Origin: Rhodobacteraceae bacterium DSL-40
GTDB lineage: Bacteria > Pseudomonadota > Alphaproteobacteria > Rhodobacterales > Rhodobacteraceae
Length of the DNA: 64,000 nt
NCBI GenBank assembly: GCA_003258405.1
Contig: QKPN01000009.1
Span: 62,001 to 126,000, forward strand
Direction: 5' to 3'
Position 1 is the first letter of the stretch. Every line of letters begins with the position of its first letter. Position numbers and translations under genes: made by a program. Below the pieces are notes generated by a model. That model made no database searches. It worked only from the letters and a program-made list of their open reading frames with translations, and was not told the origin of the DNA. Below, piece by piece: positions 1 through 64,000 of this stretch.

Positions 1-108
1 AGGCGCGCTAGCGGCGGGCAGGGAGGGGCAGATGGCGTCTCCGATGGCATATGGTGTCCGGCAACGCGCGGAAATTACCCTCTTGCCCGGCTGCCGAAGG
101 GGCAGGAG

Positions 109-1308
109 ATGACGGCGGCCGGTCGTCCCCGCGCGGTCATCGTCGCGGCACTCGGTGTCATCCAGATCTTTGCCTGGGGCAGCACCTATTACCTCATGGC
201 GGTGATGGCAGGGCCGATGGCCGCCGACACCGGCTGGGGCACTGCCGCACTCTCGGCGGGGCTTTCGGCCGGGCTGCTGGTTGCGGGCCTCGCTGCGCCG
301 GCCGCGGGCCGGCTCATACAGGCGACCGGCGGCCGGCCGGTGCTTGCGGGCGGCATGGTCCTGATCGCCGCGGGGCTCATGCTTCTGGCCGCTGCGCCGA
401 ATCTTGCGGTCTATCTCGCCGCCTGGGCCGTTCTCGGCCTCGGCATGGCGGCCGGGCTCTACGATGCGGCCTTCTCGACCCTCGGCTGCCTCTTCGGCCG
501 CGATGCCCGCGCCGCAATCACCCAGCTCACGCTCTGGGGCGGGTTCGCCAGCACGATCTGCTGGCCGATCTCGGCCTGGCTTGTCGAGGCTGCGGGGTGG
601 CGCGGGGCGTGCCTTGCCTATGCCGCGCTCCATCTCTGTGTGACCCTGCCTGCGAGCCTCCTGCTGCTGCCGCGCCGACCGCCTGTGGCAGAGCCCGCCG
701 CGCAGGGGCCTGAGGCTGGCAGCGGCCCGGCGCCTGACCTGGCCGGTCTTCGGGATCTGCGGTTCCTTTGCATCGTGGTTGCGGGTGTGACCCTCTCGAT
801 GCTGGTGACGATCTGGTCGACCCATTTCGTGACGCTGCTGACCGCGGCCGGCCATTCGATCGCAGCGGCCATCGCGCTCGGCACGCTCATCGGCCCTTCA
901 CAGGTCGCGGCCCGCGTGCTCGAGATGCTGGGGCGCGGCCGGCATCACCCGATCTGGACCATGGGGGCGGCCTCGGGTCTGGTGTTCCTGGGCTTTCTCG
1001 GGCTGAAACTGGGTATCCCGGCCTCGGCGGCCCTCGTCGCCTATGGAGCGGGCAACGGCCTTTTCTCGATTGCGCGCGGGGCGCTTCCGCTCACGCTCTT
1101 CGGGCCCGAGCGTTATGCGCAGACCATGGGCCGGCTCGCCCTGCCGATGCTGCTCGCGAGTGCCGCCGCGCCCTCGATCGGTGCCGCAGCCATTGCGCTC
1201 GTCGGTCCGGGCGGCACGCTGACCCTGCTCGCGAGCGCTGCCGCGCTCCCCTGCATTGCGACCCTCGTGCTCGCCCTCTCGCTCCGCGGCGGCGGCGAGA
1301 GGGCATGA
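109..1308 (+). CDS. MFS transporter
   Basis: A 399-residue, strongly hydrophobic inner-membrane protein with the twelve-helix layout and length of major facilitator superfamily transporters. The first helix (about residues 11-30) contains QIFAWGSTYYLMAVM, and a loop near the middle is rich in Pro and Ala. The start follows a purine-rich ribosome site (GGGGCAGGAG) directly. It lies 86 bp upstream of an ArsR-type repressor on the same strand, so a role in metal or metalloid export is possible. Nothing in the sequence fixes the substrate, and the ArsR operator lies downstream of this gene, so it may be independent of that unit. Confidence 0.8.
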   Translation: MTAAGRPRAVIVAALGVIQIFAWGSTYYLMAVMAGPMAADTGWGTAALSAGLSAGLLVAGLAAPAAGRLIQATGGRPVLAGGMVLIAAGLMLLAAAPNLAVYLAAWAVLGLGMAAGLYDAAFSTLGCLFGRDARAAITQLTLWGGFASTICWPISAWLVEAAGWRGACLAYAALHLCVTLPASLLLLPRRPPVAEPAAQGPEAGSGPAPDLAGLRDLRFLCIVVAGVTLSMLVTIWSTHFVTLLTAAGHSIAAAIALGTLIGPSQVAARVLEMLGRGRHHPIWTMGAASGLVFLGFLGLKLGIPASAALVAYGAGNGLFSIARGALPLTLFGPERYAQTMGRLALPMLLASAAAPSIGAAAIALVGPGGTLTLLASAAALPCIATLVLALSLRGGGERA

Positions 1309-1362
1309 GCCTTCCCGGAAATGCTCGCGGGCATGATTGAGGTCAAGGCCGGCTGCGTCCGC

Positions 1363-1382
1363 TCATGCGCAGATGCGCATGA
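1363..1382. promoter_or_regulatory. ArsR-type operator palindrome
   Basis: Perfect inverted repeat TCATGCGCA-GA-TGCGCATGA (9-bp arms, 2-bp centre) ending directly at the ribosome binding site of the ArsR gene (AAAGGAG, start at 1395). ArsR/SmtB repressors bind palindromes of this kind, so autoregulation of the arsR-permease-thioredoxin unit is the natural reading. Confidence 0.75.
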
Positions 1383-1394
1383 AAGGAGCCCCCG

Positions 1395-1709
1395 ATGATT
1401 CTGCCCGTCCTGTCCGCCCTCGCCGAACCCACCCGCCTCGCGGCCATGCACATGCTCCGCGACGGGAACGAGCATTGCGTCTGCGAGCTGATGCAGGCGC
1501 TGGGCGCGACCCAGAGCCGGATGTCGCGGCACATGCAGGTGCTGCGGCAAGCGGGCCTCGTGCTCGACCGGCGGGATGCCCAATGGGTGCGCTACCGCCG
1601 CAATCCCGGTCTGCCGCCGCAGATCGCCGCGGTGCTTGATGCCGTGCTCGACACCATGCGCGACGCGGGTCCCGCCGCAGCGCCGGGCGGGGAAAGGAGT
1701 GCTGCGTGA
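1395..1709 (+). CDS. ArsR/SmtB-family metalloregulator
   Basis: A 104-residue winged-helix repressor. The helix-turn-helix spans about residues 28-70 (CELMQALGATQSRMSRHMQV) and is followed by the wing with RRDAQWVRYR. Cys28 and Cys30 (HCVCEL) match the position of the metal- or arsenite-sensing cysteines at the start of helix 3 in the classical ELCVCDL-type members. The start codon follows AAAGGAG. The stop codon overlaps the GTG start of the permease (GTGA), indicating translational coupling. The perfect palindrome just upstream supports autorepression. The inducer (arsenite, another metal, or an organoarsenical) cannot be decided from sequence. Confidence 0.9.
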   Translation: MILPVLSALAEPTRLAAMHMLRDGNEHCVCELMQALGATQSRMSRHMQVLRQAGLVLDRRDAQWVRYRRNPGLPPQIAAVLDAVLDTMRDAGPAAAPGGERSAA

Positions 1710-2767
1710 TCACCGAGATCCATACCCTTCCGCCGCACCGCGTAACACCGCCATGGGTGTGGCACATCGCGGTTGCGACCGCCGCGCTCAGCTGGTGGTT
1801 GATCTACCGCGAGCTTCAGCCGCTCTCGGCCTAGCTCGCCACCGAGGTTCCGCTCGCGCCCGGAAGTCACGCGAGCGATGCACTCGCCTTCTTTCTCTAT
1901 GATGTGCCGAAGGTCATGATGCTGCTGGCGCTCATTGTCTTCGCCATGGCCGTGGTCCGGAGCTTCTTCAGCCCGGAAAAGACCCGGGCCGCGCTGTCGG
2001 GCCGCCGTGCTGGCGTGGGCAACGTGATGGCTGCGGGGCTCGGCGTCCTGACGCCGTTCTGTTCCTGCTCGGCGGTGCCGCTTTTCATCGGCTTCGTCTC
2101 CGCGGGCATCCCGCTGGGTGTCACCTTCTCGTTCCTGATCGCGGCGCCGATGGTCAACGAGGTGGCGCTGGTGCTGCTCTTCGGCCTCGTCGGCTGGCAG
2201 GTCGCACTCTCCTATCTGGGCTTTGGCCTCGCGGTCGCCATTGCCGCGGGCTACGTCATCGGCCGGTTGCGGCTGGAGGGCTGGCTGCAGGACTGGGTTC
2301 GCGAGATCCACGCCGGAGGCGCCGTGCAAGCGCCTCTGGGCGGTGGGCTCACGGTGGTGGAACGCTATCGTCAGGGCATCGCCGCCGTGCGTGAGATCTT
2401 CACCCGCGTCTGGGTCTGGATCATCCTCGGGATCGGCATGGGCGCGCTCATCCACGGCTATGTACCCGAGGCGCTGATGGCCCGCATCATGGGGGCGGAC
2501 GCCTGGTGGAGTGTCCCGGCGGCGGTGGTGATCGGCATCCCGATGTACACCAATGCGGCAGGCGTCATCCCCATCGTCGAGGCATTGCTTGGCAAGGGCG
2601 CGGCGCTCGGAACGGTCCTCGCTTTCATGATGTCGGTGATCGCGCTCAGCCTGCCCGAGATGATCATCCTCCGCCAGGTGCTGACGCTCCGCCTGATCGC
2701 CGTCTTCATCGGCGTCGTTGCGAGCGGCATCCTTGCCGTTGGCTTTCTCTTCAACGCGCTCTTCTAG
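1706..2767 (+). pseudogene. ArsP/DUF318-type permease interrupted by amber stop
   Basis: Inner-membrane permease of the DUF318 type (arsenical/metal efflux). Hallmarks are the intramembrane motif TPFCSCSAVPLF and the matching second half with GIPMYTNAAGVIPI. Reading from GTG 1706, which overlaps the ArsR stop, the frame is open except for TAG at 1832-1834 (codon 43). It then continues in frame through FFLYDVPKVMMLL to the stop at 2767. A TGG (Trp) to TAG change is the simplest explanation, because the first predicted helix (HIAVATAALSWWLIY) lies before the stop and the conserved body after it. The downstream open part starts at GTG 1904 (287 aa) and would lack helix 1. It is either a recent pseudogene, a read-through or restart gene, or a sequencing error. 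Confidence 0.75.
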
Positions 2768-2779
2768 GTAGGCGACCGC

Positions 2780-3016
2780 ATGAAACGGGTGACAATCTAC
2801 GGCCCTGGCTGCAAGCGCTGCGAAACGGCCGAGCGCATGGTGCGCGAGGCTGCGCGGCATCTTGGCATCGAGGTCGATGTCGAGAAGATCTCCGATCCGA
2901 AGGCCATCGCGATGGCGGGCGTGATGTCGACGCCCGGCATCGCCGTCGATGGCCGGCTCGTCCATGCCGGTGGCCTCCCCGAAGCCAGCCGGCTCGAAGG
3001 CTGGATCGCTGCCTGA
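2780..3016 (+). CDS. Small thioredoxin-fold protein (CxxC)
   Basis: A 78-residue, single-domain thioredoxin-like protein of the TM0996/MTH895 type. It has the redox motif Cys11-Lys-Arg-Cys14 after the first strand (VTIYGPGCKRC), and the cis-Pro segment is MSTPGIAVDG. It begins 12 bp after the permease and belongs to the same unit. Pairing of this small thioredoxin with CSCS permeases and ArsR regulators is common, which suggests a thiol or metal-transfer partner for the permease. This is inferred from context. Confidence 0.85.
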   Translation: MKRVTIYGPGCKRCETAERMVREAARHLGIEVDVEKISDPKAIAMAGVMSTPGIAVDGRLVHAGGLPEASRLEGWIAA

Positions 3017-3308
3017 CCCCCGAAGCTCCTCCTTGTCAGGGACGAAGGCGCCGAGCCTACGCTGGCACGGCCCCTGTCCTGGCCGGAGAACGGACCTCTG
3101 CCGGAACGCGCAGCGGTCTGCAACCAGGCCCCGGCTACAGCCACGGGTAGCAAAAGGTCGAATGGCACCTCCGGTGCGCAGCTGCTAGAATTCCGCTCCA
3201 GCGAGCTCCAGAGGTCGGGCGCGCGGCCCGGCAAAGACCCGACAGGGCGACGGGACCGAGACTTGCAGCACGATCTCGCCTCCAGGAGCCACCAGGGGAG
3301 GTGTAGGC

Positions 3309-4196
3309 TTGACGGACGGGCTAATAGCCTTCGAGGAGCTGCCCAGCTGGGTGCCGGGCAACGTTATTCTGGCCAGTGATGGCCAGAACTGGAAGGATGT
3401 CGCGCTGCGCTCCTATCACTACTGCGGCCAGGACGTGATCGTTCCGCCGATGCGGGACTTCCTCCTCGTGAGCTACAGTGCCGGCAGCACGCCGATGCAG
3501 CGGCGTTTCGATGGCCGCTGGAAGCGCGAAACCCTCGGACCGGGTGCCGCCTCCCTGCTGACTCGCGCCCAGAAGGCCTACTGGAACTGGGAAGACCCGA
3601 TCGACGTGACCCATGTCTACCTGTCCGGCAGGCTGGTCGCGGATGTGGCCAGCGAGGTCATGGATTGCAGCGTCAGCGAAGTGATGCTGGACGACGTCCT
3701 CAGGACGGATGACCCGGTTATGACGGCGGCGGCCAATGCGATCGCCTGCGAGGCCCGGAACCGCCTGCTCGGCGGGGCGCTCTACGTGGATACGGTTGCG
3801 CGCGGTCTCGTGGTGCATCTTCTCCGCCGCCACGCCTCGGTCAGACTGCCGCAAAGGCGCTGCAACGGTGGGCTTTCGCCGCAGCAGGAACGGCGGATAC
3901 TCGAATTCATCGATGCCGAACTCGCCTCGACGCTCGATCTCAAGCTCATGGCGTCTGCGCTGGATATGACGCCTTGTGCCTTCGCGCGGCAGTTCTGCCA
4001 GAGCTTCGGCTGTCCGCCCTACGCCTTCGTGAAGGCGCGCCGGCTCGAAAAGGCCCGCCGGCTTCTGGCCACAACCGACCTGCCAATCAAGGCAATCGCC
4101 GTCGACTGCGGCTTTTGCGATCAGGCTCATCTCACGCGGATGTTCTCCGCCGAATTCGGCAAGACCCCCGCGGTCTTCCGGCGCAGCGCGCGCTGA
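3309..4196 (+). CDS. AraC-family transcriptional regulator
   Basis: A 295-residue regulator with an unassigned N-terminal sensing region and a C-terminal AraC double helix-turn-helix (about residues 190-290; PIKAIAVDCGFCDQAHLTR followed by FGKTPAVFRR). The likely start is TTG 3309, preceded by a strong AGGGGAGGTG ribosome site; no in-frame ATG fits better. It lies 175 bp upstream of and co-directional with the monooxygenase-hydrolase pair, so it is the likely activator of that ketone pathway. The 292 bp before it hold no gene I can support. Confidence 0.85.
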   Translation: MTDGLIAFEELPSWVPGNVILASDGQNWKDVALRSYHYCGQDVIVPPMRDFLLVSYSAGSTPMQRRFDGRWKRETLGPGAASLLTRAQKAYWNWEDPIDVTHVYLSGRLVADVASEVMDCSVSEVMLDDVLRTDDPVMTAAANAIACEARNRLLGGALYVDTVARGLVVHLLRRHASVRLPQRRCNGGLSPQQERRILEFIDAELASTLDLKLMASALDMTPCAFARQFCQSFGCPPYAFVKARRLEKARRLLATTDLPIKAIAVDCGFCDQAHLTRMFSAEFGKTPAVFRRSAR

Positions 4197-4371
4197 TCCG
4201 GAAGATCGCGCCGATGCAGGGCGAGCCGGCCCGGATCATTCAAAACTTCCCGCACGATCCTTCAAGACCTTCAACGGGGCGGCCTGTCACCCTTGCCGCG
4301 TGCTTCGGGCACTGTGCCCGGACAACAAAGACGCAGTCGGGCCAACGGCTGCATCCACAGAGGAGGACTCG

Positions 4372-6045
4372 ATGCTAGACGCAACACAGAATTCCGCGCA
4401 GACCCGGCGTAATCCCGTCCCCGCCGAGCTCGATGCCCTGGTGATCGGCACCGGCGTCGCCGGACTCTACCAGTTGCACCAGCTGCGAGAAATGGGCCTG
4501 AAGGTCCATGCCTGTGACACGGCGAGCAATGTGGGCGGCACCTGGTACTGGAACCGCTACCCCGGCGCGAAGTTCGACAGCGAAGCCTATATCTACCAGT
4601 ATCTGTTCGACGAAAAGCTCTACAAGGACTGGACCTGGAGCGAACGGTTCCCGGGCCAGCGCGAGATCGAGCGCTGGATGCACTACATCGCCGACCGGCT
4701 CGACCTGCGCCGGGACATCTCGTTCTCCACGACGATCACGCGAGCGACGTTCGATGAGGCGCGCGGGCTTTGGACCGTGGAGACGGATCAGGGCGAGACC
4801 ATCACCGCGCGTTATCTGATCGGCTGCACGGGGATGCTCTCCGCACCGCTCGAGGACCGCTTTCCCGGACAGGCGAGCTTCAAGGGTCAGATCGTCCACA
4901 CCGGGCGCTATCCGAAGGAGGGCCTTGCACTCGAAGGCAAGCGCGTCGCGGTGATCGGCACCGGAGCCACGGGCATCCAGGTGATCCAGACGATCGCACC
5001 GGAGGTTGAAAAGCTCACGGTGTTCGTGCGCACCCCCCAGTATGTCCTCCCGATGAAGAACCCCAAATACGGTCCCGATGAGGCTGCTTGGTACAAGGGG
5101 CGGTTCGATGAGCTGAAGGCGACCATCCCGCATACCTTCACCGGGTTCGAATACGACTTCAGTAACACCTGGGCGGATCTGACCCCCGAGGAGCGGCGCG
5201 CGGTGCTGGAAGAGGTCCATACCGACGGCTCGCTGAAGCTCTGGCTCGCGTCTTTCGCCGAGATGTTCTTTGACGAGGAGGTGAGCGAGGAGATTTCGGA
5301 ATTCGTCCGCGAGAAGATGCGCGCGCGCCTCAAGGATCCGCGCCTGATCGATATCCTGGTGCCCAAGAAAGGCGACTACGGCTTCGGCACCCACCGTGTT
5401 CCCCTCGAGACGCAGTATCTCGAGACCTATCTCCGCGACAATGTCGAGGCGGTCAGCGTGCGCGACAATCCCATCGCGGAAATCGTGCCCGAAGGGGTCC
5501 GGCTCGAGGACGGGACCGTGCATGAGGTCGACACGATCATCATGGCCGTGGGCTTCGACGCAGGCTCCGGCGCGCTCGCGCGGATCGACATCACGGGCCG
5601 CGACGGCATGAAGCTCGCGGAGGAATGGAGGAAGGACATTCGCACCACCCTGGGCATGATGAAGTTCGGCTTCCCCAACCTCTTCATGACCGGCGCGCCG
5701 CTGGCCCCTTCCGCGGCACTCTGCAACATGACCACGTGCCTGCAGCAGCAGACCGAGTGGATCTCGGGCTGCATCCGCCATATGCAGGAGACGGGCAAGG
5801 ATGTGATGGAACCGACAGCCGAGGGCGAGGATGACTGGGTCCGTCACCACGACGAGGTCGCCAATGCCACACTGATCTCCAAGACGAATTCCTGGTATAC
5901 GGGCTCGAACGTTCCCGGGAAGCCGCGCCGCGTGCTGTCCTATACCGGTGGTGTCGGCACCTATCGCGGCAAGTGCGACGAGATGGCGAAAGAGGGCTAT
6001 CCGGCGTTCGCGATGAGCAAGGCCGGCGCGCCGCAGGAGGCCTAG
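4372..6045 (+). CDS. Flavin-containing Baeyer-Villiger-type monooxygenase
   Basis: A 557-residue FAD/NADPH monooxygenase. The FAD-binding GxGxxG is at residues 26-31 (VIGTGVAGL) and the NADPH-binding one near 195-203 (VIGTGATGI). Between them FKGQIVHTGRYP (about 170-181) matches the Baeyer-Villiger fingerprint FxGxxxHxxxW(P/D), with Tyr in place of the usual Trp. The early GGTWYWNRYPGAKFD is typical of cyclohexanone-monooxygenase relatives. The start at 4372 is set by AGAGGAGG; an upstream in-frame ATG at 4300 has no such site. It inserts oxygen next to a ketone carbonyl, giving an ester or lactone. The following gene encodes a hydrolase suited to open that product. The substrate is unknown. 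Confidence 0.88.
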   Translation: MLDATQNSAQTRRNPVPAELDALVIGTGVAGLYQLHQLREMGLKVHACDTASNVGGTWYWNRYPGAKFDSEAYIYQYLFDEKLYKDWTWSERFPGQREIERWMHYIADRLDLRRDISFSTTITRATFDEARGLWTVETDQGETITARYLIGCTGMLSAPLEDRFPGQASFKGQIVHTGRYPKEGLALEGKRVAVIGTGATGIQVIQTIAPEVEKLTVFVRTPQYVLPMKNPKYGPDEAAWYKGRFDELKATIPHTFTGFEYDFSNTWADLTPEERRAVLEEVHTDGSLKLWLASFAEMFFDEEVSEEISEFVREKMRARLKDPRLIDILVPKKGDYGFGTHRVPLETQYLETYLRDNVEAVSVRDNPIAEIVPEGVRLEDGTVHEVDTIIMAVGFDAGSGALARIDITGRDGMKLAEEWRKDIRTTLGMMKFGFPNLFMTGAPLAPSAALCNMTTCLQQQTEWISGCIRHMQETGKDVMEPTAEGEDDWVRHHDEVANATLISKTNSWYTGSNVPGKPRRVLSYTGGVGTYRGKCDEMAKEGYPAFAMSKAGAPQEA

Positions 6046-6123
6046 AGCCCGGAGAGATCGCGCGCGCCCGGTCCAGACGCGGGCGCGCGCTCAACAAAAA
6101 TCAGACCACACAGGGAGAAAGAC

Positions 6124-7311
6124 ATGAGCCATCAGTTCAACGCGCAGTCCGTGCTCGACGGCGTCGTCAGCTCGGACCCGCGGGTGCCGGGTGTTGTCGC
6201 GATGGTGACGGATCGGGAGCGGAACATCTTCGAGGGCGCCGCCGGTGTCCGGCGGCTCGATCAGGATGCCGCGATGACGACCGATTCTGCCTTCGCGATC
6301 TTCTCGACGACAAAGGCGATCACGGCAACGGCCGCGCTCCAGCTTGTCGAGGAAGGCAAGCTCGATCTTGATGCGCCCGCCAGCACCTATGCCCCAGACA
6401 TCGGCAAGCTGAAGGTGATCGAGGGGTTCGATGCGGCCGGGGAGCCGATCCTGCGGGATCCGAAGCGCCCTGTGACCACCAAGCACCTGCTGCTCCATAC
6501 CGGCGGCTTCGGCTACGACTTCTTCAGCGAGACCTACAACAGGCTCGCGCAGGAAAAGGGGCAGCCGAGCGTCATCACCGCCTCGAAAGCCTCGCTGATG
6601 ACACCGCTGCAATTCGATCCGGGCGACCGCTGGGAATACGGCACCAACATCGACTGGTGCGGCCAGGTGGTCGAGGGCATCACCGGCAAGCGGCTGGGCG
6701 AGGTGTTCCAGACCCGCATCTTCGAGCCGCTCGGCATCGAGGACATGACCTTCGAGTTGAACGACGGCTTGCGCGCGCGTCTGGCGGGGATGCACGCCCG
6801 CGGTGCGGACGGTTCGCTGACGCCGATGGATTTCGAGCTGCCCGACACGCCCGAGATCCACATGGGTGGCCACGGCCTCTACGGCACGGTGGGCGATTAC
6901 ATGCGGTTCATCCGCATGTGGCTCAACGACGGGATGGGCGAGAACGGCCGCGTCCTGAAGCCCGAGACCGTCGCGATGGCAGAGAAGAACCACCTCGGCG
7001 ACAAGAAGATCTGCATGCTGCCCGGTGTGATCCCGTCGCTTTCGAACGACGCCGAGTTCTTTCCGGGGCAATCCAAGTCCTGGTCCTACAGTTTCATGGT
7101 CAACGACGAGGAAGCGCCCACGGGCCGGCCGGCCGGCGCGCTCGGCTGGGCGGGCCTCGCAAACCTCTTCTACTGGATCGACCGGCACAACGGCTACGGT
7201 GGCTTCTGGGCGACGCAAATCCTGCCTTTCGGCGATCCCGTGTCCTTCACCGGCTACATGGAGTTCGAAACGGCGTTCTACGCGTCCCTTAGGGCGGCGA
7301 AGGCCGCCTGA
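6124..7311 (+). CDS. Serine hydrolase of the beta-lactamase/esterase family
   Basis: A 395-residue class C beta-lactamase-fold hydrolase (EstB-like esterases). The nucleophile motif S61-T-T-K64 follows AFAIF. The second catalytic tyrosine is likely Y172 in WEYGTNIDW, and HTGGFGYD and GGHGLYGT occupy the usual later positions. No signal peptide is visible, so it is probably cytoplasmic and not a resistance enzyme. It starts 78 bp after the monooxygenase behind GGGAGAAAG. Monooxygenase-esterase pairs are known for ketone breakdown, where the ester is split to alcohol and acid. That role is inferred from neighbourhood. Confidence 0.85.
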
Positions 7312-7318
7312 ACCGGGT

Positions 7319-7345
7319 GCGCGGCCGCCGCTCAGGCGGCCGCGT
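7319..7345 (+). terminator. GC-rich hairpin after the ketone operon
   Basis: Perfect stem GCGGCCGCC / GGCGGCCGC around loop GCTCA, 9 bp after the hydrolase stop and extendable by one or two pairs. The run of T that would make it a classical intrinsic terminator is weak (GTCTTCG). Confidence 0.5.
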
Positions 7346-7978
7346 CTTCGATGTCGGGTACTGTCCCCGGATCCTTGCCGGCAACGCGGAGGCACCTCCC
7401 CATCGCATCCAAGTGCGAGACGCCTGGACCCGGACTGCGGCCAGATCTGTGCTGCTGTGATCCCGGCGGCGCCGGTTTCCCGGCAGATGGGGTCGCCCTT
7501 CTTATGGCGCCGATGCTGTCGGCGCAGGCGCTGGCTTCACGGTCGAACACGGCCACCGCATGAGCGTCCTGCAGCCTGATATGGTGGCGCCGGTTGCCGC
7601 CCTCAGCGGTCTGTTCCCGCATGAAATCGGTCGGGGGGGCGTCAGGAAAGATCCGCACGCCCGCTGCCCGAAGCGTGCCATTGAGATCAAGGGTAAGCTG
7701 CGCCGAAAGCACTTCCCCAGCCTTCATACAGGGAGCCGATCGCGCATCAGCTGATTTTCCGGGACTGTATGCTGCACAGGCGATCTTGCGGCGCATTGCT
7801 GTGCACCGAGAACAATAGTTGTCCGCGTCTCACGCCGAGCAACAAGGGCGGTCAGCAGCCGCCAGCGGTGGTGGGAGCGCTTATGTGGCGAGTTCCGCGA
7901 GGAAGCTTGGCCAGGAGCGTTTCGTCAGGGTCGCCCTGATGACGGCGGCCGCAGCAGTGAGCCATGGCCTCGTCCGCG
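7346..7978. other. Gene-poor stretch, no supportable gene
   Basis: About 630 bp between the hydrolase and the next minus-strand gene. A 154-codon minus-strand frame (7796-7332) is open, but it runs through the terminator-like hairpin, has no clear ribosome site and matches no family I recognise. It may be decayed mobile or phage-related DNA; no terminal repeats or transposase motifs are visible. Confidence 0.4.
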
Positions 7979-8287
7979 TCAGGCGGCACTGTCTCCCCGC
8001 TCTTCGCGTGCGGCAAGCCGGTCCAGCCGGTCAATCTCGGCGGCGATCATCGCCCCGGCCCGCACGAGGTTCGCGCGGCGGTCGCGCGGCTTCCAGAAGG
8101 CCGCGGGCAGCCACCAGTCGCCCGGCGGCTCTGCACGCCACTGCGGGAAGCGGCCCCAGCGGAGGAGGGCGTTGGCGCTCCGGGCCAGTTCGCCCTTCAG
8201 ATACTGATCGTCATGTTCGGCGGTGAAGCCCTCAACCTCGATCTGGCGCCGCCGTTCCTCGGCGATCGCCTCGGCTCCTGTGCTCAT
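7979..8287 (-). CDS. Conserved hypothetical protein (phage/plasmid-type small protein)
   Basis: A 102-residue protein starting at ATG 8287 behind ACAGGAGACGCAT. It has the layout EERRRQIEVEGFTAEHDDQY, then WWLPAAFWKPRDRRANLVRAGAMIAAEIDRL. I recall similar small proteins from phages and plasmids of Proteobacteria, annotated only as hypothetical. The pattern ERRRQI...HDD...W.P.D.RR.LV.A.A...AEI.R is distinctive. It is mostly helical and charged, with no signal peptide. Its isolation beside gene-poor DNA suggests an acquired cargo gene. Function unknown. Confidence 0.7.
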   Translation of the reverse strand: MSTGAEAIAEERRRQIEVEGFTAEHDDQYLKGELARSANALLRWGRFPQWRAEPPGDWWLPAAFWKPRDRRANLVRAGAMIAAEIDRLDRLAAREERGDSAA

Positions 8288-8528
8288 ATGCGTCTCCTGT
8301 CTTCCTCCCCGCGCCAACATTGAGTGTGTAGATGTGAAGCAATAATGACCACAAGCAAGTTTCCGAAGACGCACGAAACGACGCGCGGCTGCCGCCAGCG
8401 CGAAGCCCTCCCCGGAGGATAACCAACCCTGTCAGAACGCGTGGAGCGACCTCCATTCTTGAGGTAGGATTGGCAATGCGCGAGGCGCTGCTCTGCTCCG
8501 CGCAAGATATTTTAGTGAGGAATTTAAG

Positions 8529-9401
8529 ATGGCCTATGCAAAGGCATATTTCGCCGTAGATATGGGCGCACTTTCCGGCTGGTATGGAACCATCACCGTT
8601 GCAAACGACAAGACGATCCAATTACAGGACGGCGGGTGGACCCAAGTCTACACCGGTAAGTTCAGCTATGACCTGTTCTACAATGTTTACGGGACGCTTA
8701 TGGGGTATTCCGAATCATACCGGGGTGTAACCTGGTATGAAGTTTCTGGAATCCGTCGCGACGCCCACACATTTTACACCTACATGGAGTCGGGCAATGC
8801 AGAACGGGCAGTAGGCTACCTGCTCTCAGGCTCAGACCAGCTTGTCGGCTCCTCGCAAAACGACGTGCTGTTCGGCTTTGGCAGCGCCGATCGCATCAAG
8901 GGCAACGGGGGCAATGATGCTCTTGACGGCGGCAGCGGCCGCGATGCGATCAGCGGCGGAGCGGGCAGCGATAAGCTTTATGGCGGGGGCGGGAACGATC
9001 GCCTGTTCGGGGATGGCGGCCGCGACGAGCTTTCCGGCGGCGCGGGCGGCGACATGCTCCGCGGTGGCCTCGGCCGGGACAAGCTCACCGGTGACAGCGG
9101 TGATGACCGCTTCGTCTTCAGGTCGGCGGCCGAGGCCGGGCGGGGGAGCGAGCGCGACGCGATCCTGGATTTCGAACGAGGGCACGACGTTATCGTCTTG
9201 GCGGCGATCGATGCGAACACGAAGGCCAGAGGCGATCAGGCGTTTCATTTCATCGGGCATGATGCCTTTGGTGGCCACGCCGGCGAACTCCGGTTTCACA
9301 ACGAAATCCTGAGGGCTGACACCAATGGAGACGGGCGCGCCGATTTCGAGATCGAGATCTCTGACCTTTCATCGCTGGGGCGTGGCGATTTTCTCTTGTG
9401 A
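8529..9401 (+). CDS. RTX-type calcium-binding repeat protein
   Basis: A 290-residue protein. Its N-terminal ~95 residues have no recognisable domain (rich in Tyr, Gly and Ser). About eight GGxGxDxLx nonapeptides follow (roughly residues 100-195, for example GGSGRDAISGGAGSDKLYGG), then an acidic C-terminal region ending GRGDFLL. RTX repeats bind Ca2+ and fold outside the cell; a C-terminal uncleaved signal for type I secretion is expected, and the hydrophobic tail fits. The start has GAGGAATTTAAG upstream. The first third is less GC-rich than its neighbours. No type I ABC exporter or membrane-fusion gene lies nearby. There is no catalytic signature, so structural or adhesive roles are as likely as enzymatic ones. 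Confidence 0.85.
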   Translation: MAYAKAYFAVDMGALSGWYGTITVANDKTIQLQDGGWTQVYTGKFSYDLFYNVYGTLMGYSESYRGVTWYEVSGIRRDAHTFYTYMESGNAERAVGYLLSGSDQLVGSSQNDVLFGFGSADRIKGNGGNDALDGGSGRDAISGGAGSDKLYGGGGNDRLFGDGGRDELSGGAGGDMLRGGLGRDKLTGDSGDDRFVFRSAAEAGRGSERDAILDFERGHDVIVLAAIDANTKARGDQAFHFIGHDAFGGHAGELRFHNEILRADTNGDGRADFEIEISDLSSLGRGDFLL

Positions 9402-9622
9402 CGCGGCCGATTGACGCCGGGCGTCTCACATCTCACATGGACGAGCGGTCATGGGCGCGTAAGCCGGGGTGATGCATCCGGCTTGTCGCCTCGGCCTGCA
9501 CTTCGGCGAGGACTGGTCAGTTGCCAGCCACGGAATGGCAATCAGCGCGCCGACCAGAGCGACGTCCCGCATTCAGAGTGCCATTCACTCTGAAGCAGAC
9601 TCGCGCTATATCAAGAAAGGAT

Positions 9623-9699
9623 TGGCGACCCCTCCAGGACTCGAACCCGGAACCTGCTGATTAGAAGTCAGCTGCTCTATCCTGTTGAGCTAAGGGGCC
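9623..9699 (-). tRNA. tRNA-Arg (anticodon TCT)
   Basis: On the minus strand the sequence folds as a full cloverleaf. The acceptor stem is GGCCCCT/AGGGGTC, the D arm TAGCTCAACAGGATAGAGCA, the anticodon stem-loop CTGA-CTTCTAA-TCAG, and the T arm contains GGTTCGAGTCC. The discriminator base is G and CCA is encoded. The loop places TCT at positions 34-36, which reads AGA. Confidence 0.95.
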
Positions 9700-9704
9700 G
9701 TCTC

Positions 9705-10016
9705 TCAGTGCGTCCAGGCGCCGCGGCGCTGGGCGGCGAAGTTGTCGCCATAGCCGTTCTGCCGGAGCACATGCGCCCGCGGCTTCGGCTCGAAGACCTG
9801 ATGCACGATGCCGTTCTTCTCGGCATAGGCAACGGCCTCTTCCTTGGTGTCGAAGCTCAGCCGCACCTGGGAGTTCATGTCGCCCGAGCCGGTCCAGCCC
9901 ATGAGCGGATCGAGGGTGCGTGCCTCTGCCGGCACGAACTCGAGAACCCAGCGCTTCGTCCTGGCCTGACCCGACTGCATGGCATTCCGGGCGGGCTTGA
10001 AAATTCTGGCGATCAT
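9705..10016 (-). CDS. NADH dehydrogenase accessory subunit, NDUFS4-like
   Basis: A 103-residue protein of the NDUFS4/ETC complex I family found in alphaproteobacteria and mitochondria. It begins MIARIFKPARNAMQSGQA and contains WVLEFVPAEARTLDPLMGWTGSGDM, SFDTKEEAVAYAEKNGI and KPRAHVLRQNGYGDNFA, all in family order. It stabilises the NADH-oxidising arm of respiratory complex I at the inner membrane. Start ATG 10016 is chosen because the family begins there. The tRNA-Arg gene follows 5 bp after the stop. Alphaproteobacteria usually carry this gene away from the nuo operon, as here. Confidence 0.9.
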   Translation of the reverse strand: MIARIFKPARNAMQSGQARTKRWVLEFVPAEARTLDPLMGWTGSGDMNSQVRLSFDTKEEAVAYAEKNGIVHQVFEPKPRAHVLRQNGYGDNFAAQRRGAWTH

Positions 10017-10284
10017 CGGACCAACTCCGCACAAGACACGTCTCCGCTTATGGCCAATTGCCGGCGCGGGATCAAGCCGTTGGCTTGGGGGGAGATCTGC
10101 GGGGGGAGGGGAGGGGAGCAGGGGATCGGGTCGTCAACCGGATACGAGGGAGCGAGGGGTGGGGTGGGTGTGCGCACCCGGCTGACGACCACTGTGCTGC
10201 TTGCAGGATTAGTAATACACGCATACCGGGCATACACGCAATGGTTTAGTTACTTAAAATCGACTGTATTGAAGGTGGAAAATT
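10017..10284. other. Intergenic region before uvrB, no gene
   Basis: About 270 bp between divergent genes (nearly 350 bp to the uvrB start). It contains a purine-rich tract (10090-10170) and a short direct repeat ATACACGCA at about 10211 and 10230. It becomes AT-rich towards uvrB. I see no GTTC-N7-GTTC (the alphaproteobacterial LexA box) here or up to the start codon. Confidence 0.5.
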
Positions 10285-10309
10285 TTAACCTTCGTTAACG
10301 ACTTCTTAA
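10285..10309. promoter_or_regulatory. CtrA-like site (TTAA-N7-TTAA) upstream of uvrB
   Basis: Three TTAA half-sites at 10285-10288, 10295-10298 and 10306-10309. The last two are spaced exactly 7 bp, the spacing of the CtrA consensus TTAA-N7-TTAA; the first two are spaced 6 bp. The cluster ends 55 bp before the chosen uvrB start, a position compatible with promoter control. AT-richness of the region makes chance occurrence possible. Confidence 0.5.
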
Positions 10310-10364
10310 CCTTGCCAATGGCGCTCCAAAGGCCAATGTGGAAAGGACCTTCCGGGAGATTTCG

Positions 10365-12560
10365 ATGCCCAGCGCAACCGACGGACCGCTGATCCTGCCG
10401 CAGCCCGCAAAGCCCGCCCGCGACAAGCTCGAGGGCGGCCGGCGCTTCGTGCTCAGATCCGAATTCGAGCCCGCGGGCGACCAGCCCACGGCAATTGCCG
10501 AGCTTTCCGAAGGCATTCGCGCCGGCGAGCATAACCAGGTCCTGCTCGGCGCCACCGGCACCGGCAAGACCTTTACCATTGCCAAGGTCATCGAGGCCAC
10601 CCAGCGCCCCGCGATCATTCTCGCCCCGAACAAGACCCTGGCCGCCCAACTTTACGGCGAGTTCAAGGGCTTCTTCCCGGAAAATTCCGTGGAGTATTTC
10701 GTCTCCTACTACGACTACTACCAGCCGGAGGCCTACGTCGCCCGCTCGGACACCTATATCGAGAAGGAATCCCAGATCAACGAGCAGATCAACCGGATGC
10801 GGCACGCCGCCACCCGGGCTCTTCTCGAACGCGACGACGTCATCATCGTCGCCTCCGTCTCCTGCATCTACGGCATCGGCTCGGTCGAGACCTACGGTGC
10901 GATGACCCAGGATCTCATCGTCGGCCAGGCCTATGCCCAGCGCGACGTGATCGCCGGTCTGGTGGAACAGCAATACCACCGCAACGATCAGGGTTTCCAG
11001 CGCGGCTGCTTCCGGGTCCGCGGCGATTCGCTCGAGATCTGGCCGGCCCACATGGACGATCGCGCCTGGCGGCTCTCCTTCTTCGGCGACGATCTCGAGG
11101 CGATCCACGAGTTCGACACGCTGACCGGGGCAAAGACCGAGTCGCTCGACAAGGTCCGCGTCTACGCCAACAGCCATTACGTGACGCCGCGCCCGACGAT
11201 GCGCCAGGCGATCAAGGGCATCAAGGAAGAGCTCCGCATCCGCGTCGACCAGCTCGTCGCCGAGGGCAAGCTCCTCGAGGCCCAGCGGCTGGAGCAGCGC
11301 ACGAACTTCGACCTCGAGATGCTGGAGGCCACCGGCGTCTGCAACGGCATCGAGAACTACTCGCGCTATCTCACGGGCCGCAAGCCCGGCGAGCCGCCGC
11401 CCACGCTCTTCGAGTATATCCCCGACAACGCCATCGTCTTCGCCGACGAGAGCCATGTGTCGGTCCCGCAGATCGGCGGCATGTATCGCGGCGACTTCCG
11501 GCGCAAGTTCACGCTGGCCGAGCACGGCTTCCGGCTGCCCTCCTGCACCGACAACCGCCCGCTGAAGTTCGAGGAATGGGACGCGATGCGGCCCCAGTCG
11601 GTCTTCGTCTCCGCAACCCCCGCCGCCTGGGAGCTGGAGCAGGCGGGCGGTGTCTTCACCGAACAGGTGATCCGCCCCACCGGCCTTCTCGATCCGCCGG
11701 TCGAGATCCGCCCCGTCGAGATGCAGGTCGACGACCTGCTCGACGAGGTCCGCAAGGTCGCGGGCGCGGGCAACCGCGTGCTCGTCACCGTGCTCACCAA
11801 GCGCATGGCCGAGGATCTCACGGAATACCTGCACGAGCAGGGCATCCGGGTGCGCTACATGCATTCCGACATCGACACGCTCGAACGCATCGAGATCCTG
11901 CGCGACCTGCGCCTCGGCGCCTTCGACGTGCTCGTGGGCATCAACCTGCTGCGCGAGGGGCTCGACATCCCCGAATGCGCGCTGGTGGCGATCCTCGACG
12001 CCGACAAGGAGGGCTTCCTGCGCTCCGAGACCTCGCTCATCCAGACCGTGGGCCGAGCCGCGCGCAACGCCGATGGTCGGGTCATCATGTATGCCGATCA
12101 CATCACCGGCTCGATGGAGCGCGCCATCGCCGAGACCAACCGCCGCCGGGAGAAGCAGGTCGCCTACAACGAGGAGCACGGCATCACCCCGGCGACGGTG
12201 CGCAAGAACGTCGCCGACGTGCTCGAGGGCGTCTTCAAGGGCGACACCGACATGTCGCGCGTCACTGCGAAGGTCGCGGCGAAGCCGCTCGTCGGCGCCA
12301 ATCTCCGCACCCATCTCGATGCGCTCCACAAGGAGATGCTGAAGGCCGCCGAGAACCTCGAATTCGAGGAGGCCGCCCGCCTCCGCGACGAGATCAAGCG
12401 CCTCGAGGCGGTCGAACTCGCCGTCGCCGACGACCCCCTTGCCCGTCAGGCCGCGATAGATCAGGCCGCCGAGGAAGCCGTGAAGGGCAGGGGCCGCTCG
12501 ACCGCCGGCAGGGGCGGCACACGGACCTACAGGGGCAAGAGCCAGAAGCGGATGGGCTGA
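10365..12560 (+). CDS. uvrB: Excinuclease ABC subunit B
   Basis: A 731-residue nucleotide excision repair helicase that verifies damage handed over by UvrA and recruits UvrC. Walker A GATGTGKT lies at about residues 62-69, followed by the DNA-inserting hairpin [18 protein letters not shown]. The DESH box, [13 protein letters not shown] and QTVGRAARN are helicase motifs, and the C-terminal UVR motif ([16 protein letters not shown]) contacts UvrC. An in-frame GTG at 10338 would add 9 residues, but ATG 10365 has GGGAGA at good spacing. The length is slightly longer than E. coli UvrB. It stands alone; a CtrA-like site rather than a LexA box precedes it. Confidence 0.96.
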
Positions 12561-12655
12561 TGCCGGGGGGCCGCGCAATGCCCGGCGAAAGCCCCTCTGC
12601 GGGACACCTGTCGACGATTTGAGCGCCGCAGCGCGGCACTCGGAAAGGCTGAAGG

Positions 12656-13204
12656 ATGCTGACGGCGGAGGTGTTTCTCGAAGAGGTGGTAAGGCCGAAT
12701 GTCGCGGCGCAACGCCGGAATGTCGGCGATATGCGCCTCGCGGTGAATGCCATCCTTGCCGCCGACGCCTTCTGGGGCCTCCTGCATGCGGAATGGAAGA
12801 ACACCAACGGCCCCGCAGGCCACCCTGCGCCCCCTCCCGATGACGGCACGTTCAGAGCCAAGGTTGCGGCGAGAAACCAGCCCTATCGTCTGCTGAGGGA
12901 TTTCGCCTTCGCGATCAAGCACGGCGAGCTTGTCGGCAGCAAACCGCGTCTGGTGCGGAAACCGAACGTCAAGCCGCTCGACCGTGTCTGGGACGATAAT
13001 GCAATCTGGTCAGACGACGAATACTGGTCCGACACGGAAACCTGTATCGAAACAGATGCCAGCGAGAAACCCGACCTTCCTGCCGGGATCGCACCGGTGA
13101 AATCTGTTCTCGCGGCGGCGGTCGAATGCGCCGCAGCAGCAAGGCCGGGCGTTCCGTATCTTGAAGCCACGCTCCCGGATCTGCCGGGATGGAAGGCGAC
13201 ATGA
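12656..13204 (+). CDS. Hypothetical protein
   Basis: A 182-residue protein without a signal peptide or membrane segments. The middle segment LLRDFAFAIKHGELVGSKPR has the look of a small helical domain with a conserved Arg-Asp and Lys-His pair, as in HEPN-like or stress-related hypotheticals, but I cannot assign it. The central part is acidic and Trp-rich (RVWDDNAIWSDDEYWSD). The ribosome site is weak (GCTGAAGG). It is followed by the duplicated gene-tail fragment and the 79-bp repeat, which suggests a rearranged locus. Confidence 0.6.
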   Translation: MLTAEVFLEEVVRPNVAAQRRNVGDMRLAVNAILAADAFWGLLHAEWKNTNGPAGHPAPPPDDGTFRAKVAARNQPYRLLRDFAFAIKHGELVGSKPRLVRKPNVKPLDRVWDDNAIWSDDEYWSDTETCIETDASEKPDLPAGIAPVKSVLAAAVECAAAARPGVPYLEATLPDLPGWKAT

Positions 13205-13244
13205 AAGCGCCCGGGCTGCGCCGGCACCGCGCGCCCTGCTGCCC

Positions 13245-13304
13245 CCTCACTCCCCCGTCGCGAGGTTCTTCACCAGAAACCCCTCGGCCCGGGCCCAGCT
13301 CTCG
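13245..13304 (-). pseudogene. Duplicated 3' end of the DUF2380 gene
   Basis: Sixty bp that match 33098-33157 with a single mismatch. On the minus strand it encodes ESWARAEGFLVKNLATGE and the stop codon, the exact C-terminus of the secreted DUF2380 protein at 33100-33576 (one Ala to Gly change). Sequence beyond 13305 is unrelated to that gene, so this is an orphan tail left by duplication or recombination. Confidence 0.85.
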
Positions 13305-13399
13305 GAGAAGACGGCGATGCTGCTGGGCGCCGCTCCGGTGCCTCTGCCACTCGTCCTTGCGTGCCGTCCGGCGAAGCAAAGCCACCGCCCACAGCCCCG

Positions 13400-13478
13400 T
13401 TAATGAATCTTTAGGAATTTTATCTATAAATATCAATTATTTGGTGTAATTTTCACGGTGAAACGCCCCGTTTTCACC
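13400..13478. repeat. 79-bp intergenic repeat, copy A
   Basis: Aligns without gaps to 32946-33024. The first 10 bp (TTAATGAATC) and the last 29 bp are identical, and about 35 of the first 50 positions match. The conserved end contains the palindrome TTTCAC-G-GTGAAA followed by a second arm CGTTTTCACC, so GGTGAAACG can pair with it in a hairpin. It sits 20 bp beyond the 3' end of the AraC gene on its right. Confidence 0.8.
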
Positions 13479-13498
13479 GCACCCCGCAGGCTCTTCGC

Positions 13499-14539
13499 TC
13501 AGCGTCCCGGCCGGAATTCTGACGGGGACACACCGGTGTGGGACTTGAAGGCGCGCCAGAACGCCGTGCTGTCGGAATAGCCGAGCGCCCGTGCGATCTC
13601 GGCATTCGAGGAGCGGCCCTGCCGCAGATGAACCTGGGCGAGGTCCATCCGCCTTTCCTGGATCAGGGTGCGCAGGGAAGTGTCGTGCGCGGCAAGCCGC
13701 CTCTGCAGGGTCCGGGTCGAGATGTTGAGCTCGGCCGCGATGAGCGGCAGGCCGATGCGCCCCTCGCTCAGGTGCAGGCCGATCAGCGTGCGGACCTTGC
13801 CCAGCAGCCCGTCCCCGTCTCCGGCGGGCTGATAGAGATCATCGACATGGCGCTCGAGGATCGCGATCAGATCCCGGTCCTCTTGCCGGTGCGGGCGATC
13901 GGCTTCCCGCAGGTCGAAGACGAGGCGATTTGCCGGCGCGCCGTAGAGGGGCTGCAGCCCGAAGATGCGTGCGGCCTCGGAGGCGTCCTCGGGGCGCTTG
14001 TGCTCGAGATGGATCTCGAGCGGACGGGCGGAGCGCCCGAAGGCATCGCGCGCAATCGCAAGGGTCGCCGCCACGGTAAACTCGTTGTCCTGCTGGCGCG
14101 GCCACAGCTCGGGATCCTCGAGCCGATAGTCCCAGATCAGCAGATCCTCCTCGGAATGCACCCGGACGGCGGTCCCGCCCTGCCAGGCCATCAGGAACCG
14201 GGCAAGCCGGTTCAGGCCGCGATGCAGCGAGGAGGAGGAGTTGAACAGCAGCCCCACCGGGCCGAGATGGGACGGCCGGAACCCGGTCCCCACCCGCGCC
14301 GCGAAATGCGGATCGCCATCGATCGCGGCAGCATCCTCGAGAAAGGCGACGTAGCGCGCGAGCGGGATCTCGCAGTAGGGGTCCTTCAGCTGCGCCCGCG
14401 TCAGCATGTGGCGCGCCATCAGCTTCTCCGCGCGGTGTGCCCGGCGGTCGAGTTCGGCGACGATCGGCGCGAGGGACGAGACACGGATCAGCGCGATGCG
14501 CCCGGCCCCGGATCGGCTGCCCGCCGAAGATGCCTCCAC
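13499..14539 (-). CDS. AraC-family regulator with arabinose-binding-type N domain
   Basis: About 346 residues. The N-terminal domain is of the PF12625 type (YCEIPLARYVAFLEDAAA, HFAARVGTGFRPSHLGPVG). The C-terminal AraC helix-turn-helix lies at about 255-340 (ISTRTLQRRLAAHDTSLRTL, then IARALGYSDSTAFWRAFKSH). GTG 14539 is preferred because AAGGAG stands 9-10 nt upstream; an in-frame ATG at 14608 lacks a ribosome site. It is transcribed away from the permease-oxidase-cupin-dehydrogenase operon across about 190 bp, making it the likely regulator of that operon. Confidence 0.85.
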   Translation of the reverse strand: MEASSAGSRSGAGRIALIRVSSLAPIVAELDRRAHRAEKLMARHMLTRAQLKDPYCEIPLARYVAFLEDAAAIDGDPHFAARVGTGFRPSHLGPVGLLFNSSSSLHRGLNRLARFLMAWQGGTAVRVHSEEDLLIWDYRLEDPELWPRQQDNEFTVAATLAIARDAFGRSARPLEIHLEHKRPEDASEAARIFGLQPLYGAPANRLVFDLREADRPHRQEDRDLIAILERHVDDLYQPAGDGDGLLGKVRTLIGLHLSEGRIGLPLIAAELNISTRTLQRRLAAHDTSLRTLIQERRMDLAQVHLRQGRSSNAEIARALGYSDSTAFWRAFKSHTGVSPSEFRPGR

Positions 14540-14726
14540 CCCCAGTTTTCTCCTTTCGCAGGGCCAGATCCCCAAGACCCGGCCCGCCGCACATCGCCCT
14601 TGGCGCATGTTATCGAATAATTGGCGTGAATTGCAATCTGCGCAGGGCAGCCATTCCCCTAGGTTCTATCTCACCCAATCAATCAAGACCAAATTCGTTC
14701 GCACCACCAACGGGAGACTGCCACCT

Positions 14727-16181
14727 GTGACCAATTCTCCATTGCCCGACGCGCAGCCGACCGCGCCCCAGCTTGCCCGGGGATCCATCGGACCTGCCCA
14801 TATCGTCTTCTTCGTCGTTGCCGCCGCGGCGCCGCTGGCCTCCGTGGTGGGCGCATCGCCCGCCGCGTTCGCCTTCGGCAACGGCGCGGGAGTCCCGGGG
14901 ATCTATCTGCTCGCGGGGCTACTCTACCTTGTCTTCTCGGTCGGCTTCACCGCCATGAGCCGCTTCGCCGGATCGGCCGGCGGCTTCTACACCTATGTCG
15001 CCAAGGGGCTCGGCCGGCCGGTCGGCGTCGCCGCGGCGAGCATGGCGATCCTGACCTACAAGTCGATCCAGATCGCGGTCTACGTGCTCTTCGGGATCTT
15101 CGTCTCTGGCGCCCTCTCACGTCTCGGCGTCGAGGTCGTCTGGTGGGTGCCGATCATCGTTGTGAAGGGGGTGATCTGGCTCTGCGGCGCGCGGAACATC
15201 GCGTTCTCCGGCAAGCTGCTCGGCGCCTGCATGCTGGCCGAAGTGGCGATCCTGCTGCTGCTCGATCTCGGCATTCTTCTGCGCGGCGGCGGCCCGGCCG
15301 GCATCAACCTCACCTCCTTCGCGCCCTCGAGCGTCTTCGTGCCCGGGATCGGCGTTGCGCTCGTCTTCGTCGTCGGCTCCTTCATGGGCTTCGAGGCCAC
15401 CGCGATCTTCTCCGAGGAAGCTAGGCACCCCGAACGGACAATCCCCGTCGCGACCTTCTCGGCCGTGGCTCTGATCGCCGGGTTCTATGCCTTCTCGACC
15501 TGGTGCATCACGCTCTACTACGGTCCCGCCGCGGCTCAGGACGCAGCGCTCGCCGGGCTCGACAGCTTCTTCTTCACCGCCGCGGCCGACGTGCTCGGGC
15601 CCTGGTCGGTCGCGACGATGGAGCTTCTCCTGATCGTCAGCCTCTTCGCCTCCGCCCTCTCGTTCCACAACACCATCAACCGCTACTTCTTCGCCCTGGG
15701 GCGCGAAGGCGTGCTGCATCGCGGGCTCGGCCAGGTGCATGAAGTTCACGGCTCGCCGCATATCGCCGGCCGCGCCCAGAGCATCATTGCCCTCCTGCTG
15801 CTCCTTGCCTTCGTGATCTCCGGCCTCGACCCCTACGCGGTCGTCTTCTCCTGGACTTCGGCGATCGCGGTCATCGGCATCCTTCTGGTGCAGATCCTGG
15901 TCTCGGTCTCGATCATCGCCTACTTCCGGAGCCTGCCGCAGGGGCTCGGAGCCTGGCCTCGCGTCATCGCGCCGTCCCTCGCGGTCGCCGGGCTCGCGCT
16001 TGCGCTCACCGTGGTAATCCTCAACCTGCCGCTTCTGGCAGGGACCGACAATCCGATCGTCTGGTTCCTCCCGCTGATCGTCGTCGCCGCCGGGCTCTTC
16101 GGTCTGCTCTACGCCCTCGTCCTGCGTGCCCGGCGCCCGGCCCTCTACGAGGCGCTCGGCCAGGCGGTTGCCGAAATCTGA
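14727..16181 (+). CDS. APC-superfamily amino acid/amine permease
   Basis: A 484-residue inner-membrane transporter with about 12 helices. The first helix motif GPAHIVFFVVAAAAPLASVVG is typical of the APC superfamily, as are FAGSAGGFYTYVAKGLGRPV and FMGFEATAIFSEEARHPERTIP. Start GTG 14727 follows GGGAG; longer upstream frames run through the regulator's coding region. It is the first gene of a co-directional cluster with an FAD amine oxidase, a cupin and an aldehyde dehydrogenase, so it probably imports the amine or amino acid those enzymes degrade. Confidence 0.85.
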   Translation: MTNSPLPDAQPTAPQLARGSIGPAHIVFFVVAAAAPLASVVGASPAAFAFGNGAGVPGIYLLAGLLYLVFSVGFTAMSRFAGSAGGFYTYVAKGLGRPVGVAAASMAILTYKSIQIAVYVLFGIFVSGALSRLGVEVVWWVPIIVVKGVIWLCGARNIAFSGKLLGACMLAEVAILLLLDLGILLRGGGPAGINLTSFAPSSVFVPGIGVALVFVVGSFMGFEATAIFSEEARHPERTIPVATFSAVALIAGFYAFSTWCITLYYGPAAAQDAALAGLDSFFFTAAADVLGPWSVATMELLLIVSLFASALSFHNTINRYFFALGREGVLHRGLGQVHEVHGSPHIAGRAQSIIALLLLLAFVISGLDPYAVVFSWTSAIAVIGILLVQILVSVSIIAYFRSLPQGLGAWPRVIAPSLAVAGLALALTVVILNLPLLAGTDNPIVWFLPLIVVAAGLFGLLYALVLRARRPALYEALGQAVAEI

Positions 16182-16388
16182 CCGCCAGTCCTCCGCACTC
16201 TGCGCTCTCGCCCTCGGCGTCATCATGCCGGACTGGGTGAGCCGCTACTGAGCCGGTCGCGCTCCGGCACCGCGACCGCTCCAGACCGGACCCCACCTCG
16301 AACCGGCGCCAGCCTGACCGGCGCCCCACCCCCAACCCACCGAAACGCCGCGCCGGACCGCATCCGGCGCCAACCGGGAGGATTGCCC

Positions 16389-17711
16389 ATGGCTGCCCTG
16401 GACAGACGCATCATGAACCGCCTTGACGCGCTCAACTACTACACCGCCACGAAGAAATACGATCTCGCCTTTCCCCGCCTGACGCAGGACATCGAAGCCG
16501 ATGTCGTGGTGATCGGCGGCGGGTTCTCGGGCATCAACACCGCGCTCGAACTCGCCGAAAAGGGCATCACCGACGTCGTCGTGCTCGAGGCGAAACACCT
16601 CGGCTACGGCGGCACCGGCCGCAACGGCGGGCAGGTGATGGCCGGCATCGGCCACGATCTCAACGCCGTCAAGAAGCACGTCGGGCCGGAAGGGCTCGAG
16701 ACGCTCTTCAAGATCGCCAACCTCGGCGCGGGCATCATCCGGGAGCGCATCGAGAAATACGGCATCAACGCCGATTTCTGCCAGGGCTATGGCTACCTCG
16801 CCTACAACGAACGGCAGGTGAAGACGCTGCGCACCTGGGAAAAGGAGTTCAGCGCGGTCGATCCGGACGAGGACATCGAGCTGCTGACCGGCGCGGCGGT
16901 CAGCTCGGTGATCGGCTCCGACGTCTATGCCGGGGTGCTGAAACACATGGGCGGCGGCCATGTCCATTCGCTCAACCTGCTGCTGGGAGAAGCGCAGGCG
17001 CTCGCCTCGCATGGCGCGCGGATCTTTGAGAACAGCCCCGTCATTTCGGTCGACTATGGGGATCGCATCACCGTGCGGACCAACGCGGGCAAGGTGACGG
17101 CCTCCAAGCTGCTCTGGGCCTGCGACAGCTTCCTCAACAAGCTCGAACCCTCCATCTACGGCAAGACGATCAACACCTACGCCTTCCAGATCGCGACCGA
17201 GCCGCTGTCCGATGCGCTGATCGAGCGGATCAGCCCGATCCGGGGCGCCTATTCCGACATCCGCCCGGTCATCGACTACTTCCGGGTGACGCGGGAGAAC
17301 CGGCTGCTCTACGGGTCCGCGACCCGGCTCTTCGACTACATTCCCGAGGATCTTGCGGGCTGGAACCGCGCCCTGATGCTGAAGACCTTCCCCTATCTCG
17401 CGGACGTGAAGGTCGAGCTCGCCTGGGGCGGACCGATGGCCTGCTCGGCCAATCTCTTCCCGCAGATCGGCACGCTCGATGGCCGCCCGAACGCCTTCTA
17501 CGTCCAGGGCTACTCCGGCTTTGGCGTCACGCCGAGCCACATCGTCTGCAAGGTGCTGGCGGAAGGCATGAGCGAGGGATCGGCCCGCTACGATCTCATG
17601 AGCTCGATCCCGCATGTCTCCATCCTCGGCCGAGACGCCGCGCGGGCGCCGATCACCAGCGCCGCCAAGGCCTGGCACCAGCTCTCCGGCTACTTCAACG
17701 GCCGCCGCTAA
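16389..17711 (+). CDS. FAD-dependent amine oxidoreductase (gamma-glutamylputrescine oxidase-like)
   Basis: A 440-residue DAO-family flavoprotein. The FAD dinucleotide motif VVVIGGGFSGINTALELAE is at about residues 39-57, followed by GYGGTGRNGGQVMAGIGHD, characteristic of the PuuB/OrdL group. The C-terminus has GYSGFGVTPSHI, which closes the FAD site. ATG 16389 is set by GGGAGGATT. This group oxidises an amine to an aldehyde with H2O2 release. The aldehyde dehydrogenase two genes downstream would oxidise that product, and the permease upstream would supply substrate. Gamma-glutamylputrescine is one candidate, but no gamma-glutamylputrescine synthetase lies in the window. Confidence 0.85.
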   Translation: MAALDRRIMNRLDALNYYTATKKYDLAFPRLTQDIEADVVVIGGGFSGINTALELAEKGITDVVVLEAKHLGYGGTGRNGGQVMAGIGHDLNAVKKHVGPEGLETLFKIANLGAGIIRERIEKYGINADFCQGYGYLAYNERQVKTLRTWEKEFSAVDPDEDIELLTGAAVSSVIGSDVYAGVLKHMGGGHVHSLNLLLGEAQALASHGARIFENSPVISVDYGDRITVRTNAGKVTASKLLWACDSFLNKLEPSIYGKTINTYAFQIATEPLSDALIERISPIRGAYSDIRPVIDYFRVTRENRLLYGSATRLFDYIPEDLAGWNRALMLKTFPYLADVKVELAWGGPMACSANLFPQIGTLDGRPNAFYVQGYSGFGVTPSHIVCKVLAEGMSEGSARYDLMSSIPHVSILGRDAARAPITSAAKAWHQLSGYFNGRR

Positions 17712-17737
17712 TTCCCAAACCACAGGAGAAGACCAAG

Positions 17738-18097
17738 ATGATGACCCCGTTCGACACCAACACCATTCCCGCGCTCGACAGCTGGGGCACCGTCGCCGAT
17801 CTCGGCTCCGAGATCCTCGAGGGCGAATGCGCCGCGCTGGGCAAGATGGTGTTCGGCGCGCCTGCCGATCCGGTCTCCTGCGCCTACTTCGGCGCCACCA
17901 GGGGCGTCTTCCGCATGACCTACCCGTTCAACGAGCACGCCGTCGTGGTCGAGGGCGAGGTCACGCTGAAGAACGAGGCGACCGGCGAGAGCCGCACCTA
18001 CGGCCCCGGCGAGGGCTGGTTCGTCGAGAAGGGCACGCCGGTGCTGTGGACGGTGAAGACCGACCGCTTCGTCAAGAACTACCTCGCCGTCGCCTGA
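17738..18097 (+). CDS. Cupin domain protein (DUF861 type)
   Basis: A 119-residue single cupin. It contains FRMTYPFNEHAVVVEGEVTL, matching cupin motif 1, and YGPGEGWFVEKGTPVLWTV, motif 2. It resembles the small EutQ/DUF861-type cupins often placed in amine and amino-acid catabolic operons. Their biochemical role is mostly unknown; metal-dependent isomerisation or sensing are options. It starts 26 bp after the oxidase and is followed by a strong hairpin before the dehydrogenase. Confidence 0.82.
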   Translation: MMTPFDTNTIPALDSWGTVADLGSEILEGECAALGKMVFGAPADPVSCAYFGATRGVFRMTYPFNEHAVVVEGEVTLKNEATGESRTYGPGEGWFVEKGTPVLWTVKTDRFVKNYLAVA

Positions 18098-18192
18098 GGG
18101 CGCCCCGGGCCCGCTTGGAGGCAGTGCCTGCGTCCGTCGCGGACGCGGCCCGTCCGCCTCCGGCGCCGACCAGGTCCATCCATGCAGAAAAA

Positions 18193-18218
18193 GGGCGGCC
18201 GCAGCAGCGCGGCCGCCC
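18193..18218. other. Perfect 10-bp hairpin between cupin and dehydrogenase genes
   Basis: GGGCGGCCGC / GCGGCCGCCC with a 6-nt loop AGCAGC. On the minus strand the stem is followed by a T-run (CCCTTTTTCTG), so it looks like an intrinsic terminator for leftward transcription. Rightward it could be an mRNA stability or processing hairpin inside the operon. Confidence 0.55.
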
Positions 18219-18246
18219 GGCAAAGATATCAGGGAGAAAACAGGGC

Positions 18247-19653
18247 ATGAGCATTTTCAGCTTGTCCATCAACGGCGCGCCCGTCTCGGTCGAAGCCACG
18301 TTTCCGGTCTACAACCCGTCGAGCGGTGACATCGCGGGCCACGCCCCCAATGCGACCGAGGCGCACCTCGACCGTGCGGTCGCCGCGGCGAAAGCCGCCT
18401 TCGAAAGCTGGTCGCAAACGCCCGACGAGGCGCGCCGCGCCGCCTGCGAGGCCGTGGCCGCGCGGATCGGGGCGCATGCCGAGGAGCTCGCGCAGCTCGT
18501 CACCAGGGAGCAGGGCAAACCGCTCGGCGGCATGGGTTCGCGCTGGGAAATCGGCGGGGCGCAGGCCTGGGCGGCCTACACCGCAGGGCTGTCGCTGCCG
18601 GTGAAGGTCCTGCAGGACGACAACGCCGCCCGCGTGGAACTGCACCGCAAGCCGCTCGGTGTGGTCGGCTCGATCACGCCCTGGAACTTCCCGGTCATGA
18701 TCGCGGTCTGGCACATCCTGCCCGCCATCCGCACCGGCAATACCGTGGTCATCAAGCCCTCGCCGCTGACCCCGCTCTCGACCATCCGTCTCGTCGAGAT
18801 CATGAGCGAGGTGCTTCCGGCCGGCGTCGTCAACGTGGTCACCTGCGATGACAAGGTCTCCAACCTCGGGGCGGCGATGTCGGCCCATCCCGACATCCGC
18901 AAGATCGTCTTCACCGGCTCCTGCGCCACCGGCGCGCGGGTGATGCGATCGGCGGCCGAGACCATGAAGCGGCTGACCCTCGAGCTCGGCGGCAACGATG
19001 CGGGGATCGTGCTGGCGGATGCCGATCCGCAGGCCATCGCCGAAGGGCTCTTCTGGGGCGCCTTCCTCAACAACGGCCAGACCTGCGCGGCCATGAAGCG
19101 GCTCTACGTGCACGAAAGCATCCACGACGCAGTCTGCGAGGCGCTCGTCGCCTATGCCCGGACCATCCGCGTCGGCGACGGCATGGACGAGCAGAGCATC
19201 CTCGGGCCGATCCAGAACGCCATGCAGTTCGAGAAGGTCCGGCGCCTCGTCGAGGATGCGAAGACCAAGGGCCGCGTCCTTCTCGGGGGCGAGGCGGGCA
19301 CGGGGCTGTTCTTCCCGCCGACCCTTGTCGCGGGCCTGAAGAACGGCGATCCGCTCGTCGACGAGGAGCAGTTCGGCCCGGCCCTGCCGATCATCGCCTT
19401 CTCCGATGTCGAGGAGGCGATCGCGGCGGCAAACGCTTCGGAGAACGGCCTCGGCGGCTCGATCTGGACCTCGGACATCGCGGCGGGCCGGCAACTCGCC
19501 CAGCGCCTCGAATGCGGCTCGGTCTGGATCAACCGGCACGGCGCGATCCAGCCCAACGCTCCCTTTGGCGGGGTGAAGAAATCCGGGCTGGGCGTCGAGT
19601 TCGCGGAAGAGGGCCTCGCCGAATACACCGACATCCAGGTCGTGTTCTCCTGA
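18247..19653 (+). CDS. NAD(P)-dependent aldehyde dehydrogenase
   Basis: A 468-residue ALDH-superfamily enzyme. It has the conserved GSITPWNFPVMIAVWHILPA, the catalytic base region LTLELGGND (Glu) and the nucleophile NNGQTCAAMKRLY (Cys). The C-terminal substrate gate is NRHGAIQPNAPFGGVKKSGLG. ATG 18247 follows AGGGAGAAAAC. It oxidises an aldehyde to the acid. In this cluster the aldehyde would come from the FAD oxidase two genes upstream. The active site cannot be assigned to a specific aldehyde by reading alone. Confidence 0.9.
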   Translation: MSIFSLSINGAPVSVEATFPVYNPSSGDIAGHAPNATEAHLDRAVAAAKAAFESWSQTPDEARRAACEAVAARIGAHAEELAQLVTREQGKPLGGMGSRWEIGGAQAWAAYTAGLSLPVKVLQDDNAARVELHRKPLGVVGSITPWNFPVMIAVWHILPAIRTGNTVVIKPSPLTPLSTIRLVEIMSEVLPAGVVNVVTCDDKVSNLGAAMSAHPDIRKIVFTGSCATGARVMRSAAETMKRLTLELGGNDAGIVLADADPQAIAEGLFWGAFLNNGQTCAAMKRLYVHESIHDAVCEALVAYARTIRVGDGMDEQSILGPIQNAMQFEKVRRLVEDAKTKGRVLLGGEAGTGLFFPPTLVAGLKNGDPLVDEEQFGPALPIIAFSDVEEAIAAANASENGLGGSIWTSDIAAGRQLAQRLECGSVWINRHGAIQPNAPFGGVKKSGLGVEFAEEGLAEYTDIQVVFS

Positions 19654-19677
19654 TCCGGTGCGGCGGAGCCGCGGCCG

Positions 19678-20118
19678 CTACCGCGCAGCGAGCTGCCGGA
19701 GGCACTTCCGGAGGACCGCCTGCTCTTCCGCGCTGAAGGCCCGGGCGAGCGAGCGGTCGTAGTCGGCGGCCTGTTTCGTGAGCTTGCGGTAGGCCGTCCG
19801 GCCTGCCGCGGTGAGCGAAAGGCTCGCGGAGCGCCGGTCCGAGTCGAAGTCCTTGCGCATGAGGAATCGCTTCTCCTCGAGCGCGGTAACGGCGCGGGAG
19901 ATCTTGGTCTTGTGGATCAGGGAGCGCTTGCCGATCTCGGTCGCGGTCATGTCGCCGTAGCGGCCGAGATGGAAGAGGATCCGCCACTCCGTCCGCAACA
20001 TGCCGTAATCATTACGGTAAATGTTCTGGAAGCCCAGGCTGGCGGCTTCGGCAGCCTGGTTCAGCAGATACGGCAGGAAATCTGCCAGATCGAAGTCGGG
20101 GTCATCTGAATGTGTCAT
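19678..20118 (-). CDS. MarR-family regulator (homogentisate locus)
   Basis: A 146-residue winged-helix protein. The N-terminal dimerisation helix has NQAAEAASLGFQNIYRNDYG, the recognition helix region is MTATEIGKRSLIHKTKISRAV, and the wing is DFDSDRRSASLSLTAAGR. It is divergent from hmgA with a shared 70-bp control region holding a near-perfect 14-bp palindrome. Repression of the aromatic operon with release by a pathway metabolite is the expected mode for this arrangement. Its stop is 25 bp from the aldehyde dehydrogenase stop (convergent). Confidence 0.88.
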   Translation of the reverse strand: MTHSDDPDFDLADFLPYLLNQAAEAASLGFQNIYRNDYGMLRTEWRILFHLGRYGDMTATEIGKRSLIHKTKISRAVTALEEKRFLMRKDFDSDRRSASLSLTAAGRTAYRKLTKQAADYDRSLARAFSAEEQAVLRKCLRQLAAR

Positions 20119-20141
20119 GGGGGCAAGATTACGTCTTGATG

Positions 20142-20155
20142 GTTACAAATGCAAC
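20142..20155. promoter_or_regulatory. Candidate MarR operator
   Basis: GTTACAAATGCAAC, a 14-bp dyad with one mismatched pair besides the centre, 24 bp from the MarR start and 34 bp from the hmgA start. The position and symmetry fit a dimeric MarR regulator controlling both directions. Confidence 0.5.
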
Positions 20156-20188
20156 TTTTAACACAGCAACCAAATGGAGGAGGTTAAC

Positions 20189-21556
20189 ATGGACGACCAG
20201 TTCACCGCGCAGGGCCTGACCCGCGCCGAAGCGCCCTGCGGCACGACCGCGGGCTACATGCCGGGCTTCGGCAACGACTTCGAAACCGAGGCCCTGCCGG
20301 GCGCGCTGCCGCAGGGGATGAACAGCCCGCAGAAATGCGCCTACGGGCTCTATGGCGAACAGCTGACCGGCACCGCCTTCACCGCCCCCTCGCATCAGAA
20401 CGAACGCACCTGGTGCTACCGTATCCGGCCGTCGGTGAAGCATGTCGGCCGCTTCAGCCGCATCGACATGCCCTACTGGAAGTCCGCACCGCACGTGCTG
20501 CCCGAGGTCACCTCGCTCGGCCAGTACCGCTGGGATCCGGTGCCGCACTCCGACGTGCCGCAGACCTTCGTGACCGGCATGCGCACCATGACGACCGCGG
20601 GCGACGTCAACACCCAGGTCGGCATGGCGGCACACGTCTATCTCGCCACCGCCTCGATGGAAGACGAATACTTCTTCTCCGCCGACAGCGAGCTGCTGGT
20701 CGTGCCGCAGGAGGGCCGCCTGCGCTTCTGCACCGAGCTCGGGATCATCGACCTCGAGCCGAAGGAGATCGCCATCCTGCCCCGCGGTCTCGTCTACCGG
20801 GTCGAGGTGATCGAGGGCCCCGCCCGCGGCTTCGTCTGCGAGAACTACGGCCAGAAGCTCGAGCTGCCGGGCCGCGGCCCGATCGGCGCGAACTGCATGG
20901 CCAACCGCCGCGACTTCAAGACCCCCGTGGCGGCCTTCGAGGACCGCGACGTGCCCTCCCGCGTGATCGTCAAGTGGTGCGGACAGTTCCACGCCACCGA
21001 GATCGACCACTCGCCGCTCGATGTCGTCGCCTGGCACGGCAACTACGCGCCGGTGAAATACGATCTCCGCACTTACTGCCCGATCGGCGCCATCCTGTTC
21101 GATCATCCCGACCCGTCGATCTTCACCGTGCTGACCGCCCCCTCGGGCGTCCCCGGCACCGCAAACATCGACTTCGTGCTGTTCCGCGAACGCTGGATGA
21201 CGATGGAAAACACCTTCCGGCCGCCGTGGTACCACAAGAACGTCATGTCCGAGCTCATGGGCAACATCTACGGCGAATACGACGCCAAGCCGCAGGGCTT
21301 CGTGCCGGGCGGGATCAGCCTGCACAACATGATGCTTCCGCACGGGCCCGACAACGAAGCCTTCGAGAAGGCGACCTTCGCGGATCTTCGCCCCGAGAAG
21401 CTCGACAACACGATGTCCTTCATGTTCGAGACCCGCTTCCCGCAGCAGCTCACCGAGTTCGCCGCGAAGGAAGCGCCGCTGCAGGACACGTATATCGACT
21501 GCTGGGACAGCCTGAAGAAGCGCTTCGACGGCACGCCACAGGGCAACTGGGACTGA
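20189..21556 (+). CDS. hmgA: Homogentisate 1,2-dioxygenase
   Basis: A 455-residue Fe(II) dioxygenase that opens the ring of homogentisate to maleylacetoacetate. It has the family N-terminus [20 protein letters not shown]. The iron ligands lie in [14 protein letters not shown] (His and Glu) and [12 protein letters not shown] (His). An in-frame ATG 15 bp upstream exists, but ATG 20189 has the GGAGGAGG ribosome site. It is the first gene of the catabolic operon. A GC-rich imperfect hairpin lies between its stop and the next gene. Confidence 0.97.
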
Positions 21557-21639
21557 TCCGACCGCGATCCACCCCGCGCCACCGCACCAGTGGCGGCGCG
21601 GACGGAGCCAGAAAAACACTTCAAAGGAGGACACCCCCC

Positions 21640-22902
21640 GTGCCCCTGATGCGCAGCTGGGTCGCAGGCGCAAACGCGCCCGATTGCGACTTCCCGCTCA
21701 ACAACCTGCCCTATGGCGTCTTCTCCACCGACGGCGCGCAGCCCCGGTGCGGCGTCGCGATCGGCGACAGCGTCCTCGACCTGAGGGCCGCCGAGGCCGC
21801 CGGCCTTCTGCCGCTCGCCGGCGGCCCCTACTTCCCCGCGCCGGCCTGGAACGCGCTGATGGCCGCCGGCCCCGAAACCTGGGCCGCCCTGCGCGCGGAC
21901 CTCATCCGCCTGCTCTCGGACGGGGCGGCGCAGGCCGAACAGGTCCGGCCGTATCTGGTGCCGCTTTCGGCCGTGCGCATGCACATGCCGTTCACCGTCG
22001 CCGAATACACCGACTTCTACGCCTCGAAGAACCACGCCTTCAACGTGGGCACGATGTTCCGCGGCCCCGAGAATGCGCTGCCTCCGAACTGGCTGCACAT
22101 CCCGATCGGCTACAACGGCCGCGCCTCCTCGGTGGTGGTCTCGGGCACCGATGTCCGCCGGCCCTGGGGGCAGCTCAAGGGACCGAACGACCCGGCCCCC
22201 CGCTTCGCGCCCTCGCAGCGCTTCGACATCGAGCTCGAGTTCGGCGCGATCGTCGGCCAGCCCTCCACCGCGGGCCGGCCCGTCACCGTGGCCGAGGCCG
22301 AGGCGATGATCTTCGGCTACGTGCTGCTCAACGACTGGTCGGCGCGTGACATCCAGGCCTGGGAATACCAGCCGCTGGGGCCGTTCCAGGCCAAGGCCAC
22401 CGCCACGACGATCAGCCCCTGGATCGTCACCGCCGCCGCGCTGGAGCCGTTCCGCACGCCGACGCCCGCGCGCGAGAAGGAGCTTCTGCCCTATCTCGCC
22501 GAAGCCCGGCCGGGCCTCTACGACATCGCGCTGGAGGTCGGCCTGACGCCGGAGGGTGGCACCGAAACCGTCATCTCGCGCACGAACTACCGCGAGATGT
22601 ACTATTCCGCGGCGCAGCAGCTCGCGCATCACACCACGTCGGGTTGCGCGATGCGGGTGGGCGACCTGCTCGGCTCGGGCACGATCTCGGGCCCGGAGAA
22701 GGACGCGCGCGGCTCGCTCCTCGAGCTGTCCTGGGGCGGCAAGGAGCCGTTCACGCTCGAAGGCGGCGCGACCCGCAGCTTCATCGACGACAACGACACC
22801 CTGAACCTGCGCGGCGCGGCCCGCGGCGACGGCTACAGAATCGGATTCGGAGAGTGCGCCGGCAAGGTCCTGCCCGCGCTCGCCGATCCCTACGCACGCT
22901 AG
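21640..22902 (+). CDS. fahA: Fumarylacetoacetase
   Basis: A 420-residue hydrolase that splits fumarylacetoacetate into fumarate and acetoacetate, the last step of homogentisate breakdown. Metal-site and catalytic segments are present: EYTDFYASKNHAFNVG, IELEFGAIVG, LLNDWSARDIQAWEY and PLGPFQAKATATTISPW. GTG 21640 lies 9 nt after AAAGGAGG; an ATG 9 bp further on is the alternative. The two-domain length matches the eukaryote-type FAH found in Proteobacteria. Confidence 0.96.
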   Translation: MPLMRSWVAGANAPDCDFPLNNLPYGVFSTDGAQPRCGVAIGDSVLDLRAAEAAGLLPLAGGPYFPAPAWNALMAAGPETWAALRADLIRLLSDGAAQAEQVRPYLVPLSAVRMHMPFTVAEYTDFYASKNHAFNVGTMFRGPENALPPNWLHIPIGYNGRASSVVVSGTDVRRPWGQLKGPNDPAPRFAPSQRFDIELEFGAIVGQPSTAGRPVTVAEAEAMIFGYVLLNDWSARDIQAWEYQPLGPFQAKATATTISPWIVTAAALEPFRTPTPAREKELLPYLAEARPGLYDIALEVGLTPEGGTETVISRTNYREMYYSAAQQLAHHTTSGCAMRVGDLLGSGTISGPEKDARGSLLELSWGGKEPFTLEGGATRSFIDDNDTLNLRGAARGDGYRIGFGECAGKVLPALADPYAR

Positions 22903-22915
22903 AAAGGACAAGACA

Positions 22916-23866
22916 ATGTCAAAGGCATTCGCTTCCGCAGGCGATCTCGCGGAAAAGACCGTCAGCTTCACCGAAGTCGGCGAGGGGCTCTACGCCTTCA
23001 CCGCCGAGGGCGACCCCAACACCGGCGTCATCATCGGCGACGAGAGCGTGATGATCGTCGAGGCGCAGGCGACGCCGCGGCTGGCACGAAAGGTCATCGA
23101 CTGCGTGCGCAGCGTGACGGACAAGCCGATCAGCCATGTGGTGCTGACCCACTATCACGCGGTCCGCGTGCTCGGCGCCTCGGCCTACGGCGCGCGCGAG
23201 ATCATCATGAGCGATACCGCCCGCGCCATGGTGGCCGAACGCGGCCGGGAAGACTGGGACAGCGAATTCGGCCGCTTCCCCCGGCTCTTCCAGGGCCATG
23301 ACGAGATCCCCGGCCTCACCTGGCCCACCACGACCTTCTCGGATGCGATGACGGTCTATCTCGGCAACCGCCGGGTGGACATCCTCCATCTCGGCCGCGC
23401 CCACACCGCCGGGGACGCGGTGGTCTGGGTGCCGGACCAGGAAGTGATGTTCACCGGCGACATCGTCGAGTTCCACTCGGCCTGCTACTGCGGCGACGGC
23501 CATTTCCGCGACTGGCCCGACACGCTCGCGGCCATCGCCGAGTTCGAGCCGAAATCGATCGCTCCGGGCCGCGGCGATGCGCTGGTCGGTCCCGAGATGG
23601 TCGCCCGGGCGCTGGAAAACACCGGCGAATTCGTCCGCTCCACCTTCAAGCCCGTCGAGCGCGTCGTCGCCCGCGGCGGATCCCTGAAGGAAGCCTGGGA
23701 CGCCGTACGCGCGGAATGCGATCCGAAATTCGCCGACTACGCCATCTACGAGCACTGCCTGCCGTTCAACGTCGCCCGTGCCTACGACGAGGCCCGCGGC
23801 ATCGACACGCCGCGCGTGTGGACCGCCGAGCGCGACCGGGAAATGTGGAACCAGCTGCAGGGCTGA
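22916..23866 (+). CDS. Metallo-beta-lactamase-fold protein with incomplete metal motif
   Basis: A 316-residue MBL-fold protein. The usual HxHxDH is replaced by HYHAVRV, keeping both His but lacking the Asp and third His. Later ligands are present: HLGRAHTAGDAVVW (His) and FTGDIVEFHSACYCGDGH (Asp). C-terminal helices carry DYAIYEHCLPFNVARAYDE. It lies 13 bp after fumarylacetoacetase and 27 bp before the FAD hydroxylase, so it belongs to the aromatic pathway, possibly as a thioesterase or lactone hydrolase with one metal. No role is established here. Confidence 0.8.
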   Translation: MSKAFASAGDLAEKTVSFTEVGEGLYAFTAEGDPNTGVIIGDESVMIVEAQATPRLARKVIDCVRSVTDKPISHVVLTHYHAVRVLGASAYGAREIIMSDTARAMVAERGREDWDSEFGRFPRLFQGHDEIPGLTWPTTTFSDAMTVYLGNRRVDILHLGRAHTAGDAVVWVPDQEVMFTGDIVEFHSACYCGDGHFRDWPDTLAAIAEFEPKSIAPGRGDALVGPEMVARALENTGEFVRSTFKPVERVVARGGSLKEAWDAVRAECDPKFADYAIYEHCLPFNVARAYDEARGIDTPRVWTAERDREMWNQLQG

Positions 23867-23893
23867 GCCGGAACCCAGGGAGGAAAAAAGAAA

Positions 23894-25516
23894 ATGTTCC
23901 AGGATCGCTACATGCTGGCGTTCAGGCTCTATCCATACGCACGCAGCGTGGATCAGGACGCCGATGCGCCGGTGCGCCACCCGGTCGTTGTCATGGGAGG
24001 CGGCCCCATCGGGATCGCCGCCGCCCTCGACCTCGGCCTGCAGGGAATTCCGGTGGTGGTGCTCGACGATCACGAGGGGGTCGGCATGGGAAGCCGGGCC
24101 ATCTGCTTTGCCAAGCGCACCCTCGAGATCGCCGACCGCTACGGCTGCGCCCTGCCGATGCTCGACAAGGGCATCGTGTGGAATGTCGGCAAGGTCTTCC
24201 ACCAGGATCGCAAGATCTTCGAATTCGATCTCCTGCCGGAGGACGGCCACAAGTTCCCGGCCTTCATCAACCTCCAGCAGCCCTATTTCGAGCAGTTCCT
24301 GATCGAGCGGGTGCGCGAGGCGCAGGCCCGGGGCGCGCCGATCGAGATCCGCGGCAAGAACCGGGTGGACGGCGTCGAGGCCCATGACGACCACGTCACC
24401 CTCGAGGTGATGACCCCCGACGGCCCCTACAGGCTCGAGGCCGACTGGCTGATCGGCTGCGACGGCGCGAACTCGCCGCTCCGCAACATGCTCGGCTACG
24501 ATTTCGGCGGCAAGGTCTTCAGGGACAGCTTCCTCATTGCCGATATCCGCATGAAGGCGGATTTCCCGACCGAGCGCTGGTTCTGGTTCGACCCGCCCCA
24601 TGTCGGCGGCGCCTCGACCCTTCTCCACCGGCAGCCGGACGACACCTGGCGCGTCGATTTCCAGATCGGCTGGGAGGTCGATCGCAAGGAAGAGATGAAG
24701 GAGGAGAACATCCGGCGCCGGCTCGACTCGATGCTGGGCGAAGGCGTCGACTACGACATTGTCTGGTCCTCGATCTACACCTTCCAGTGCAAGCGGATGG
24801 AACGCTTCCGGCACGGGCGCGTGATCTTTGCCGGCGATGCCGCGCATCAGGTCTCGCCCTTCGGCGCCCGCGGCGCCAACTCGGGCATTCAGGATGTCGA
24901 CAACCTCGGCTGGAAGCTCGCCCTGGTGATCGGCGGCCACGCGCCCGAAAGCCTGCTCGACAGCTACGATGCCGAGCGGGTTCATGGCGCGGACGAGAAC
25001 ATCCTCAACTCGACCCGCTCGACCGACTTCATCACGCCGAAGTCCGAGATCAGCCGCATCTTCCGCGATGCCGTCCTCGATCTCGCCGAGCAGCATGCCT
25101 TCGCCCGGCCGCTGGTGAACTCGGGCCGCCTGTCGGTGCCCTGCGTCTATGACGGCTCCGCGCTCAACACGCCGGATGGTCTCGCGGACGGCCCGGCCCG
25201 CACCCGCCCCGGCGCGGCCTGCCCGGATGCGCCCGCAGGCGGGGGCTACCTGCTCGAGCGGCTCGGCGGGGGCTTCACGCTGATGACGATCGACGCCGAG
25301 GCCCCGGCCTCGATCGAGGAGAACGGCATCGTGGCCACCCGCCTCGCGCTCGACACGGCCTCCGATCCGGATGGTGTGCTCCGCGCGCGCTATCTCGGCG
25401 ACGCGTCCGCGGCCGTCTACCTGATCCGCCCCGACCAGCACGTCGCCGCGCGCTGGCCGGCCTTCGACGACAACGCGGTGCGTGCGGCCCTGCGGCGCGC
25501 GCTCGGCAGGGAGTGA
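23894..25516 (+). CDS. FAD-dependent aromatic hydroxylase (MhpA/PHBH type)
   Basis: A 540-residue class A flavoprotein monooxygenase. The FAD GxGxxG is VVVMGGGPIGIAAALDLGL (about residues 31-49), the DG fingerprint is ADWLIGCDGANSPLR, and the second FAD motif is GRVIFAGDAAHQVSPFGARG. The C-terminal ~130 residues form the thioredoxin-like domain of MhpA relatives. It probably hydroxylates a phenolic acid to feed homogentisate into HmgA, for instance a hydroxyphenylacetate. That is inference from position, since no hydroxyphenylpyruvate dioxygenase is nearby. It is followed within 5 bp by DUF2783. Confidence 0.88.
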   Translation: MFQDRYMLAFRLYPYARSVDQDADAPVRHPVVVMGGGPIGIAAALDLGLQGIPVVVLDDHEGVGMGSRAICFAKRTLEIADRYGCALPMLDKGIVWNVGKVFHQDRKIFEFDLLPEDGHKFPAFINLQQPYFEQFLIERVREAQARGAPIEIRGKNRVDGVEAHDDHVTLEVMTPDGPYRLEADWLIGCDGANSPLRNMLGYDFGGKVFRDSFLIADIRMKADFPTERWFWFDPPHVGGASTLLHRQPDDTWRVDFQIGWEVDRKEEMKEENIRRRLDSMLGEGVDYDIVWSSIYTFQCKRMERFRHGRVIFAGDAAHQVSPFGARGANSGIQDVDNLGWKLALVIGGHAPESLLDSYDAERVHGADENILNSTRSTDFITPKSEISRIFRDAVLDLAEQHAFARPLVNSGRLSVPCVYDGSALNTPDGLADGPARTRPGAACPDAPAGGGYLLERLGGGFTLMTIDAEAPASIEENGIVATRLALDTASDPDGVLRARYLGDASAAVYLIRPDQHVAARWPAFDDNAVRAALRRALGRE

Positions 25517-25521
25517 GACCA

Positions 25522-25785
25522 ATGGCAAGCCTGACCCTGAGCCCCAACATCGCCCGCCCCGACGATTTCTACGCCGATCTCGTCGCCGCGCACGAACACC
25601 TCAGCAAACCGGAAAGCGACGCCTTCAACGCGCGGCTGATCCTCATCCTTGCCAACCAGCTGGGCGACAACGCCCTGCTCTGCGAAGCCCTGCGCGCCGC
25701 AACCCGCCCCGAAGCGGCCATCCCGGCGGGGGAGGCGGCTGCCGCGGTGCGGCCCGACCGGGCAACGGAGCCGCAGGGTGCCTGA
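25522..25785 (+). CDS. DUF2783 protein
   Basis: An 87-residue protein with the DUF2783 core RPDDFYADLVAAHEHLSKPESDAFNARLILILANQLGD. DUF2783 genes typically follow an FAD hydroxylase of this type, so it may be a small partner or stability factor for the preceding enzyme. The start at ATG 25522 lies 5 bp after the hydroxylase stop. Its own end overlaps the start of maiA by 8 bp. The C-terminal 20 residues are low-complexity Ala/Glu/Pro. Confidence 0.85.
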   Translation: MASLTLSPNIARPDDFYADLVAAHEHLSKPESDAFNARLILILANQLGDNALLCEALRAATRPEAAIPAGEAAAAVRPDRATEPQGA

Positions 25786-26452
25786 CCGGCGGACGAGCCC
25801 CCCGTCCGCCGGCACGGTCGTCCTCTGGGACTACTGGCGCAGCTCGGCGAGCTACCGGGTGCGGATCGCGCTGAACCTCGCCGGGATCGCATACCGCACC
25901 CGCGCGGTCGATCTTCTGGCGCAGGACCAGCGCAGCCCCGAGCATCTTGCCCGCAATCCCCAGGGGCTGGTGCCGGTGCTCGAGATCGACGGCGCCCGGC
26001 TCACCCAGTCGCTGGCCATCCTCGACTATCTCGAGGCGACCGGGCGGCTGGCGCTCCGCCCCGCCGATCCGCTCCTGCAGGCGCGGATCGAGGCCGCCGT
26101 GCTTGCCATCGCGGCCGAAATGCATCCGGTCTGCAACGTGCGCATCCTGGCGCGCATCGAAGCCCTCACCGGCCGGCCGGAGGCGCGGGGCGAATGGGTC
26201 CGGGCGATACTGACGCCCGAACTCCAGGCGCTCGAGACGATGCTCGCCGGTCCCGGCCCTTATGCCTTCGGGCGCGAGATCACCCGCGCCGATCTCTGCA
26301 TCGTGCCCCAGCTCTACAATGCGCGGCGCTGGGAGGTGGACCTGTCGGGCATGCCCCGGCTCCGCGAGATCGACGCAGCCTGCGGGGCGCACCCGGCGTT
26401 CATCGCCGCGCATCCCGACCGGGCGAGGGCCGCCGCCGGCGGCCCCGCCTGA
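25778..26452 (+). CDS. maiA: Maleylacetoacetate isomerase (zeta-class GST)
   Basis: A 224-residue glutathione transferase fold. The zeta-class active-site loop RSSASYRVRIALNLAGI (about residues 21-37) corresponds to the SSCSWRVR motif. The G-site LVPVLEIDGARLTQSLAIL and the C-domain EITRADLCIVPQLYNARRW follow. It isomerises maleylacetoacetate to fumarylacetoacetate with glutathione, linking HmgA to fumarylacetoacetase. GTG 25778 overlaps the DUF2783 end, has GGAG 8 nt upstream and gives a normal family length. Confidence 0.93.
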   Translation: MPDRRTSPPSAGTVVLWDYWRSSASYRVRIALNLAGIAYRTRAVDLLAQDQRSPEHLARNPQGLVPVLEIDGARLTQSLAILDYLEATGRLALRPADPLLQARIEAAVLAIAAEMHPVCNVRILARIEALTGRPEARGEWVRAILTPELQALETMLAGPGPYAFGREITRADLCIVPQLYNARRWEVDLSGMPRLREIDAACGAHPAFIAAHPDRARAAAGGPA

Positions 26453-26540
26453 CCCGTAACCCGATCAACCCGGTGGCGATGGTCCGGCCAGGACGCGAAA
26501 GGCCGGGCCACCCGCCGGAAAACAACAGGGAGGACTGAAC

Positions 26541-27554
26541 ATGAAACTCTATCCTGCGATCTGCGCCACGCTTGCGCTCAACCTGATGGCGTCGCCCGTG
26601 CTGGCGGAGACCACGCTCGTGCTGTCGAGCTGGCTGCCGCCGCGCCACCCGATCGTCGTCAACGCGATCGAGCCCTGGGCGGAAGAGGTCGAGCAGGTGA
26701 CCGACGGCCGCGTGAGCGTGCGCGTGCTCCGCAAGCCGCTCGGCACGCCGCCCGCTCATTTCGACATGGCGCGCGACGGGGTGGCCGACATTACCTACGG
26801 CCTCCACAGCTTCACCGAGGACGATCGCTTCGAGAACGCGAAGATCGGCCAGTTCTCGTTTCTGGGCGACGATGCCGTCGAGGCCTCGAAAGCCTTCTGG
26901 ACCGTCTACACCGAAGACCTCGGCGCGGTGCAGGAGCACGCGGGCACCAAGCTGCTCGGCCTCTTCGTCCATGGCCCGGGCCTCCTGCACAACAACGTCC
27001 GCAAGATCGAGACGCCGGAGGATTTCCAGGGGCTGAAGATCCGCGTTCCCGGCGGCTACATCGCCGATCTGACCGGCGATCTGGGGGCGACGCCGGTCTT
27101 CATGTCCTCGCCCGAGGTCTACGAGAAGCTGTCGCGCGGGGTGATCGACGGCGTCGCCTTCACCTACGAGGCCCTCACCGCGTTCAATCTGACGGACTAC
27201 ATCAAGTATTCGATGACGGTGCCGGGCGGCATCTACAACACCACATGGTTCATGGTGATGGACCAGGACAAATGGGACGAGATCAGCCCGGAGGACCAGG
27301 CCGCCATCGAGAAGATCTCCGGCCTCGCCTTCGCCGAGCGCGTCGGCAAGGCCTGGAATGATGCCGACACCGCCGCCACGGCGGAAATCGCCGCGGCCGG
27401 GATCGAGGTCTACGCGGCGCCCGAGCCCGTGCTTGCGGCCATAAGCGAGCACGCGGCGCAGCGTGAGGCGGCCTGGGCCGACGGCCTCGGGGCCGATTAT
27501 GACGGCCAGGCGGCCCTCGCGCGCTTCCGCCAGATGACAGGCATCTCGGAATGA
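26541..27554 (+). CDS. TRAP transporter substrate-binding protein (DctP)
   Basis: A 337-residue periplasmic binding protein with a cleavable signal peptide ending at MASPVLA. The DctP core includes TLVLSSWLPPRHPIV, GLKIRVPGGYIADLTGDLGA, the substrate-anion Arg in that segment, and MSSPEVYEKLSRGVIDG. ATG 26541 follows AGGGAGGA. Placement within the homogentisate operon suggests an aromatic carboxylate such as a hydroxyphenylacetate as ligand; the sequence does not prove it. Confidence 0.92.
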   Translation: MKLYPAICATLALNLMASPVLAETTLVLSSWLPPRHPIVVNAIEPWAEEVEQVTDGRVSVRVLRKPLGTPPAHFDMARDGVADITYGLHSFTEDDRFENAKIGQFSFLGDDAVEASKAFWTVYTEDLGAVQEHAGTKLLGLFVHGPGLLHNNVRKIETPEDFQGLKIRVPGGYIADLTGDLGATPVFMSSPEVYEKLSRGVIDGVAFTYEALTAFNLTDYIKYSMTVPGGIYNTTWFMVMDQDKWDEISPEDQAAIEKISGLAFAERVGKAWNDADTAATAEIAAAGIEVYAAPEPVLAAISEHAAQREAAWADGLGADYDGQAALARFRQMTGISE

Positions 27555-28003
27555 CCCAGCGCGTGCTGATCCGTGGTCTCGAAGGGCTGGTGGCGCTGCT
27601 GCTGCTCGCCCTCATCGCCGTGACGGCGGTCGATGTGGTCGGCCGCTATCTCATGAACGCCCCCCTTTCGGGGGCCTTCGAGATGACCGAGCTCATCCTC
27701 GGAGCTCTCGTCTTCGCTGCCCTGCCGCTGGTCAGCAAGAGCGGGTCGCATGTCGAGGTCGACCTGCTCGTCAGCGTGCTCCCGACGCGCGTGAACCACC
27801 GGCTGGGCCTCGCCGCCGCCGCGATATCGGCCGCCGTGCTCGTCTACTTCGCCTGGCAGCTCGGACGTCTCGGCCTCAACCAGCTGCACGAGGGGTCCCG
27901 TTCCGTCTCGCTCGGCGTGCCCTACTGGCCGTTCGCGGCGCTCGGCGCCGTGTGCTGCCTGCTTGCGGCATGGTTCGGGATCAGGCGGGCGGTGCGGACA
28001 TGA
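27551..28003 (+). CDS. TRAP transporter small permease (DctQ)
   Basis: A 150-residue membrane protein with four predicted helices and the DctQ hallmark VDVVGRYLMNAPLSGAFEMTEL. It overlaps the DctP stop by 4 bp (ATGA) and the DctM start by 4 bp, so the three subunits are translationally coupled. It forms the membrane complex with DctM that takes up the ligand delivered by the binding protein, driven by a sodium or proton gradient. Confidence 0.92.
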   Translation: MTQRVLIRGLEGLVALLLLALIAVTAVDVVGRYLMNAPLSGAFEMTELILGALVFAALPLVSKSGSHVEVDLLVSVLPTRVNHRLGLAAAAISAAVLVYFAWQLGRLGLNQLHEGSRSVSLGVPYWPFAALGAVCCLLAAWFGIRRAVRT

Positions 28004-29310
28004 CCATCTCGCTCATCGGGCTTGCCGTCCTGCTCGTCCTGGTCTTCGCGCGCGTTCCCATCGCGTTCGCCATGGCGCTGGTGGGGGCCGGCGGCTTCGC
28101 CGCCATGCGCGGCATCGAGGCGACCGGCGCCATGGTCGGCACGACCGTCTTCGAGACCGGTCTGAGCTACTCGCTCTCCGTGGTGCCGCTCTTCATCTTC
28201 ATGGGCAACGTGCTGGCGCGCTCCGGCATCGCCCACGGGCTCTTCGCCGGGGCCGACCGCCTCTTCGGCCGGATGCGCGGCGGCCTCGCGCTCGCAACCG
28301 TCCTGAGCTGCGGCGGCTTCTCCGCCGTCTCGGGCTCGTCGCTGGCCACCGCGGCCACCATGTCGCGCGTCGCCATGCCGCCGATGCGCCGCTTCGGCTA
28401 TGCCGACAGCCTGGCGACGGGCGCGATTGCCGCGGGCGGCACGCTGGGGATCCTCATCCCGCCCTCGGTGATCCTCATCATCTTCGGCCTGCTGACGGAA
28501 TCCGACATCGGCAAGCTCTTCATCGCCGGTCTCGTGCCCGGGCTCCTCGGGATCCTGCTCTACATGCTCGCCGTCATCGTCGCGGTGCGGCTGAACCCCG
28601 CGCTCGCCCCGCCCGTCTCGCAGCCCGAGCCCATGTCGCAGCGCGACAAGGTCGGCGTGCTCGGCACGCTGGCGCTCTTTACCTTCATCATGGTGGGGAT
28701 CTACGGCGGCTTCTTCACCCCGATCGAGGCCGCCGGCATGGGCGCGCTCTTTGCCCTCCTCCTCGCCCTCGCCATCCGCGGCCTGAGCTTCAGCGATTTC
28801 TGGGGCGCCTGCCTCGAAAGCGTCGTCTCCTCGGCGATGATCTTCGCCATAATCATCGGCGCGGAGATCTTCTCGGCCTTCGTGAATTTCGCGGGCCTTC
28901 CCGACGCGCTCGTCGACATCGTCTACGACCTCGACGTCTCGGCCTGGGTCGTGATCGCGATCATGGTCGCGATCTACCTGGTGATGGGCTGCGTCTTCGA
29001 GAGCCTCTCGATGATCCTGCTGACCGTGCCGGTCTTCTATCCGATCATCGAGCAGCTCGATTTCGGAACCGGCCTGCTCGCCGATCCCGAAATGGCGCTG
29101 ATCTGGTTTGCCATCATCGTCGTCGTGGTGACGGAGATCAGCCTGATAACCCCGCCGGTCGGGATGAACGTCTTCGTGCTCCGGGCGAACCTGCCCGATG
29201 TCGGGCTCGCGACCATCTTCCGCGGCGTCCTGCCGTTCTGGGTCGCCGACATCGTCCGCCTCGGCCTGCTGATTGCGGTGCCGTGGATCTCGCTGGTATT
29301 GCTGCAATGA
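28000..29310 (+). CDS. TRAP transporter large permease (DctM)
   Basis: A 436-residue, 11-12-helix transporter. It contains FARVPIAFAMALVGAGG, VVPLFIFMGNVLARSGIA, SGSSLATAATMSRVAMP, GTLGILIPPSVILIIFG and TPPVGMNVFVLR in the standard order of DctM. It starts in the ATGA overlap with DctQ and ends in another ATGA overlap with the downstream MarR-type regulator. Confidence 0.93.
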   Translation: MTISLIGLAVLLVLVFARVPIAFAMALVGAGGFAAMRGIEATGAMVGTTVFETGLSYSLSVVPLFIFMGNVLARSGIAHGLFAGADRLFGRMRGGLALATVLSCGGFSAVSGSSLATAATMSRVAMPPMRRFGYADSLATGAIAAGGTLGILIPPSVILIIFGLLTESDIGKLFIAGLVPGLLGILLYMLAVIVAVRLNPALAPPVSQPEPMSQRDKVGVLGTLALFTFIMVGIYGGFFTPIEAAGMGALFALLLALAIRGLSFSDFWGACLESVVSSAMIFAIIIGAEIFSAFVNFAGLPDALVDIVYDLDVSAWVVIAIMVAIYLVMGCVFESLSMILLTVPVFYPIIEQLDFGTGLLADPEMALIWFAIIVVVVTEISLITPPVGMNVFVLRANLPDVGLATIFRGVLPFWVADIVRLGLLIAVPWISLVLLQ

Positions 29311-29795
29311 AACCCAGCGAGAGGCCATCCCCCGTGAGCACCCCCGCCCGCCCAGCGCGTGAGCCCGATGACGCGCGCTACCCGCCGACATCGAGATCGC
29401 TGCCGATCGCGCTCATCCGGGCGCGGGAACGGGTGATGGGGCCATTTCGCGAGATGCTGGCGAAGGCGGGCGTCACCGAACAGCAGTGGCGCATCCTGCG
29501 GGTGCTGGACGAGCACGGGCCGATGCCGATCACCGCGATCGGCGAGCTGGCCTGCCTGCAGGCCCCGAGCCTCAGCCGGACCATCCAGATCCTCGTGGAG
29601 AAGGAGATGGTCAGGCGCGTCCGCGACACCTCCGACCGGCGGCGCCAGACCATCTCGCTCGCCGAGGCGGGCGCCGCCGTCATCTACTCGAACATCGGCG
29701 AGTCGCGGCGGATCGCGAAGGCCTTCGAGGAAAGGCTCGGCCCGGAGAAGCACCGCCGCCTGCTCGACCTCCTCGACGAACTCTCGCAGCTCTGA
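29307..29795 (+). CDS. MarR-family regulator, HpaR-like
   Basis: About 162 residues. The core RSLPIALIRARERVMGPFREM followed by VTEQQWRILRVLDEHGPM is the signature of the homoprotocatechuate-operon repressor HpaR group. The recognition helix region is CLQAPSLSRTIQILVEKEMV and the wing is DTSDRRRQTISL. ATG 29307 overlaps the DctM stop; GTG 29334 is an alternative. It is the last gene of a coupled DctPQM-regulator string and the second MarR-type protein of the locus, so the transporter segment may have its own control. The ligand is unknown. Confidence 0.85.
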   Translation: MKPSERPSPVSTPARPAREPDDARYPPTSRSLPIALIRARERVMGPFREMLAKAGVTEQQWRILRVLDEHGPMPITAIGELACLQAPSLSRTIQILVEKEMVRRVRDTSDRRRQTISLAEAGAAVIYSNIGESRRIAKAFEERLGPEKHRRLLDLLDELSQL

Positions 29796-29832
29796 GCCCC
29801 GCACCGGGCCCGGAAGGGGCGCGCCACCGACG

Positions 29833-29870
29833 AAAAAGGCCGGGCCGCTGCGAGGCGGCCCGGCCGGTTG
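29833..29870. terminator. Bidirectional intrinsic terminator
   Basis: Perfect 11-bp stem GGCCGGGCCGC / GCGGCCCGGCC with a 6-nt loop, preceded by AAAAA and followed by GGTTGTCT. It lies between the convergent HpaR-like and NCS1 permease genes, so it can end transcription from both sides; the T-run is better for the leftward transcript. Confidence 0.75.
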
Positions 29871-29901
29871 TCTCTCGGGGCGGGGGAGATCCCCGCCGGG
29901 C

Positions 29902-31305
29902 TCACTCGGCCGGTGTGGCGAGAAGCTCGGCGTTCCCCTCGGGGCGGAAACGCTGCGCCGACGGCATGTACTGCATCAGCAGGTAGTAGCTGAGGCCGGC
30001 CGGGATCAGGCTCGCATACCAGGAGATTCCCGAGAAGATCAGCGCGAAGACCACGCCGATGGCCGAGGCGATGACACCCGCCCAGTTGATCCCGGCGTAG
30101 GGGCCCGTCGCGTCGTAATGGGCGGCGATATCGAGCGTGCGCTTGCGGATCGCGTAGTAGTCCACCACCATCACCGCGAAGATCGGGCCGAGGAAGGCCG
30201 AATAGGTCTGGATGAAGAGGTTGAGCCCGGCGGCGCTCTCGTCCTTCACCAGCTCCCAGGGGAAGGCGCAGAAGGCGAGAAGGCCGACGATGACGGCGGA
30301 CTTGCGGAAGCTGAGCCCGAAGGTCTCCATCAGCGCATAGGCCGGCGGCACCACGTTGTTGAGGATGTTCGTCGTGAGCTGCGCGAAGGCGATGAAGAGC
30401 AGCGTCACCACCAGCAGCACCGGGTTGTCCACGGCGGAGGCGAAGACATCGATCGGATCGACCACGCCGGTGGCCGAGGAGACCATGATGCCGATCATGC
30501 CCATGAAGAGCGTCGCGGGCAGGATCGAGTTGGCATAGATCATCACCTGCCGGAACGGCCCGACGGTCTTGTGAAGCTCGCGGCTGTAGTCAGAGACGTT
30601 GAGCATCATGGTGGCGTAGATCCCCATGAAGAGCATCGTCGCCCCCCAGAACGGCGCACCCCAGGTGCCCTCGGCATCCACCAGGTTGGTGCCGATCGCA
30701 TCGCCATAGCGGTTCAGCACCGAGACGAACATGTAGATCAGCGCGCCGATGATGAAGACCGAGCCGATGTTCTCGACCCACTTGATGCCGTGGAAGCCGA
30801 AGATCGAGAGGCCGATCTGCAGGAACTGGAAGGCGACGAACCAGAAGATCACGCTGTCGAAGCCGAACATCGTCGCGGAGACGAGATTGAGCGCGCCGGC
30901 GCCAACCCAGCTCTGGAAGCCGAACCAGACGATCGCCGGAACGGAGCGGACGAGCGCCGGCAGCTTGTTGCCGGTGAAGCCGAAGGAGGTCCGCGCCTGC
31001 ACCATCATCGGGATGCCGTATTTGTGCCCGGCCTGGCCATTGATCGCGAGCGCGAGCCCGATGACGAGGCAGCCGATGGTGATCGCGACGATGGTCTGGA
31101 CGAGATTGAGCGTGCCGACGAGGCCGGAGCCGACCGTGAACGTGCCGATGGAGACACAGCCGCCCAGCCAGGCGAAGAGATAGGACCAGGGGTCCATGAT
31201 CCGTGTCTTCTGGGGGGCGAGGTTCTCCTCGCCGAAGGGCTTGTCCTCCACGACGGCGCCACCGCCCGACAGGCCGTTATCCGATGAATGCTTGATCTCG
31301 TTCAT
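29902..31305 (-). CDS. NCS1-family nucleobase/hydantoin/allantoin permease
   Basis: A 467-residue inner-membrane symporter. Family motifs in order: SYLFAWLGGCVSIGTFTVGS in helix 1, GHKYGIPMMVQARTSFGFTG, PAIVWFGFQSWVGAGALN and NVSDYSRELHKTVG. Substrates of the family include hydantoins, allantoin, uracil and cytosine. It is the second gene of an operon with the racemase: its start lies inside the end of the racemase gene (29-bp overlap) behind AAGGAG. Context favours hydantoin or allantoin. Confidence 0.88.
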   Translation of the reverse strand: MNEIKHSSDNGLSGGGAVVEDKPFGEENLAPQKTRIMDPWSYLFAWLGGCVSIGTFTVGSGLVGTLNLVQTIVAITIGCLVIGLALAINGQAGHKYGIPMMVQARTSFGFTGNKLPALVRSVPAIVWFGFQSWVGAGALNLVSATMFGFDSVIFWFVAFQFLQIGLSIFGFHGIKWVENIGSVFIIGALIYMFVSVLNRYGDAIGTNLVDAEGTWGAPFWGATMLFMGIYATMMLNVSDYSRELHKTVGPFRQVMIYANSILPATLFMGMIGIMVSSATGVVDPIDVFASAVDNPVLLVVTLLFIAFAQLTTNILNNVVPPAYALMETFGLSFRKSAVIVGLLAFCAFPWELVKDESAAGLNLFIQTYSAFLGPIFAVMVVDYYAIRKRTLDIAAHYDATGPYAGINWAGVIASAIGVVFALIFSGISWYASLIPAGLSYYLLMQYMPSAQRFRPEGNAELLATPAE

Positions 31306-32062
31306 TCACGTCTCCTTGTCTGGTATTCGGGTTGGAAGGGGCAGGCTGTTTTGCGAGCGGCGCGGCATAGGCGCCGATCTTGCTGGTGCGCAGACCGGCG
31401 CCAACAAGAGCCTCGGCAAACTTCGTGGCAGCGGCAACGCCGTCGATCACCGGCAGGCCGTTCTCGCGGCTCAGTTCCGCGGCGAGATCGGCCATGCCGG
31501 CGCAGCCGAGGACGATGGCCTCGGCCTTGTCGATCTCGATGGCGCGGGTGATTTCCGCCTGGATCAGGGCGCGCGCGTTGCTGCCCGGCGCTTCGAGCGC
31601 GAGCACCGCAACATCGGCCGCGCGCACGTTGCGGCACTGGGTCGAGAGGCCGTAGCGATGCACCAGCTCCTCGAGGAGCGGCACCGTCCGCGACAGCGTC
31701 GTGATCACCGTGAAGGAGGTGGCGATCATGCTGGCGGCCTTGATGCCTGCCTCGCAGATCCCGATCACCGGCCCGGTTGCCAGCTCCCGGCAGGCGCCGA
31801 TGGCCGGATCGTCGAAGCAGGCCACGACGATCGCATCCGCGCCCTCGGCCTCGGCTTTCTGGACCTCCGCAAGGAGATACGGCGCGCACATCACCTCGTC
31901 GCGGTGGCCTTCGATGCTCGCCGGCGCGCCATGGGCCGTGCGCCCGATGATCTCGACGCCGGGGCCCGCAACCGACCGTGCGGCCTTCACGATCGTCTCG
32001 GTCATGCGGACGGTTGAATTGGGGTTGATGATGCAGAGTTTCAGGGGAGCCTCCTGTGTCAT
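31277..32062 (-). CDS. Asp/Glu/hydantoin racemase family protein
   Basis: A 261-residue cofactor-independent racemase. The two catalytic cysteines are in DAIVVACFDDP (Cys82) and AIVLGCAGM (about Cys187), and the N-terminus LCIINPNSTVRMTETI is typical of hydantoin and allantoin racemases. ATG 32062 has GGGAG 5 nt upstream; the frame extends 45 nt further but without a ribosome site. With the NCS1 permease it would import and epimerise a 5-substituted hydantoin or allantoin. No hydantoinase, carbamoylase or allantoinase gene is in the window. Confidence 0.85.
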   Translation of the reverse strand: MTQEAPLKLCIINPNSTVRMTETIVKAARSVAGPGVEIIGRTAHGAPASIEGHRDEVMCAPYLLAEVQKAEAEGADAIVVACFDDPAIGACRELATGPVIGICEAGIKAASMIATSFTVITTLSRTVPLLEELVHRYGLSTQCRNVRAADVAVLALEAPGSNARALIQAEITRAIEIDKAEAIVLGCAGMADLAAELSRENGLPVIDGVAAATKFAEALVGAGLRTSKIGAYAAPLAKQPAPSNPNTRQGDVNERDQAFIG

Positions 32063-32082
32063 GCGCACTCCCTGTCTATCAT

Positions 32083-32096
32083 AATTGTTCACAATT
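32083..32096. promoter_or_regulatory. Candidate GntR operator
   Basis: Perfect palindrome AATTGT-TC-ACAATT in the AT-rich control region between the divergent racemase (start 32062) and GntR (start about 32175) genes. It sits 20 bp before the racemase start, where it could block its promoter or transcription start. FCD-type GntR sites commonly have TTGT...ACAA arms. Confidence 0.6.
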
Positions 32097-32174
32097 TTTG
32101 GATTCAATTATCGACAACAAACGATTCCACCGAAAATATTGAACAGATCGCAACGATTGGCTATTTGGGATGCA

Positions 32175-32861
32175 ATGAGCCAGTCACCCGAACAGCAGAT
32201 CGTCGAGCATGTTCTCGACGCCATCGCAGACCAGAAGCTCCGGGCTGGAACGAAGCTTGGCGAGCAGTCGCTGAGCGAGATATTTTCCTGCAATCGCACG
32301 CAGGTAAGGCGCGCGCTTGCCACGCTGACCGGCTATCACGTCGTGGAACATCTGCCGAACAGGGGCGCCTATGTCGCCACCCCCTCGGAGGCCGATGCCC
32401 GGCACGTCTTCGAGGCAAGGCGCGCCATCGAGATGACGATCTGCAAAAATGTCGTGCAGTTTGCAAACCCTGCCGATCATGCCCGCCTGCGGGCCAATCT
32501 GGCCCAGGAACACGAGGCGAATGCCGCCGGAAACCGCGCGCTCGCGATTCGTCTCTCGCGCCAGTTCCACCTGATCCTGGCGGAGGTCGGGCGCAATCCG
32601 GTACTGTCGCAATATCTGGAGGAACTCACGATGCGCACCTCCCTCGTTCTCGGGCTCTATGGCAGCGACCAGCGCAGCCTCTGCGCCGTCGATGAGCACG
32701 CGGGCATTCTCGATGCGATCGAGCGCCGCGACGAGGCCGCGGTCTGCCGGGAAATCGAGGCGCATCTCCGCCATATCGAGGCGGCGGTGGATTTCGCCGG
32801 CGCCCCGAAACCTCGCGGCGCGCTGTCGAGCCTCCTCGGCCCGATCGTCATCCCGACCTGA
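32175..32861 (+). CDS. GntR-family regulator (FadR/FCD type)
   Basis: About 228 residues from ATG 32175. The N-terminal winged helix has IVEHVLDAIADQKLRAGTKLGEQSLSE with FSCNRTQVRRALATL as the recognition helix. The C-terminal all-helical FCD ligand domain carries the metal-type histidines in SRQFHLILAEVGRNP and DEHAGILDAIERRD. The ribosome site is weak, and the frame extends upstream to 32085, so the start is uncertain. It is divergent from the racemase-permease operon, which it probably represses. Confidence 0.85.
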   Translation: MSQSPEQQIVEHVLDAIADQKLRAGTKLGEQSLSEIFSCNRTQVRRALATLTGYHVVEHLPNRGAYVATPSEADARHVFEARRAIEMTICKNVVQFANPADHARLRANLAQEHEANAAGNRALAIRLSRQFHLILAEVGRNPVLSQYLEELTMRTSLVLGLYGSDQRSLCAVDEHAGILDAIERRDEAAVCREIEAHLRHIEAAVDFAGAPKPRGALSSLLGPIVIPT

Positions 32862-32945
32862 CCGCCCCTTCCCGGGCACCAGAGGCCAGGATCGCCCGCA
32901 AAAACGCCCCTCCCGCCCGGACAAAAGCCGGCCTCCAAGGCACCA

Positions 32946-33024
32946 TTAATGAATCATGAGTGATTTTATCAAGATATATCAGAGAGATGGCAAAATTTTC
33001 ACGGTGAAACGCCCCGTTTTCACC
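32946..33024. repeat. 79-bp intergenic repeat, copy B
   Basis: Gap-free partner of 13400-13478 (about 64 of 79 identical; the last 29 bp fully identical, including TTTCACGGTGAAA and the second arm CGTTTTCACC). It lies between the convergent GntR gene and the DUF2380 gene, 75 bp beyond the end of the latter. Confidence 0.8.
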
Positions 33025-33099
33025 ATGACCCTCCCGGATCCGCACCACTCCTGCGCGGCCGCTGCTCCCCAGGCCATCGTGAGCGTGACCCGATGAGCC

Positions 33100-33576
33100 T
33101 CACTCCCCCGTCGCGAGGTTCTTCACCAGAAACGCCTCGGCCCGGGCCCAGCTCTCGTCATTGTCGCCGCGGAAGTTGAGGTCGCGGCGCTGCACCACCT
33201 GGCCGCTCTCCACATCCACCACCTGGACGAACATCTGCATGATGAGGGAGGAGGTCTTCAGCACCGAGCAGAAGAGCGCGCGCTCCGCACCGCTCTCCCG
33301 GCTGAGATCGAGAAGGCACTGCGGCACCTCGCGCGGGCAGGCCGCCGCGACCTTATCGGCGGTGATCACCACCGTTTCGGACCCCTGCGAGGCCATGTCG
33401 CGCGCAAGTCCCTCGGTCAGCGCGGCAAGCCGCGCGTCATGCGCCGCGGTCTGGTCCTGCGCCTCGCCCGAGGTGTCGAGGAGTTTCACCGGCAGGATCG
33501 CGAGCCGCTCGGCCCGTGCCTCCGGGGCCAGTGCCATCGCCGCCAGTATCGCCATACCCCAGATCGCCCGCCGCAT
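33100..33576 (-). CDS. Secreted DUF2380 protein
   Basis: A 158-residue protein with a signal peptide (MRRAIWGMAILAAMALAPEARA). The DUF2380 body has LAILPVKLLDTSGEAQDQ, LARDMASQGSETVVITAD, a Cys pair in ACPREVPQCLLDL, and VQVVDVESGQVVQRRDLNFRG. Proteins of this type are exported and of unknown function. Its last 19 codons are duplicated at 13245-13304. It follows the two tandem lipoprotein genes on the same strand. Confidence 0.85.
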   Translation of the reverse strand: MRRAIWGMAILAAMALAPEARAERLAILPVKLLDTSGEAQDQTAAHDARLAALTEGLARDMASQGSETVVITADKVAAACPREVPQCLLDLSRESGAERALFCSVLKTSSLIMQMFVQVVDVESGQVVQRRDLNFRGDNDESWARAEAFLVKNLATGE

Positions 33577-33677
33577 CGTGCCGCCCTCCCGTTCCTGTCA
33601 TGTCACGGAGATGATACTCGGCGGGTGGCGCCTGCGAACCCATCCTTCCGGCGCAGCGCCCGCCCGTCTGTCACACT

Positions 33678-33857
33678 TCAGTGGGAAAGTGCCCCGACTG
33701 TCGCCCCGGCAGCGGTGCCCACGATCGGGCCGCCAAGCACCGTGCCCACCGCCGCGCCGCCAAGCGCGCCGGTGGCCGCGCGCTGTTCGACCGTATTGCC
33801 GCAGGCCGCGAGGGCCGGCATCAGGAGGCAGAGAAGAAGGCGCAGACGCAGGGACAT
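33678..33857 (-). CDS. Small glycine-zipper lipoprotein, copy 1
   Basis: A 59-residue lipoprotein. The signal peptide ends with the lipobox ALAAC (Cys19 would be lipidated). The mature part VEQRAATGALGGAAVGTV and GPIVGTAAGATVGALSH forms a glycine-zipper, a repeated GxxxG helix that packs in or on membranes. Same length and plan as the next gene, with which it forms a tandem duplication. ATG 33857 is chosen because it gives a normal signal peptide. Role unknown; it is probably attached to the inner leaflet of the outer membrane. Confidence 0.8.
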   Translation of the reverse strand: MSLRLRLLLCLLMPALAACGNTVEQRAATGALGGAAVGTVLGGPIVGTAAGATVGALSH

Positions 33858-33958
33858 GGGTTTTCCCGAGGCTTTCAATCGGCCTGAGCCTGCCCGAAAA
33901 CCCTAGCCGGATCAATGCCTCGGCTGCGCGAATTGATCGGATCTGCTGCGCGCCAAGA

Positions 33959-34138
33959 TCAGTCGGCGGTCACCGCACCTATGGTCGCGCCCGCTGCCGT
34001 GCCCACGATCGGGCCGCCAACGGCTGTGCCGACGACTGCGCCACCAACCCCGCCGGTCGCGGCGCGCTCTCCGACAGTATCGCCGCAGGCGGCAAGCAGC
34101 AGCATCGCCCCGAACAGTCCGGTCAATCGCAAGGCCAT
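33959..34138 (-). CDS. Small glycine-zipper lipoprotein, copy 2
   Basis: A 59-residue lipoprotein read from ATG 34138, with AAGGGGAG upstream, to TGA at 33959. The signal peptide MALRLTGLFGAMLLLAAC ends in lipobox LLAAC. The mature part GERAATGGVGGAVVGTAV then GPIVGTAAGATIGAVTAD is nearly the same as copy 1, with mainly conservative changes. Equal length and spacing show a tandem gene duplication. It is easily missed because it is below common length cut-offs. Confidence 0.8.
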   Translation of the reverse strand: MALRLTGLFGAMLLLAACGDTVGERAATGGVGGAVVGTAVGGPIVGTAAGATIGAVTAD

Positions 34139-34191
34139 GGCCCTATCTCCCCTTTGTCTTGTTGTTCGGGCAGAGAACGCGGGGTGCGGGC

Positions 34192-35259
34192 TCAGGGTTC
34201 CCGCCTGGGCGCCCGCGCCCCCACAAGCGCTTCGGAAAGGTGCAGTGCTTCGTCGAACACGTCCCGCGTGCTGCCGAGCCGGAGGTTGCGGTAGCGCGAG
34301 GCGAAATGGGTCTCCGCCGCGAAGAGGACCGCCGTGCGCTCGACGGCGATCCCCCGGGCGGCGAAGACCTCGGCATAAATCGCCGCCAGCCGCTCCGGAT
34401 CGACCGGTCCGTCCCCCTTCCGGGCATAGCGAAGCACTGTGTGCAGGTCCGATCCGGCCGGGGCCAGCGCCGCGTGGCCGAAATCGAGGATCACCGGCCG
34501 CTGGTCTGGCTGGATGAGGATGTTGCCCGGCCCGAAATCCATGTGGCTGAGGCAGAGCGGCCCGCCGTAAAGCCGTTGCCTGAGCGCGCCCCAGCGCGCT
34601 TCCACCGCCCGGAGCGACCGGGCGATCCGGCGCGCCGAGCGCCGGTCGACCGAAAGCGTGCGGACGATACGCCGCCGCGTCGGCACCCGGTGCGCCTTGG
34701 CCCCGGCCGAAACCTTGAGCGCCGGCGCCGCCGCGCCCGCGTGGCTGGCGTTGAAATCCGCGATCGCGCGCACCACGATCTCCAGATTGCCGGTGTAGCG
34801 CGAGGTCCGCCGTTTCGTGAGGCCGGGGCTTGGCCCGAGGTCGGGAAAGACCAGCAGGCTCAGAAGCCGCCCGCGCTGTCGCGCCACCGGCGGCAGCAGG
34901 CGGTAATGCGCGCCCTCCACGGCGATCTCCCCGCGCTCCCAGGCGTCCCAGAACCGCATCTCACGCCCGAGCGTCGGCACGCATTTGACGAAGCGCGTCG
35001 TGCCCGCTGCATCGGTCGCGAGGCAGGCGAAGAAGCCGCCCTTGGTGCCGCCGAGCGGCCGGAACTCGGTCAGCGCCCCGCGCAGGCACGATGCCTCCGC
35101 GTCGGCGGGATCTTCCGGGGCCTGTCCGAAGGCCAGATCAATGATCGCGAGGATGTGGCGGCGATAACTCTCGAGATCGCCGCGCGCCCGCGCCCGCCGG
35201 GCGCCAAGCGCGCTGAGCGCGATCCGGAGACGCGCCGGCAGCGGAGGCCTTCCGGTCAT
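34192..35259 (-). CDS. Phosphotransferase of the aminoglycoside/choline-kinase fold
   Basis: A 355-residue protein with the kinase-like catalytic loop LSHMDFGPGNILIQPDQ (catalytic Asp and metal-binding Asn) and the following metal motif VILDFGHAAL. The N-lobe has GTTRFVKCVP, which may supply the ATP-contacting Lys. Relatives phosphorylate small alcohols, sugars or antibiotics, and the natural substrate cannot be told. The first 30 residues are Arg-rich and not part of the domain. It is located 3 bp after the small membrane protein gene on the same strand. Confidence 0.78.
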   Translation of the reverse strand: MTGRPPLPARLRIALSALGARRARARGDLESYRRHILAIIDLAFGQAPEDPADAEASCLRGALTEFRPLGGTKGGFFACLATDAAGTTRFVKCVPTLGREMRFWDAWERGEIAVEGAHYRLLPPVARQRGRLLSLLVFPDLGPSPGLTKRRTSRYTGNLEIVVRAIADFNASHAGAAAPALKVSAGAKAHRVPTRRRIVRTLSVDRRSARRIARSLRAVEARWGALRQRLYGGPLCLSHMDFGPGNILIQPDQRPVILDFGHAALAPAGSDLHTVLRYARKGDGPVDPERLAAIYAEVFAARGIAVERTAVLFAAETHFASRYRNLRLGSTRDVFDEALHLSEALVGARAPRREP

Positions 35260-35262
35260 CGC

Positions 35263-35535
35263 CTAGTCGAAGATGAACTTCGCCAGCACCAGCACGACGA
35301 CCGCGCCGAAGATCGCGGCGACGAGGATCGCCGCGAGCCCGCCGGCCGCCAGTACGCCGACGCCGATTGCGGCGAGCACGAAAGGCGTCGCGACCGCGGC
35401 CAGCACGCCGAGCACGAGATACCCCGCCCGGTTGCGCCCGCCCGCGACGACCGAGGCGAGCCATCCCGCCAGCAGGCCGATCACGACCAGCAATACGAGC
35501 CCGATCCCGCCGATTGCCTGAAGAAATCCTTCCAT
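35263..35535 (-). CDS. GlsB/YeaQ/YmgE-type small membrane protein
   Basis: A 90-residue inner-membrane protein with three hydrophobic segments (GGIGLVLLVVIGLLAGWLAS, YLVLGVLAAVATPFVLAAIG, LAAILVAAIFGAVVVLVLA). The length and the GWLAS...G.....YLV pattern fit the transglycosylase-associated (YeaQ/YmgE) group, often stress-induced in Proteobacteria. ATG 35535 has GGAG upstream. Upstream is an 11-bp iteron array. It is probably the first gene of a leftward unit with the phosphotransferase. Confidence 0.72.
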   Translation of the reverse strand: MEGFLQAIGGIGLVLLVVIGLLAGWLASVVAGGRNRAGYLVLGVLAAVATPFVLAAIGVGVLAAGGLAAILVAAIFGAVVVLVLAKFIFD

Positions 35536-35575
35536 GTCCCTCTGCTCCTTTCGTCCGCGGCCTTGCGCCGTTTCA

Positions 35576-35616
35576 TGCATATGGGGCGTGCATACGATGT
35601 GCATAGGATGTGCAGG
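35576..35616. promoter_or_regulatory. Iterated TGCATA(C/G)GATG sites
   Basis: TGCATA at 35576, TGCATACGATG at 35589-35599, TGCATAGGATG at 35600-35610 and a partial TGCAGG at 35611. The central units are 11 bp and directly adjacent, so they fall on the same face of the helix. They lie 41-81 bp upstream of the small membrane protein gene, a position suited to a phased regulator-binding array. Confidence 0.5.
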
Positions 35617-36036
35617 CGGCGAACGGGAAGAATCTGCCCACCGCCCGGCCGGAGTCAACGGGTCACGACGAAGACGTTCCGCCCCTTGCTCCCGTCCGGC
35701 GTCCCGGCCCGACCGGCCGCATCGGACGGCCGGTGGTGTGGCAGGATCTGCGGATGGGAACCGCTCATGAAGCGGTCCATCGCCTCGCTCACCCGCGTCT
35801 GCGCCTGCGGAACGCCGAATGCAGTGCCCGCCGGAACGCCCCGTCTCGTACCCAGCTGCACGACCTGCGCGAGACGAGGGGTTCCTGATGCTGCGCCCCT
35901 GTCGCGAGGCCGACGAACTCGACGGGTCGCCGCTTTCCGGCAACCCGTTTCAGCCTGGGGCGGCGCTGGGCGAGACGCGACGCCTGTAGCCTCCCATGTT
36001 GAAGTCATAGAAATATCAAGGGGGTAAGGTTTCCGG
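35617..36036. other. Gene-poor stretch, nothing assignable
   Basis: About 420 bp between the iterons and the end of the sulfotransferase gene. Open frames here are short and overlap each other, and none has a ribosome site with a recognisable protein. A 33-codon rightward frame from 35888 was considered and not accepted. Confidence 0.4.
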
Positions 36037-36669
36037 TCAGGCCGGTTCGCTGCCCTGCCGGACCAGTTCCCAGAATTCCGAGCGGTCGTTGGTGCGCGGA
36101 AAGGCTTCTGTGGGCACGTCCACATCGAGGAAGGCGCAGAGCGGCTCCCAGCCCTCCCGTACCTCGAAGACCAGAAGCTGCTCCGGCGGGATCGTCGCCT
36201 TGACCCTCTCGTTATGCGCCGTGAAGGCGGCGGCCAGCTGCGCCCCATCGAGCCCGGGCGGGAACCCCGTCGCGCTGATGACCGCGACCGCCATGTCGAG
36301 CCAGGCCTGCATGTGCGGCGGCGCCTCGTTCTGCCGCGCGCAGAGCGCATAGATCGTCTCGCTGAAGCTCGCCGCCCAGCTTTCCGGGCTTCGAAGCGTG
36401 AGAATGAACTTCGCATCCGGATAGGCCTGATAAAGCTCCGGAATGAAGCCCGCGACCGGCCAGTCCACGGCGCTCTGATAGCCCGCCAGGATCTTCGCCC
36501 AGTCGGCCTTGCCCTTCACCGCGGCCTGCCAGAGCGGCAGCGCCTGCGGCATGTGCGCCATGACCTCGGTCATGTGGTAGCAGGGGTCGAACCCGAGCCG
36601 CTCGAGCGCAGCCTTCAGCGAATATGTGCCCGTCCGGCCGACACCTGCACCAATCACCTTCACCGTCAT
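36037..36669 (-). CDS. Sulfotransferase-family protein
   Basis: A 210-residue protein of the Sulfotransfer_4 type. The N-terminal PAPS-binding loop is VIGAGVGRTGTYSLKAALE. LTLRSPESWAASFSETIY supplies the 3'-phosphate-binding Arg/Ser region, and ECVDV-like FLDVDVPTEAFPRTND closes the fold. ATG 36669 has GGGAGGAGAG; longer upstream frames cross the promoter. It would transfer sulfate from PAPS to an unidentified acceptor. It is divergent from a LysR regulator and a short distance from a sulfate importer operon, which is suggestive but not proof of a link. Confidence 0.82.
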   Translation of the reverse strand: MTVKVIGAGVGRTGTYSLKAALERLGFDPCYHMTEVMAHMPQALPLWQAAVKGKADWAKILAGYQSAVDWPVAGFIPELYQAYPDAKFILTLRSPESWAASFSETIYALCARQNEAPPHMQAWLDMAVAVISATGFPPGLDGAQLAAAFTAHNERVKATIPPEQLLVFEVREGWEPLCAFLDVDVPTEAFPRTNDRSEFWELVRQGSEPA

Positions 36670-36739
36670 GATCCTCTCCTCCCGTTGCGGCTTCAGCCAT
36701 TTCCGGCTTGCCGTGCTCCGGATCATGAATGAAACTTGT

Positions 36740-36760
36740 AATCTGTCTAACGAATAGATT
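36740..36760. promoter_or_regulatory. LysR-type T-N11-A site
   Basis: AATCT-N11-AGATT (perfect 5-bp arms around GTCTAACGAAT), 10 bp before the LysR start and 71 bp before the divergent sulfotransferase start. Classic LysR dyad geometry, suitable for autoregulation and for control of the divergent gene. Confidence 0.65.
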
Positions 36761-36769
36761 GCATGCATC

Positions 36770-37750
36770 ATGAGCGAAATCGATCTGAGCCGGCTTGATC
36801 TCAATCTGCTTGTGGTCTTCACCGTGCTGATGCGCGAACGGAACGTGACCCGCGCCGCCGAGGATCTGGGCCGCACGCAGTCCGCCGTCAGCCATTCGCT
36901 CGCCCGCCTGCGCGCGCAACTCGGCGACCCGCTCCTCATCAAGGCCGGCGGGCGGATGACGCCGACCCCCTATGCACTGCGGCTCCACGAGGACATCGTG
37001 CCGATCCTGCGCAGCATCCAGCATGTCGTCTCGCCGCCCGAACCCTTCGATCCGGCGACGAGCCGCCGTCAGTTCCGCATCGCCTTTCCCGACAATTCGC
37101 GCGCCTTCCTCACGAACATCTATGCGCGGGTGCAGCGGGAGGCCCCCGGAGTGGCCGTGGAATGGCTGACCCCGAGTGCCGACATGCTGCCAATGGTCGC
37201 GGGCGGCCAGATCGACATCTGCGAGCTTGCGGGCTCGGCGCCGCTGCCCGAAGGCGTCGAGGCGCATCAGGGGCAACCCTACACCTGGATGACCTACATG
37301 CGGCGGGATCACCCGGCCGCGCAGGACTGGGGGCCGGCGGCTTGGAAGACCTGGCCGCATGTGAAGGTCTCCGTCGATACGAGAAGCCCGAGCCCGGTCG
37401 ATGAGGTGACCCGCGGGAGCGGGCTCACGCGCCGGATCGGGGCGCGGATCCCGAATTTCGCCTCCCTCGGGCCGCTGCTTGCGCGGACCGACTTCATCGC
37501 GACCCTGCCGCCCATCACCATGGTCGATGTGCTGGAGGAATACGACATCCTGGCGCTGCAGCCCCCGGTAGAGATTGCACCGATGCCGCTGCGCTTTCTC
37601 TGGAGTTTCCGGCTGAGCAACGACCCTGGAAGCCGCTGGTTCCGCAATCTCGTGATCGAGACGTTTTCCGAGCTGCACCGCAAGGCGGAGGTCACCCTCG
37701 CGACCCGCTGGATCGACCGGGCGATGGGGAAGGGGGCGCCGCGCGCATGA
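36770..37750 (+). CDS. LysR-family transcriptional regulator
   Basis: A 326-residue regulator. The N-terminal winged helix has LDLNLLVVFTVLMRERNVTRAAEDLGRTQSAVSHSLARLR in order, and the LysR effector domain starts near residue 95 (RQFRIAFPDN). The PF03466-type domain resembles NodD/PnbR-like LysRs that sense small aromatic or organic ligands. No clear ribosome site precedes the ATG. The dyad at 36740 lies in its promoter. Convergent with the sulfate importer operon (18 bp between stops). Confidence 0.9.
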   Translation: MSEIDLSRLDLNLLVVFTVLMRERNVTRAAEDLGRTQSAVSHSLARLRAQLGDPLLIKAGGRMTPTPYALRLHEDIVPILRSIQHVVSPPEPFDPATSRRQFRIAFPDNSRAFLTNIYARVQREAPGVAVEWLTPSADMLPMVAGGQIDICELAGSAPLPEGVEAHQGQPYTWMTYMRRDHPAAQDWGPAAWKTWPHVKVSVDTRSPSPVDEVTRGSGLTRRIGARIPNFASLGPLLARTDFIATLPPITMVDVLEEYDILALQPPVEIAPMPLRFLWSFRLSNDPGSRWFRNLVIETFSELHRKAEVTLATRWIDRAMGKGAPRA

Positions 37751-37768
37751 GCGTCGCCCCGCCTCGGG

Positions 37769-38488
37769 TCAGGCCGCGATGAAGTCCCGCACGAAGGCGG
37801 TTGCCGGTTTCGCGCGGATCTCGGCCGGTTTGCCCGCCTGCTCTATCCGGCCCATCGACATCACGACGACGAGATCGGCAAGCTCCATTGCCTCCTCCTG
37901 GTCGTGGGTCACGAAGACCGATGTGATCCCGGTGCGGTCGTGGATCTCGCGCAGACCCTGGCGCAGCTCCTTGCGCACCTTCGCATCGAGCGCCCCGAAC
38001 GGCTCGTCGAGCAGAAGCATCCGCGGCTCGATCGCCAGCGCGCGGGCCAGTGCGACCCGCTGGCGCTGGCCGCCCGAGAGCTGGTTCGGATAACGGCCGC
38101 CGATGTCCGGAAGCTGGATGAGGTCGAGCAGCCGGTTCACCCGCCGGCCGATCTCGGCCTCGGTCGGACGCTCCCTGCGCTTCCGCGCCCGCAGCCCGTA
38201 GGCCACGTTTTCGAAGACGGTCATGTGCCGGAAGAGCGCATAGTGCTGAAAGACGAACCCCGCCCGCCGCTCCTGCACGGTGAGTCCGGTGGCATCCTGG
38301 CCGTCGAACAGCACCCGCCCGGAGGTGGGAAACTCGAGCCCGCCGAGGATGCGCAGGAGCGTGGTCTTGCCCGATCCCGACGGACCGAGCAGCGCGATGA
38401 GTGCGCCCGATGGAATGGAGAGCGAGACCGGATGCAGCGCCCGTTCGGTGCCGAATTCCTTGGCGAGTTCCTCGATATCGATATGCAT
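37769..38488 (-). CDS. cysA: Sulfate/thiosulfate ABC importer ATPase, short form
   Basis: A 239-residue ABC ATPase. Walker [11 protein letters not shown]-loop [17 protein letters not shown], signature [15 protein letters not shown], Walker [14 protein letters not shown] and H-loop [10 protein letters not shown] are intact. It ends right after the nucleotide-binding domain (AFVRDFIAA), so the C-terminal TOBE/regulatory domain of ~100 residues typical of CysA is absent, and the convergent LysR gene leaves no room for it. ATG 38488 was chosen because it opens the conserved N-terminus. Last gene of the sulfate importer operon. Confidence 0.9.
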
Positions 38489-38499
38489 CGCATGTCCTT

Positions 38500-39405
38500 T
38501 CAGTGCCGCCGAGTGGCCGCCAGCAGATCCGCATGACGCCATTCGAGGAGCGATTTGAGGGCAAGGGTGACGAGCGCGAGCAGGGCGAGCACGCCGGCGA
38601 GCGAAAAGGCCGCGACCGAGAGATACTCGTTGTAGAGAATCTCGATCATGATCGGCATGGTCGTGGTGACGCCGCGGATCTTGCCCGAGACCACCGCAAC
38701 AGCGCCAAACTCCCCCATGGCGCGCGCTGTCGAGAGCAGCACGCCATAGAGCAGCGCCCAGCGGATGTTGGGGAGCGTCACGGTGAGGAAGCTCCGCCAC
38801 CCGCTCGCGCCGAGCGAAAGCGCGGCCTCCTCCTCCGAGCTGCCCTGCTCGATCATCACCGGAATGAGCTCGCGGGCCACGAACGGGAAGGTCACGAACA
38901 TCGAGGCGAGCACGATGCCGGGAAACGCGAAGACGATCTTCATGTCATGGGCGACGAGCCAGGCCCCGAACGTCGAATTGGCACCGAAGAGCAGCACCAG
39001 CGCGAGACCGGCGACAACCGGCGAGACCGAGAAGGGCAGGTCGATCAGCGTGACGAGGAAGGTCTTGCCGGGGAAGTCGAACTTCGTGATCGACCAGGCG
39101 GCGGCGATGCCGAAGACTGCGTTGAGCGGCACCGCGATCGCCGCGACGATGAGCGTGAGGCGGATCGCGGAGCACGCATCCGGCGAGGCAAGCGCCTCGA
39201 CCGACGCAGCCCAGCCCTGCCGAAGCGCCTCGCCGAAGACGGCGAGAAGCGGAGCGAAGAGCAGGACCGAGATCAGCGCAAGTACCGTGCCGATCAACGC
39301 GATGCGCACACCGCGCGGCTCGGTCGTGATCTCCTTGTGTCGGCGGGAGGGGCGCGTGGGGCGCGGAACTCCCGCGCCGCCGGAGGCGAGGGCAAGTTCA
39401 GACAT
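38500..39405 (-). CDS. cysW: Sulfate ABC importer permease CysW
   Basis: A 301-residue inner-membrane permease, six helices. [22 protein letters not shown] is the CysW signature. The ATPase-contact loop is [24 protein letters not shown] (EAA motif), followed by [19 protein letters not shown]. The N-terminal 35 residues are basic and cytoplasmic. ATG 39405 has GGAGAG upstream and overlaps the preceding small gene by 8 bp. Confidence 0.93.
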
Positions 39406-39685
39406 GACGTTCTCTCCAGGCGGGCTCGGGCAAGGCCCGCAGGCGCAGCCTGCCGCTGACCCAGGCGAGCAGGGCCGCCCAGAGGACGGTGACCGCCGGT
39501 CCGACGACGAGATAGATCGCGAGCGCGAGCCAGGGGGTGCCGTTGCCCACCAGGGCGAAGATTGCACCCGTGAGGCCGGCGAAGCCGCCGAGGAAGGCGA
39601 TGGCGAGGCCCGCTTCCGGGGTGAGGCCGCGCGGGTGCGGGCCGGCATCATCGGCGCGGGTGGTCGGGAAAGCTGGTCTAGACAA
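39398..39685 (-). CDS. Small membrane protein inside the sulfate importer operon
   Basis: A 95-residue protein with a polar N-terminus (about 25 residues), two hydrophobic segments (LAIAFLGGFAGLTGAIFALVG, ALAIYLVVGPAVTVLWAALLAW) and a basic C-terminal tail with RLRLRALPEPAWRER. It overlaps cysT by 8 bp and cysW by 8 bp, so it is read as part of the operon and very probably expressed. I do not recognise a family. It could be an accessory subunit of the CysTWA complex. Confidence 0.7.
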   Translation of the reverse strand: MSRPAFPTTRADDAGPHPRGLTPEAGLAIAFLGGFAGLTGAIFALVGNGTPWLALAIYLVVGPAVTVLWAALLAWVSGRLRLRALPEPAWRERHV

Positions 39686-40517
39686 GTCCGATCCTCCGTC
39701 TGCTCCAGATCTGGATGGCGTTGATGGCGAAAAGCATCGCGAAGGAGATCACCAGCATGGCGATGCCGATCGCTGTTGCGGCGTCGTAGTTGTATTCCTC
39801 GAGCCGGATCACGATCAGAAGCGGCGCGATCTCGGTCTTGAAAGGCAGGTTGCCCGCGATGAAGATCACCGAGCCGTATTCCCCCACCGAGCGCGCCAGG
39901 GCGAGCGCGAAGCCGGTAAGAAGCGCCGGCGTGAGCGTCGGCAGGATCACCCGGCGGAGCGTGGCGAGACGCTGCGCGCCGAGCGTGGCGCTGGCTTCCT
40001 CCAGCTCGCGGTCGAGCTCCTCGATCACGGGCTGGACGGTCCGGACCACGAAGGGCAGGCCGATGAAGACCAGCGCCATCCAGATCCCGAGCTCGGAATA
40101 GGCAACCTGGATCCCGAGGGGCGCGAGCGCCTGGCCGAAGGCGCCGTTCGGTGCATAGAGGGCGGTGAGCGAGATGCCCGCCACCGCCGTTGGCAGCGCG
40201 AAGGGCAGATCCACGGCCGCATCGATGAACCGCCGGCCCCAGAAGCGGTAGCGCACCAGAACCCAGGCGAGCGCGAGCCCGAAGACGAGGTTGAAGAGCG
40301 AGGCGGCGAGCGCCACGCGGAAGGAGAGGCTCAGCGCCGCCCAGATGCGGCGGGAGTTCACCATGTCCCAGAGCTCGCCCGGGCCGATCATCAGCCCCCG
40401 GCCCAGCAGCGCGCCGATCGGCAGCAGGACCACGATCGAGAGCACGGTCATCGTGATCCCGAAGCTCAGCCCGAAGCCGGGCAGCGGCGAGGGCGCGCGG
40501 AGAATGCCAACCCGCAT
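39678..40517 (-). CDS. cysT: Sulfate ABC importer permease CysT (CysU)
   Basis: A 279-residue inner-membrane permease. It contains VDLPFALPTAVAGISLTALY, typical of CysT, and the EAA loop EEASATLGAQRLATLRRVILPTL, followed by ALARSVGEYGSVIFIAGNLP. It starts 4 bp after the binding-protein gene. With CysW it forms the membrane channel powered by CysA. Confidence 0.93.
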   Translation of the reverse strand: MRVGILRAPSPLPGFGLSFGITMTVLSIVVLLPIGALLGRGLMIGPGELWDMVNSRRIWAALSLSFRVALAASLFNLVFGLALAWVLVRYRFWGRRFIDAAVDLPFALPTAVAGISLTALYAPNGAFGQALAPLGIQVAYSELGIWMALVFIGLPFVVRTVQPVIEELDRELEEASATLGAQRLATLRRVILPTLTPALLTGFALALARSVGEYGSVIFIAGNLPFKTEIAPLLIVIRLEEYNYDAATAIGIAMLVISFAMLFAINAIQIWSRRRIGLV

Positions 40518-40521
40518 CGGA

Positions 40522-41703
40522 TCACTCCTCGTAGATCTGGTCGAAGATGCCGCCGTCGCCGAAATACTCTGGCTGCACCTTCGGCCAGCCGCCGAAATCG
40601 GCGATGGTGGCGAGCGTCACCTCGGGAAAACGTGCGACATCCTCCGGCGCCGCGGCCGAAGTGTCCCAGGCCCGGTAGTAGTGGTGCAGCGCCAGCGCCT
40701 GCGCTTCGGGGCTGTAGAGGTGCTGGAGATAGGCTTCCGCCGCAGCGCGCTGCGCGTCCGAGGTGATGTTTCCATCGACCAGCGTCACCGGCGGCTCGGC
40801 GAGGATCGAGACCGAGGGCACGACGATGTCGAACGCATCATCGCCGAGTTCGTCGAGCGCGAGAAAGGCCTCGTTCTCCCAGGCCAGCAGAACATCGCCG
40901 ATACCCCGCTGGGTAAAGGTCGTGGTCGCGCCGCGTGCGCCCGTGTCGAGGACCGGCACGTGACGATAGAGCGCGCCGACGAACTCCCGCGGCGCGATGT
41001 TGTTCTTCTCGGCATAGGCCCAGGCGGCGAGAAAGTTCCAGCGCGCGCCGCCCGAGGTCTTCGGGTTGGGGGTGATGACTTGCACATCGTCGCGCACGAG
41101 ATCATCCCAGTCCGCGATGCCGCGCGGATTGCCCTCGCGCACGAGGAAGACGATCGTCGAGGTATAGGGCGCGGAATTGTGGGGCAGACGCTCTTGCCAG
41201 TCGCCCGGAATGCGGTCGGTCCGCTCGGCGATGGCGTCGATATCGGCCGAGAGCGCCAGCGTCACCACCGTCGCGTCGAGCCCGTCGATCACTGCGCGCG
41301 CCTGCGCACCCGCGCCGCCATGGGATTGCTCGATCTTCACTGCGGGATGGCCCTGCGCGGTCCACCATTCGTTGAAGAGCGTGTTGTAATCGCGGTAGAA
41401 TTCGCGCGTAGGGTCATAGGAGACGTTGAGGATCTGAACCGTCTCCTGGGCGCGGAGCGGGGCGGGGGCGCCAAGAGCGATCCCGAGCGTCGCGAACACG
41501 GCCAGCGCGCCGCTTCGTTGCCGCCGCAAGACCGCGGCGCGCGTCCGATGCTGCCGGAGATCGGCGCGCCGGGCGGGTACGAAGGCGGGCAGGCCGGTCA
41601 GGCGCCCTTGGCCCGTCTCGATCTCGATCCGGCCATCTCCAAGGCTGCGGACGAAGCGCCCGCGGGCAAAGGCATGAGAGCCAAGCTGAATGGTGCGGTA
41701 CAT
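40522..41703 (-). CDS. Sulfate-binding protein with unusual N-terminal extension
   Basis: Periplasmic sulfate-binding protein, 393 residues from ATG 41703. The core ILNVSYDPTREFYRDYN, SHGGAGAQARAVIDGL, NPKTSGGARWNFLAAWAYA and VLDTGARGATTTFTQRGIGD is that of Sbp/CysP. The usual length is about 330-340. Here about 60 polar residues (MYRTIQLGSHAFARGRFV onwards) precede the expected signal peptide (ALAVFATLGIALGAPAPLRAQ). The ATG has AAGGA 8 nt upstream; an internal TTG at 41529 would give a normal secreted protein but has no ribosome site. The extension may be a separate leader peptide now fused in frame, as I recall similar MYRTIQLG peptides before sulfate genes. Confidence 0.85.
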   Translation of the reverse strand: MYRTIQLGSHAFARGRFVRSLGDGRIEIETGQGRLTGLPAFVPARRADLRQHRTRAAVLRRQRSGALAVFATLGIALGAPAPLRAQETVQILNVSYDPTREFYRDYNTLFNEWWTAQGHPAVKIEQSHGGAGAQARAVIDGLDATVVTLALSADIDAIAERTDRIPGDWQERLPHNSAPYTSTIVFLVREGNPRGIADWDDLVRDDVQVITPNPKTSGGARWNFLAAWAYAEKNNIAPREFVGALYRHVPVLDTGARGATTTFTQRGIGDVLLAWENEAFLALDELGDDAFDIVVPSVSILAEPPVTLVDGNITSDAQRAAAEAYLQHLYSPEAQALALHHYYRAWDTSAAAPEDVARFPEVTLATIADFGGWPKVQPEYFGDGGIFDQIYEE

Positions 41704-41841
41704 CGGTCAATCCTTCGCTGATCCCTGGCGGCAGTCAGGTGCCAGGTCGGCGCGCAGTTGCGTCCGGCGGGGCCGGGTTTCTGCCCGCCTCCCGCACTCC
41801 GGACGCCGCTTGCGCCGTGTGATGCCACAATAACGACAGGA

Positions 41842-41889
41842 TTGGTCGTGATTATCAAAGGAAAAATCACGTTCTTTTTGGTCGTGATT
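41842..41889. promoter_or_regulatory. Repeated CGTGATT sites upstream of the sulfate operon
   Basis: CGTGATT-N11-AATCACG (41847-41871) is a perfect inverted repeat. A further CGTGATT at 41883-41889 lies within the direct repeat TTGGTCGTGATT (41842 and 41878). The region is AT-rich, lies 140-185 bp before the binding-protein start and directly after the end of the Rrf2 gene, so it is a likely operator/promoter of the importer operon, perhaps for the Rrf2 protein. Confidence 0.55.
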
Positions 41890-41897
41890 TTAGGGGA

Positions 41898-42365
41898 TCA
41901 TTCTCCGCTGATGCGCTCCGGAGCGGCCAGGCGCTCCAGCGGCTCCGAATCTTCCTGAAGATCGGCGAGCGTCAGCGATTCGATCATCAGGATGTAGGCG
42001 GCATAGAACCCGCCGAAAACCGCCCGCACCTTGCAGGCCTCTTCATCCTTGCAGTCCTCGCAGCGCTGATAGGCCCGCCGCGACAGGCACTGCAGCGGCG
42101 CGAGAGGCCCGTCGATCAGCCGCAGAATCTCGGCAAGCGAGACGCGCCGCGGATCCTTGATGAGCTCGTAGCCCCCATTGCGTCCACGGCGGCTGCCGAT
42201 GAGGCCCGCGCGTTTCAGGTCGAGAAGGATGTGCTCAAGAAACCGCTTCGGCGCGCCGGAGCGCTCTGCAATCTCCTCGATGCGCAGGGATTCGCCATCG
42301 CTGGCCTTCTCGTTGGCAAGAACCATGAGGGATTTCAGAGCGTATTTGGTCTTGTGGGTAATCAT
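41898..42365 (-). CDS. Rrf2-family regulator
   Basis: A 155-residue protein. The winged-helix N-terminus is MITHKTKYALKSLMVLAN, the helix-turn-helix IEEIAERSGAPKRFLEHILL, and the wing SRRGRNGGYELIKDP. Cys93, Cys102, Cys105 and Cys111 (C-x8-C-x2-C-x5-C) are clustered in the region where Rrf2 proteins hold an Fe-S cluster or sense thiols. It is upstream of and co-directional with the sulfate importer operon. A CymR-like role in sulfur control is plausible by context. Confidence 0.85.
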   Translation of the reverse strand: MITHKTKYALKSLMVLANEKASDGESLRIEEIAERSGAPKRFLEHILLDLKRAGLIGSRRGRNGGYELIKDPRRVSLAEILRLIDGPLAPLQCLSRRAYQRCEDCKDEEACKVRAVFGGFYAAYILMIESLTLADLQEDSEPLERLAAPERISGE

Positions 42366-42411
42366 CCGCGCAAGGTGGTCCTGGAAATGACGAGTATCAA
42401 TTATCAATATC

Positions 42412-42463
42412 GTCTTTATCAGCCGCCCTCGGAAAAGCGAACCTGCAAAAACACGATAAAGAC
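42412..42463. promoter_or_regulatory. Long-spaced inverted repeat between rrf2 and lrp-type genes
   Basis: GTCTTTATC (42412-42420) and GATAAAGAC (42455-42463) are perfect 9-bp inverted copies about 34 bp apart, in the 175-bp region between the divergent Rrf2 and Lrp/AsnC genes. The spacing permits either looping between two regulator sites or a large RNA hairpin. Confidence 0.5.
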
Positions 42464-42540
42464 TATCGACATTATGAGGCGTTCTGTCATGCTGGCCCAC
42501 GACTCGTTCTGCCCGCCCATGTCGGCAAAAGGGAAACGGC

Positions 42541-43017
42541 ATGAAACTCGACCGCATCGACCTCAAGATCCTCGATCTCCTGCAACGGGACGCGACGATC
42601 CCCGTCGCACGAATCGCCGACCAGGTTGGCCTCTCCCAGACCCCGTGCTGGAAGCGCATCCAGAAGCACGAGGAGGCGGGCGTGATCCGGGCCCGCACCG
42701 CGTTGCTCTCGCCTGATGCCTTCGGCCTCTCGCTGACCGCGTTCGTCATGGTGGAGGCCGACGAGCACACCGCCGAGTGGCGCAAGGCCTTTCTGGAGGC
42801 GGTCGGGAAGCTCGAGCCCGTGCGGGATGTCTATCGCCTCGCCGGGAACCACGATTTCCTGCTGCGCATCGTCGTGCCGGACATGGCGGCCTTCGACCGC
42901 TTCTATGCCGAGCTGACCGATGCCATCCGCCTGCGCAGGGTGAATTCGTTCTTCGCGCTGGAGACGGTCCGCACCACGACCGCCCTGCCGCTCGAGGGGC
43001 TGATCGCGGCCTCCTGA
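42541..43017 (+). CDS. Lrp/AsnC-family regulator
   Basis: A 158-residue regulator. The N-terminal helix-turn-helix has LDRIDLKILDLLQRDATIPVARIADQVG then LSQTPCWKRIQKHEEAGVI. The C-terminal RAM ligand domain follows (FVMVEADEHTAEWRKAFLEA, VYRLAGNHDFLLRIVVPD). Length and order are standard for Lrp proteins that respond to amino acids. No adjacent amino-acid gene is transcribed with it, so the target is unknown. Confidence 0.92.
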   Translation: MKLDRIDLKILDLLQRDATIPVARIADQVGLSQTPCWKRIQKHEEAGVIRARTALLSPDAFGLSLTAFVMVEADEHTAEWRKAFLEAVGKLEPVRDVYRLAGNHDFLLRIVVPDMAAFDRFYAELTDAIRLRRVNSFFALETVRTTTALPLEGLIAAS

Positions 43018-43035
43018 CCCGCGCGGCCGCAGGGC

Positions 43036-44040
43036 TCAGGGGGCGGCGATGTCGCGGAAGCTCGAGGGGGTGATCCCGGCGATCCGGCGGAAGGCGCGGG
43101 TGAAGTGCTGCGGATTGCCGTAGCCGGTGGCAAACGCGATATCGATGATCTTGTTATCCGGATCGGCCAGCAGCTTGCAGGCGGCTCCGAACCGGACCTG
43201 CTGCTCGATCTGTTGATAGGTCAGCCCATTTTTCTCCAGCCGGCGCTGGAACGTCCGCTTGCTCATGCCGGCAATCTTTGCCGCCAGCGCAATGTCGAGA
43301 TGTCCGTCACCGAGATAGGGCAGGATCGCGGCACGGATGGCCGCGACGAAATCCCAGGCTTCGAAGACCGCCTCCTCCTGCGGGGGGGAGGCGGCCCGTG
43401 TCGCCGGATGCTGCGGGCAGACCCGCGCCAGCACCTCGGAGGAGAGCAGGATCGAGTTGTGCGGCTGGCCCACGAGAATGCGCGTGTTCCCGAAGGCCTC
43501 GAGCAGTTCCGTCACGGGCTTGCCGGCGCAGACGAATGTCATCTCCGCCGGGCACCAGCCCGCCCCCGCAACGCTGCGGACGATCGAGATCATCGCATGG
43601 AGCTTCAGCCATTCGGAATAGGCGGTGGAGCCCATCTCCGCGGGCACGTGCAGATCACAGATGAGCCGGACCTGCGCGCCCTCCCGCCGCATTCGCACCC
43701 TCACCGCGCTGTTCTCGCGATGGACGACGCGCGACAGCGCCTCGATTCGCGCAAACCCCGTCGGCTGTGCGAGGATCGCCGCCTGCACCGCGCGGTCGAA
43801 GGTCCCGAGCGTCATGAGGTTGCCGGCCAGGAAGCCAAGCTCCGTCGGCATCGCGTCCTTGCCGCAGCGGGCGAGGAAATCGAGGCCGAGCGGCACGCTG
43901 ATATAGGCATCCGGCATGTCCTCGAGCCGCGAGGGCAGATGCGACCGGGCCAGATCGCGATCGACCGGCGCACCCATGGCGCGCAAAAGGTCCGTATAGA
44001 GAATCAGATGGGCGGCCCGGGCGATGGGCACACGCCTCAT
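43036..44040 (-). CDS. AraC-family transcriptional regulator
   Basis: A 334-residue regulator with an arabinose-binding-type N-terminal domain (PF12625 pattern, MPDAYISVPLGLDFLARCGKD to TELGFLAGNLMTLGTFDRA). The C-terminal helix-turn-helix is KIAGMSKRTFQRRLEKNGLTY followed by IAFATGYGNPQHFTRAFRRIAG. It is convergent with the Lrp-type gene (18 bp between stops). It is the same subfamily as the AraC protein at 13.5 kb but clearly distinct. No divergent target with a recognisable pathway is adjacent. Confidence 0.9.
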   Translation of the reverse strand: MRRVPIARAAHLILYTDLLRAMGAPVDRDLARSHLPSRLEDMPDAYISVPLGLDFLARCGKDAMPTELGFLAGNLMTLGTFDRAVQAAILAQPTGFARIEALSRVVHRENSAVRVRMRREGAQVRLICDLHVPAEMGSTAYSEWLKLHAMISIVRSVAGAGWCPAEMTFVCAGKPVTELLEAFGNTRILVGQPHNSILLSSEVLARVCPQHPATRAASPPQEEAVFEAWDFVAAIRAAILPYLGDGHLDIALAAKIAGMSKRTFQRRLEKNGLTYQQIEQQVRFGAACKLLADPDNKIIDIAFATGYGNPQHFTRAFRRIAGITPSSFRDIAAP

Positions 44041-44495
44041 TACTTAGCGGTCCTGGTGCACAGGAAGTGCATTCCGGATGAATGATCGGTCTGCATGGGT
44101 ACCTGAATCTGCCTGGGCAGACGTTAGCACAGGCGCGGGAGGCCGCGAAAGCCTGTCCGGGCGCCTTTCGCGCCGGGCTGCGGGCCCGATGATTTCCCGT
44201 GCTCATATCGTGATGCGAATTGGCACGAAATGGGCAGAATCGTCGAGTGCCCTGCCGCTATGATCCCGCTCGCTCCATGCCGTCGGCATTCGGCACCTTT
44301 CGCGGTAAGATGATGAACAGCCTTCGACTTCCCACCCGACCGGCACGCCCCGCCGAACCCGCCCCCGACCGCACCGCAAGAACGCTGCGGGCCTTGGCGC
44401 CCGGCGCGCCGGGCAGGGGCTGTTTCACCCCGCCGCCGGTGCCAGACAGTGCCGCAAGAGCCTGCGCGCCCGCCCCCCTGAGGAAGAGAGACAGG
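44041..44495. other. Intergenic region, no gene
   Basis: About 455 bp between the divergent AraC and exported-protein genes. The AraC side contains a small dyad (TGCAC...GTGCA near 44056-44072). An open rightward frame runs through the second half into the exported protein, but it has no start with a ribosome site and codes for low-complexity Pro/Arg/Ala sequence. Confidence 0.4.
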
Positions 44496-45047
44496 ATGAC
44501 CCCGGCCTTCCGCCTTGCCGCCGCCCTCGCCGCGGCCTTCTGCCTTGCCAGCCCCGCCCTCGCGCAGACAGCCGCCGAGCCCGCAGGCGCCGGGGCCGAG
44601 GACTCCGCAACCCCGACCGCCGATTTCCTCTTCGTCCAGACCTCCGGCGGCATGGCCTATTCGGCGGACCAGAACCGCCTGACCCTCGATCACGTGAGCC
44701 CCGTCACCCTCTTCTTCACCGACCGGCCGGAGCGGATCGCGGGCAACATGAGCACCTCGGCCTTCGTGCCGTTCTGGAGCGAGGGCAGCGACAGCTTCCT
44801 CTCCGATCCGCCCAACGCCGACCTCTCGATCCTCGAGGACGGCACGCTGCACCAGGTGGTGGTCGAGCTCCACGATCCGGTCCTCGAGGGGGATCAGCTG
44901 CACTACACCGTCGAGATCCTGAGCGGTGACATGCCCGAGCTCGCCGACAACGCCTCGCTCTTCATCGACATCATCGGCATGCCGCTGACGCCCGTCTCCT
45001 TTGCGGGTGTCGACCGGCGCGCCTACCGCCGCGCCGTGTTCCGCTGA
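44496..45047 (+). CDS. Exported protein of unknown function
   Basis: A 183-residue protein with a signal peptide (MTPAFRLAAALAAAFCLASPALAQ). The mature domain has DFLFVQTSGGMAYSADQNRLTL, VTLFFTDRPERIAGNMSTSAF, PFWSEGSDSFLSDPPNA and SLFIDIIGMPLTPVSFAGVDRRAYRR. I recall homologous exported proteins in Pseudomonas and other Proteobacteria, unnamed. ATG 44496 is used because it opens the signal peptide; AGGAAGAG lies upstream. Followed by an outer-membrane barrel and an HdeA-like protein, suggesting an envelope-stress group. Confidence 0.75.
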   Translation: MTPAFRLAAALAAAFCLASPALAQTAAEPAGAGAEDSATPTADFLFVQTSGGMAYSADQNRLTLDHVSPVTLFFTDRPERIAGNMSTSAFVPFWSEGSDSFLSDPPNADLSILEDGTLHQVVVELHDPVLEGDQLHYTVEILSGDMPELADNASLFIDIIGMPLTPVSFAGVDRRAYRRAVFR

Positions 45048-45154
45048 GGCGCGGCAAACCGGAAAGGAGGTCCGGCATGTTCCCCATGATTTCCCCGGTA
45101 TCCCGCCACAACGGACCCCGGTCTTGCAACCGCAATCGCAAAGGTACGACCCTC

Positions 45155-45904
45155 ATGAAGAACCTCTCCCTGACCTCGCTGCTCTCCACGGGTCTGCTGC
45201 TCGCGGCCGGACCGTTGGCGGCGCAGGACACCGGCTGGGAGTTCACCATCACGCCCTACGCCTGGCTGCCGGGGCTCTCGACCTCCGTCGATACCCGCTT
45301 CGGCACCGTCGATAGCGATACGAGCGGCAGTGACGCGCTCTCCGACCTCGATTTCGCCTTCATGGGCTCGGCAGAAGCGCGCAAGGGGCGCTGGGGCGCG
45401 ATCGTCGATGTGATCTACTCCGACCTCTCCCAGACCGAGGACACGCCCTTCGGCCGGCTGTTTTCCTCGGCCAAGGTCGATACCAAGGTGATGGCCCTGA
45501 GCGGCTATGCCGCCTTCCGCGCCTACGAGACCGATCGCTTCAAGCTCGATTTGCTGGGCGGCTTCCGCTACTATGATGCCAAGGTCGACGTCTCGTTCGC
45601 CCCCGGCCGCCTGCCGGGCGAAAGCCGGGAGCTGAGCGAGAGCTGGACCGACCCCGTCTTCGGCGCGCGCGGCAGCTTCGCCTTCACCGACAAGTGGGTC
45701 GGTACCGCTGCCTTCGACTTCGGCGGCTTCGACGGCAGCAACGACTCGACCTGGCAGGCGCTCGCGACCGTGGCCTACCGCTTCAACGACAACTGGTCGG
45801 TGCTGGGCGGCTGGCGTTACCTGGACATCCAGAAGGAAATCGACGGACGCGACCTGCAGGTGCAGCTCAACGGCCCTGCGATCGGCGTCTCCTACCGTTT
45901 CTGA
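45155..45904 (+). CDS. Outer-membrane beta-barrel protein
   Basis: A 249-residue protein with a signal peptide (MKNLSLTSLLSTGLLLAAGPLAAQ). The body alternates hydrophobic and polar residues: WEFTITPYAWLPGL, LDLLGGFRYYDAKVDVSF, KWVGTAAFDFGGFDG, NWSVLGGWRYLDIQK. It ends in the barrel signature GPAIGVSYRF with terminal Phe. About eight to ten strands are expected, as in small porin-like or OmpW/OmpA-type barrels. ATG 45155 has AAAGG. Function unknown. Confidence 0.8.
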   Translation: MKNLSLTSLLSTGLLLAAGPLAAQDTGWEFTITPYAWLPGLSTSVDTRFGTVDSDTSGSDALSDLDFAFMGSAEARKGRWGAIVDVIYSDLSQTEDTPFGRLFSSAKVDTKVMALSGYAAFRAYETDRFKLDLLGGFRYYDAKVDVSFAPGRLPGESRELSESWTDPVFGARGSFAFTDKWVGTAAFDFGGFDGSNDSTWQALATVAYRFNDNWSVLGGWRYLDIQKEIDGRDLQVQLNGPAIGVSYRF

Positions 45905-46132
45905 GGCGCCGGGAGGGCCCCTCATGACCAGATGCACCGCACCATCCGATCCTGCCCGGCCGGGGATACCCGCCCGGCGCGTGGATGGCGGCGGGCATGC
46001 GGCGGCGCGCTTCCGGCGTGCCGCAACCCCCTTTCGCGCCTCCTGCCCTGGGCGGGGCGTGCGAGAGAACCGCTTCAACCCGGGACACTGGCGTCAGACC
46101 CCGGTGTCTCACTCCAGACTGAGGGAAATACC

Positions 46133-46396
46133 ATGAAAGTCATTCTCGTTTCTGCTGCCGTGGCTGGCCTTTTCGCCCTGCCCGCATTCGCTCAGGAAGA
46201 AGTCACGTGCGGGGATTACACCCTCATGGACAACGCCGCCCAGATGGAAACCATTGCCCGGATCGAGGCCCAGACCTCGGAAATGGACAAGCAGGAAAAC
46301 CTCACTGCGGCCGCCATCCATGAAAAGCTCACCGCCGACTGCAAGGACCAGGTCGATGTCCTCGTGATCGACGTCGTGAAGGGCTACATGGAATAA
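46133..46396 (+). CDS. HdeA/HdeB-like small periplasmic protein
   Basis: An 87-residue protein with a signal peptide ending FALPAFAQ. The mature part EEVTCGDYTLMDNAAQ ... TADCKDQVDVLVIDVVKGYM has the single Cys pair (Cys26 and Cys70) and the all-helical plan of HdeA-type acid-stress chaperones, which unfold at low pH and protect periplasmic proteins. The assignment rests on pattern and size, not on high identity. GAGGGAAA precedes the ATG. A strong hairpin follows 12 bp after the stop. Confidence 0.65.
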   Translation: MKVILVSAAVAGLFALPAFAQEEVTCGDYTLMDNAAQMETIARIEAQTSEMDKQENLTAAAIHEKLTADCKDQVDVLVIDVVKGYME

Positions 46397-46408
46397 TCCG
46401 GAACGAAC

Positions 46409-46441
46409 CGGGCACGGGAGGGGACATCCCTGTCGTGCCCG
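46409..46441 (+). terminator. Hairpin after the HdeA-like gene
   Basis: CGGGCACG / CGTGCCCG 8-bp perfect outer stem with an inner GGGA/TCCC pairing, 12 bp after the stop codon. No T-run follows (CATCC), so it is a hairpin-only terminator candidate. Confidence 0.5.
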
Positions 46442-46468
46442 CATCCGTCGCCGCGGGCCTGCCCTGCG

Positions 46469-46753
46469 TCAGGCCCGCGGCGCGATCGGCGCCTTCCGCC
46501 GCAGGGCGAAGAGCGAGAGCGCCAGCGCCGCGAAGTTGGCCGGTGCCCACATCCGGATCTCGCCCCAGATGATGTGACGCGGGATCGCCGGAAACCGGAT
46601 CAGAGGCAGCCCGAGTGCCGCGAGCGGCGCAAGCCATGGCCCGATCCGTGTGAGCGCACCCGCGATCTCTGACGTCCCGATGAAGCCGAGCAGCCAGACC
46701 GGCGCCGACACCGCCCGGACGAGTCCCATCCTCGCCATTTCACCGATCGACAC
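46469..46753 (-). pseudogene. Truncated DoxX-like membrane protein
   Basis: About 94 codons from GTG 46753. GFIGTSEIAGALTRIGPWLAPLAALGLPLIRFPAI matches the middle of DoxX-like four-helix proteins, but the first helix is missing (a stop lies just upstream in frame), and the usual GALGLILP segment after the Glu is shortened to GALTRI. The C-terminal helix remains (FAALALSLFALRR). The pattern suggests a decayed copy; a short functional variant cannot be excluded. It is 130 bp downstream of ftsK. Confidence 0.5.
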
Positions 46754-46883
46754 GAAGGCATGACTTCCGCCCGTCCTGCCCTAAGCAAGGGCGAGCCGCC
46801 GCCGGATTGTGCTGCGGCCCGGTTGCGTTCCGGCGGCCGGGGCAGGGGAGGGGGCGCGGCTGCCCGCGCCGCCCGCCGGGGTT

Positions 46884-49544
46884 TCAGCGCTCGGGAACGA
46901 GCACCTCGCGCTTGCCGACATGGTTGGCCTGACTGACCACGCCCTCGTCCTCCATCTGCTCGACGAGCCGCGCGGCCTTGTTGTAGCCGATGGCGAGCTT
47001 GCGCTGGATGTAGGAGGTCGAGCACTTGCGGTCCTTGGCGACAATGGCAACGGCCTGATCGTAGAGCGCATCGTCGCCATTGGTGTTGCCGCCGAGCCCG
47101 AGCACGAGGTCGATCTCGCTTTCGGTCTCCGCCTCCGGCCCGTCCATCACGCCGGACTCGTAGTCGGGCGGCCCGAGCGCCTTCAGATGGCGGACCACCT
47201 CCTCGACCTCCTCGTCCGAGACGAAGGGCCCGTGCACGCGGGTAATCCGCCCACCGCCCGCCATGTAGAGCATGTCGCCCATGCCGAGGAGCTGTTCGGC
47301 CCCCATCTCGCCGAGGATGGTCCGGCTGTCGATCTTCGAGGTCACCTGGAAGGAGATCCGGGTCGGGAAGTTGGCCTTGATCGTGCCGGTGATGACATCG
47401 ACCGAAGGCCGCTGGGTGGCCATGATCAGGTGGATGCCGGAGGCTCGCGCCATCTGCGCCAGCCGCTGGATGCAGGCCTCGATCTCCTTGCCCGCGACCA
47501 TCATCAGGTCCGCCATCTCGTCGACGATGACGACGATGTAGGGCATGGTCTCGGGGTGAAAATCCTCGCTCTCGAAGATCGGCTCGCCGGTATCGTCGTC
47601 GAAGCCGGTCTGCACCGTGCGGGTGAAGGCCTCGCCCTTGGCGAGCGCATCACGCACCCGCGCATTGTAGCCGTCGATGTTGCGCACGCCCATCTTCGAC
47701 ATCTTGCGGTAGCGCTCCTCCATTTCCGCCACCACCCACTTGAGGGCGACGACCGCCTTCTTGGGGTCGGTGACGACGGGGGACAGCAGATGCGGGATGC
47801 CGTCATAGACCGAAAGCTCGAGCATCTTCGGGTCGATCATGATGAGCCGGCACTCGTCGGGCGAGAGCTTGTAGAGGAGGCTCAGGATCATGGTGTTGAC
47901 CGCGACCGACTTGCCCGAACCGGTGGTGCCCGCGATCAGCAGATGCGGCATGCGGGCGAGGTTTGCCACCACCGGCTCGCCGCCGATGTCCTTGCCGAGC
48001 GCGAGCGGCAGCGCATGGGTGCTGTCGCCATAGGCCTTGGCGGCGAGGATCTCCCGCAGGAGCACCTTCTCGCGGTGATCGTTCGGCAGCTCGATCCCGA
48101 TCACCGAGCGGCCCGGAATCGTCGAGACGCGGCAGGCGAGCGCCGACATCGAGCGCGCGATATCGTCCGAAAGCCCGATCACGCGGCTGGCCTTCAGCCC
48201 CGCCGCCGGTTCGAGCTCGTACATCGTCACCACCGGGCCGGGCCGGATCGAGACGATCTCGCCGCGCACGCCGTAATCGTCGAGCACGTTTTCGAGCATC
48301 CGCGCGTTCTCCTCGAGCGCCTCGTCGGAGAGGACGTGCCGCACGATGCTGTCGGGATGCTGGAGCAGCGAGAGGGCAGGAGGGGCATATTCCTCCATCT
48401 CGACCTCGCCGTTGAGCGCAAGCTCGGGCTGTTCCTCGGCCCGCGCCCGGAGGCTCTTGCGCAGCGACGGCTTCGGCCCGGCCTTCTTCACCCGGCTCTC
48501 GCCCGGTTCGATCAGGATCTCGTCGTCATCGTCCTCGACCTCGAAATCCGGGATGGGCTCCCGGGCGCGCAGGGAGGCGCGCGGTGCCGCGGCGGCGGCC
48601 GTCGTCTCCGTGCCGGCCGAGAGCGGCGGGGTGTTGCGCAGCACCGGCGTGCGCTCGGCATCGGCCTCGGCGCGGGCCCTGACGGCGGCGGTGATCTTTG
48701 CCATCACGCCATCCTCATCGGGCCGCGCCGCGGGCATCGGCTCGGCCTCGGCGCGCGCCGGGAAGGGGGGGATGCCGCCCGACCGGCGCGAGGGCTTCGG
48801 CAGCGGCGGCGCGACGGTATCCTCGGCGCGGCGGGCGCGGCGCTCGGAGGCATAGCTCTGTGCCGAACGCGCGCCACTGGCGACACCCTTCGCGGCGCGG
48901 CCGGTCAGCCGATGCAGCCCGGCATAGAGCGTGATCGAGCCGTCGCGGAGATAGCGCAGGAAGCGGCGCGCCTCCTGCAGCGTCACGCCGAGCGCGAATG
49001 CCGTGGTGACGATGAACACCGCCCCGAGCGCAAAGCTCGCCGTGAGCAGCGCCGGCCGGACGCCCAGCGGCAGCAGCGTGAGGAAGTTCCCCAGCACCGC
49101 ATCGCCCAGCATGCCGCCGAGTCCGAAATCGTTCGGCCAGCCCGCGAGCGGCACGTGGGTTGAGGCAAAGGCCGCGGCGGCGAGGATCGCGACCGGGGTG
49201 GCGAGCGCCCGGCTTACCGCACGGGTCTCGCCCGCATGCAGCACGAGCCGGCTGCCCCAGACCATGAGCGCCGCCGGAATGCCGTAGGAGGCCCAGCCGA
49301 GCGCGCGGAAGAGCGGATCGGCGATCCAGGCGCCCACCAGCCCCAGTGCGTTCTGTGGCGGCGCGTCGGTCGAGTTGAAGAGGCTCGGATCATCCGGCGA
49401 ATAGGTCCAGATCAGGATGAAGGCGAGGGCCCCGAGACCGAGAAGGATCAGGCCGAGAAGCTCCGTGCCGCGCCGGCGCAGCGCCTCTTCGGTATCGCTT
49501 TCCACGAGCGGTGCCCGGCGCTTGGCCTTGCTGCGTGCCGCCAT
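46884..49544 (-). CDS. ftsK: DNA translocase FtsK
   Basis: An 886-residue membrane-anchored DNA pump that clears chromosome dimers at the division septum. The N-terminal four helices (about residues 25-190) are followed by a Pro/Ala/charged linker (about 210-400). The motor has [19 protein letters not shown] (Walker A about residue 539) and [14 protein letters not shown] (Walker B), then [22 protein letters not shown]. The C-terminal gamma winged helix [21 protein letters not shown] reads KOPS. ATG 49544 is 1 bp after the aminotransferase stop; a longer upstream frame lies inside that gene. Confidence 0.96.
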
Positions 49545-49545
49545 C

Positions 49546-50754
49546 TCAGACCGTCCTTTCCTGAATGTTGTCCGTCTCCATGACCGTCCGGATCGCCCGG
49601 AGCCCGGCTCCGACCTCCGCGGCCTCCGCCACCAGCGCCACGCGCACATAGGCCCGCCCCGGGTTGGAGCCATCAGCCGCATCGCGCGAGAGATAGGCCC
49701 CGGGCAGCACCCGGACCCCGGTTCGGCGGTAGATCTCGACCGCCGCCCGCTCGCCGTCGCCCACATCGAGCCAGAGGAAGAACCCGGCCTGCGGCGAGAG
49801 ATAGCCCGGCATCCCGCCGAGGATCTCGTCGGCCAGCTCGAACTTCTCGCGATAGAGCCGCCGGTTCTCGATCACATGCGCCTCGTCCGACCAGAGCGCC
49901 ACCGCCGCATGCTGGAGCGGCAGCGGCAGCGGTGCGCCGGAATAGGCGCGCAGCCGCAGCAGGGCGGCGATCGTCTCCGGCCCGCCGGCGGCAAAGCCCG
50001 AGCGCAGTCCCGGCGCGCTCGATCGCTTCGAGAGCGAATGGAAGACCAGCACCCGCTCGGGGTCCGCGCCCACCTCCTGCGCCACCTCGAGCGCGCCCAC
50101 GGGCGCCGTGTCGCGATAGATCTCGCAATAGCACTCGTCGGCGAGGATGCGGAAATCGTGCCGCTCGGCAAGCGCGATCAGCCCCCGCCAGTAGTCCCGA
50201 TCCGCCACGGCGCCCTGCGGATTCGCGGGGGAGCAGACATAGGCCAGCGTGACCCGGTCGAGCACCGCCGCCGGGAGCGACCCGAAGTCGGGCAGGAAGC
50301 CCGTTTCCGCCGTCGCCGGAACCATCACCGGTTCCGCGCCGACGGCAAGGGCCGCCACGCCGTAGCACTGGTAGAACGGGTTCGGCATCATGATCGCCGG
50401 CTGACTGCTCGATTTTGTTTCCGGGCAGAGTGCGATGGCGGCGTTAAATAATCCTTCACGGGTGCCGTTGAGCGGCACAACCTGCCGCGCCGGGTCGAGC
50501 GTCACGCCATAGCGCCGCCCGAACCAGCCGGTGATCGCGTCGCGCAGCGCGGGCAGGCCCTCGTTCGGCGGATAGCGCGAGAAGTCCGCGACATGCGCGG
50601 CAATGGCGGGGCCGACCATGGCCGGCAGCGGATGCCGCGGCTCGCCGATGGTCATGAGAATTTCTGGGCCGCCCGGGGCCACACCGGAAAGAAGCCTCCG
50701 CAGCCGCGGAAAGGCGTATTCCGGCAGCTCGGAGAACCGCTCTGGATACTGCAT
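49546..50754 (-). CDS. Class I/II PLP-dependent aminotransferase
   Basis: A 402-residue fold-type I aminotransferase starting [18 protein letters not shown]. It contains [30 protein letters not shown] (substrate-side Asn), [13 protein letters not shown] (Asp binding the pyridine N) and the Schiff-base Lys in [18 protein letters not shown]. It resembles the DapC/succinyldiaminopimelate-type group that sits before ftsK in many Rhodobacterales, which would give it a role in lysine and peptidoglycan precursor supply. Substrate not proven. ATG 50754 follows AGAGG. Confidence 0.88.
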
Positions 50755-50978
50755 CTGTCGCCTCTGGATCGGGGTCTGTTGCTGCCCCGTTCTCCTTATC
50801 CTACCGGCGCGCGCCTGTCCGGTCCAGAGATTTGCGGCTTCCGGCGCGGCGCGGGTCGCCTCGGGCCTTGCGCGCAAGGCCCCGGCCCGGGTTAACATTG
50901 CACCTGCGAGCATCCCGGCGCGGCGCAGCGGCCGTCCGGAGCGCCGCTTGGAGATACCCCAGAAAGGATGGACTGCGC

Positions 50979-51431
50979 ATGGCCGAAGACATGACTCGGG
51001 AAGACGTGACGGCAATGATCCTGTCGGCGAAGAAACAGGCGGGGCTCACATGGGAAGGAATCGCGGAGCGGATCGGCATGTCGCCGGTCTGGACCCATTC
51101 CGCCGCCATGGGGATGAACGCGATGCCGCCCGAAAAGGCGGATCTGCTCGTCACCGCGCTCGGCCTGCCGCAGGAGGCCGCCGCGATCCTCACCGAGAGC
51201 CCGACCAAGATCTGGTCCCAAACCGTGCCGACCGACCCCTGCATCTACCGCTTCTACGAAATCGTCGGCGTCTACGGGCCGAGCCTCAAGGCGCTCATCC
51301 ACGAGAAGTTCGGCGACGGCATCATGTCCGCGATCGATTTCGATCTCGAGGTGAAGCGCGTCGAACACCCGAAGGGCGATCGCGTGAAGGTCGAGATGTC
51401 GGGCAAATACCTGAGCTACAATTCCTGGTAG
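50979..51431 (+). CDS. cynS: Cyanate hydratase (cyanase)
   Basis: A 150-residue enzyme converting cyanate and bicarbonate to ammonia and CO2. The catalytic residues are Arg91, Glu94 and Ser117 (CIYRFYEIVGVYGPSLK to GDGIMSAIDF), with the same spacing as E. coli R96/E99/S122. The N-terminal helical domain (AKKQAGLTWEGIAERIGM) and C-terminal swapped sheet end in GKYLSYNSW. ATG 50979 has AAAGGA upstream. No cynR, cynT or cyanate transporter lies beside it. Confidence 0.96.
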   Translation: MAEDMTREDVTAMILSAKKQAGLTWEGIAERIGMSPVWTHSAAMGMNAMPPEKADLLVTALGLPQEAAAILTESPTKIWSQTVPTDPCIYRFYEIVGVYGPSLKALIHEKFGDGIMSAIDFDLEVKRVEHPKGDRVKVEMSGKYLSYNSW

Positions 51432-51453
51432 GCCGCGCGGTCGCCACACCACG

Positions 51454-51487
51454 AAAAAAGGCGCCGCGCCGGAGCGTGGCACCTTTC
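51454..51487. terminator. Bidirectional terminator between cynS and ilvD
   Basis: GGCGCCGCGC / GCGTGGCACC stem (10 positions, one mismatch and one G-T pair) with loop CGGA, flanked by AAAAAA on the left and TTT on the right, between convergent stop codons. Confidence 0.7.
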
Positions 51488-51533
51488 CCCTGTTTCTCGC
51501 GCGATCCGGCGGGGGCGCGCTCGCCCGCCCGGA

Positions 51534-53384
51534 TCAGTCCTCGAACCGGCTCAGGTCGCGCACCGCGCCACGGGACGCACTCGTCGTGAAGGCGGCATAG
51601 GCCTTCAGCGCGGTCGAGACCTTGCGCTCGCGCGACGCGGGCTTCCAGGCCTTGGGGCCGCGGGCTTCCATCTCGGCACGGCGCTCCGCGAGCTCGCTCT
51701 CGCTGATGCTGAGATTGATTGTCCGGCCGGGGATGTCGATGTCGATGACATCGCCGTCGCGCACCAGCGCGATCGCGCCGCCTTCGGCAGCCTCCGGCGA
51801 GACATGCCCGATCGAGAGCCCCGAGGAACCGCCCGAGAAGCGGCCGTCGGTGACGAGCGCGCAGGCCTTCCCGAGCCCCTTCGATTTCAGGTAGCTGGTC
51901 GGATAGAGCATCTCCTGCATCCCCGGCCCGCCGCGCGGTCCCTCGTAGCGGATCACCACCACGTCGCCCTCGACGACCTTGCCGGTCAGGATCGCGCTCA
52001 CCGCCTCATCCTGGCTTTCGTAGACCTTCGCGGGGCCCGAGAAGGTCAGGATGCTCTCGTCCACACCCGCCGTCTTCACGATGCAGCCGTCGAGCGCGAT
52101 GTTGCCCGAGAGCACCGCGAGCCCGCCGTCCTGGCTGAAGGCATGCGCCTTCTCGCGGATCACGCCGGTCTCCCGGTCGAGATCCACATCGTCCCAGCGC
52201 CGGTCCTGGCTGAAGGCGGTCTGCGTCGGCACGCCACCCGGTGCCGCGCGATAGAAGGTGTGCACACTTTCGGCGGAGGTCTGGCGCACGTCCCAGCGGG
52301 CGATCGCATCACCAAGGCTCGGCGCATGGATCGTCGGCGACTTGGTGTGGAGCAGCCCCGCCCGGTCGAGCTCGCCGAGGATCGCCATGATCCCGCCCGC
52401 GCGGTGAACGTCCTCCATGTGCACGTCCTGCTTCGCGGGCGCGACCTTGCAGAGGCAGGGCACATGGCGCGAAAGCCGGTCGATGTCATCCATGGTGAAG
52501 GGCACCTCGCCCTCCTGCGCCGCGGCCAGCAGGTGCAGCACCGTGTTGGTCGAGCCGCCCATGGCGATATCGAGGCTCATCGCGTTCTCGAAGGCCTCGA
52601 AGCTCGCGATCGAGCGCGGGAGCACGCTGGTGTCGTCCTGCTCGTAATAACGCCGCGCGAGATCGACCACGAGATGGCCGGCCTCGACGAAGAGCCGCTT
52701 GCGGTCGGCATGCGTTGCCAGCGTCGAGCCGTTGCCGGGCAGCGAAAGCCCCAGTGCTTCGGTGAGGCAGTTCATCGAGTTCGCGGTGAACATCCCCGAG
52801 CAGGAGCCGCAGGTCGGGCAGGCCGAGCGCTCGATGGTCGCGACGTCCTCGTCCGTCACCTTGTCATCGGCAGCGGCGACCATCGCATCGACGAGGTCGA
52901 GCGCGACCTCCTTGCCCTTGAGCACGACCTTGCCCGCTTCCATCGGGCCGCCCGAGACGAAGACGGCCGGGATGTTGAGCCGCATCGCGGCCATCAGCAT
53001 GCCCGGCGTGATCTTGTCGCAGTTCGAGATGCAGACCATCGCATCGGCGCAATGGGCGTTGACCATGTATTCCACGCTGTCGGCGATCAGCTCGCGCGAG
53101 GGCAGGGAATAGAGCATCCCCGCATGGCCCATGGCGATGCCGTCATCGACCGCGATGGTGTTGAATTCCTTCGCCACACCGCCCGCGCTCTCGATCTCGC
53201 GCGCGACGAGCTGGCCGAGATCCTTGAGATGCACATGGCCCGGCACGAACTGCGTGAAGGAATTCACCACCGCAATGATCGGCTTGCCGAAATCACTGTC
53301 CTTCATGCCGGTCGCGCGCCAGAGTCCGCGCGCGCCTGCCATGTTGCGGCCATGAGTCGAGGTGCGAGAGCGATAGTGCGGCAT
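51534..53384 (-). CDS. ilvD: Dihydroxy-acid dehydratase
   Basis: A 616-residue Fe-S enzyme of valine/isoleucine biosynthesis, dehydrating 2,3-dihydroxy-3-methyl acids to 2-keto acids. The cluster cysteines lie in [14 protein letters not shown] and [19 protein letters not shown]. The Mg-binding segment is [10 protein letters not shown], and the C-domain has [27 protein letters not shown] 53384 ([20 protein letters not shown]) matches the family start and the length equals that of E. coli IlvD. Monocistronic. Confidence 0.97.
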
Positions 53385-53499
53385 GGTTCTTCCCGTTGCG
53401 TCTTGCCAGTGCGTCTGGCCGGTTCGGCTCAAAGATTGCACCTCATACGCGCTTGGCGGAAAAGAGTCCAACGCCCCGGTGTCCCGCAGCGCGCAAGCC

Positions 53500-54327
53500 T
53501 CACGCCGGCTTGACCGCCCAGGCCAGGTGGATCGGTGCCGCGAAGGCCACGGTACCGTCCGGCGCGGCGAACTCGGCCAGATCCCGCGCGGCCGCCTGCC
53601 GGAGCCGCGCGTAGCCCTCCGCGTCGATGAGGTCCGCCAGCGTCCAGCCCTTCACGTCGGTCCGCACCCAGTCCTCGATCGACGGAAAACGGGCGGTTCC
53701 GGGCCGCGTTTCCACCGTCACCTCGGCAATTCCTGCGGCCGGGAACAGGGCGGCGAATGCCGCGCGATCCCCCAGCACGAAGGGCGCCCGCAGCGCCGAA
53801 GCCGTCCTGGGGCCGAAGATCCGGGTCAGCAGGGCGAGCATGGCGGCATAGCCCGGCGAGGTCTCGACCGCGTCCCAGACCGCCACTGCAAGCCTGCAGC
53901 CGGGCGCGAGGACCCGCCACATCTCGCGGAGCGCGGCAACGCGGTCTTCGAAGAACATGATGCCGAACTGGCTCGCCACGGCGTCGAAGGCGGCGTCGGG
54001 GAACGGCAGCGCCTCTGCCCGGCCCTCGTACCAGTCGATCTCCGGCGCCCGGGCGCGGGCAACGGCGAGCATGCCCGGATTGCAGTCGAGCCCGGCGACG
54101 TGCGCACCGATCCCCGCCCGGCTCCGTGCCGCACGCGCCAGCACGCCGGTGCCGCAGGCGACGTCGAGGAAGGATTTCCCGGGCGCGGCACCGGCCGCCG
54201 CCGCCACCGGGTCCGCGAACTGGGCGAAGAGCGCGGGCAGAAAGAACGTCTCGTAGACCTCGGCGGCGCTGCCGGTGAGCTGGCCCCGGCGCGTCGTCTC
54301 GATCCCTGTCTCGGGTTCGGAAAGCAT
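53500..54327 (-). CDS. SAM-dependent methyltransferase
   Basis: A 275-residue class I methyltransferase. Motif I is [15 protein letters not shown], motif post [13 protein letters not shown], motif [22 protein letters not shown], and motif [20 protein letters not shown]. It resembles the UbiE/COQ5-type group (Methyltransf_11), but the substrate is unknown. ATG 54327 has GGAGG at good spacing. It is divergent from an HxlR regulator with a perfect dyad in between, so it is probably an inducible gene. Confidence 0.85.
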
Positions 54328-54381
54328 GGCATCCTCCGTGTCACGGCAATGGCGGGAGCCTGCGCCCGGCGGCGGGTGTGT

Positions 54382-54403
54382 GACTACTGCAGGAAGTGTA
54401 GTC
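54382..54403. promoter_or_regulatory. Candidate HxlR operator
   Basis: GACTAC-N10-GTAGTC perfect inverted repeat in the 126-bp space between the divergent methyltransferase and HxlR genes, 51 bp before the HxlR start. HxlR-type repressors such as YodB bind TACT...AGTA-like dyads. Confidence 0.6.
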
Positions 54404-54453
54404 CGATCCTGCCATCGGCGCGGCGTCGTGCTATCCTGTCGCAGGAGGTCGGG

Positions 54454-55137
54454 ATGCGGAGCTATGGCCAGTTCTGTCCGGTGGCGAAGGCGTCCGAGCT
54501 GTTCTGCGAGCGCTGGACGCCGCTTATCGTGCGCGACCTCGCCGCGGGCGCGACACGGTTCTCCGAACTCCAGCGCGGCGTGCCGCTGATGTCGCCGACG
54601 CTGCTCTCGCGGCGGCTGAAATCGCTGGAGGCGGAGGGAATCCTCGAACGCCATGTGCCGGAAGGACGCCGGACCGCGACATACCACCTGACCGCCGCCG
54701 GGCGGGAATTTGTGCCGCTCGTCGAGGCGCTCGGCATCTGGGGGCGGCGCTGGACGCGGCGCGAACTGGAGGAGGGCGAGATCGACCTCGGGCTGCTGCT
54801 CTGGACCATCGAGCGCTTCGCCCGGCCCGATGCCTTCGGGCAGGAGCGGGCGGTCGTCCGGCTCGAACTGAGCGATCAGGCGGAGGGCAGGAACCTCTGG
54901 TGGTTCCTCAACGAAGGGGGGCGCTGCACGCTCTGCCTCGAGGATCCGGGCCATGAGATCATGCTCTATCTTTGCTGCGCGCTGCCCGACATCATCCATG
55001 TGATCCGCGGCGACGTGTCGGTGCGGCACGCCATCACCGAGGAGAGGCTGGAGGTGATCGGCAGCCATGCCGCGCGGGCTGCTTTCGAATCGTGGCTCAA
55101 TCTCGGGCCGCTCGCGCAGGTCACGCCGGCGCGTTGA
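54454..55137 (+). CDS. HxlR-family regulator with extended C-terminal domain
   Basis: A 227-residue protein. The N-terminal HxlR winged helix has CPVAKASELFCERWTPLIVRDL, RFSELQRGVPLMSPTLLSRRL and EGILERHVPEGRRTATYHLT. Residues ~125-227 form an added domain (SCP2/sterol-carrier-like in size) with WWFLNEGGRCTLCLEDPGHE. Cys8 and Cys18 are positioned as in thiol-sensing HxlR proteins. ATG 54454 has GGAGG. Divergent from the methyltransferase gene. Electrophile or quinone sensing is possible. Confidence 0.87.
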   Translation: MRSYGQFCPVAKASELFCERWTPLIVRDLAAGATRFSELQRGVPLMSPTLLSRRLKSLEAEGILERHVPEGRRTATYHLTAAGREFVPLVEALGIWGRRWTRRELEEGEIDLGLLLWTIERFARPDAFGQERAVVRLELSDQAEGRNLWWFLNEGGRCTLCLEDPGHEIMLYLCCALPDIIHVIRGDVSVRHAITEERLEVIGSHAARAAFESWLNLGPLAQVTPAR

Positions 55138-55143
55138 GGTGGC

Positions 55144-56214
55144 TCACGCCTCGCGGAAATGCTTCGAGAGCTTCAGCCCCTGGCCCTGATAGTTCGAGCC
55201 CATGCCCGCGCCATAGATCAGCTCCGGCCGCTCGGCCATGCGCTCGTAGACCAGCCGGCCCACGACCTGCCCGTGCTCGAGCGCGAAAGGAGCCTCGTGG
55301 CAGCGCACTTCGAGCACCCCGCGCGACCCGGTGCCGCCCGCCAGCCCGTGGCCGAAGCCCGGATCGAAGAAGCCCGCGTAATGCACCCGGAACTCGCCCA
55401 CCATGGCAAGATAAGGCGCCATCTCGGCGGCGTAATCGGGCGGCACATGCACCGCCTCGCGGCTCACCAGGATATAGAAGGCGCCGGGATCGAGAATGAT
55501 GCGCGTGTCGGATGAAGTGACCGGCTCCCAGAATTCCGCCGGGTCGTAATATCCGATCCGGTCGAGATCGATGAGGCCGGTATGCGGCTTTGCCCGGTAG
55601 CCCACGACGCCCTTCGCCCGCGGCAGGAGATCGACCGAGAAGGCGAGCCCGCCGTTGATATGCGCCGGGCCGTCCACCAGCTTCTCTTCCGCGTCGAGCT
55701 GGCGCAGCGCATCGTCGTCGAGGCGGCAGGAACCGGTGGAGAAGCGGATCTGGTTGAGCCGCATTCCCGGCCGCACCAGCACCGAGAAGGAGCGTGGCGA
55801 GATCTCGGCGTAGAGCGGCCCGGTGTAGCCCGGCTCGATCCGGTCGAATTCCGTTCCGCGGTCGGTGATGAGCCGGGTGAAGAGATCGAGACGCCCGGTC
55901 GAGCTCTTGGCATTCGCCGTTGCCGCCATGTCCTGGGGAAGCGCGAGGCTCTCGATGAGCGGCACCAGATAGACGCAGCCCTTCTCGAGCACCGCGCCGG
56001 CCGTGAGGTCGATCTCGTGCATGGAAAAGCTGCCGACCCGCTCCGCCACCGTGCGGCTTCCCGGCAGGAACGAGGCACGCAGCCGATAGGCGCGCGTGCC
56101 AAGACGGAGATCAAGGCTTGCGGGCTGGATCTGACCGGGGACAGGAGGCGTATCGGCGGCGATCCGGCCATCGGCCAGCATCGCCGCAATTCCCTGCGAC
56201 GGGACAACGCCCAT
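55144..56214 (-). CDS. dcd: dCTP deaminase, long form
   Basis: A 356-residue duplicated-domain 2'-deoxycytidine 5'-triphosphate deaminase (DCD_N type) of alphaproteobacteria, about twice the E. coli enzyme. It has QIQPASLDLRLGTRAYRLRA, NAKSSTGRLDLFTRLITDRG (substrate-binding loop), IEPGYTGPLYAEISPRSF and the second half with HYAGFFDPGFGHG. It makes dUTP for thymidylate synthesis. ATG 56214 follows AGGTGGG; further upstream the frame enters the tRNA-Pro gene, so it cannot start there. Confidence 0.93.
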   Translation of the reverse strand: MGVVPSQGIAAMLADGRIAADTPPVPGQIQPASLDLRLGTRAYRLRASFLPGSRTVAERVGSFSMHEIDLTAGAVLEKGCVYLVPLIESLALPQDMAATANAKSSTGRLDLFTRLITDRGTEFDRIEPGYTGPLYAEISPRSFSVLVRPGMRLNQIRFSTGSCRLDDDALRQLDAEEKLVDGPAHINGGLAFSVDLLPRAKGVVGYRAKPHTGLIDLDRIGYYDPAEFWEPVTSSDTRIILDPGAFYILVSREAVHVPPDYAAEMAPYLAMVGEFRVHYAGFFDPGFGHGLAGGTGSRGVLEVRCHEAPFALEHGQVVGRLVYERMAERPELIYGAGMGSNYQGQGLKLSKHFREA

Positions 56215-56240
56215 TCCCACCTGGGGCAGGGAATGGAGAA

Positions 56241-56317
56241 TGGTCGGGCTAGCGAGATTCGAACTCACGACCTTTCGACCCCCAGTCGAACGCGCTACCA
56301 GACTGCGCTATAGCCCG
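56241..56317 (-). tRNA. tRNA-Pro (anticodon GGG)
   Basis: Minus-strand cloverleaf. The acceptor stem is CGGGCTA/TAGCCCG, the D arm TAGCGCAGTCTGGTAGCGC, the anticodon stem-loop TTCGA-CTGGGGG-TCGAA, and the T arm contains AGTTCGAATCT. The discriminator base is A and CCA is encoded. Loop positions 34-36 read GGG, decoding CCC/CCU. Confidence 0.96.
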
Positions 56318-56382
56318 ACACGGAGCGCTTTATAGCCAGCCGCAGCGCGAGGGCAAGCGGAAAGCGCCACGCGGGCGCAGGT

Positions 56383-56985
56383 TCATTGCGGGAGGCCTTC
56401 GGCCATGCGGGTGCGCAGCGCCTGAAGCTCGGCGACGAGCGCCTTCAGAGCGGCCTTGCGGTCCGCGCGCGCGCTGGCCTGCGGCATTTCGTCCGGCCGT
56501 GGAGCGTCTTCGGTCCCGTCCGATTCTTCCATCCGCATCTCCCCCTTGGCGGATTGCGAAGCCCCTGCGGGCGCTTCGAGCGTCGCCGTGGTCTCTTCCG
56601 CAAACCCCGCCACCATCTGGGGGCGCTCGACGGCGCCGGAGGCATAGACCACACCCTGCGGCACGGACACGTCCTCCGTCTGGGTCTCGGCGATCTCCTC
56701 CGCGTCCTGCACTCTGGATCCGAGCCCCGCCACATGGCGCACGCCCTTCTCGCGCAGGATCTTCTGCACGCCCTTGATCGTCATCCCGTCATCATAAAGC
56801 AGCCCGCGGATGCCGCGCAGCAGGCTGACATCCTCGGGGCGGTAGTAGCGCCGCCCGCCCCCGCGCTTCACCGGCTTGACCTGGGTGAAACGCGTCTCCC
56901 AGAAGCGCAGCACATGCGGCGGCACGTCGAGCACGTCGGCCACTTCGCTGATGGTGCGGAAGGCTTCCGGAGACTTTCTTACCAC
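56383..56985 (-). CDS. MerR-family transcriptional regulator
   Basis: A 200-residue protein. The MerR winged helix has [25 protein letters not shown] followed by [23 protein letters not shown] and [12 protein letters not shown]. The C-terminal ~110 residues are acidic, low in complexity and end in a coiled-coil-like helix ([19 protein letters not shown]). It follows ihfA by 16 bp, an order conserved in alphaproteobacteria. No ligand-binding cysteines are seen. Function unknown. Confidence 0.88.
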
Positions 56986-57001
56986 AGGCCGTTCTCCGAT
57001 C

Positions 57002-57304
57002 TCAGCGTTTGTTCCCCGCGTTCACGCGCTCTTTCATGATGTGCGACGGACGGAAGGTCAGAACCCGCCGCGGCTCGATCGGCACCTCTTCCCCGGTCTT
57101 GGGATTCCGCCCGACCCGCGCGGACTTGGCGCGCACACTGAAGGTGCCGAAGGAGGAAATCTTGACAGTCTCGCCCTCGACCAGCGCATCGGACATGTGG
57201 CGCAGAACGGATTCAACGAGTTCCGCCGATTCGTTGCGGGAGAGACCAACCGCGCCGAACACAGCTTCACTGAGCTCCATGCGGGTCAGTGTCTTGTCGC
57301 TCAT
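57002..57304 (-). CDS. ihfA: Integration host factor alpha subunit
   Basis: A 100-residue nucleoid protein. It contains [51 protein letters not shown] (the DNA-bending beta arm) and [15 protein letters not shown]. The R-x-G-R-N-P motif is intact. It pairs with IhfB to bend DNA at specific sites. Last-but-one gene of the plsX-fabH-ihfA-merR string, about 106 bp after fabH. Confidence 0.95.
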
Positions 57305-57410
57305 GGACGTTCCCCTGTTGTACGTGGTCGTACAAGCCTATGGGAAAGAGGGAAAGCAAGTCAATAACATCATCTTGGAACAAGGACTTGGCGGAGCCCT
57401 CGCGGCGCTG

Positions 57411-58388
57411 TTACCACCGCATCACGGCCGCGCCCCAGGAGAGGCCACCGCCGATCGCCTCCATCAGCAGCACGTCGCCGCGCTTGAACCGGCCCTCGCC
57501 CGCGGCCACCGAGAGCGCGAGCGGGATCGAGGCGGCCGAAGTGTTGCCGTGATCCTGCACGGTGACCACCACCTTCTCGATCGGCATGCCGAGCTTGGCG
57601 GCGGTCTGGGTCATGATGCGCAGGTTGGCCTGATGCGGCACCAGCCAGTCCACGTCCGAGGTCTCGAGCCCGGCGCTGGCAAGGGCGGCCTCGCCGGCCT
57701 GGGCGAGCTTGATGACGGCGTGCTTGAAGACCTCGCGGCCCGACATGTGCACGACGCCCGCGGTGCCGGTGGAGGAGGGGCCGCCATCGACATAGAGGAT
57801 GTCGGCGAAACGCCCGTCGGAATTGAGATTGGTGGCGAGGATGCCGCGATCCTGCGGCCCGCCGGCGCTCTCCTGTGTCTCGAGGATGAGCGCGCCCGCG
57901 CCATCGCCGAAGAGCACGCAGGTGCCGCGGTCGGTGAAGTCGAGAATGCGCGAGAAGGTCTCGGCCCCGATCACCATCACCCGCTTCGCCAGGCCCGCCC
58001 GCATCAGCGCATCGGCCTGGGCGAGGGCGAAGACGAAGCCCGCGCAGACGGCCTGGATGTCGAAGGCGAAGCCGCCCTCCATGCCGATCGCGGTCTGGAC
58101 CCGCACGGCGGTGGCGGGAAAGGTCTGGTCGGGCGTCGCGGTGGCGAGCACGATCGCGTCGATGTCGGTCCCGCTCAGCCCGCCATTGGCGAGCGCGGCC
58201 TTTGCCGCGGCGATGGCGAGATCCGAGGTCGTCTCGCCCTCGGCCGCGAAATGCCGCCGCCGGATGCCGGTGCGGCTCGCGATCCACTCGTCGCTCGTAT
58301 CGAGCGTCTTCTCGAATTCAGCGTTTTCTACGACGCGGGCGGGCAGGTAATGCCCGCAGCTGACCGGAACGGCACGAACAAGGCTCAC
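57411..58388 (-). CDS. fabH: 3-oxoacyl-ACP synthase III
   Basis: A 325-residue enzyme initiating fatty acid synthesis from acetyl-CoA and malonyl-ACP. The nucleophile Cys is in [14 protein letters not shown], the catalytic His in [12 protein letters not shown], and the Asn in [16 protein letters not shown]. The C-terminus is [16 protein letters not shown] 58388 overlaps the plsX stop (GTGA), indicating coupling. All family motifs are present at normal spacing. Confidence 0.96.
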
Positions 58389-59512
58389 GACCCCGAACTC
58401 CCCCGGAGCGCATCCTGCGCTCCCTCGACGTGACTCTCCTTCGCGCCCACCGCCACGCGCTTGACGAGGCGGTCGGTGAACCCGCTTTCGGAGAGGGAGA
58501 AGGCGAGTTTGATCGCGGCCGACACCCCGGTCGCATCGGCGCTGCCGTGCGACTTGATGACGGTGCCGTTGAGGCCGAGAAAGACGCCGCCATTCACGCG
58601 GCGCGGATCGATCCGCTTCTGGAACCGGCGGAGCGAGGTGAGGGCGAAGAGGCCGCCCAGGCGCGAGAGCGGGCTGTGGGTGAAGGCCTCGCGCAGGAGG
58701 CTCCCGATCATCCGGGCCGTGCCCTCGGCGGCCTTGAGCGCCACATTGCCGGTAAATCCGTCGGTGACGATCACGTCCACCCGGTCGGAGGGCATGTCCG
58801 TGCCCTCGACATAGCCGATATAGTCGAAATCCCCGGCCGGTCCGGCGGCCCCGATCATCTCGGCGGCCTGATGCAGCTCGGAGCGGCCCTTGTGCTCTTC
58901 GGTGCCGACATTGAGCAGCCCGACCCGCGGCCGCACCACGCCAAGCGCGTTGCGGGCATAGGACGTGCCCATCAGGGCATATTTCAGCAGATCGGCGGCA
59001 TCGGCGCGGATATCGGCGCCCGCGTCGAGCACCACGTTGTATCCGGCAGGATTTCGGGAGGGCCAGAGCACGGCGATCGCCGGGCGGTCGATGCCGGGCG
59101 CCTTGCGCAGCGCGAGCATCGAAAGCGCCATCAGCGCACCGGTATTGCCGCAGGAGATGACGGCGGGCGATTCGCCGTCGCGAACGGTTTCGAGCGCGTT
59201 CCACATGCTCGATCCCTTCGCACTGCGCAGCGCGCGGGAAGGCTTGTCCTCCATGCCGATCACGCTCTCCGCATGGCGGATCTCGGTGCGCTCGGCGAGG
59301 GGGGTGCGGGCGCGAATCGCGCTCTTCAGCACGGCGGCGTCGCCGTGGAGGATGTAGCGAAGCCGCGGATTTTTCTCCAGCGACTTGCCCATGCCGCGAA
59401 CGATGTCGGCGACACCCCGGTCGCCGCCCATGGCGTCGATCGAGATAACGATGTCGCCTGCGTCTGGAGCCGACATGCCGGTGGGGTGAGTCCGGGGAGC
59501 GTCCGTAGTCAT
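58385..59512 (-). CDS. plsX: Phosphate acyltransferase PlsX
   Basis: A 375-residue enzyme making acyl-phosphate from acyl-ACP for phospholipid synthesis. It has [64 protein letters not shown] and [20 protein letters not shown]. The first 19 residues are a variable leader; an internal ATG at residue 13 is an alternative start. Located 27 bp after rpmF. Confidence 0.96.
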
Positions 59513-59539
59513 ACCGGACCTACCTCACACAGGCGTCGT

Positions 59540-59746
59540 TCAGGCGGCTTCGTCGTCGAGGTCGATTTCCTCAACTGCGGCAACGACTTCACGGCCGTCA
59601 TAATGCCCGCAGGCGCCGCAGACGTGATGCGGACGACGCAGTTCGCCGCAGTTCGGGCATTCGTTCGGATTGCCGGCCACAAGCGAATCATGCGAGCGGC
59701 GCATACCACGCTTGGAGCGCGTGATCTTGCTCTTGGGTACAGCCAT
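59540..59746 (-). CDS. rpmF: 50S ribosomal protein L32
   Basis: A 68-residue ribosomal protein. It has the conserved [20 protein letters not shown] and the zinc-ribbon cysteines CPNCG and CGACG (C-x2-C ... C-x2-C) around residues 30-46. It follows the DUF177 gene by 172 bp and leads into plsX, the usual bacterial order. Confidence 0.98.
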
Positions 59747-59918
59747 TTTTCAACCTCGATGTCACGCGGGCCCCGGCCCGGATCACCCTTGCATTTGCTG
59801 GGCACCCGATAACGAATGTTGCGCGACATGTCACGCCCCAGCTTTCGGGATGGCCAGGAAAACGAAGCGCGGAACATAGCGATTGCGCGCGCGTGCGCAA
59901 GGGCAAATGCAGGCAAGG

Positions 59919-60491
59919 TCATGAATTGTTGTCGAGCCTGTCCTTCAGGGCCGCGAGGGCGGCGAAAGGCTTCACGTCCTCGTCCTCGAGCGGCGTCACG
60001 CCGTCCTCGGCGAAGACCTGCGGGCCGAGGGCCGCGCCGTCCTTGCGCGGATAGGCCGGAAGCGCGAGGGCGAGGGTCTCGAGTGCCACGAGCCCGAGGT
60101 CGATCGTCGGGCGCAGCGGCTCGACATCCTCGTCGTCCTCGGCCGAGAGCATGATGTCGGTCGCGACCGGCTCGGTCATCGGCTCGTAGCGCCGGCGCAC
60201 AGGCTGGTCGATCCGGGTGGTGACCGGCTCGAGCGTGACGACGCAGGTCTGGATCACCGTTGCGCCGAACGCGCCCTCGAGCTGCCAGCCCTTGCGCTCG
60301 AGCGGCGAGAGCCGCCCCTGGAAGCGGAGCTTGCGCAGCGCCTGGGCGCCCATGAGCCGCGCGATCGCCTGAGCCTCGGCCGGCTCGGGGCTTATGTCGA
60401 ACGCGAAGTCGCCGCCGTCCTGGAGCCGCGCGAGCTCCACGACCCGCGCAAATTCCGGATTGTCAGGTGATGTTCTGGCCAGTTCCCGCAT
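59919..60491 (-). CDS. DUF177 (YceD) family protein
   Basis: A 190-residue protein of the YceD/DUF177 family, involved in 23S rRNA metabolism in other bacteria and nearly always upstream of rpmF. It contains ALRKLRFQGRLSPLERKGWQLEGAFG in sequence and TCVVTLEPVTTRIDQPVRRRY with the conserved single Cys-x-V-T. The acidic stretch AEDDEDVEPL and DLGLVALETLALALPAYPRKDG complete the pattern. ATG 60491 has GGGGGG upstream. ATG 60527 (12 codons earlier, AAGGA) is an alternative start. Confidence 0.9.
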   Translation of the reverse strand: MRELARTSPDNPEFARVVELARLQDGGDFAFDISPEPAEAQAIARLMGAQALRKLRFQGRLSPLERKGWQLEGAFGATVIQTCVVTLEPVTTRIDQPVRRRYEPMTEPVATDIMLSAEDDEDVEPLRPTIDLGLVALETLALALPAYPRKDGAALGPQVFAEDGVTPLEDEDVKPFAALAALKDRLDNNS

Positions 60492-60599
60492 GATCCCCCC
60501 GTCAGGACGGCTGCGTGAGCCGATCATCCCAAGTTCCTTGAATTTAGACCATGTGCAGAGTAGGGGAGCAAGGAGTTTTGCTGTCATCAAGGGGATCGG

Positions 60600-61055
60600 A
60601 TGCGCCCGACTTCGCTGCGCCGCGCACTTCTCGGCCTGACGATCGTGGGCGCGCTGGCTTCTGCCTGTGCGCCGACCGTCCGGGTGCATGGCTATGTCCC
60701 CTCCGAGGCGGACATCGCCACCGTCCGGCCGGGTGTCGACAATTACGAGAGTGTCGAGAAAGCCCTCGGCCGCCCGTCTTCCAGCGGTTTGCTGCAGGAC
60801 CGCTCGTGGTATTATGTCGAGAGTATCGTCGAGAACTACACCTACCACGCGCCAAGGGTCGTCGACCGGACGGTGCTTGCGGTGAACTTCAACGAGAACG
60901 GTGTCGTCTCGGGGCTCACGAAATACGGCCTCGAGGATGGCCGAATCGTCAACCTCACCGCGCGCACCACCGAGACCGGGGGCCGTTCGATGGGCGTGCT
61001 GGAGCAGCTCTTCGGCAACGTGCTCAACATCGATGCGGAGCAGCTCAACCAGTGA
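60600..61055 (+). CDS. bamE: Outer membrane protein assembly factor BamE
   Basis: A 151-residue lipoprotein of the SmpA/OmlA (BamE) family. The signal peptide ends in lipobox ASAC with Cys23. The mature domain has VRVHGYVPSEADIATVRPGVDNYESVEKALGRPS in sequence, SWYYVESIVENYTYHAP and VLAVNFNENGVVSGLTKYG. It stabilises the BAM complex at the outer membrane. It is divergent from the DUF177-rpmF operon, the conserved alphaproteobacterial arrangement. Confidence 0.94.
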   Translation: MRPTSLRRALLGLTIVGALASACAPTVRVHGYVPSEADIATVRPGVDNYESVEKALGRPSSSGLLQDRSWYYVESIVENYTYHAPRVVDRTVLAVNFNENGVVSGLTKYGLEDGRIVNLTARTTETGGRSMGVLEQLFGNVLNIDAEQLNQ

Positions 61056-61089
61056 GTTGGGCTGCCCTGCCGGCGCGGCGGAGGAAGCC

Positions 61090-61506
61090 ATGGCACACGA
61101 GTTCCGTCTCAGGGTCTATTACGAGGACACCGATGCAGGCGGTGTCGTCTATTATGCCAACTACCTGAAATTCGCCGAGCGGGCCCGGACCGAGGCGCTG
61201 CTCGGCCTCGGCATCTCGCAATCCGAGCTGCACGAGCGGCTCGGCCTGCTCTTCGTGGTGAAGGGAATCGCCGTCGATTACCGCGCGCCCGCCCGGCTCG
61301 AGGACAGGCTGGTCGTCCGCACCCGGCTGACCGGGCTCGGGGCCGCGCGCATTCTCATGGAGCAGCAGATCCTGCGCGAGGCCGAACTGCTCGCGCGCTG
61401 CGACGTGGCGCTCGCCTGCATCGGACCCGAAGGCCGCCCGGCGCGCATGCCGGCGAGCCTGCGCGAGACGATCGCGAGCCTCAAGGCCGCCGAACCCCGC
61501 GACTGA
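61090..61506 (+). CDS. ybgC: Acyl-CoA thioesterase YbgC
   Basis: A 138-residue hotdog-fold thioesterase of the YbgC/FadM group. The catalytic motif RVYYEDTDAGGVVYYANYLKFAERAR (split here around DTDAGGVVYYANYL) is at about residues 8-33. In most Proteobacteria the gene opens the tol-pal operon. Here it follows bamE by 34 bp and no tolQRAB gene follows. It probably hydrolyses short- or medium-chain acyl-CoA or acyl-ACP thioesters. ATG 61090 has GAGGAAG upstream. Confidence 0.93.
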   Translation: MAHEFRLRVYYEDTDAGGVVYYANYLKFAERARTEALLGLGISQSELHERLGLLFVVKGIAVDYRAPARLEDRLVVRTRLTGLGAARILMEQQILREAELLARCDVALACIGPEGRPARMPASLRETIASLKAAEPRD

Positions 61507-61594
61507 CACTGGCCACTGCCGCGGCATCTGCCGGATTGGAGCGCGCATTTTGGCGCATTCCGTGTTATGGTTGTCGCATAAAGAGTGTAAATCC

Positions 61595-61903
61595 ATGACC
61601 GAACCGGGGGGTACCGTGGCCGTCGAATTTGACACCCATCTCGCGATCCCGCCCCTTCCGTCGGACTCCCGCCGCGCCGCCCGGACGGCCCTCAGGCTCT
61701 CGGGCAAGGTCGCGGCCGCGGGCGGCTTCGATGCCGCGATCGAGGCGGCGGTCGATGCGATATACGCCGCCGGCCCCGGCGATCCGCCGACGGAGCTCCA
61801 CCGCCTGCGGATGATCTACCGGGATTTTCACACCCGCGACGAGCTCCGCGATCTCGCGCGCGCCAGCCTGCGGCAGTTCGGGATCGTGAAGGCGGGGGGC
61901 TAG
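61595..61903 (+). CDS. Hypothetical protein, first gene of the PLD operon
   Basis: About 102 residues from ATG 61595; GTG 61616 behind GGGGGGTACC is an equally good start. The protein is helical: SRRAARTALRLSGKVAAAGG, FDAAIEAAVDAIYAAGP and HTRDELRDLARASLRQFGI. It has no signal peptide, membrane helix or known motif. It precedes the next gene by 2 bp, forming the head of a five-gene coupled string. I do not recognise a family. Confidence 0.65.
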   Translation: MTEPGGTVAVEFDTHLAIPPLPSDSRRAARTALRLSGKVAAAGGFDAAIEAAVDAIYAAGPGDPPTELHRLRMIYRDFHTRDELRDLARASLRQFGIVKAGG

Positions 61904-61905
61904 CC

Positions 61906-62160
61906 ATGTCCTATCCCGATCTCGGCTGTTTCGCGGAATGCCTCGAATGCGATCTCTGCGAGGACGCCAAGGACGACAAGGACGACATCGACCTCTTCGA
62001 CATCCCCGACGACTTCTTCGATGACGGCACGCCCGACTGGCTCGACCCGGACTGGGGTCCGCCACCCGATCCCGATGACGGGCTGGATTTCGACTTCGAC
62101 CTGCCGCCCGTCCGCCCGACCTGGGATCCCTGGGGCCTCGAATGGACTGGAGAGTTCTGA
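61906..62160 (+). CDS. Very acidic small protein with N-terminal cysteine cluster
   Basis: An 84-residue protein. Four cysteines near the start (CFAECLECDLCED: Cys8, 12, 15, 18) could bind a metal. The rest is dominated by Asp, Pro and Trp (KDDKDDIDLFDIPDDFFDDG, LDPDWGPPPDPDDGLDFDFD). The theoretical charge is strongly negative, reminiscent of DNA mimics or acidic chaperone tails. It is linked on both sides without spacing (2 bp before, 0 bp after). Family unknown. Confidence 0.7.
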   Translation: MSYPDLGCFAECLECDLCEDAKDDKDDIDLFDIPDDFFDDGTPDWLDPDWGPPPDPDDGLDFDFDLPPVRPTWDPWGLEWTGEF

Positions 62161-62442
62161 ATGGCGATGACACGAGATGAAACCACGCGCGCCCTCCGTG
62201 CCGCCCGGCGCTACGTCGATCTCTGCGACGCCTACCGTGCCACGAGTGCGGCGCATGACATCGTGCTCGGCCGCATCGAGGCCGGGCTCCGGCGCCGCGC
62301 CGCCTCGATGCCGCCCGAGCTCCTGACCGAGCGCATGGGCGTGGTGGCCGAGCGCCGGCTCAACGCGCGCCAGACCCATGCCACCTTCGTCACCCGCCGC
62401 CTGCAGGCGCTCTCCCGCCTCGACGAACTCGGGGGCGGATGA
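62161..62442 (+). CDS. Small helical basic protein of the PLD operon
   Basis: A 93-residue Arg- and Ala-rich protein: TRDETTRALRAARRYVDLCD, IVLGRIEAGLRRRAASMPP and ERRLNARQTHATFVTRRLQ. It is probably two long helices, basic in contrast to the acidic preceding protein. It starts directly after the previous stop codon and overlaps the nuclease-like gene by 4 bp (ATGA). It might form a complex with the acidic protein. No known family. Confidence 0.65.
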   Translation: MAMTRDETTRALRAARRYVDLCDAYRATSAAHDIVLGRIEAGLRRRAASMPPELLTERMGVVAERRLNARQTHATFVTRRLQALSRLDELGGG

Positions 62443-62990
62443 TGCCCGCCCCGCCCCGGTTCGACGGCATGGCCGCGATGGTCGATGCCCGGCTCTACCA
62501 GCCCTTCGCCCGCGAGAGCATCGAGCGTGCCACGACCCGCGTCTGGGTCTGCATGTTCATCTGCGACATCCGGCCCGGCCGCGATGTCGCGGGCCTCGTG
62601 CTCGACCTCCTGCTCGCCCTCGAGGCGCGCCGCAGGCTCGGGGTCGATGTGCGGGTGCTGCTCGCCTCGACCACGCGCACCGCCGATATCGAGACCGCGA
62701 ACCTCGCCTCGGGCATCTTCCTCTCCGAGCGCGGCGTGCCGCTCCGCCGCATCTTCGCCGACGAGATCGACCCGGAGGCCGCGCTGCCGCCCGAACGGCT
62801 CGGTTCGCACGCGAAATTCGCCATTTTCGACGATCTCGCCCTCGTCGGCAGCGCGAACTGGACCGATGACGCCTTCCGCGAGAATTTCGAGGAAACGGTC
62901 GCGCTCACCGGCGGCGGGGTAGACCTGCTCTGCGCCGAGTTCCTCCGCCTCTGGCGCAATGGACGGGGGATGCCGCGCCATGCCGCTTGA
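62439..62990 (+). CDS. Phospholipase D-fold protein with single HKD motif
   Basis: A 183-residue PLD-superfamily protein similar in size to the dimeric endonuclease Nuc. The HKD motif is H124-A-K126-F-A-I-F-D131, followed by LVGSANWTDDAF, a standard PLD ending. The N-terminus places ARESIERATTRVWVCMFICDI where Nuc-type proteins have the first strand, and no signal peptide is seen. It has one HKD only, so it should dimerise or pair with the product of the next gene. Nuclease or phosphodiesterase activity is likely; the target is unknown. Confidence 0.85.
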   Translation: MMPAPPRFDGMAAMVDARLYQPFARESIERATTRVWVCMFICDIRPGRDVAGLVLDLLLALEARRRLGVDVRVLLASTTRTADIETANLASGIFLSERGVPLRRIFADEIDPEAALPPERLGSHAKFAIFDDLALVGSANWTDDAFRENFEETVALTGGGVDLLCAEFLRLWRNGRGMPRHAA

Positions 62991-64000
62991 GCCCGCCACC
63001 GTCGCCCCGCTCATCGCCCTCTGGTCCGCGGCGCTCGCCACCCCCTGGACCGCGGCGGAGAAGGATGCCGTCGCCGCCAGCCTCGGCGCGATCGCGGGCC
63101 ATCTCGTGCCGCACCGCGTCGATGATGTCGCGCTCACGGAGCTGCGCTGGCAGGCCTTCCTCCTGCGCCGGACACTGGCCGCGGTCGAGGCGCCGCTCGT
63201 CACCGCGGCGGCGGGTCTCCGGCGCTATTACCGCATCACGCCGCCGAAACGCCGCGCCGACGGGGCGGGTCCGGCGATCGGCCTGCAATCGGCGACGCGC
63301 GCCGAGCTCGACACCCTGCCCGGCATCGGGGCGGCGCGGGCCGAGGACATTGCGCGCTATCTCGCCCGGCATCCGCGGCCCGACGGCATGGCGGAACTGG
63401 CCGCGATCCCGGGCATCGGCCCGGAGACGGTGGAGGGGCTCGCGGACGCGGCCTATCTCGAACCCGCCGTGCCGATGATCGTCATCGACGGTCTGGCCGA
63501 TTTCGCGGAAGCCCCGGGCATCCCGGCGCTTCTGCGCCTGCTCGAGACGGGTGATGCCCATGTCTTCACCGGCGATCACACCACGCGCCTGCGCCGCGGC
63601 GCCCCCGGCGGCACCCCGGCCGCGCGCTTTCTCGCCTTTCTCGACGATGTCGCCGAGCGCGCCTGGCGGGCGGCCGTCCCCGCCGAGGGCATTCTGGCGA
63701 GCGATGCCGCCGCCGAGCTCGACCGCGGCGCGCTCCATGCCGCCCTCCGTCAGCAGATGCACCCGGCGCCCGGCACGCTGCTCGTCAATGCCGCGTATGC
63801 GGTCGCGGTCCGGGCCGCGCTCGAGGCCGCGCAGACACGCGTCGATCTGATGATGTTCGTCGCGACCGGTTCGGCCGGGGTGGATGGCGCGCCGGGGCCG
63901 AAGGATCTCGTCGAGGCGCTGCTGGCGGCCAACGCGCGCGGCGTCGCGGTGCGCGTGATCCTCGATCAGGACGACGACGGCTATCCCTACAACAGCGCAC
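62980..64000 (+). CDS. HhH-PLD fusion protein, partial at window end
   Basis: Starts at ATG 62980 inside the end of the previous gene (11-bp overlap); the frame is open for 340 codons to the window edge. Residues ~105-160 carry two helix-hairpin-helix units (ELDTLPGIGAARAEDIARYL and ELAAIPGIGPETVEGLADA), a nonspecific DNA-binding fold. Residues ~160-255 are unassigned. From about 265 a PLD-like half domain begins (VRAALEAAQTRVDLMMFVAT, then LLAANARGVAVRVILDQDDD). Expected HKD motifs would lie beyond the edge. A DNA-directed PLD enzyme is the likely identity. Confidence 0.8.
   Translation, partial: MPLEPATVAPLIALWSAALATPWTAAEKDAVAASLGAIAGHLVPHRVDDVALTELRWQAFLLRRTLAAVEAPLVTAAAGLRRYYRITPPKRRADGAGPAIGLQSATRAELDTLPGIGAARAEDIARYLARHPRPDGMAELAAIPGIGPETVEGLADAAYLEPAVPMIVIDGLADFAEAPGIPALLRLLETGDAHVFTGDHTTRLRRGAPGGTPAARFLAFLDDVAERAWRAAVPAEGILASDAAAELDRGALHAALRQQMHPAPGTLLVNAAYAVAVRAALEAAQTRVDLMMFVATGSAGVDGAPGPKDLVEALLAANARGVAVRVILDQDDDGYPYNSA

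Follow-up and report, generated by a model that had tools for sequence, protein, structure and literature searches.

The end of the window, the 64,000-nucleotide stretch of Rhodobacteraceae bacterium DSL-40 DNA analysed here, carries a cassette of five genes, A to E, that fills its last 2.4 kb and the next 248 bases, the full set measuring less than 3 kb (Table 1). The genes are tightly packed, with a 2-bp gap between A and B, 0 bp between B and C, a 4-bp overlap of C and D and an 11-bp overlap of D and E. The original prediction had drawn these five reading frames and four junctions in the same way and had E running on past the window, and all of this is confirmed. Of the six frames at each gene, the assigned one gives the highest codon score (0.29-0.52 bits per codon), and the scores are comparable with those of ybgC, tolA and pal, which marks A-E as genuine genes of this genome. 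Within the cassette there is no consensus match to a sigma-70 promoter or a terminator. A second match to E in the C/D region, interrupted by two stop codons, was discarded since its part 5′ of the D start is in a frame that differs from that of C.

Table 1. Genes of the cassette and those bordering it
Feature	Position	Strand	Length	Description
bamE	60600-61055			Upstream of the cassette; Pfam BamE
ybgC	61093..61506	+		Thioesterase, precedes the cassette and lies outside it; start of the tol-pal cluster; Pfam 4HBT/4HBT_2
gene A	61595..61903	+	102 aa	No known family
gene B	61906..62160	+	84 aa	Very acidic; N-terminal CX3CX2CX2C cluster
gene C	62161..62442	+	93 aa	Basic; no known family
gene D	62439..62990	+	183 aa	Single-HKD PLD-like protein; PLDc_2 1.4e-13
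gene E	62980..64000, ends 248 bases past the window	+	422 aa	Pfam HHH 2.2e-10, PLDc_2; TIGR01259 comE 4e-10
tolQ	G000:C180:126544			Downstream of the cassette

The cassette lies in the tol-pal cluster. On its 3′ side the order is tolQ, tolR, tolA, tolB, pal, a cpoB-like TPR gene, a tilS-like gene and ftsH. Pfam supports the neighbours at the level of BamE, YbgC-type thioesterase, MotA/TolQ/ExbB, ExbD/TolR, OmpA, TPR, PP-loop and FtsH; position and sequence reading are the basis for tolA, tolB and for the names cpoB and tilS. None of the eight congeners that have the ybgC-tolQ region on one contig contains A-E. In six of these eight, ybgC and tolQ are adjacent with a spacing of 108-282 bp. The tolQ leader is retained 3′ of E and includes blocks such as CTGGACA and CCACAAG, common to several congeners. 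With this leader preserved, the cassette is inserted between ybgC and the leader that belongs to tolQ and does not amount to a disruption. Unrelated other genes occupy the ybgC-tolQ gap in two congeners, so that the gap looks like a site tolerating cargo or insertions. This cargo (L072:5555-6958 and L074:1414-2662) is in one congener a reverse-strand gene with a signal-like N-terminus and in the other a group of short reverse-strand genes, one of them transglutaminase-like by eye.

The three small proteins A, B and C have no convincing match in Pfam, and NCBIfam, PADLOC and PHROGs yield nothing beyond the PLD/HhH level. B has a net charge of about -25 and four Cys within 11 residues near its N-terminus, C has a pI of 11.2, and both A and C look helical from their sequences. 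Charge, pI and Pfam matches uphold the initial description of an acidic Cys-cluster protein B, a basic C, a single-HKD D and an HhH-PLD protein E.

PLD enzymes use two HKD motifs, supplied by a dimer, which may be a homodimer, or by two domains forming a pseudo-dimer. Nuc and NucT, for example, are single-HKD PLDs that form homodimers. D carries one HKD, and E combines an HhH with a single-HKD PLD; its layout comprises an N-terminal region, a ComEA-type HhH (about 95-158), a middle region and the PLD domain (about 270-420). Both proteins contain the HxK(x)4D ... GSxN motif in a PLD fold that is expected of a Nuc-like endonuclease. In D, the H, K, D and GSxNW are invariant in all four sequences available (this genome and those termed G1400, G772 and G1274). 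E keeps the H, D, G and W across homologues with Lys changed to Arg in G772 only, and the E of this genome has GAHNW at the GSxN position. The same Lys to Arg change in BrxL-HKD was judged likely active in a 2026 BREX survey (PMC12839542). None of the proteins A-E has a membrane-type segment; the top 19-residue hydropathy of E is 1.53 and falls inside the PLD domain. No secretion signal or injection gene was found for the cassette either, which weakens the roles in DNA uptake and injection that had been among those proposed.

An AlphaFold model of E built from two sequences was useless (pLDDT 39). From 22 sequences, an alignment that included Nuc-like ones, the model is of use for the HhH and PLD parts alone: the PLD part is confident (pLDDT about 90), the HhH is fair and the other regions are unreliable. 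The best solved matches of this model in Foldseek are Nuc (TM 0.81 by target length), Zucchini and NucT, and phospholipase D 7e0m is also among the solved-structure matches. This resemblance supports the earlier placing of the PLD parts with the nucleases of the superfamily. A tree was built of 29 PLD domains, a small sample with long branches whose finer points are unsafe; in it D, E, an HhH-PLD protein of the genome G1258 and one very long unrelated row lie on one side of a 95/99 branch and the 19 Nuc-like rows lie opposite. D and E thus share ancestry and group apart from the Nuc-like PLDs; support for the D group is 95/88. Within both D and E the sequences of this genome and G1400 pair with each other, as expected if the two genes travel together.

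Relatives of the cassette were sought in about 1,650 distinct genomes with queries that varied among them, making any frequency rough. D is absent from the 60 relatives searched. A search with E of 298 genomes of the family, 385 of the class and 398 of the phylum returned one similar locus, in G772. It holds a D homologue (35.8% identity, 4e-18) and, behind it, an HhH-PLD protein homologous to E (26% over residues 79-419). Against 369 genomes of G772's class, a D profile built from two sequences recovered G1400 (1e-48) and G1274 (2e-15); the identity of D is 54% in G1400, 34% in G772 and 27% in G1274. The distribution is patchy. Further D-E pairs are found neither in 24 genomes around G1400 nor in 11 around G1439. 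Searches of phage and plasmid proteins gave no full-length relative, the plasmid matches being generic PLD domains. Pattern scans of genome contigs (with D and E) and of viral contigs (with A, C, D, E, the G772 E and three alignments) likewise gave no full-length relative, but such scans catch close relatives only and are weak evidence. Many other matches to D or E were set aside as two-HKD cardiolipin-synthase-like proteins or single Nuc-like PLDs.

G1400 belongs to another class of the same phylum and has all five genes in identical order at a different site, with a 2-bp gap between A and B, a 4-bp overlap of C and D and a 14-bp overlap of D and E. The homologue of A, in the same position, is 34% identical (score 139 vs a shuffled maximum of 52). 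That of B is 61% identical with all four Cys kept and is the best conserved small protein, and that of C, at 38%, is the weakest of the five (score 67 vs a shuffled maximum of 59); E is 45% identical. In local alignment no shuffled sequence reaches the score of the real gene pair, with 1000 shuffles per gene and 200 for E. Judged by these alignments the recurrence of the five genes is not due to chance, and the conserved order bears out the claim that they form a unit. All five occur together in two genomes only, so that the conservation of A-C is a matter of one comparison.

D and E are adjacent in all four genomes in which they were found, and the other three loci lie outside tol-pal. G1274 and G772 keep the D-E pair without A-C and with unrelated small genes, namely 140 and 108 aa before D in the former, and 128 aa before D and 263 aa after E in the latter. 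Homology of A-C to these genes was rejected because the scores lie within or near the shuffled range; two marginal scores, of B against the 140-aa protein and of the G1400 C against the 263-aa protein, found no support from the partner sequence. The expected co-occurrence of the small genes with the PLD genes thus holds in G1400 and fails in G772 and G1274. Since these two keep only D-E, the pair is, on gene content, the core and A-B-C an optional, exchangeable module. By ORF reading, the G1274 set lies between transposase-type genes and the G772 set adjoins IS66-type genes. The transposase-like and IstB-like genes that flank D-E in G1274 (L132:4190-5509 and 9598-10359, on a 12-kb contig) suggest mobility.

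The libraries and papers covered contain no description of the system, whose enzymatic core belongs to a known kind, and the statement that no described system has this set of genes stands; the open-access papers searched on HhH or ComEA with PLD hold nothing describing it. Nuc of pKM101 and NucT of H. pylori resemble D and E in having one HKD per chain and the PLDc_2 fold, and they are the nearest structures to the PLD part of E. The active site of NucT is formed at the dimer interface, and NucT is linked to transformation (PMC5714352). In contrast to these enzymes, D and E group apart from the sampled Nuc-like PLDs, E has an HhH and a large N-terminal extension, and the two are encoded as a pair with small partners. 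For the PLD regions of D and E, DrmC of DISARM is the best or near-best match in PADLOC and NCBIfam, but at the PLD level only; NF038319 gives 50.4 and 39.2 bits, far below its cut-off of 133. No DISARM helicase or methylase occurs among the five genes, the scanned neighbours or the G1400 cassette. The profile of Mokosh MkoB has two PLD regions; the D of G772 matches the last and its E the preceding one, as expected if D and E together equal a split pseudo-dimer. However, the E-values in G772 are only 7e-11 and 8e-8, and the D and E of this genome and of G1400 all match the last part. The cassettes contain no Mokosh helicase or kinase partner, and the matches to MkoB/MkoC, which with DrmC are the best in PADLOC for D and E, are confined to the PLD part. 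Cardiolipin synthases and two-domain phospholipases D carry two HKDs per chain vs one each in D and E.

The HhH of E scores with TIGR01259 comE (4e-10) and with PDB ComEA chains. Unlike ComEA, E reaches 39.7 bits vs a cut-off of 152, has no signal or membrane anchor and is fused to a PLD. The HhH-PLD protein of G1258 (L134:6536-7525) also joins a ComEA-like HhH to a single-HKD PLD and groups with D and E, but it stands as a lone gene, without D or small-gene partners, and its N-terminus carries an apparent signal sequence. It is a possible exported DNA-binding nuclease.

The best explanation sees in the cassette an accessory operon that arrived by horizontal transfer and would produce a nucleic-acid-cleaving complex. 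Paralogous single-HKD proteins stand side by side in every locus found, which suggests that D and E each give one HKD and pair as a heterodimer whose active site is a composite of both motifs. HhH modules bind DNA, and that of E may grip the DNA backbone. A, B and C would recruit or restrain the nuclease and would be replaceable between lineages. B, whose four conserved Cys fall within 11 residues and whose net charge is about -25, is most likely an acidic metal- or Fe-S-binding regulator or a DNA-mimic brake. Patchiness, likely mobility and the type of nuclease favour defence against invading DNA as the likeliest biological role. Against defence, the loci read are not classical defence islands, and the present one lies among housekeeping genes. 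Since such islands and a known sensor are lacking, the explanation as a whole, from acquired operon and composite D-E nuclease through HhH grip and small partners to defence, is held with evenly balanced confidence; nucleic-acid cleavage taken alone is quite probable. The cassette encodes no helicase, ATPase or methylase, unlike most defence systems with a PLD protein. A previously undescribed defence system free of all three, built on a heterodimer of two single-HKD PLDs (one with a DNA-gripping HhH) and controlled by three new small-protein families, the acidic Cys4 protein among them, is put forward tentatively.

The same genes could also form an addiction unit akin to a toxin-antitoxin pair, with a toxic D-E nuclease inhibited by the acidic B together with A or C. 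The strong acidity of B, its place as the best conserved small protein (61%), the packing of the small genes before D-E and the patchy distribution all fit, but D-E persists without a B homologue in G772 and G1274, so that B is no universal antidote and such a unit is rather unlikely. Host DNA processing, whether repair, recombination or the handling of incoming DNA after uptake, is suggested by the ComEA-type HhH of E, by the G1258 gene that joins a ComEA-like HhH and a PLD behind an apparent signal sequence, and by the tie of NucT to transformation (PMC5714352). Yet E has no signal or membrane segment, no com gene is seen beside the cassette, and the absence of D and A-C from congeners argues against a core function; this role is unlikely.

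The PLD fold by itself cannot separate nuclease from lipid action. Its superfamily includes cardiolipin synthases, and the match to phospholipase D 7e0m and the place of the cassette between ybgC and tolQ would suit PLD proteins whose action on phospholipids is tied to the Tol-Pal envelope system. Such a link is very unlikely, given that the three other loci are not in tol-pal, that the HhH is of a DNA-binding type, that A-E are without membrane segments and that tolQ's own leader is retained downstream, as for a passenger. It is quite improbable, too, that D and E are separate homodimers and the small genes unrelated passengers, the whole being shared cargo and no complex. Nuc and NucT set the precedent of homodimeric single-HKD PLDs and the small genes differ in two of the four loci, whereas D and E lie next to each other at all loci found and the order of the five genes is kept between classes at 34-61% identity.

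An active site divided between two PLD genes, as in the composite nuclease preferred here, would be out of the ordinary, and a PLD-based defence module working without a helicase would extend the known anti-phage repertoire. The cassette is compact and apparently transferable, joining a PLD nuclease-like core to three families that no library recognises. Its size of less than 3 kb and its recurrence in two classes make its function directly testable in a laboratory strain.

Two further genes at the G772 locus deserve mention. The 263-aa protein directly after the E homologue (L087:7349-8140) belongs to no known family and is possibly a further partner. About 5 kb from D-E, another gene (L135:10451-11860) encodes a TIR domain joined to an FGE-sulfatase-type domain.
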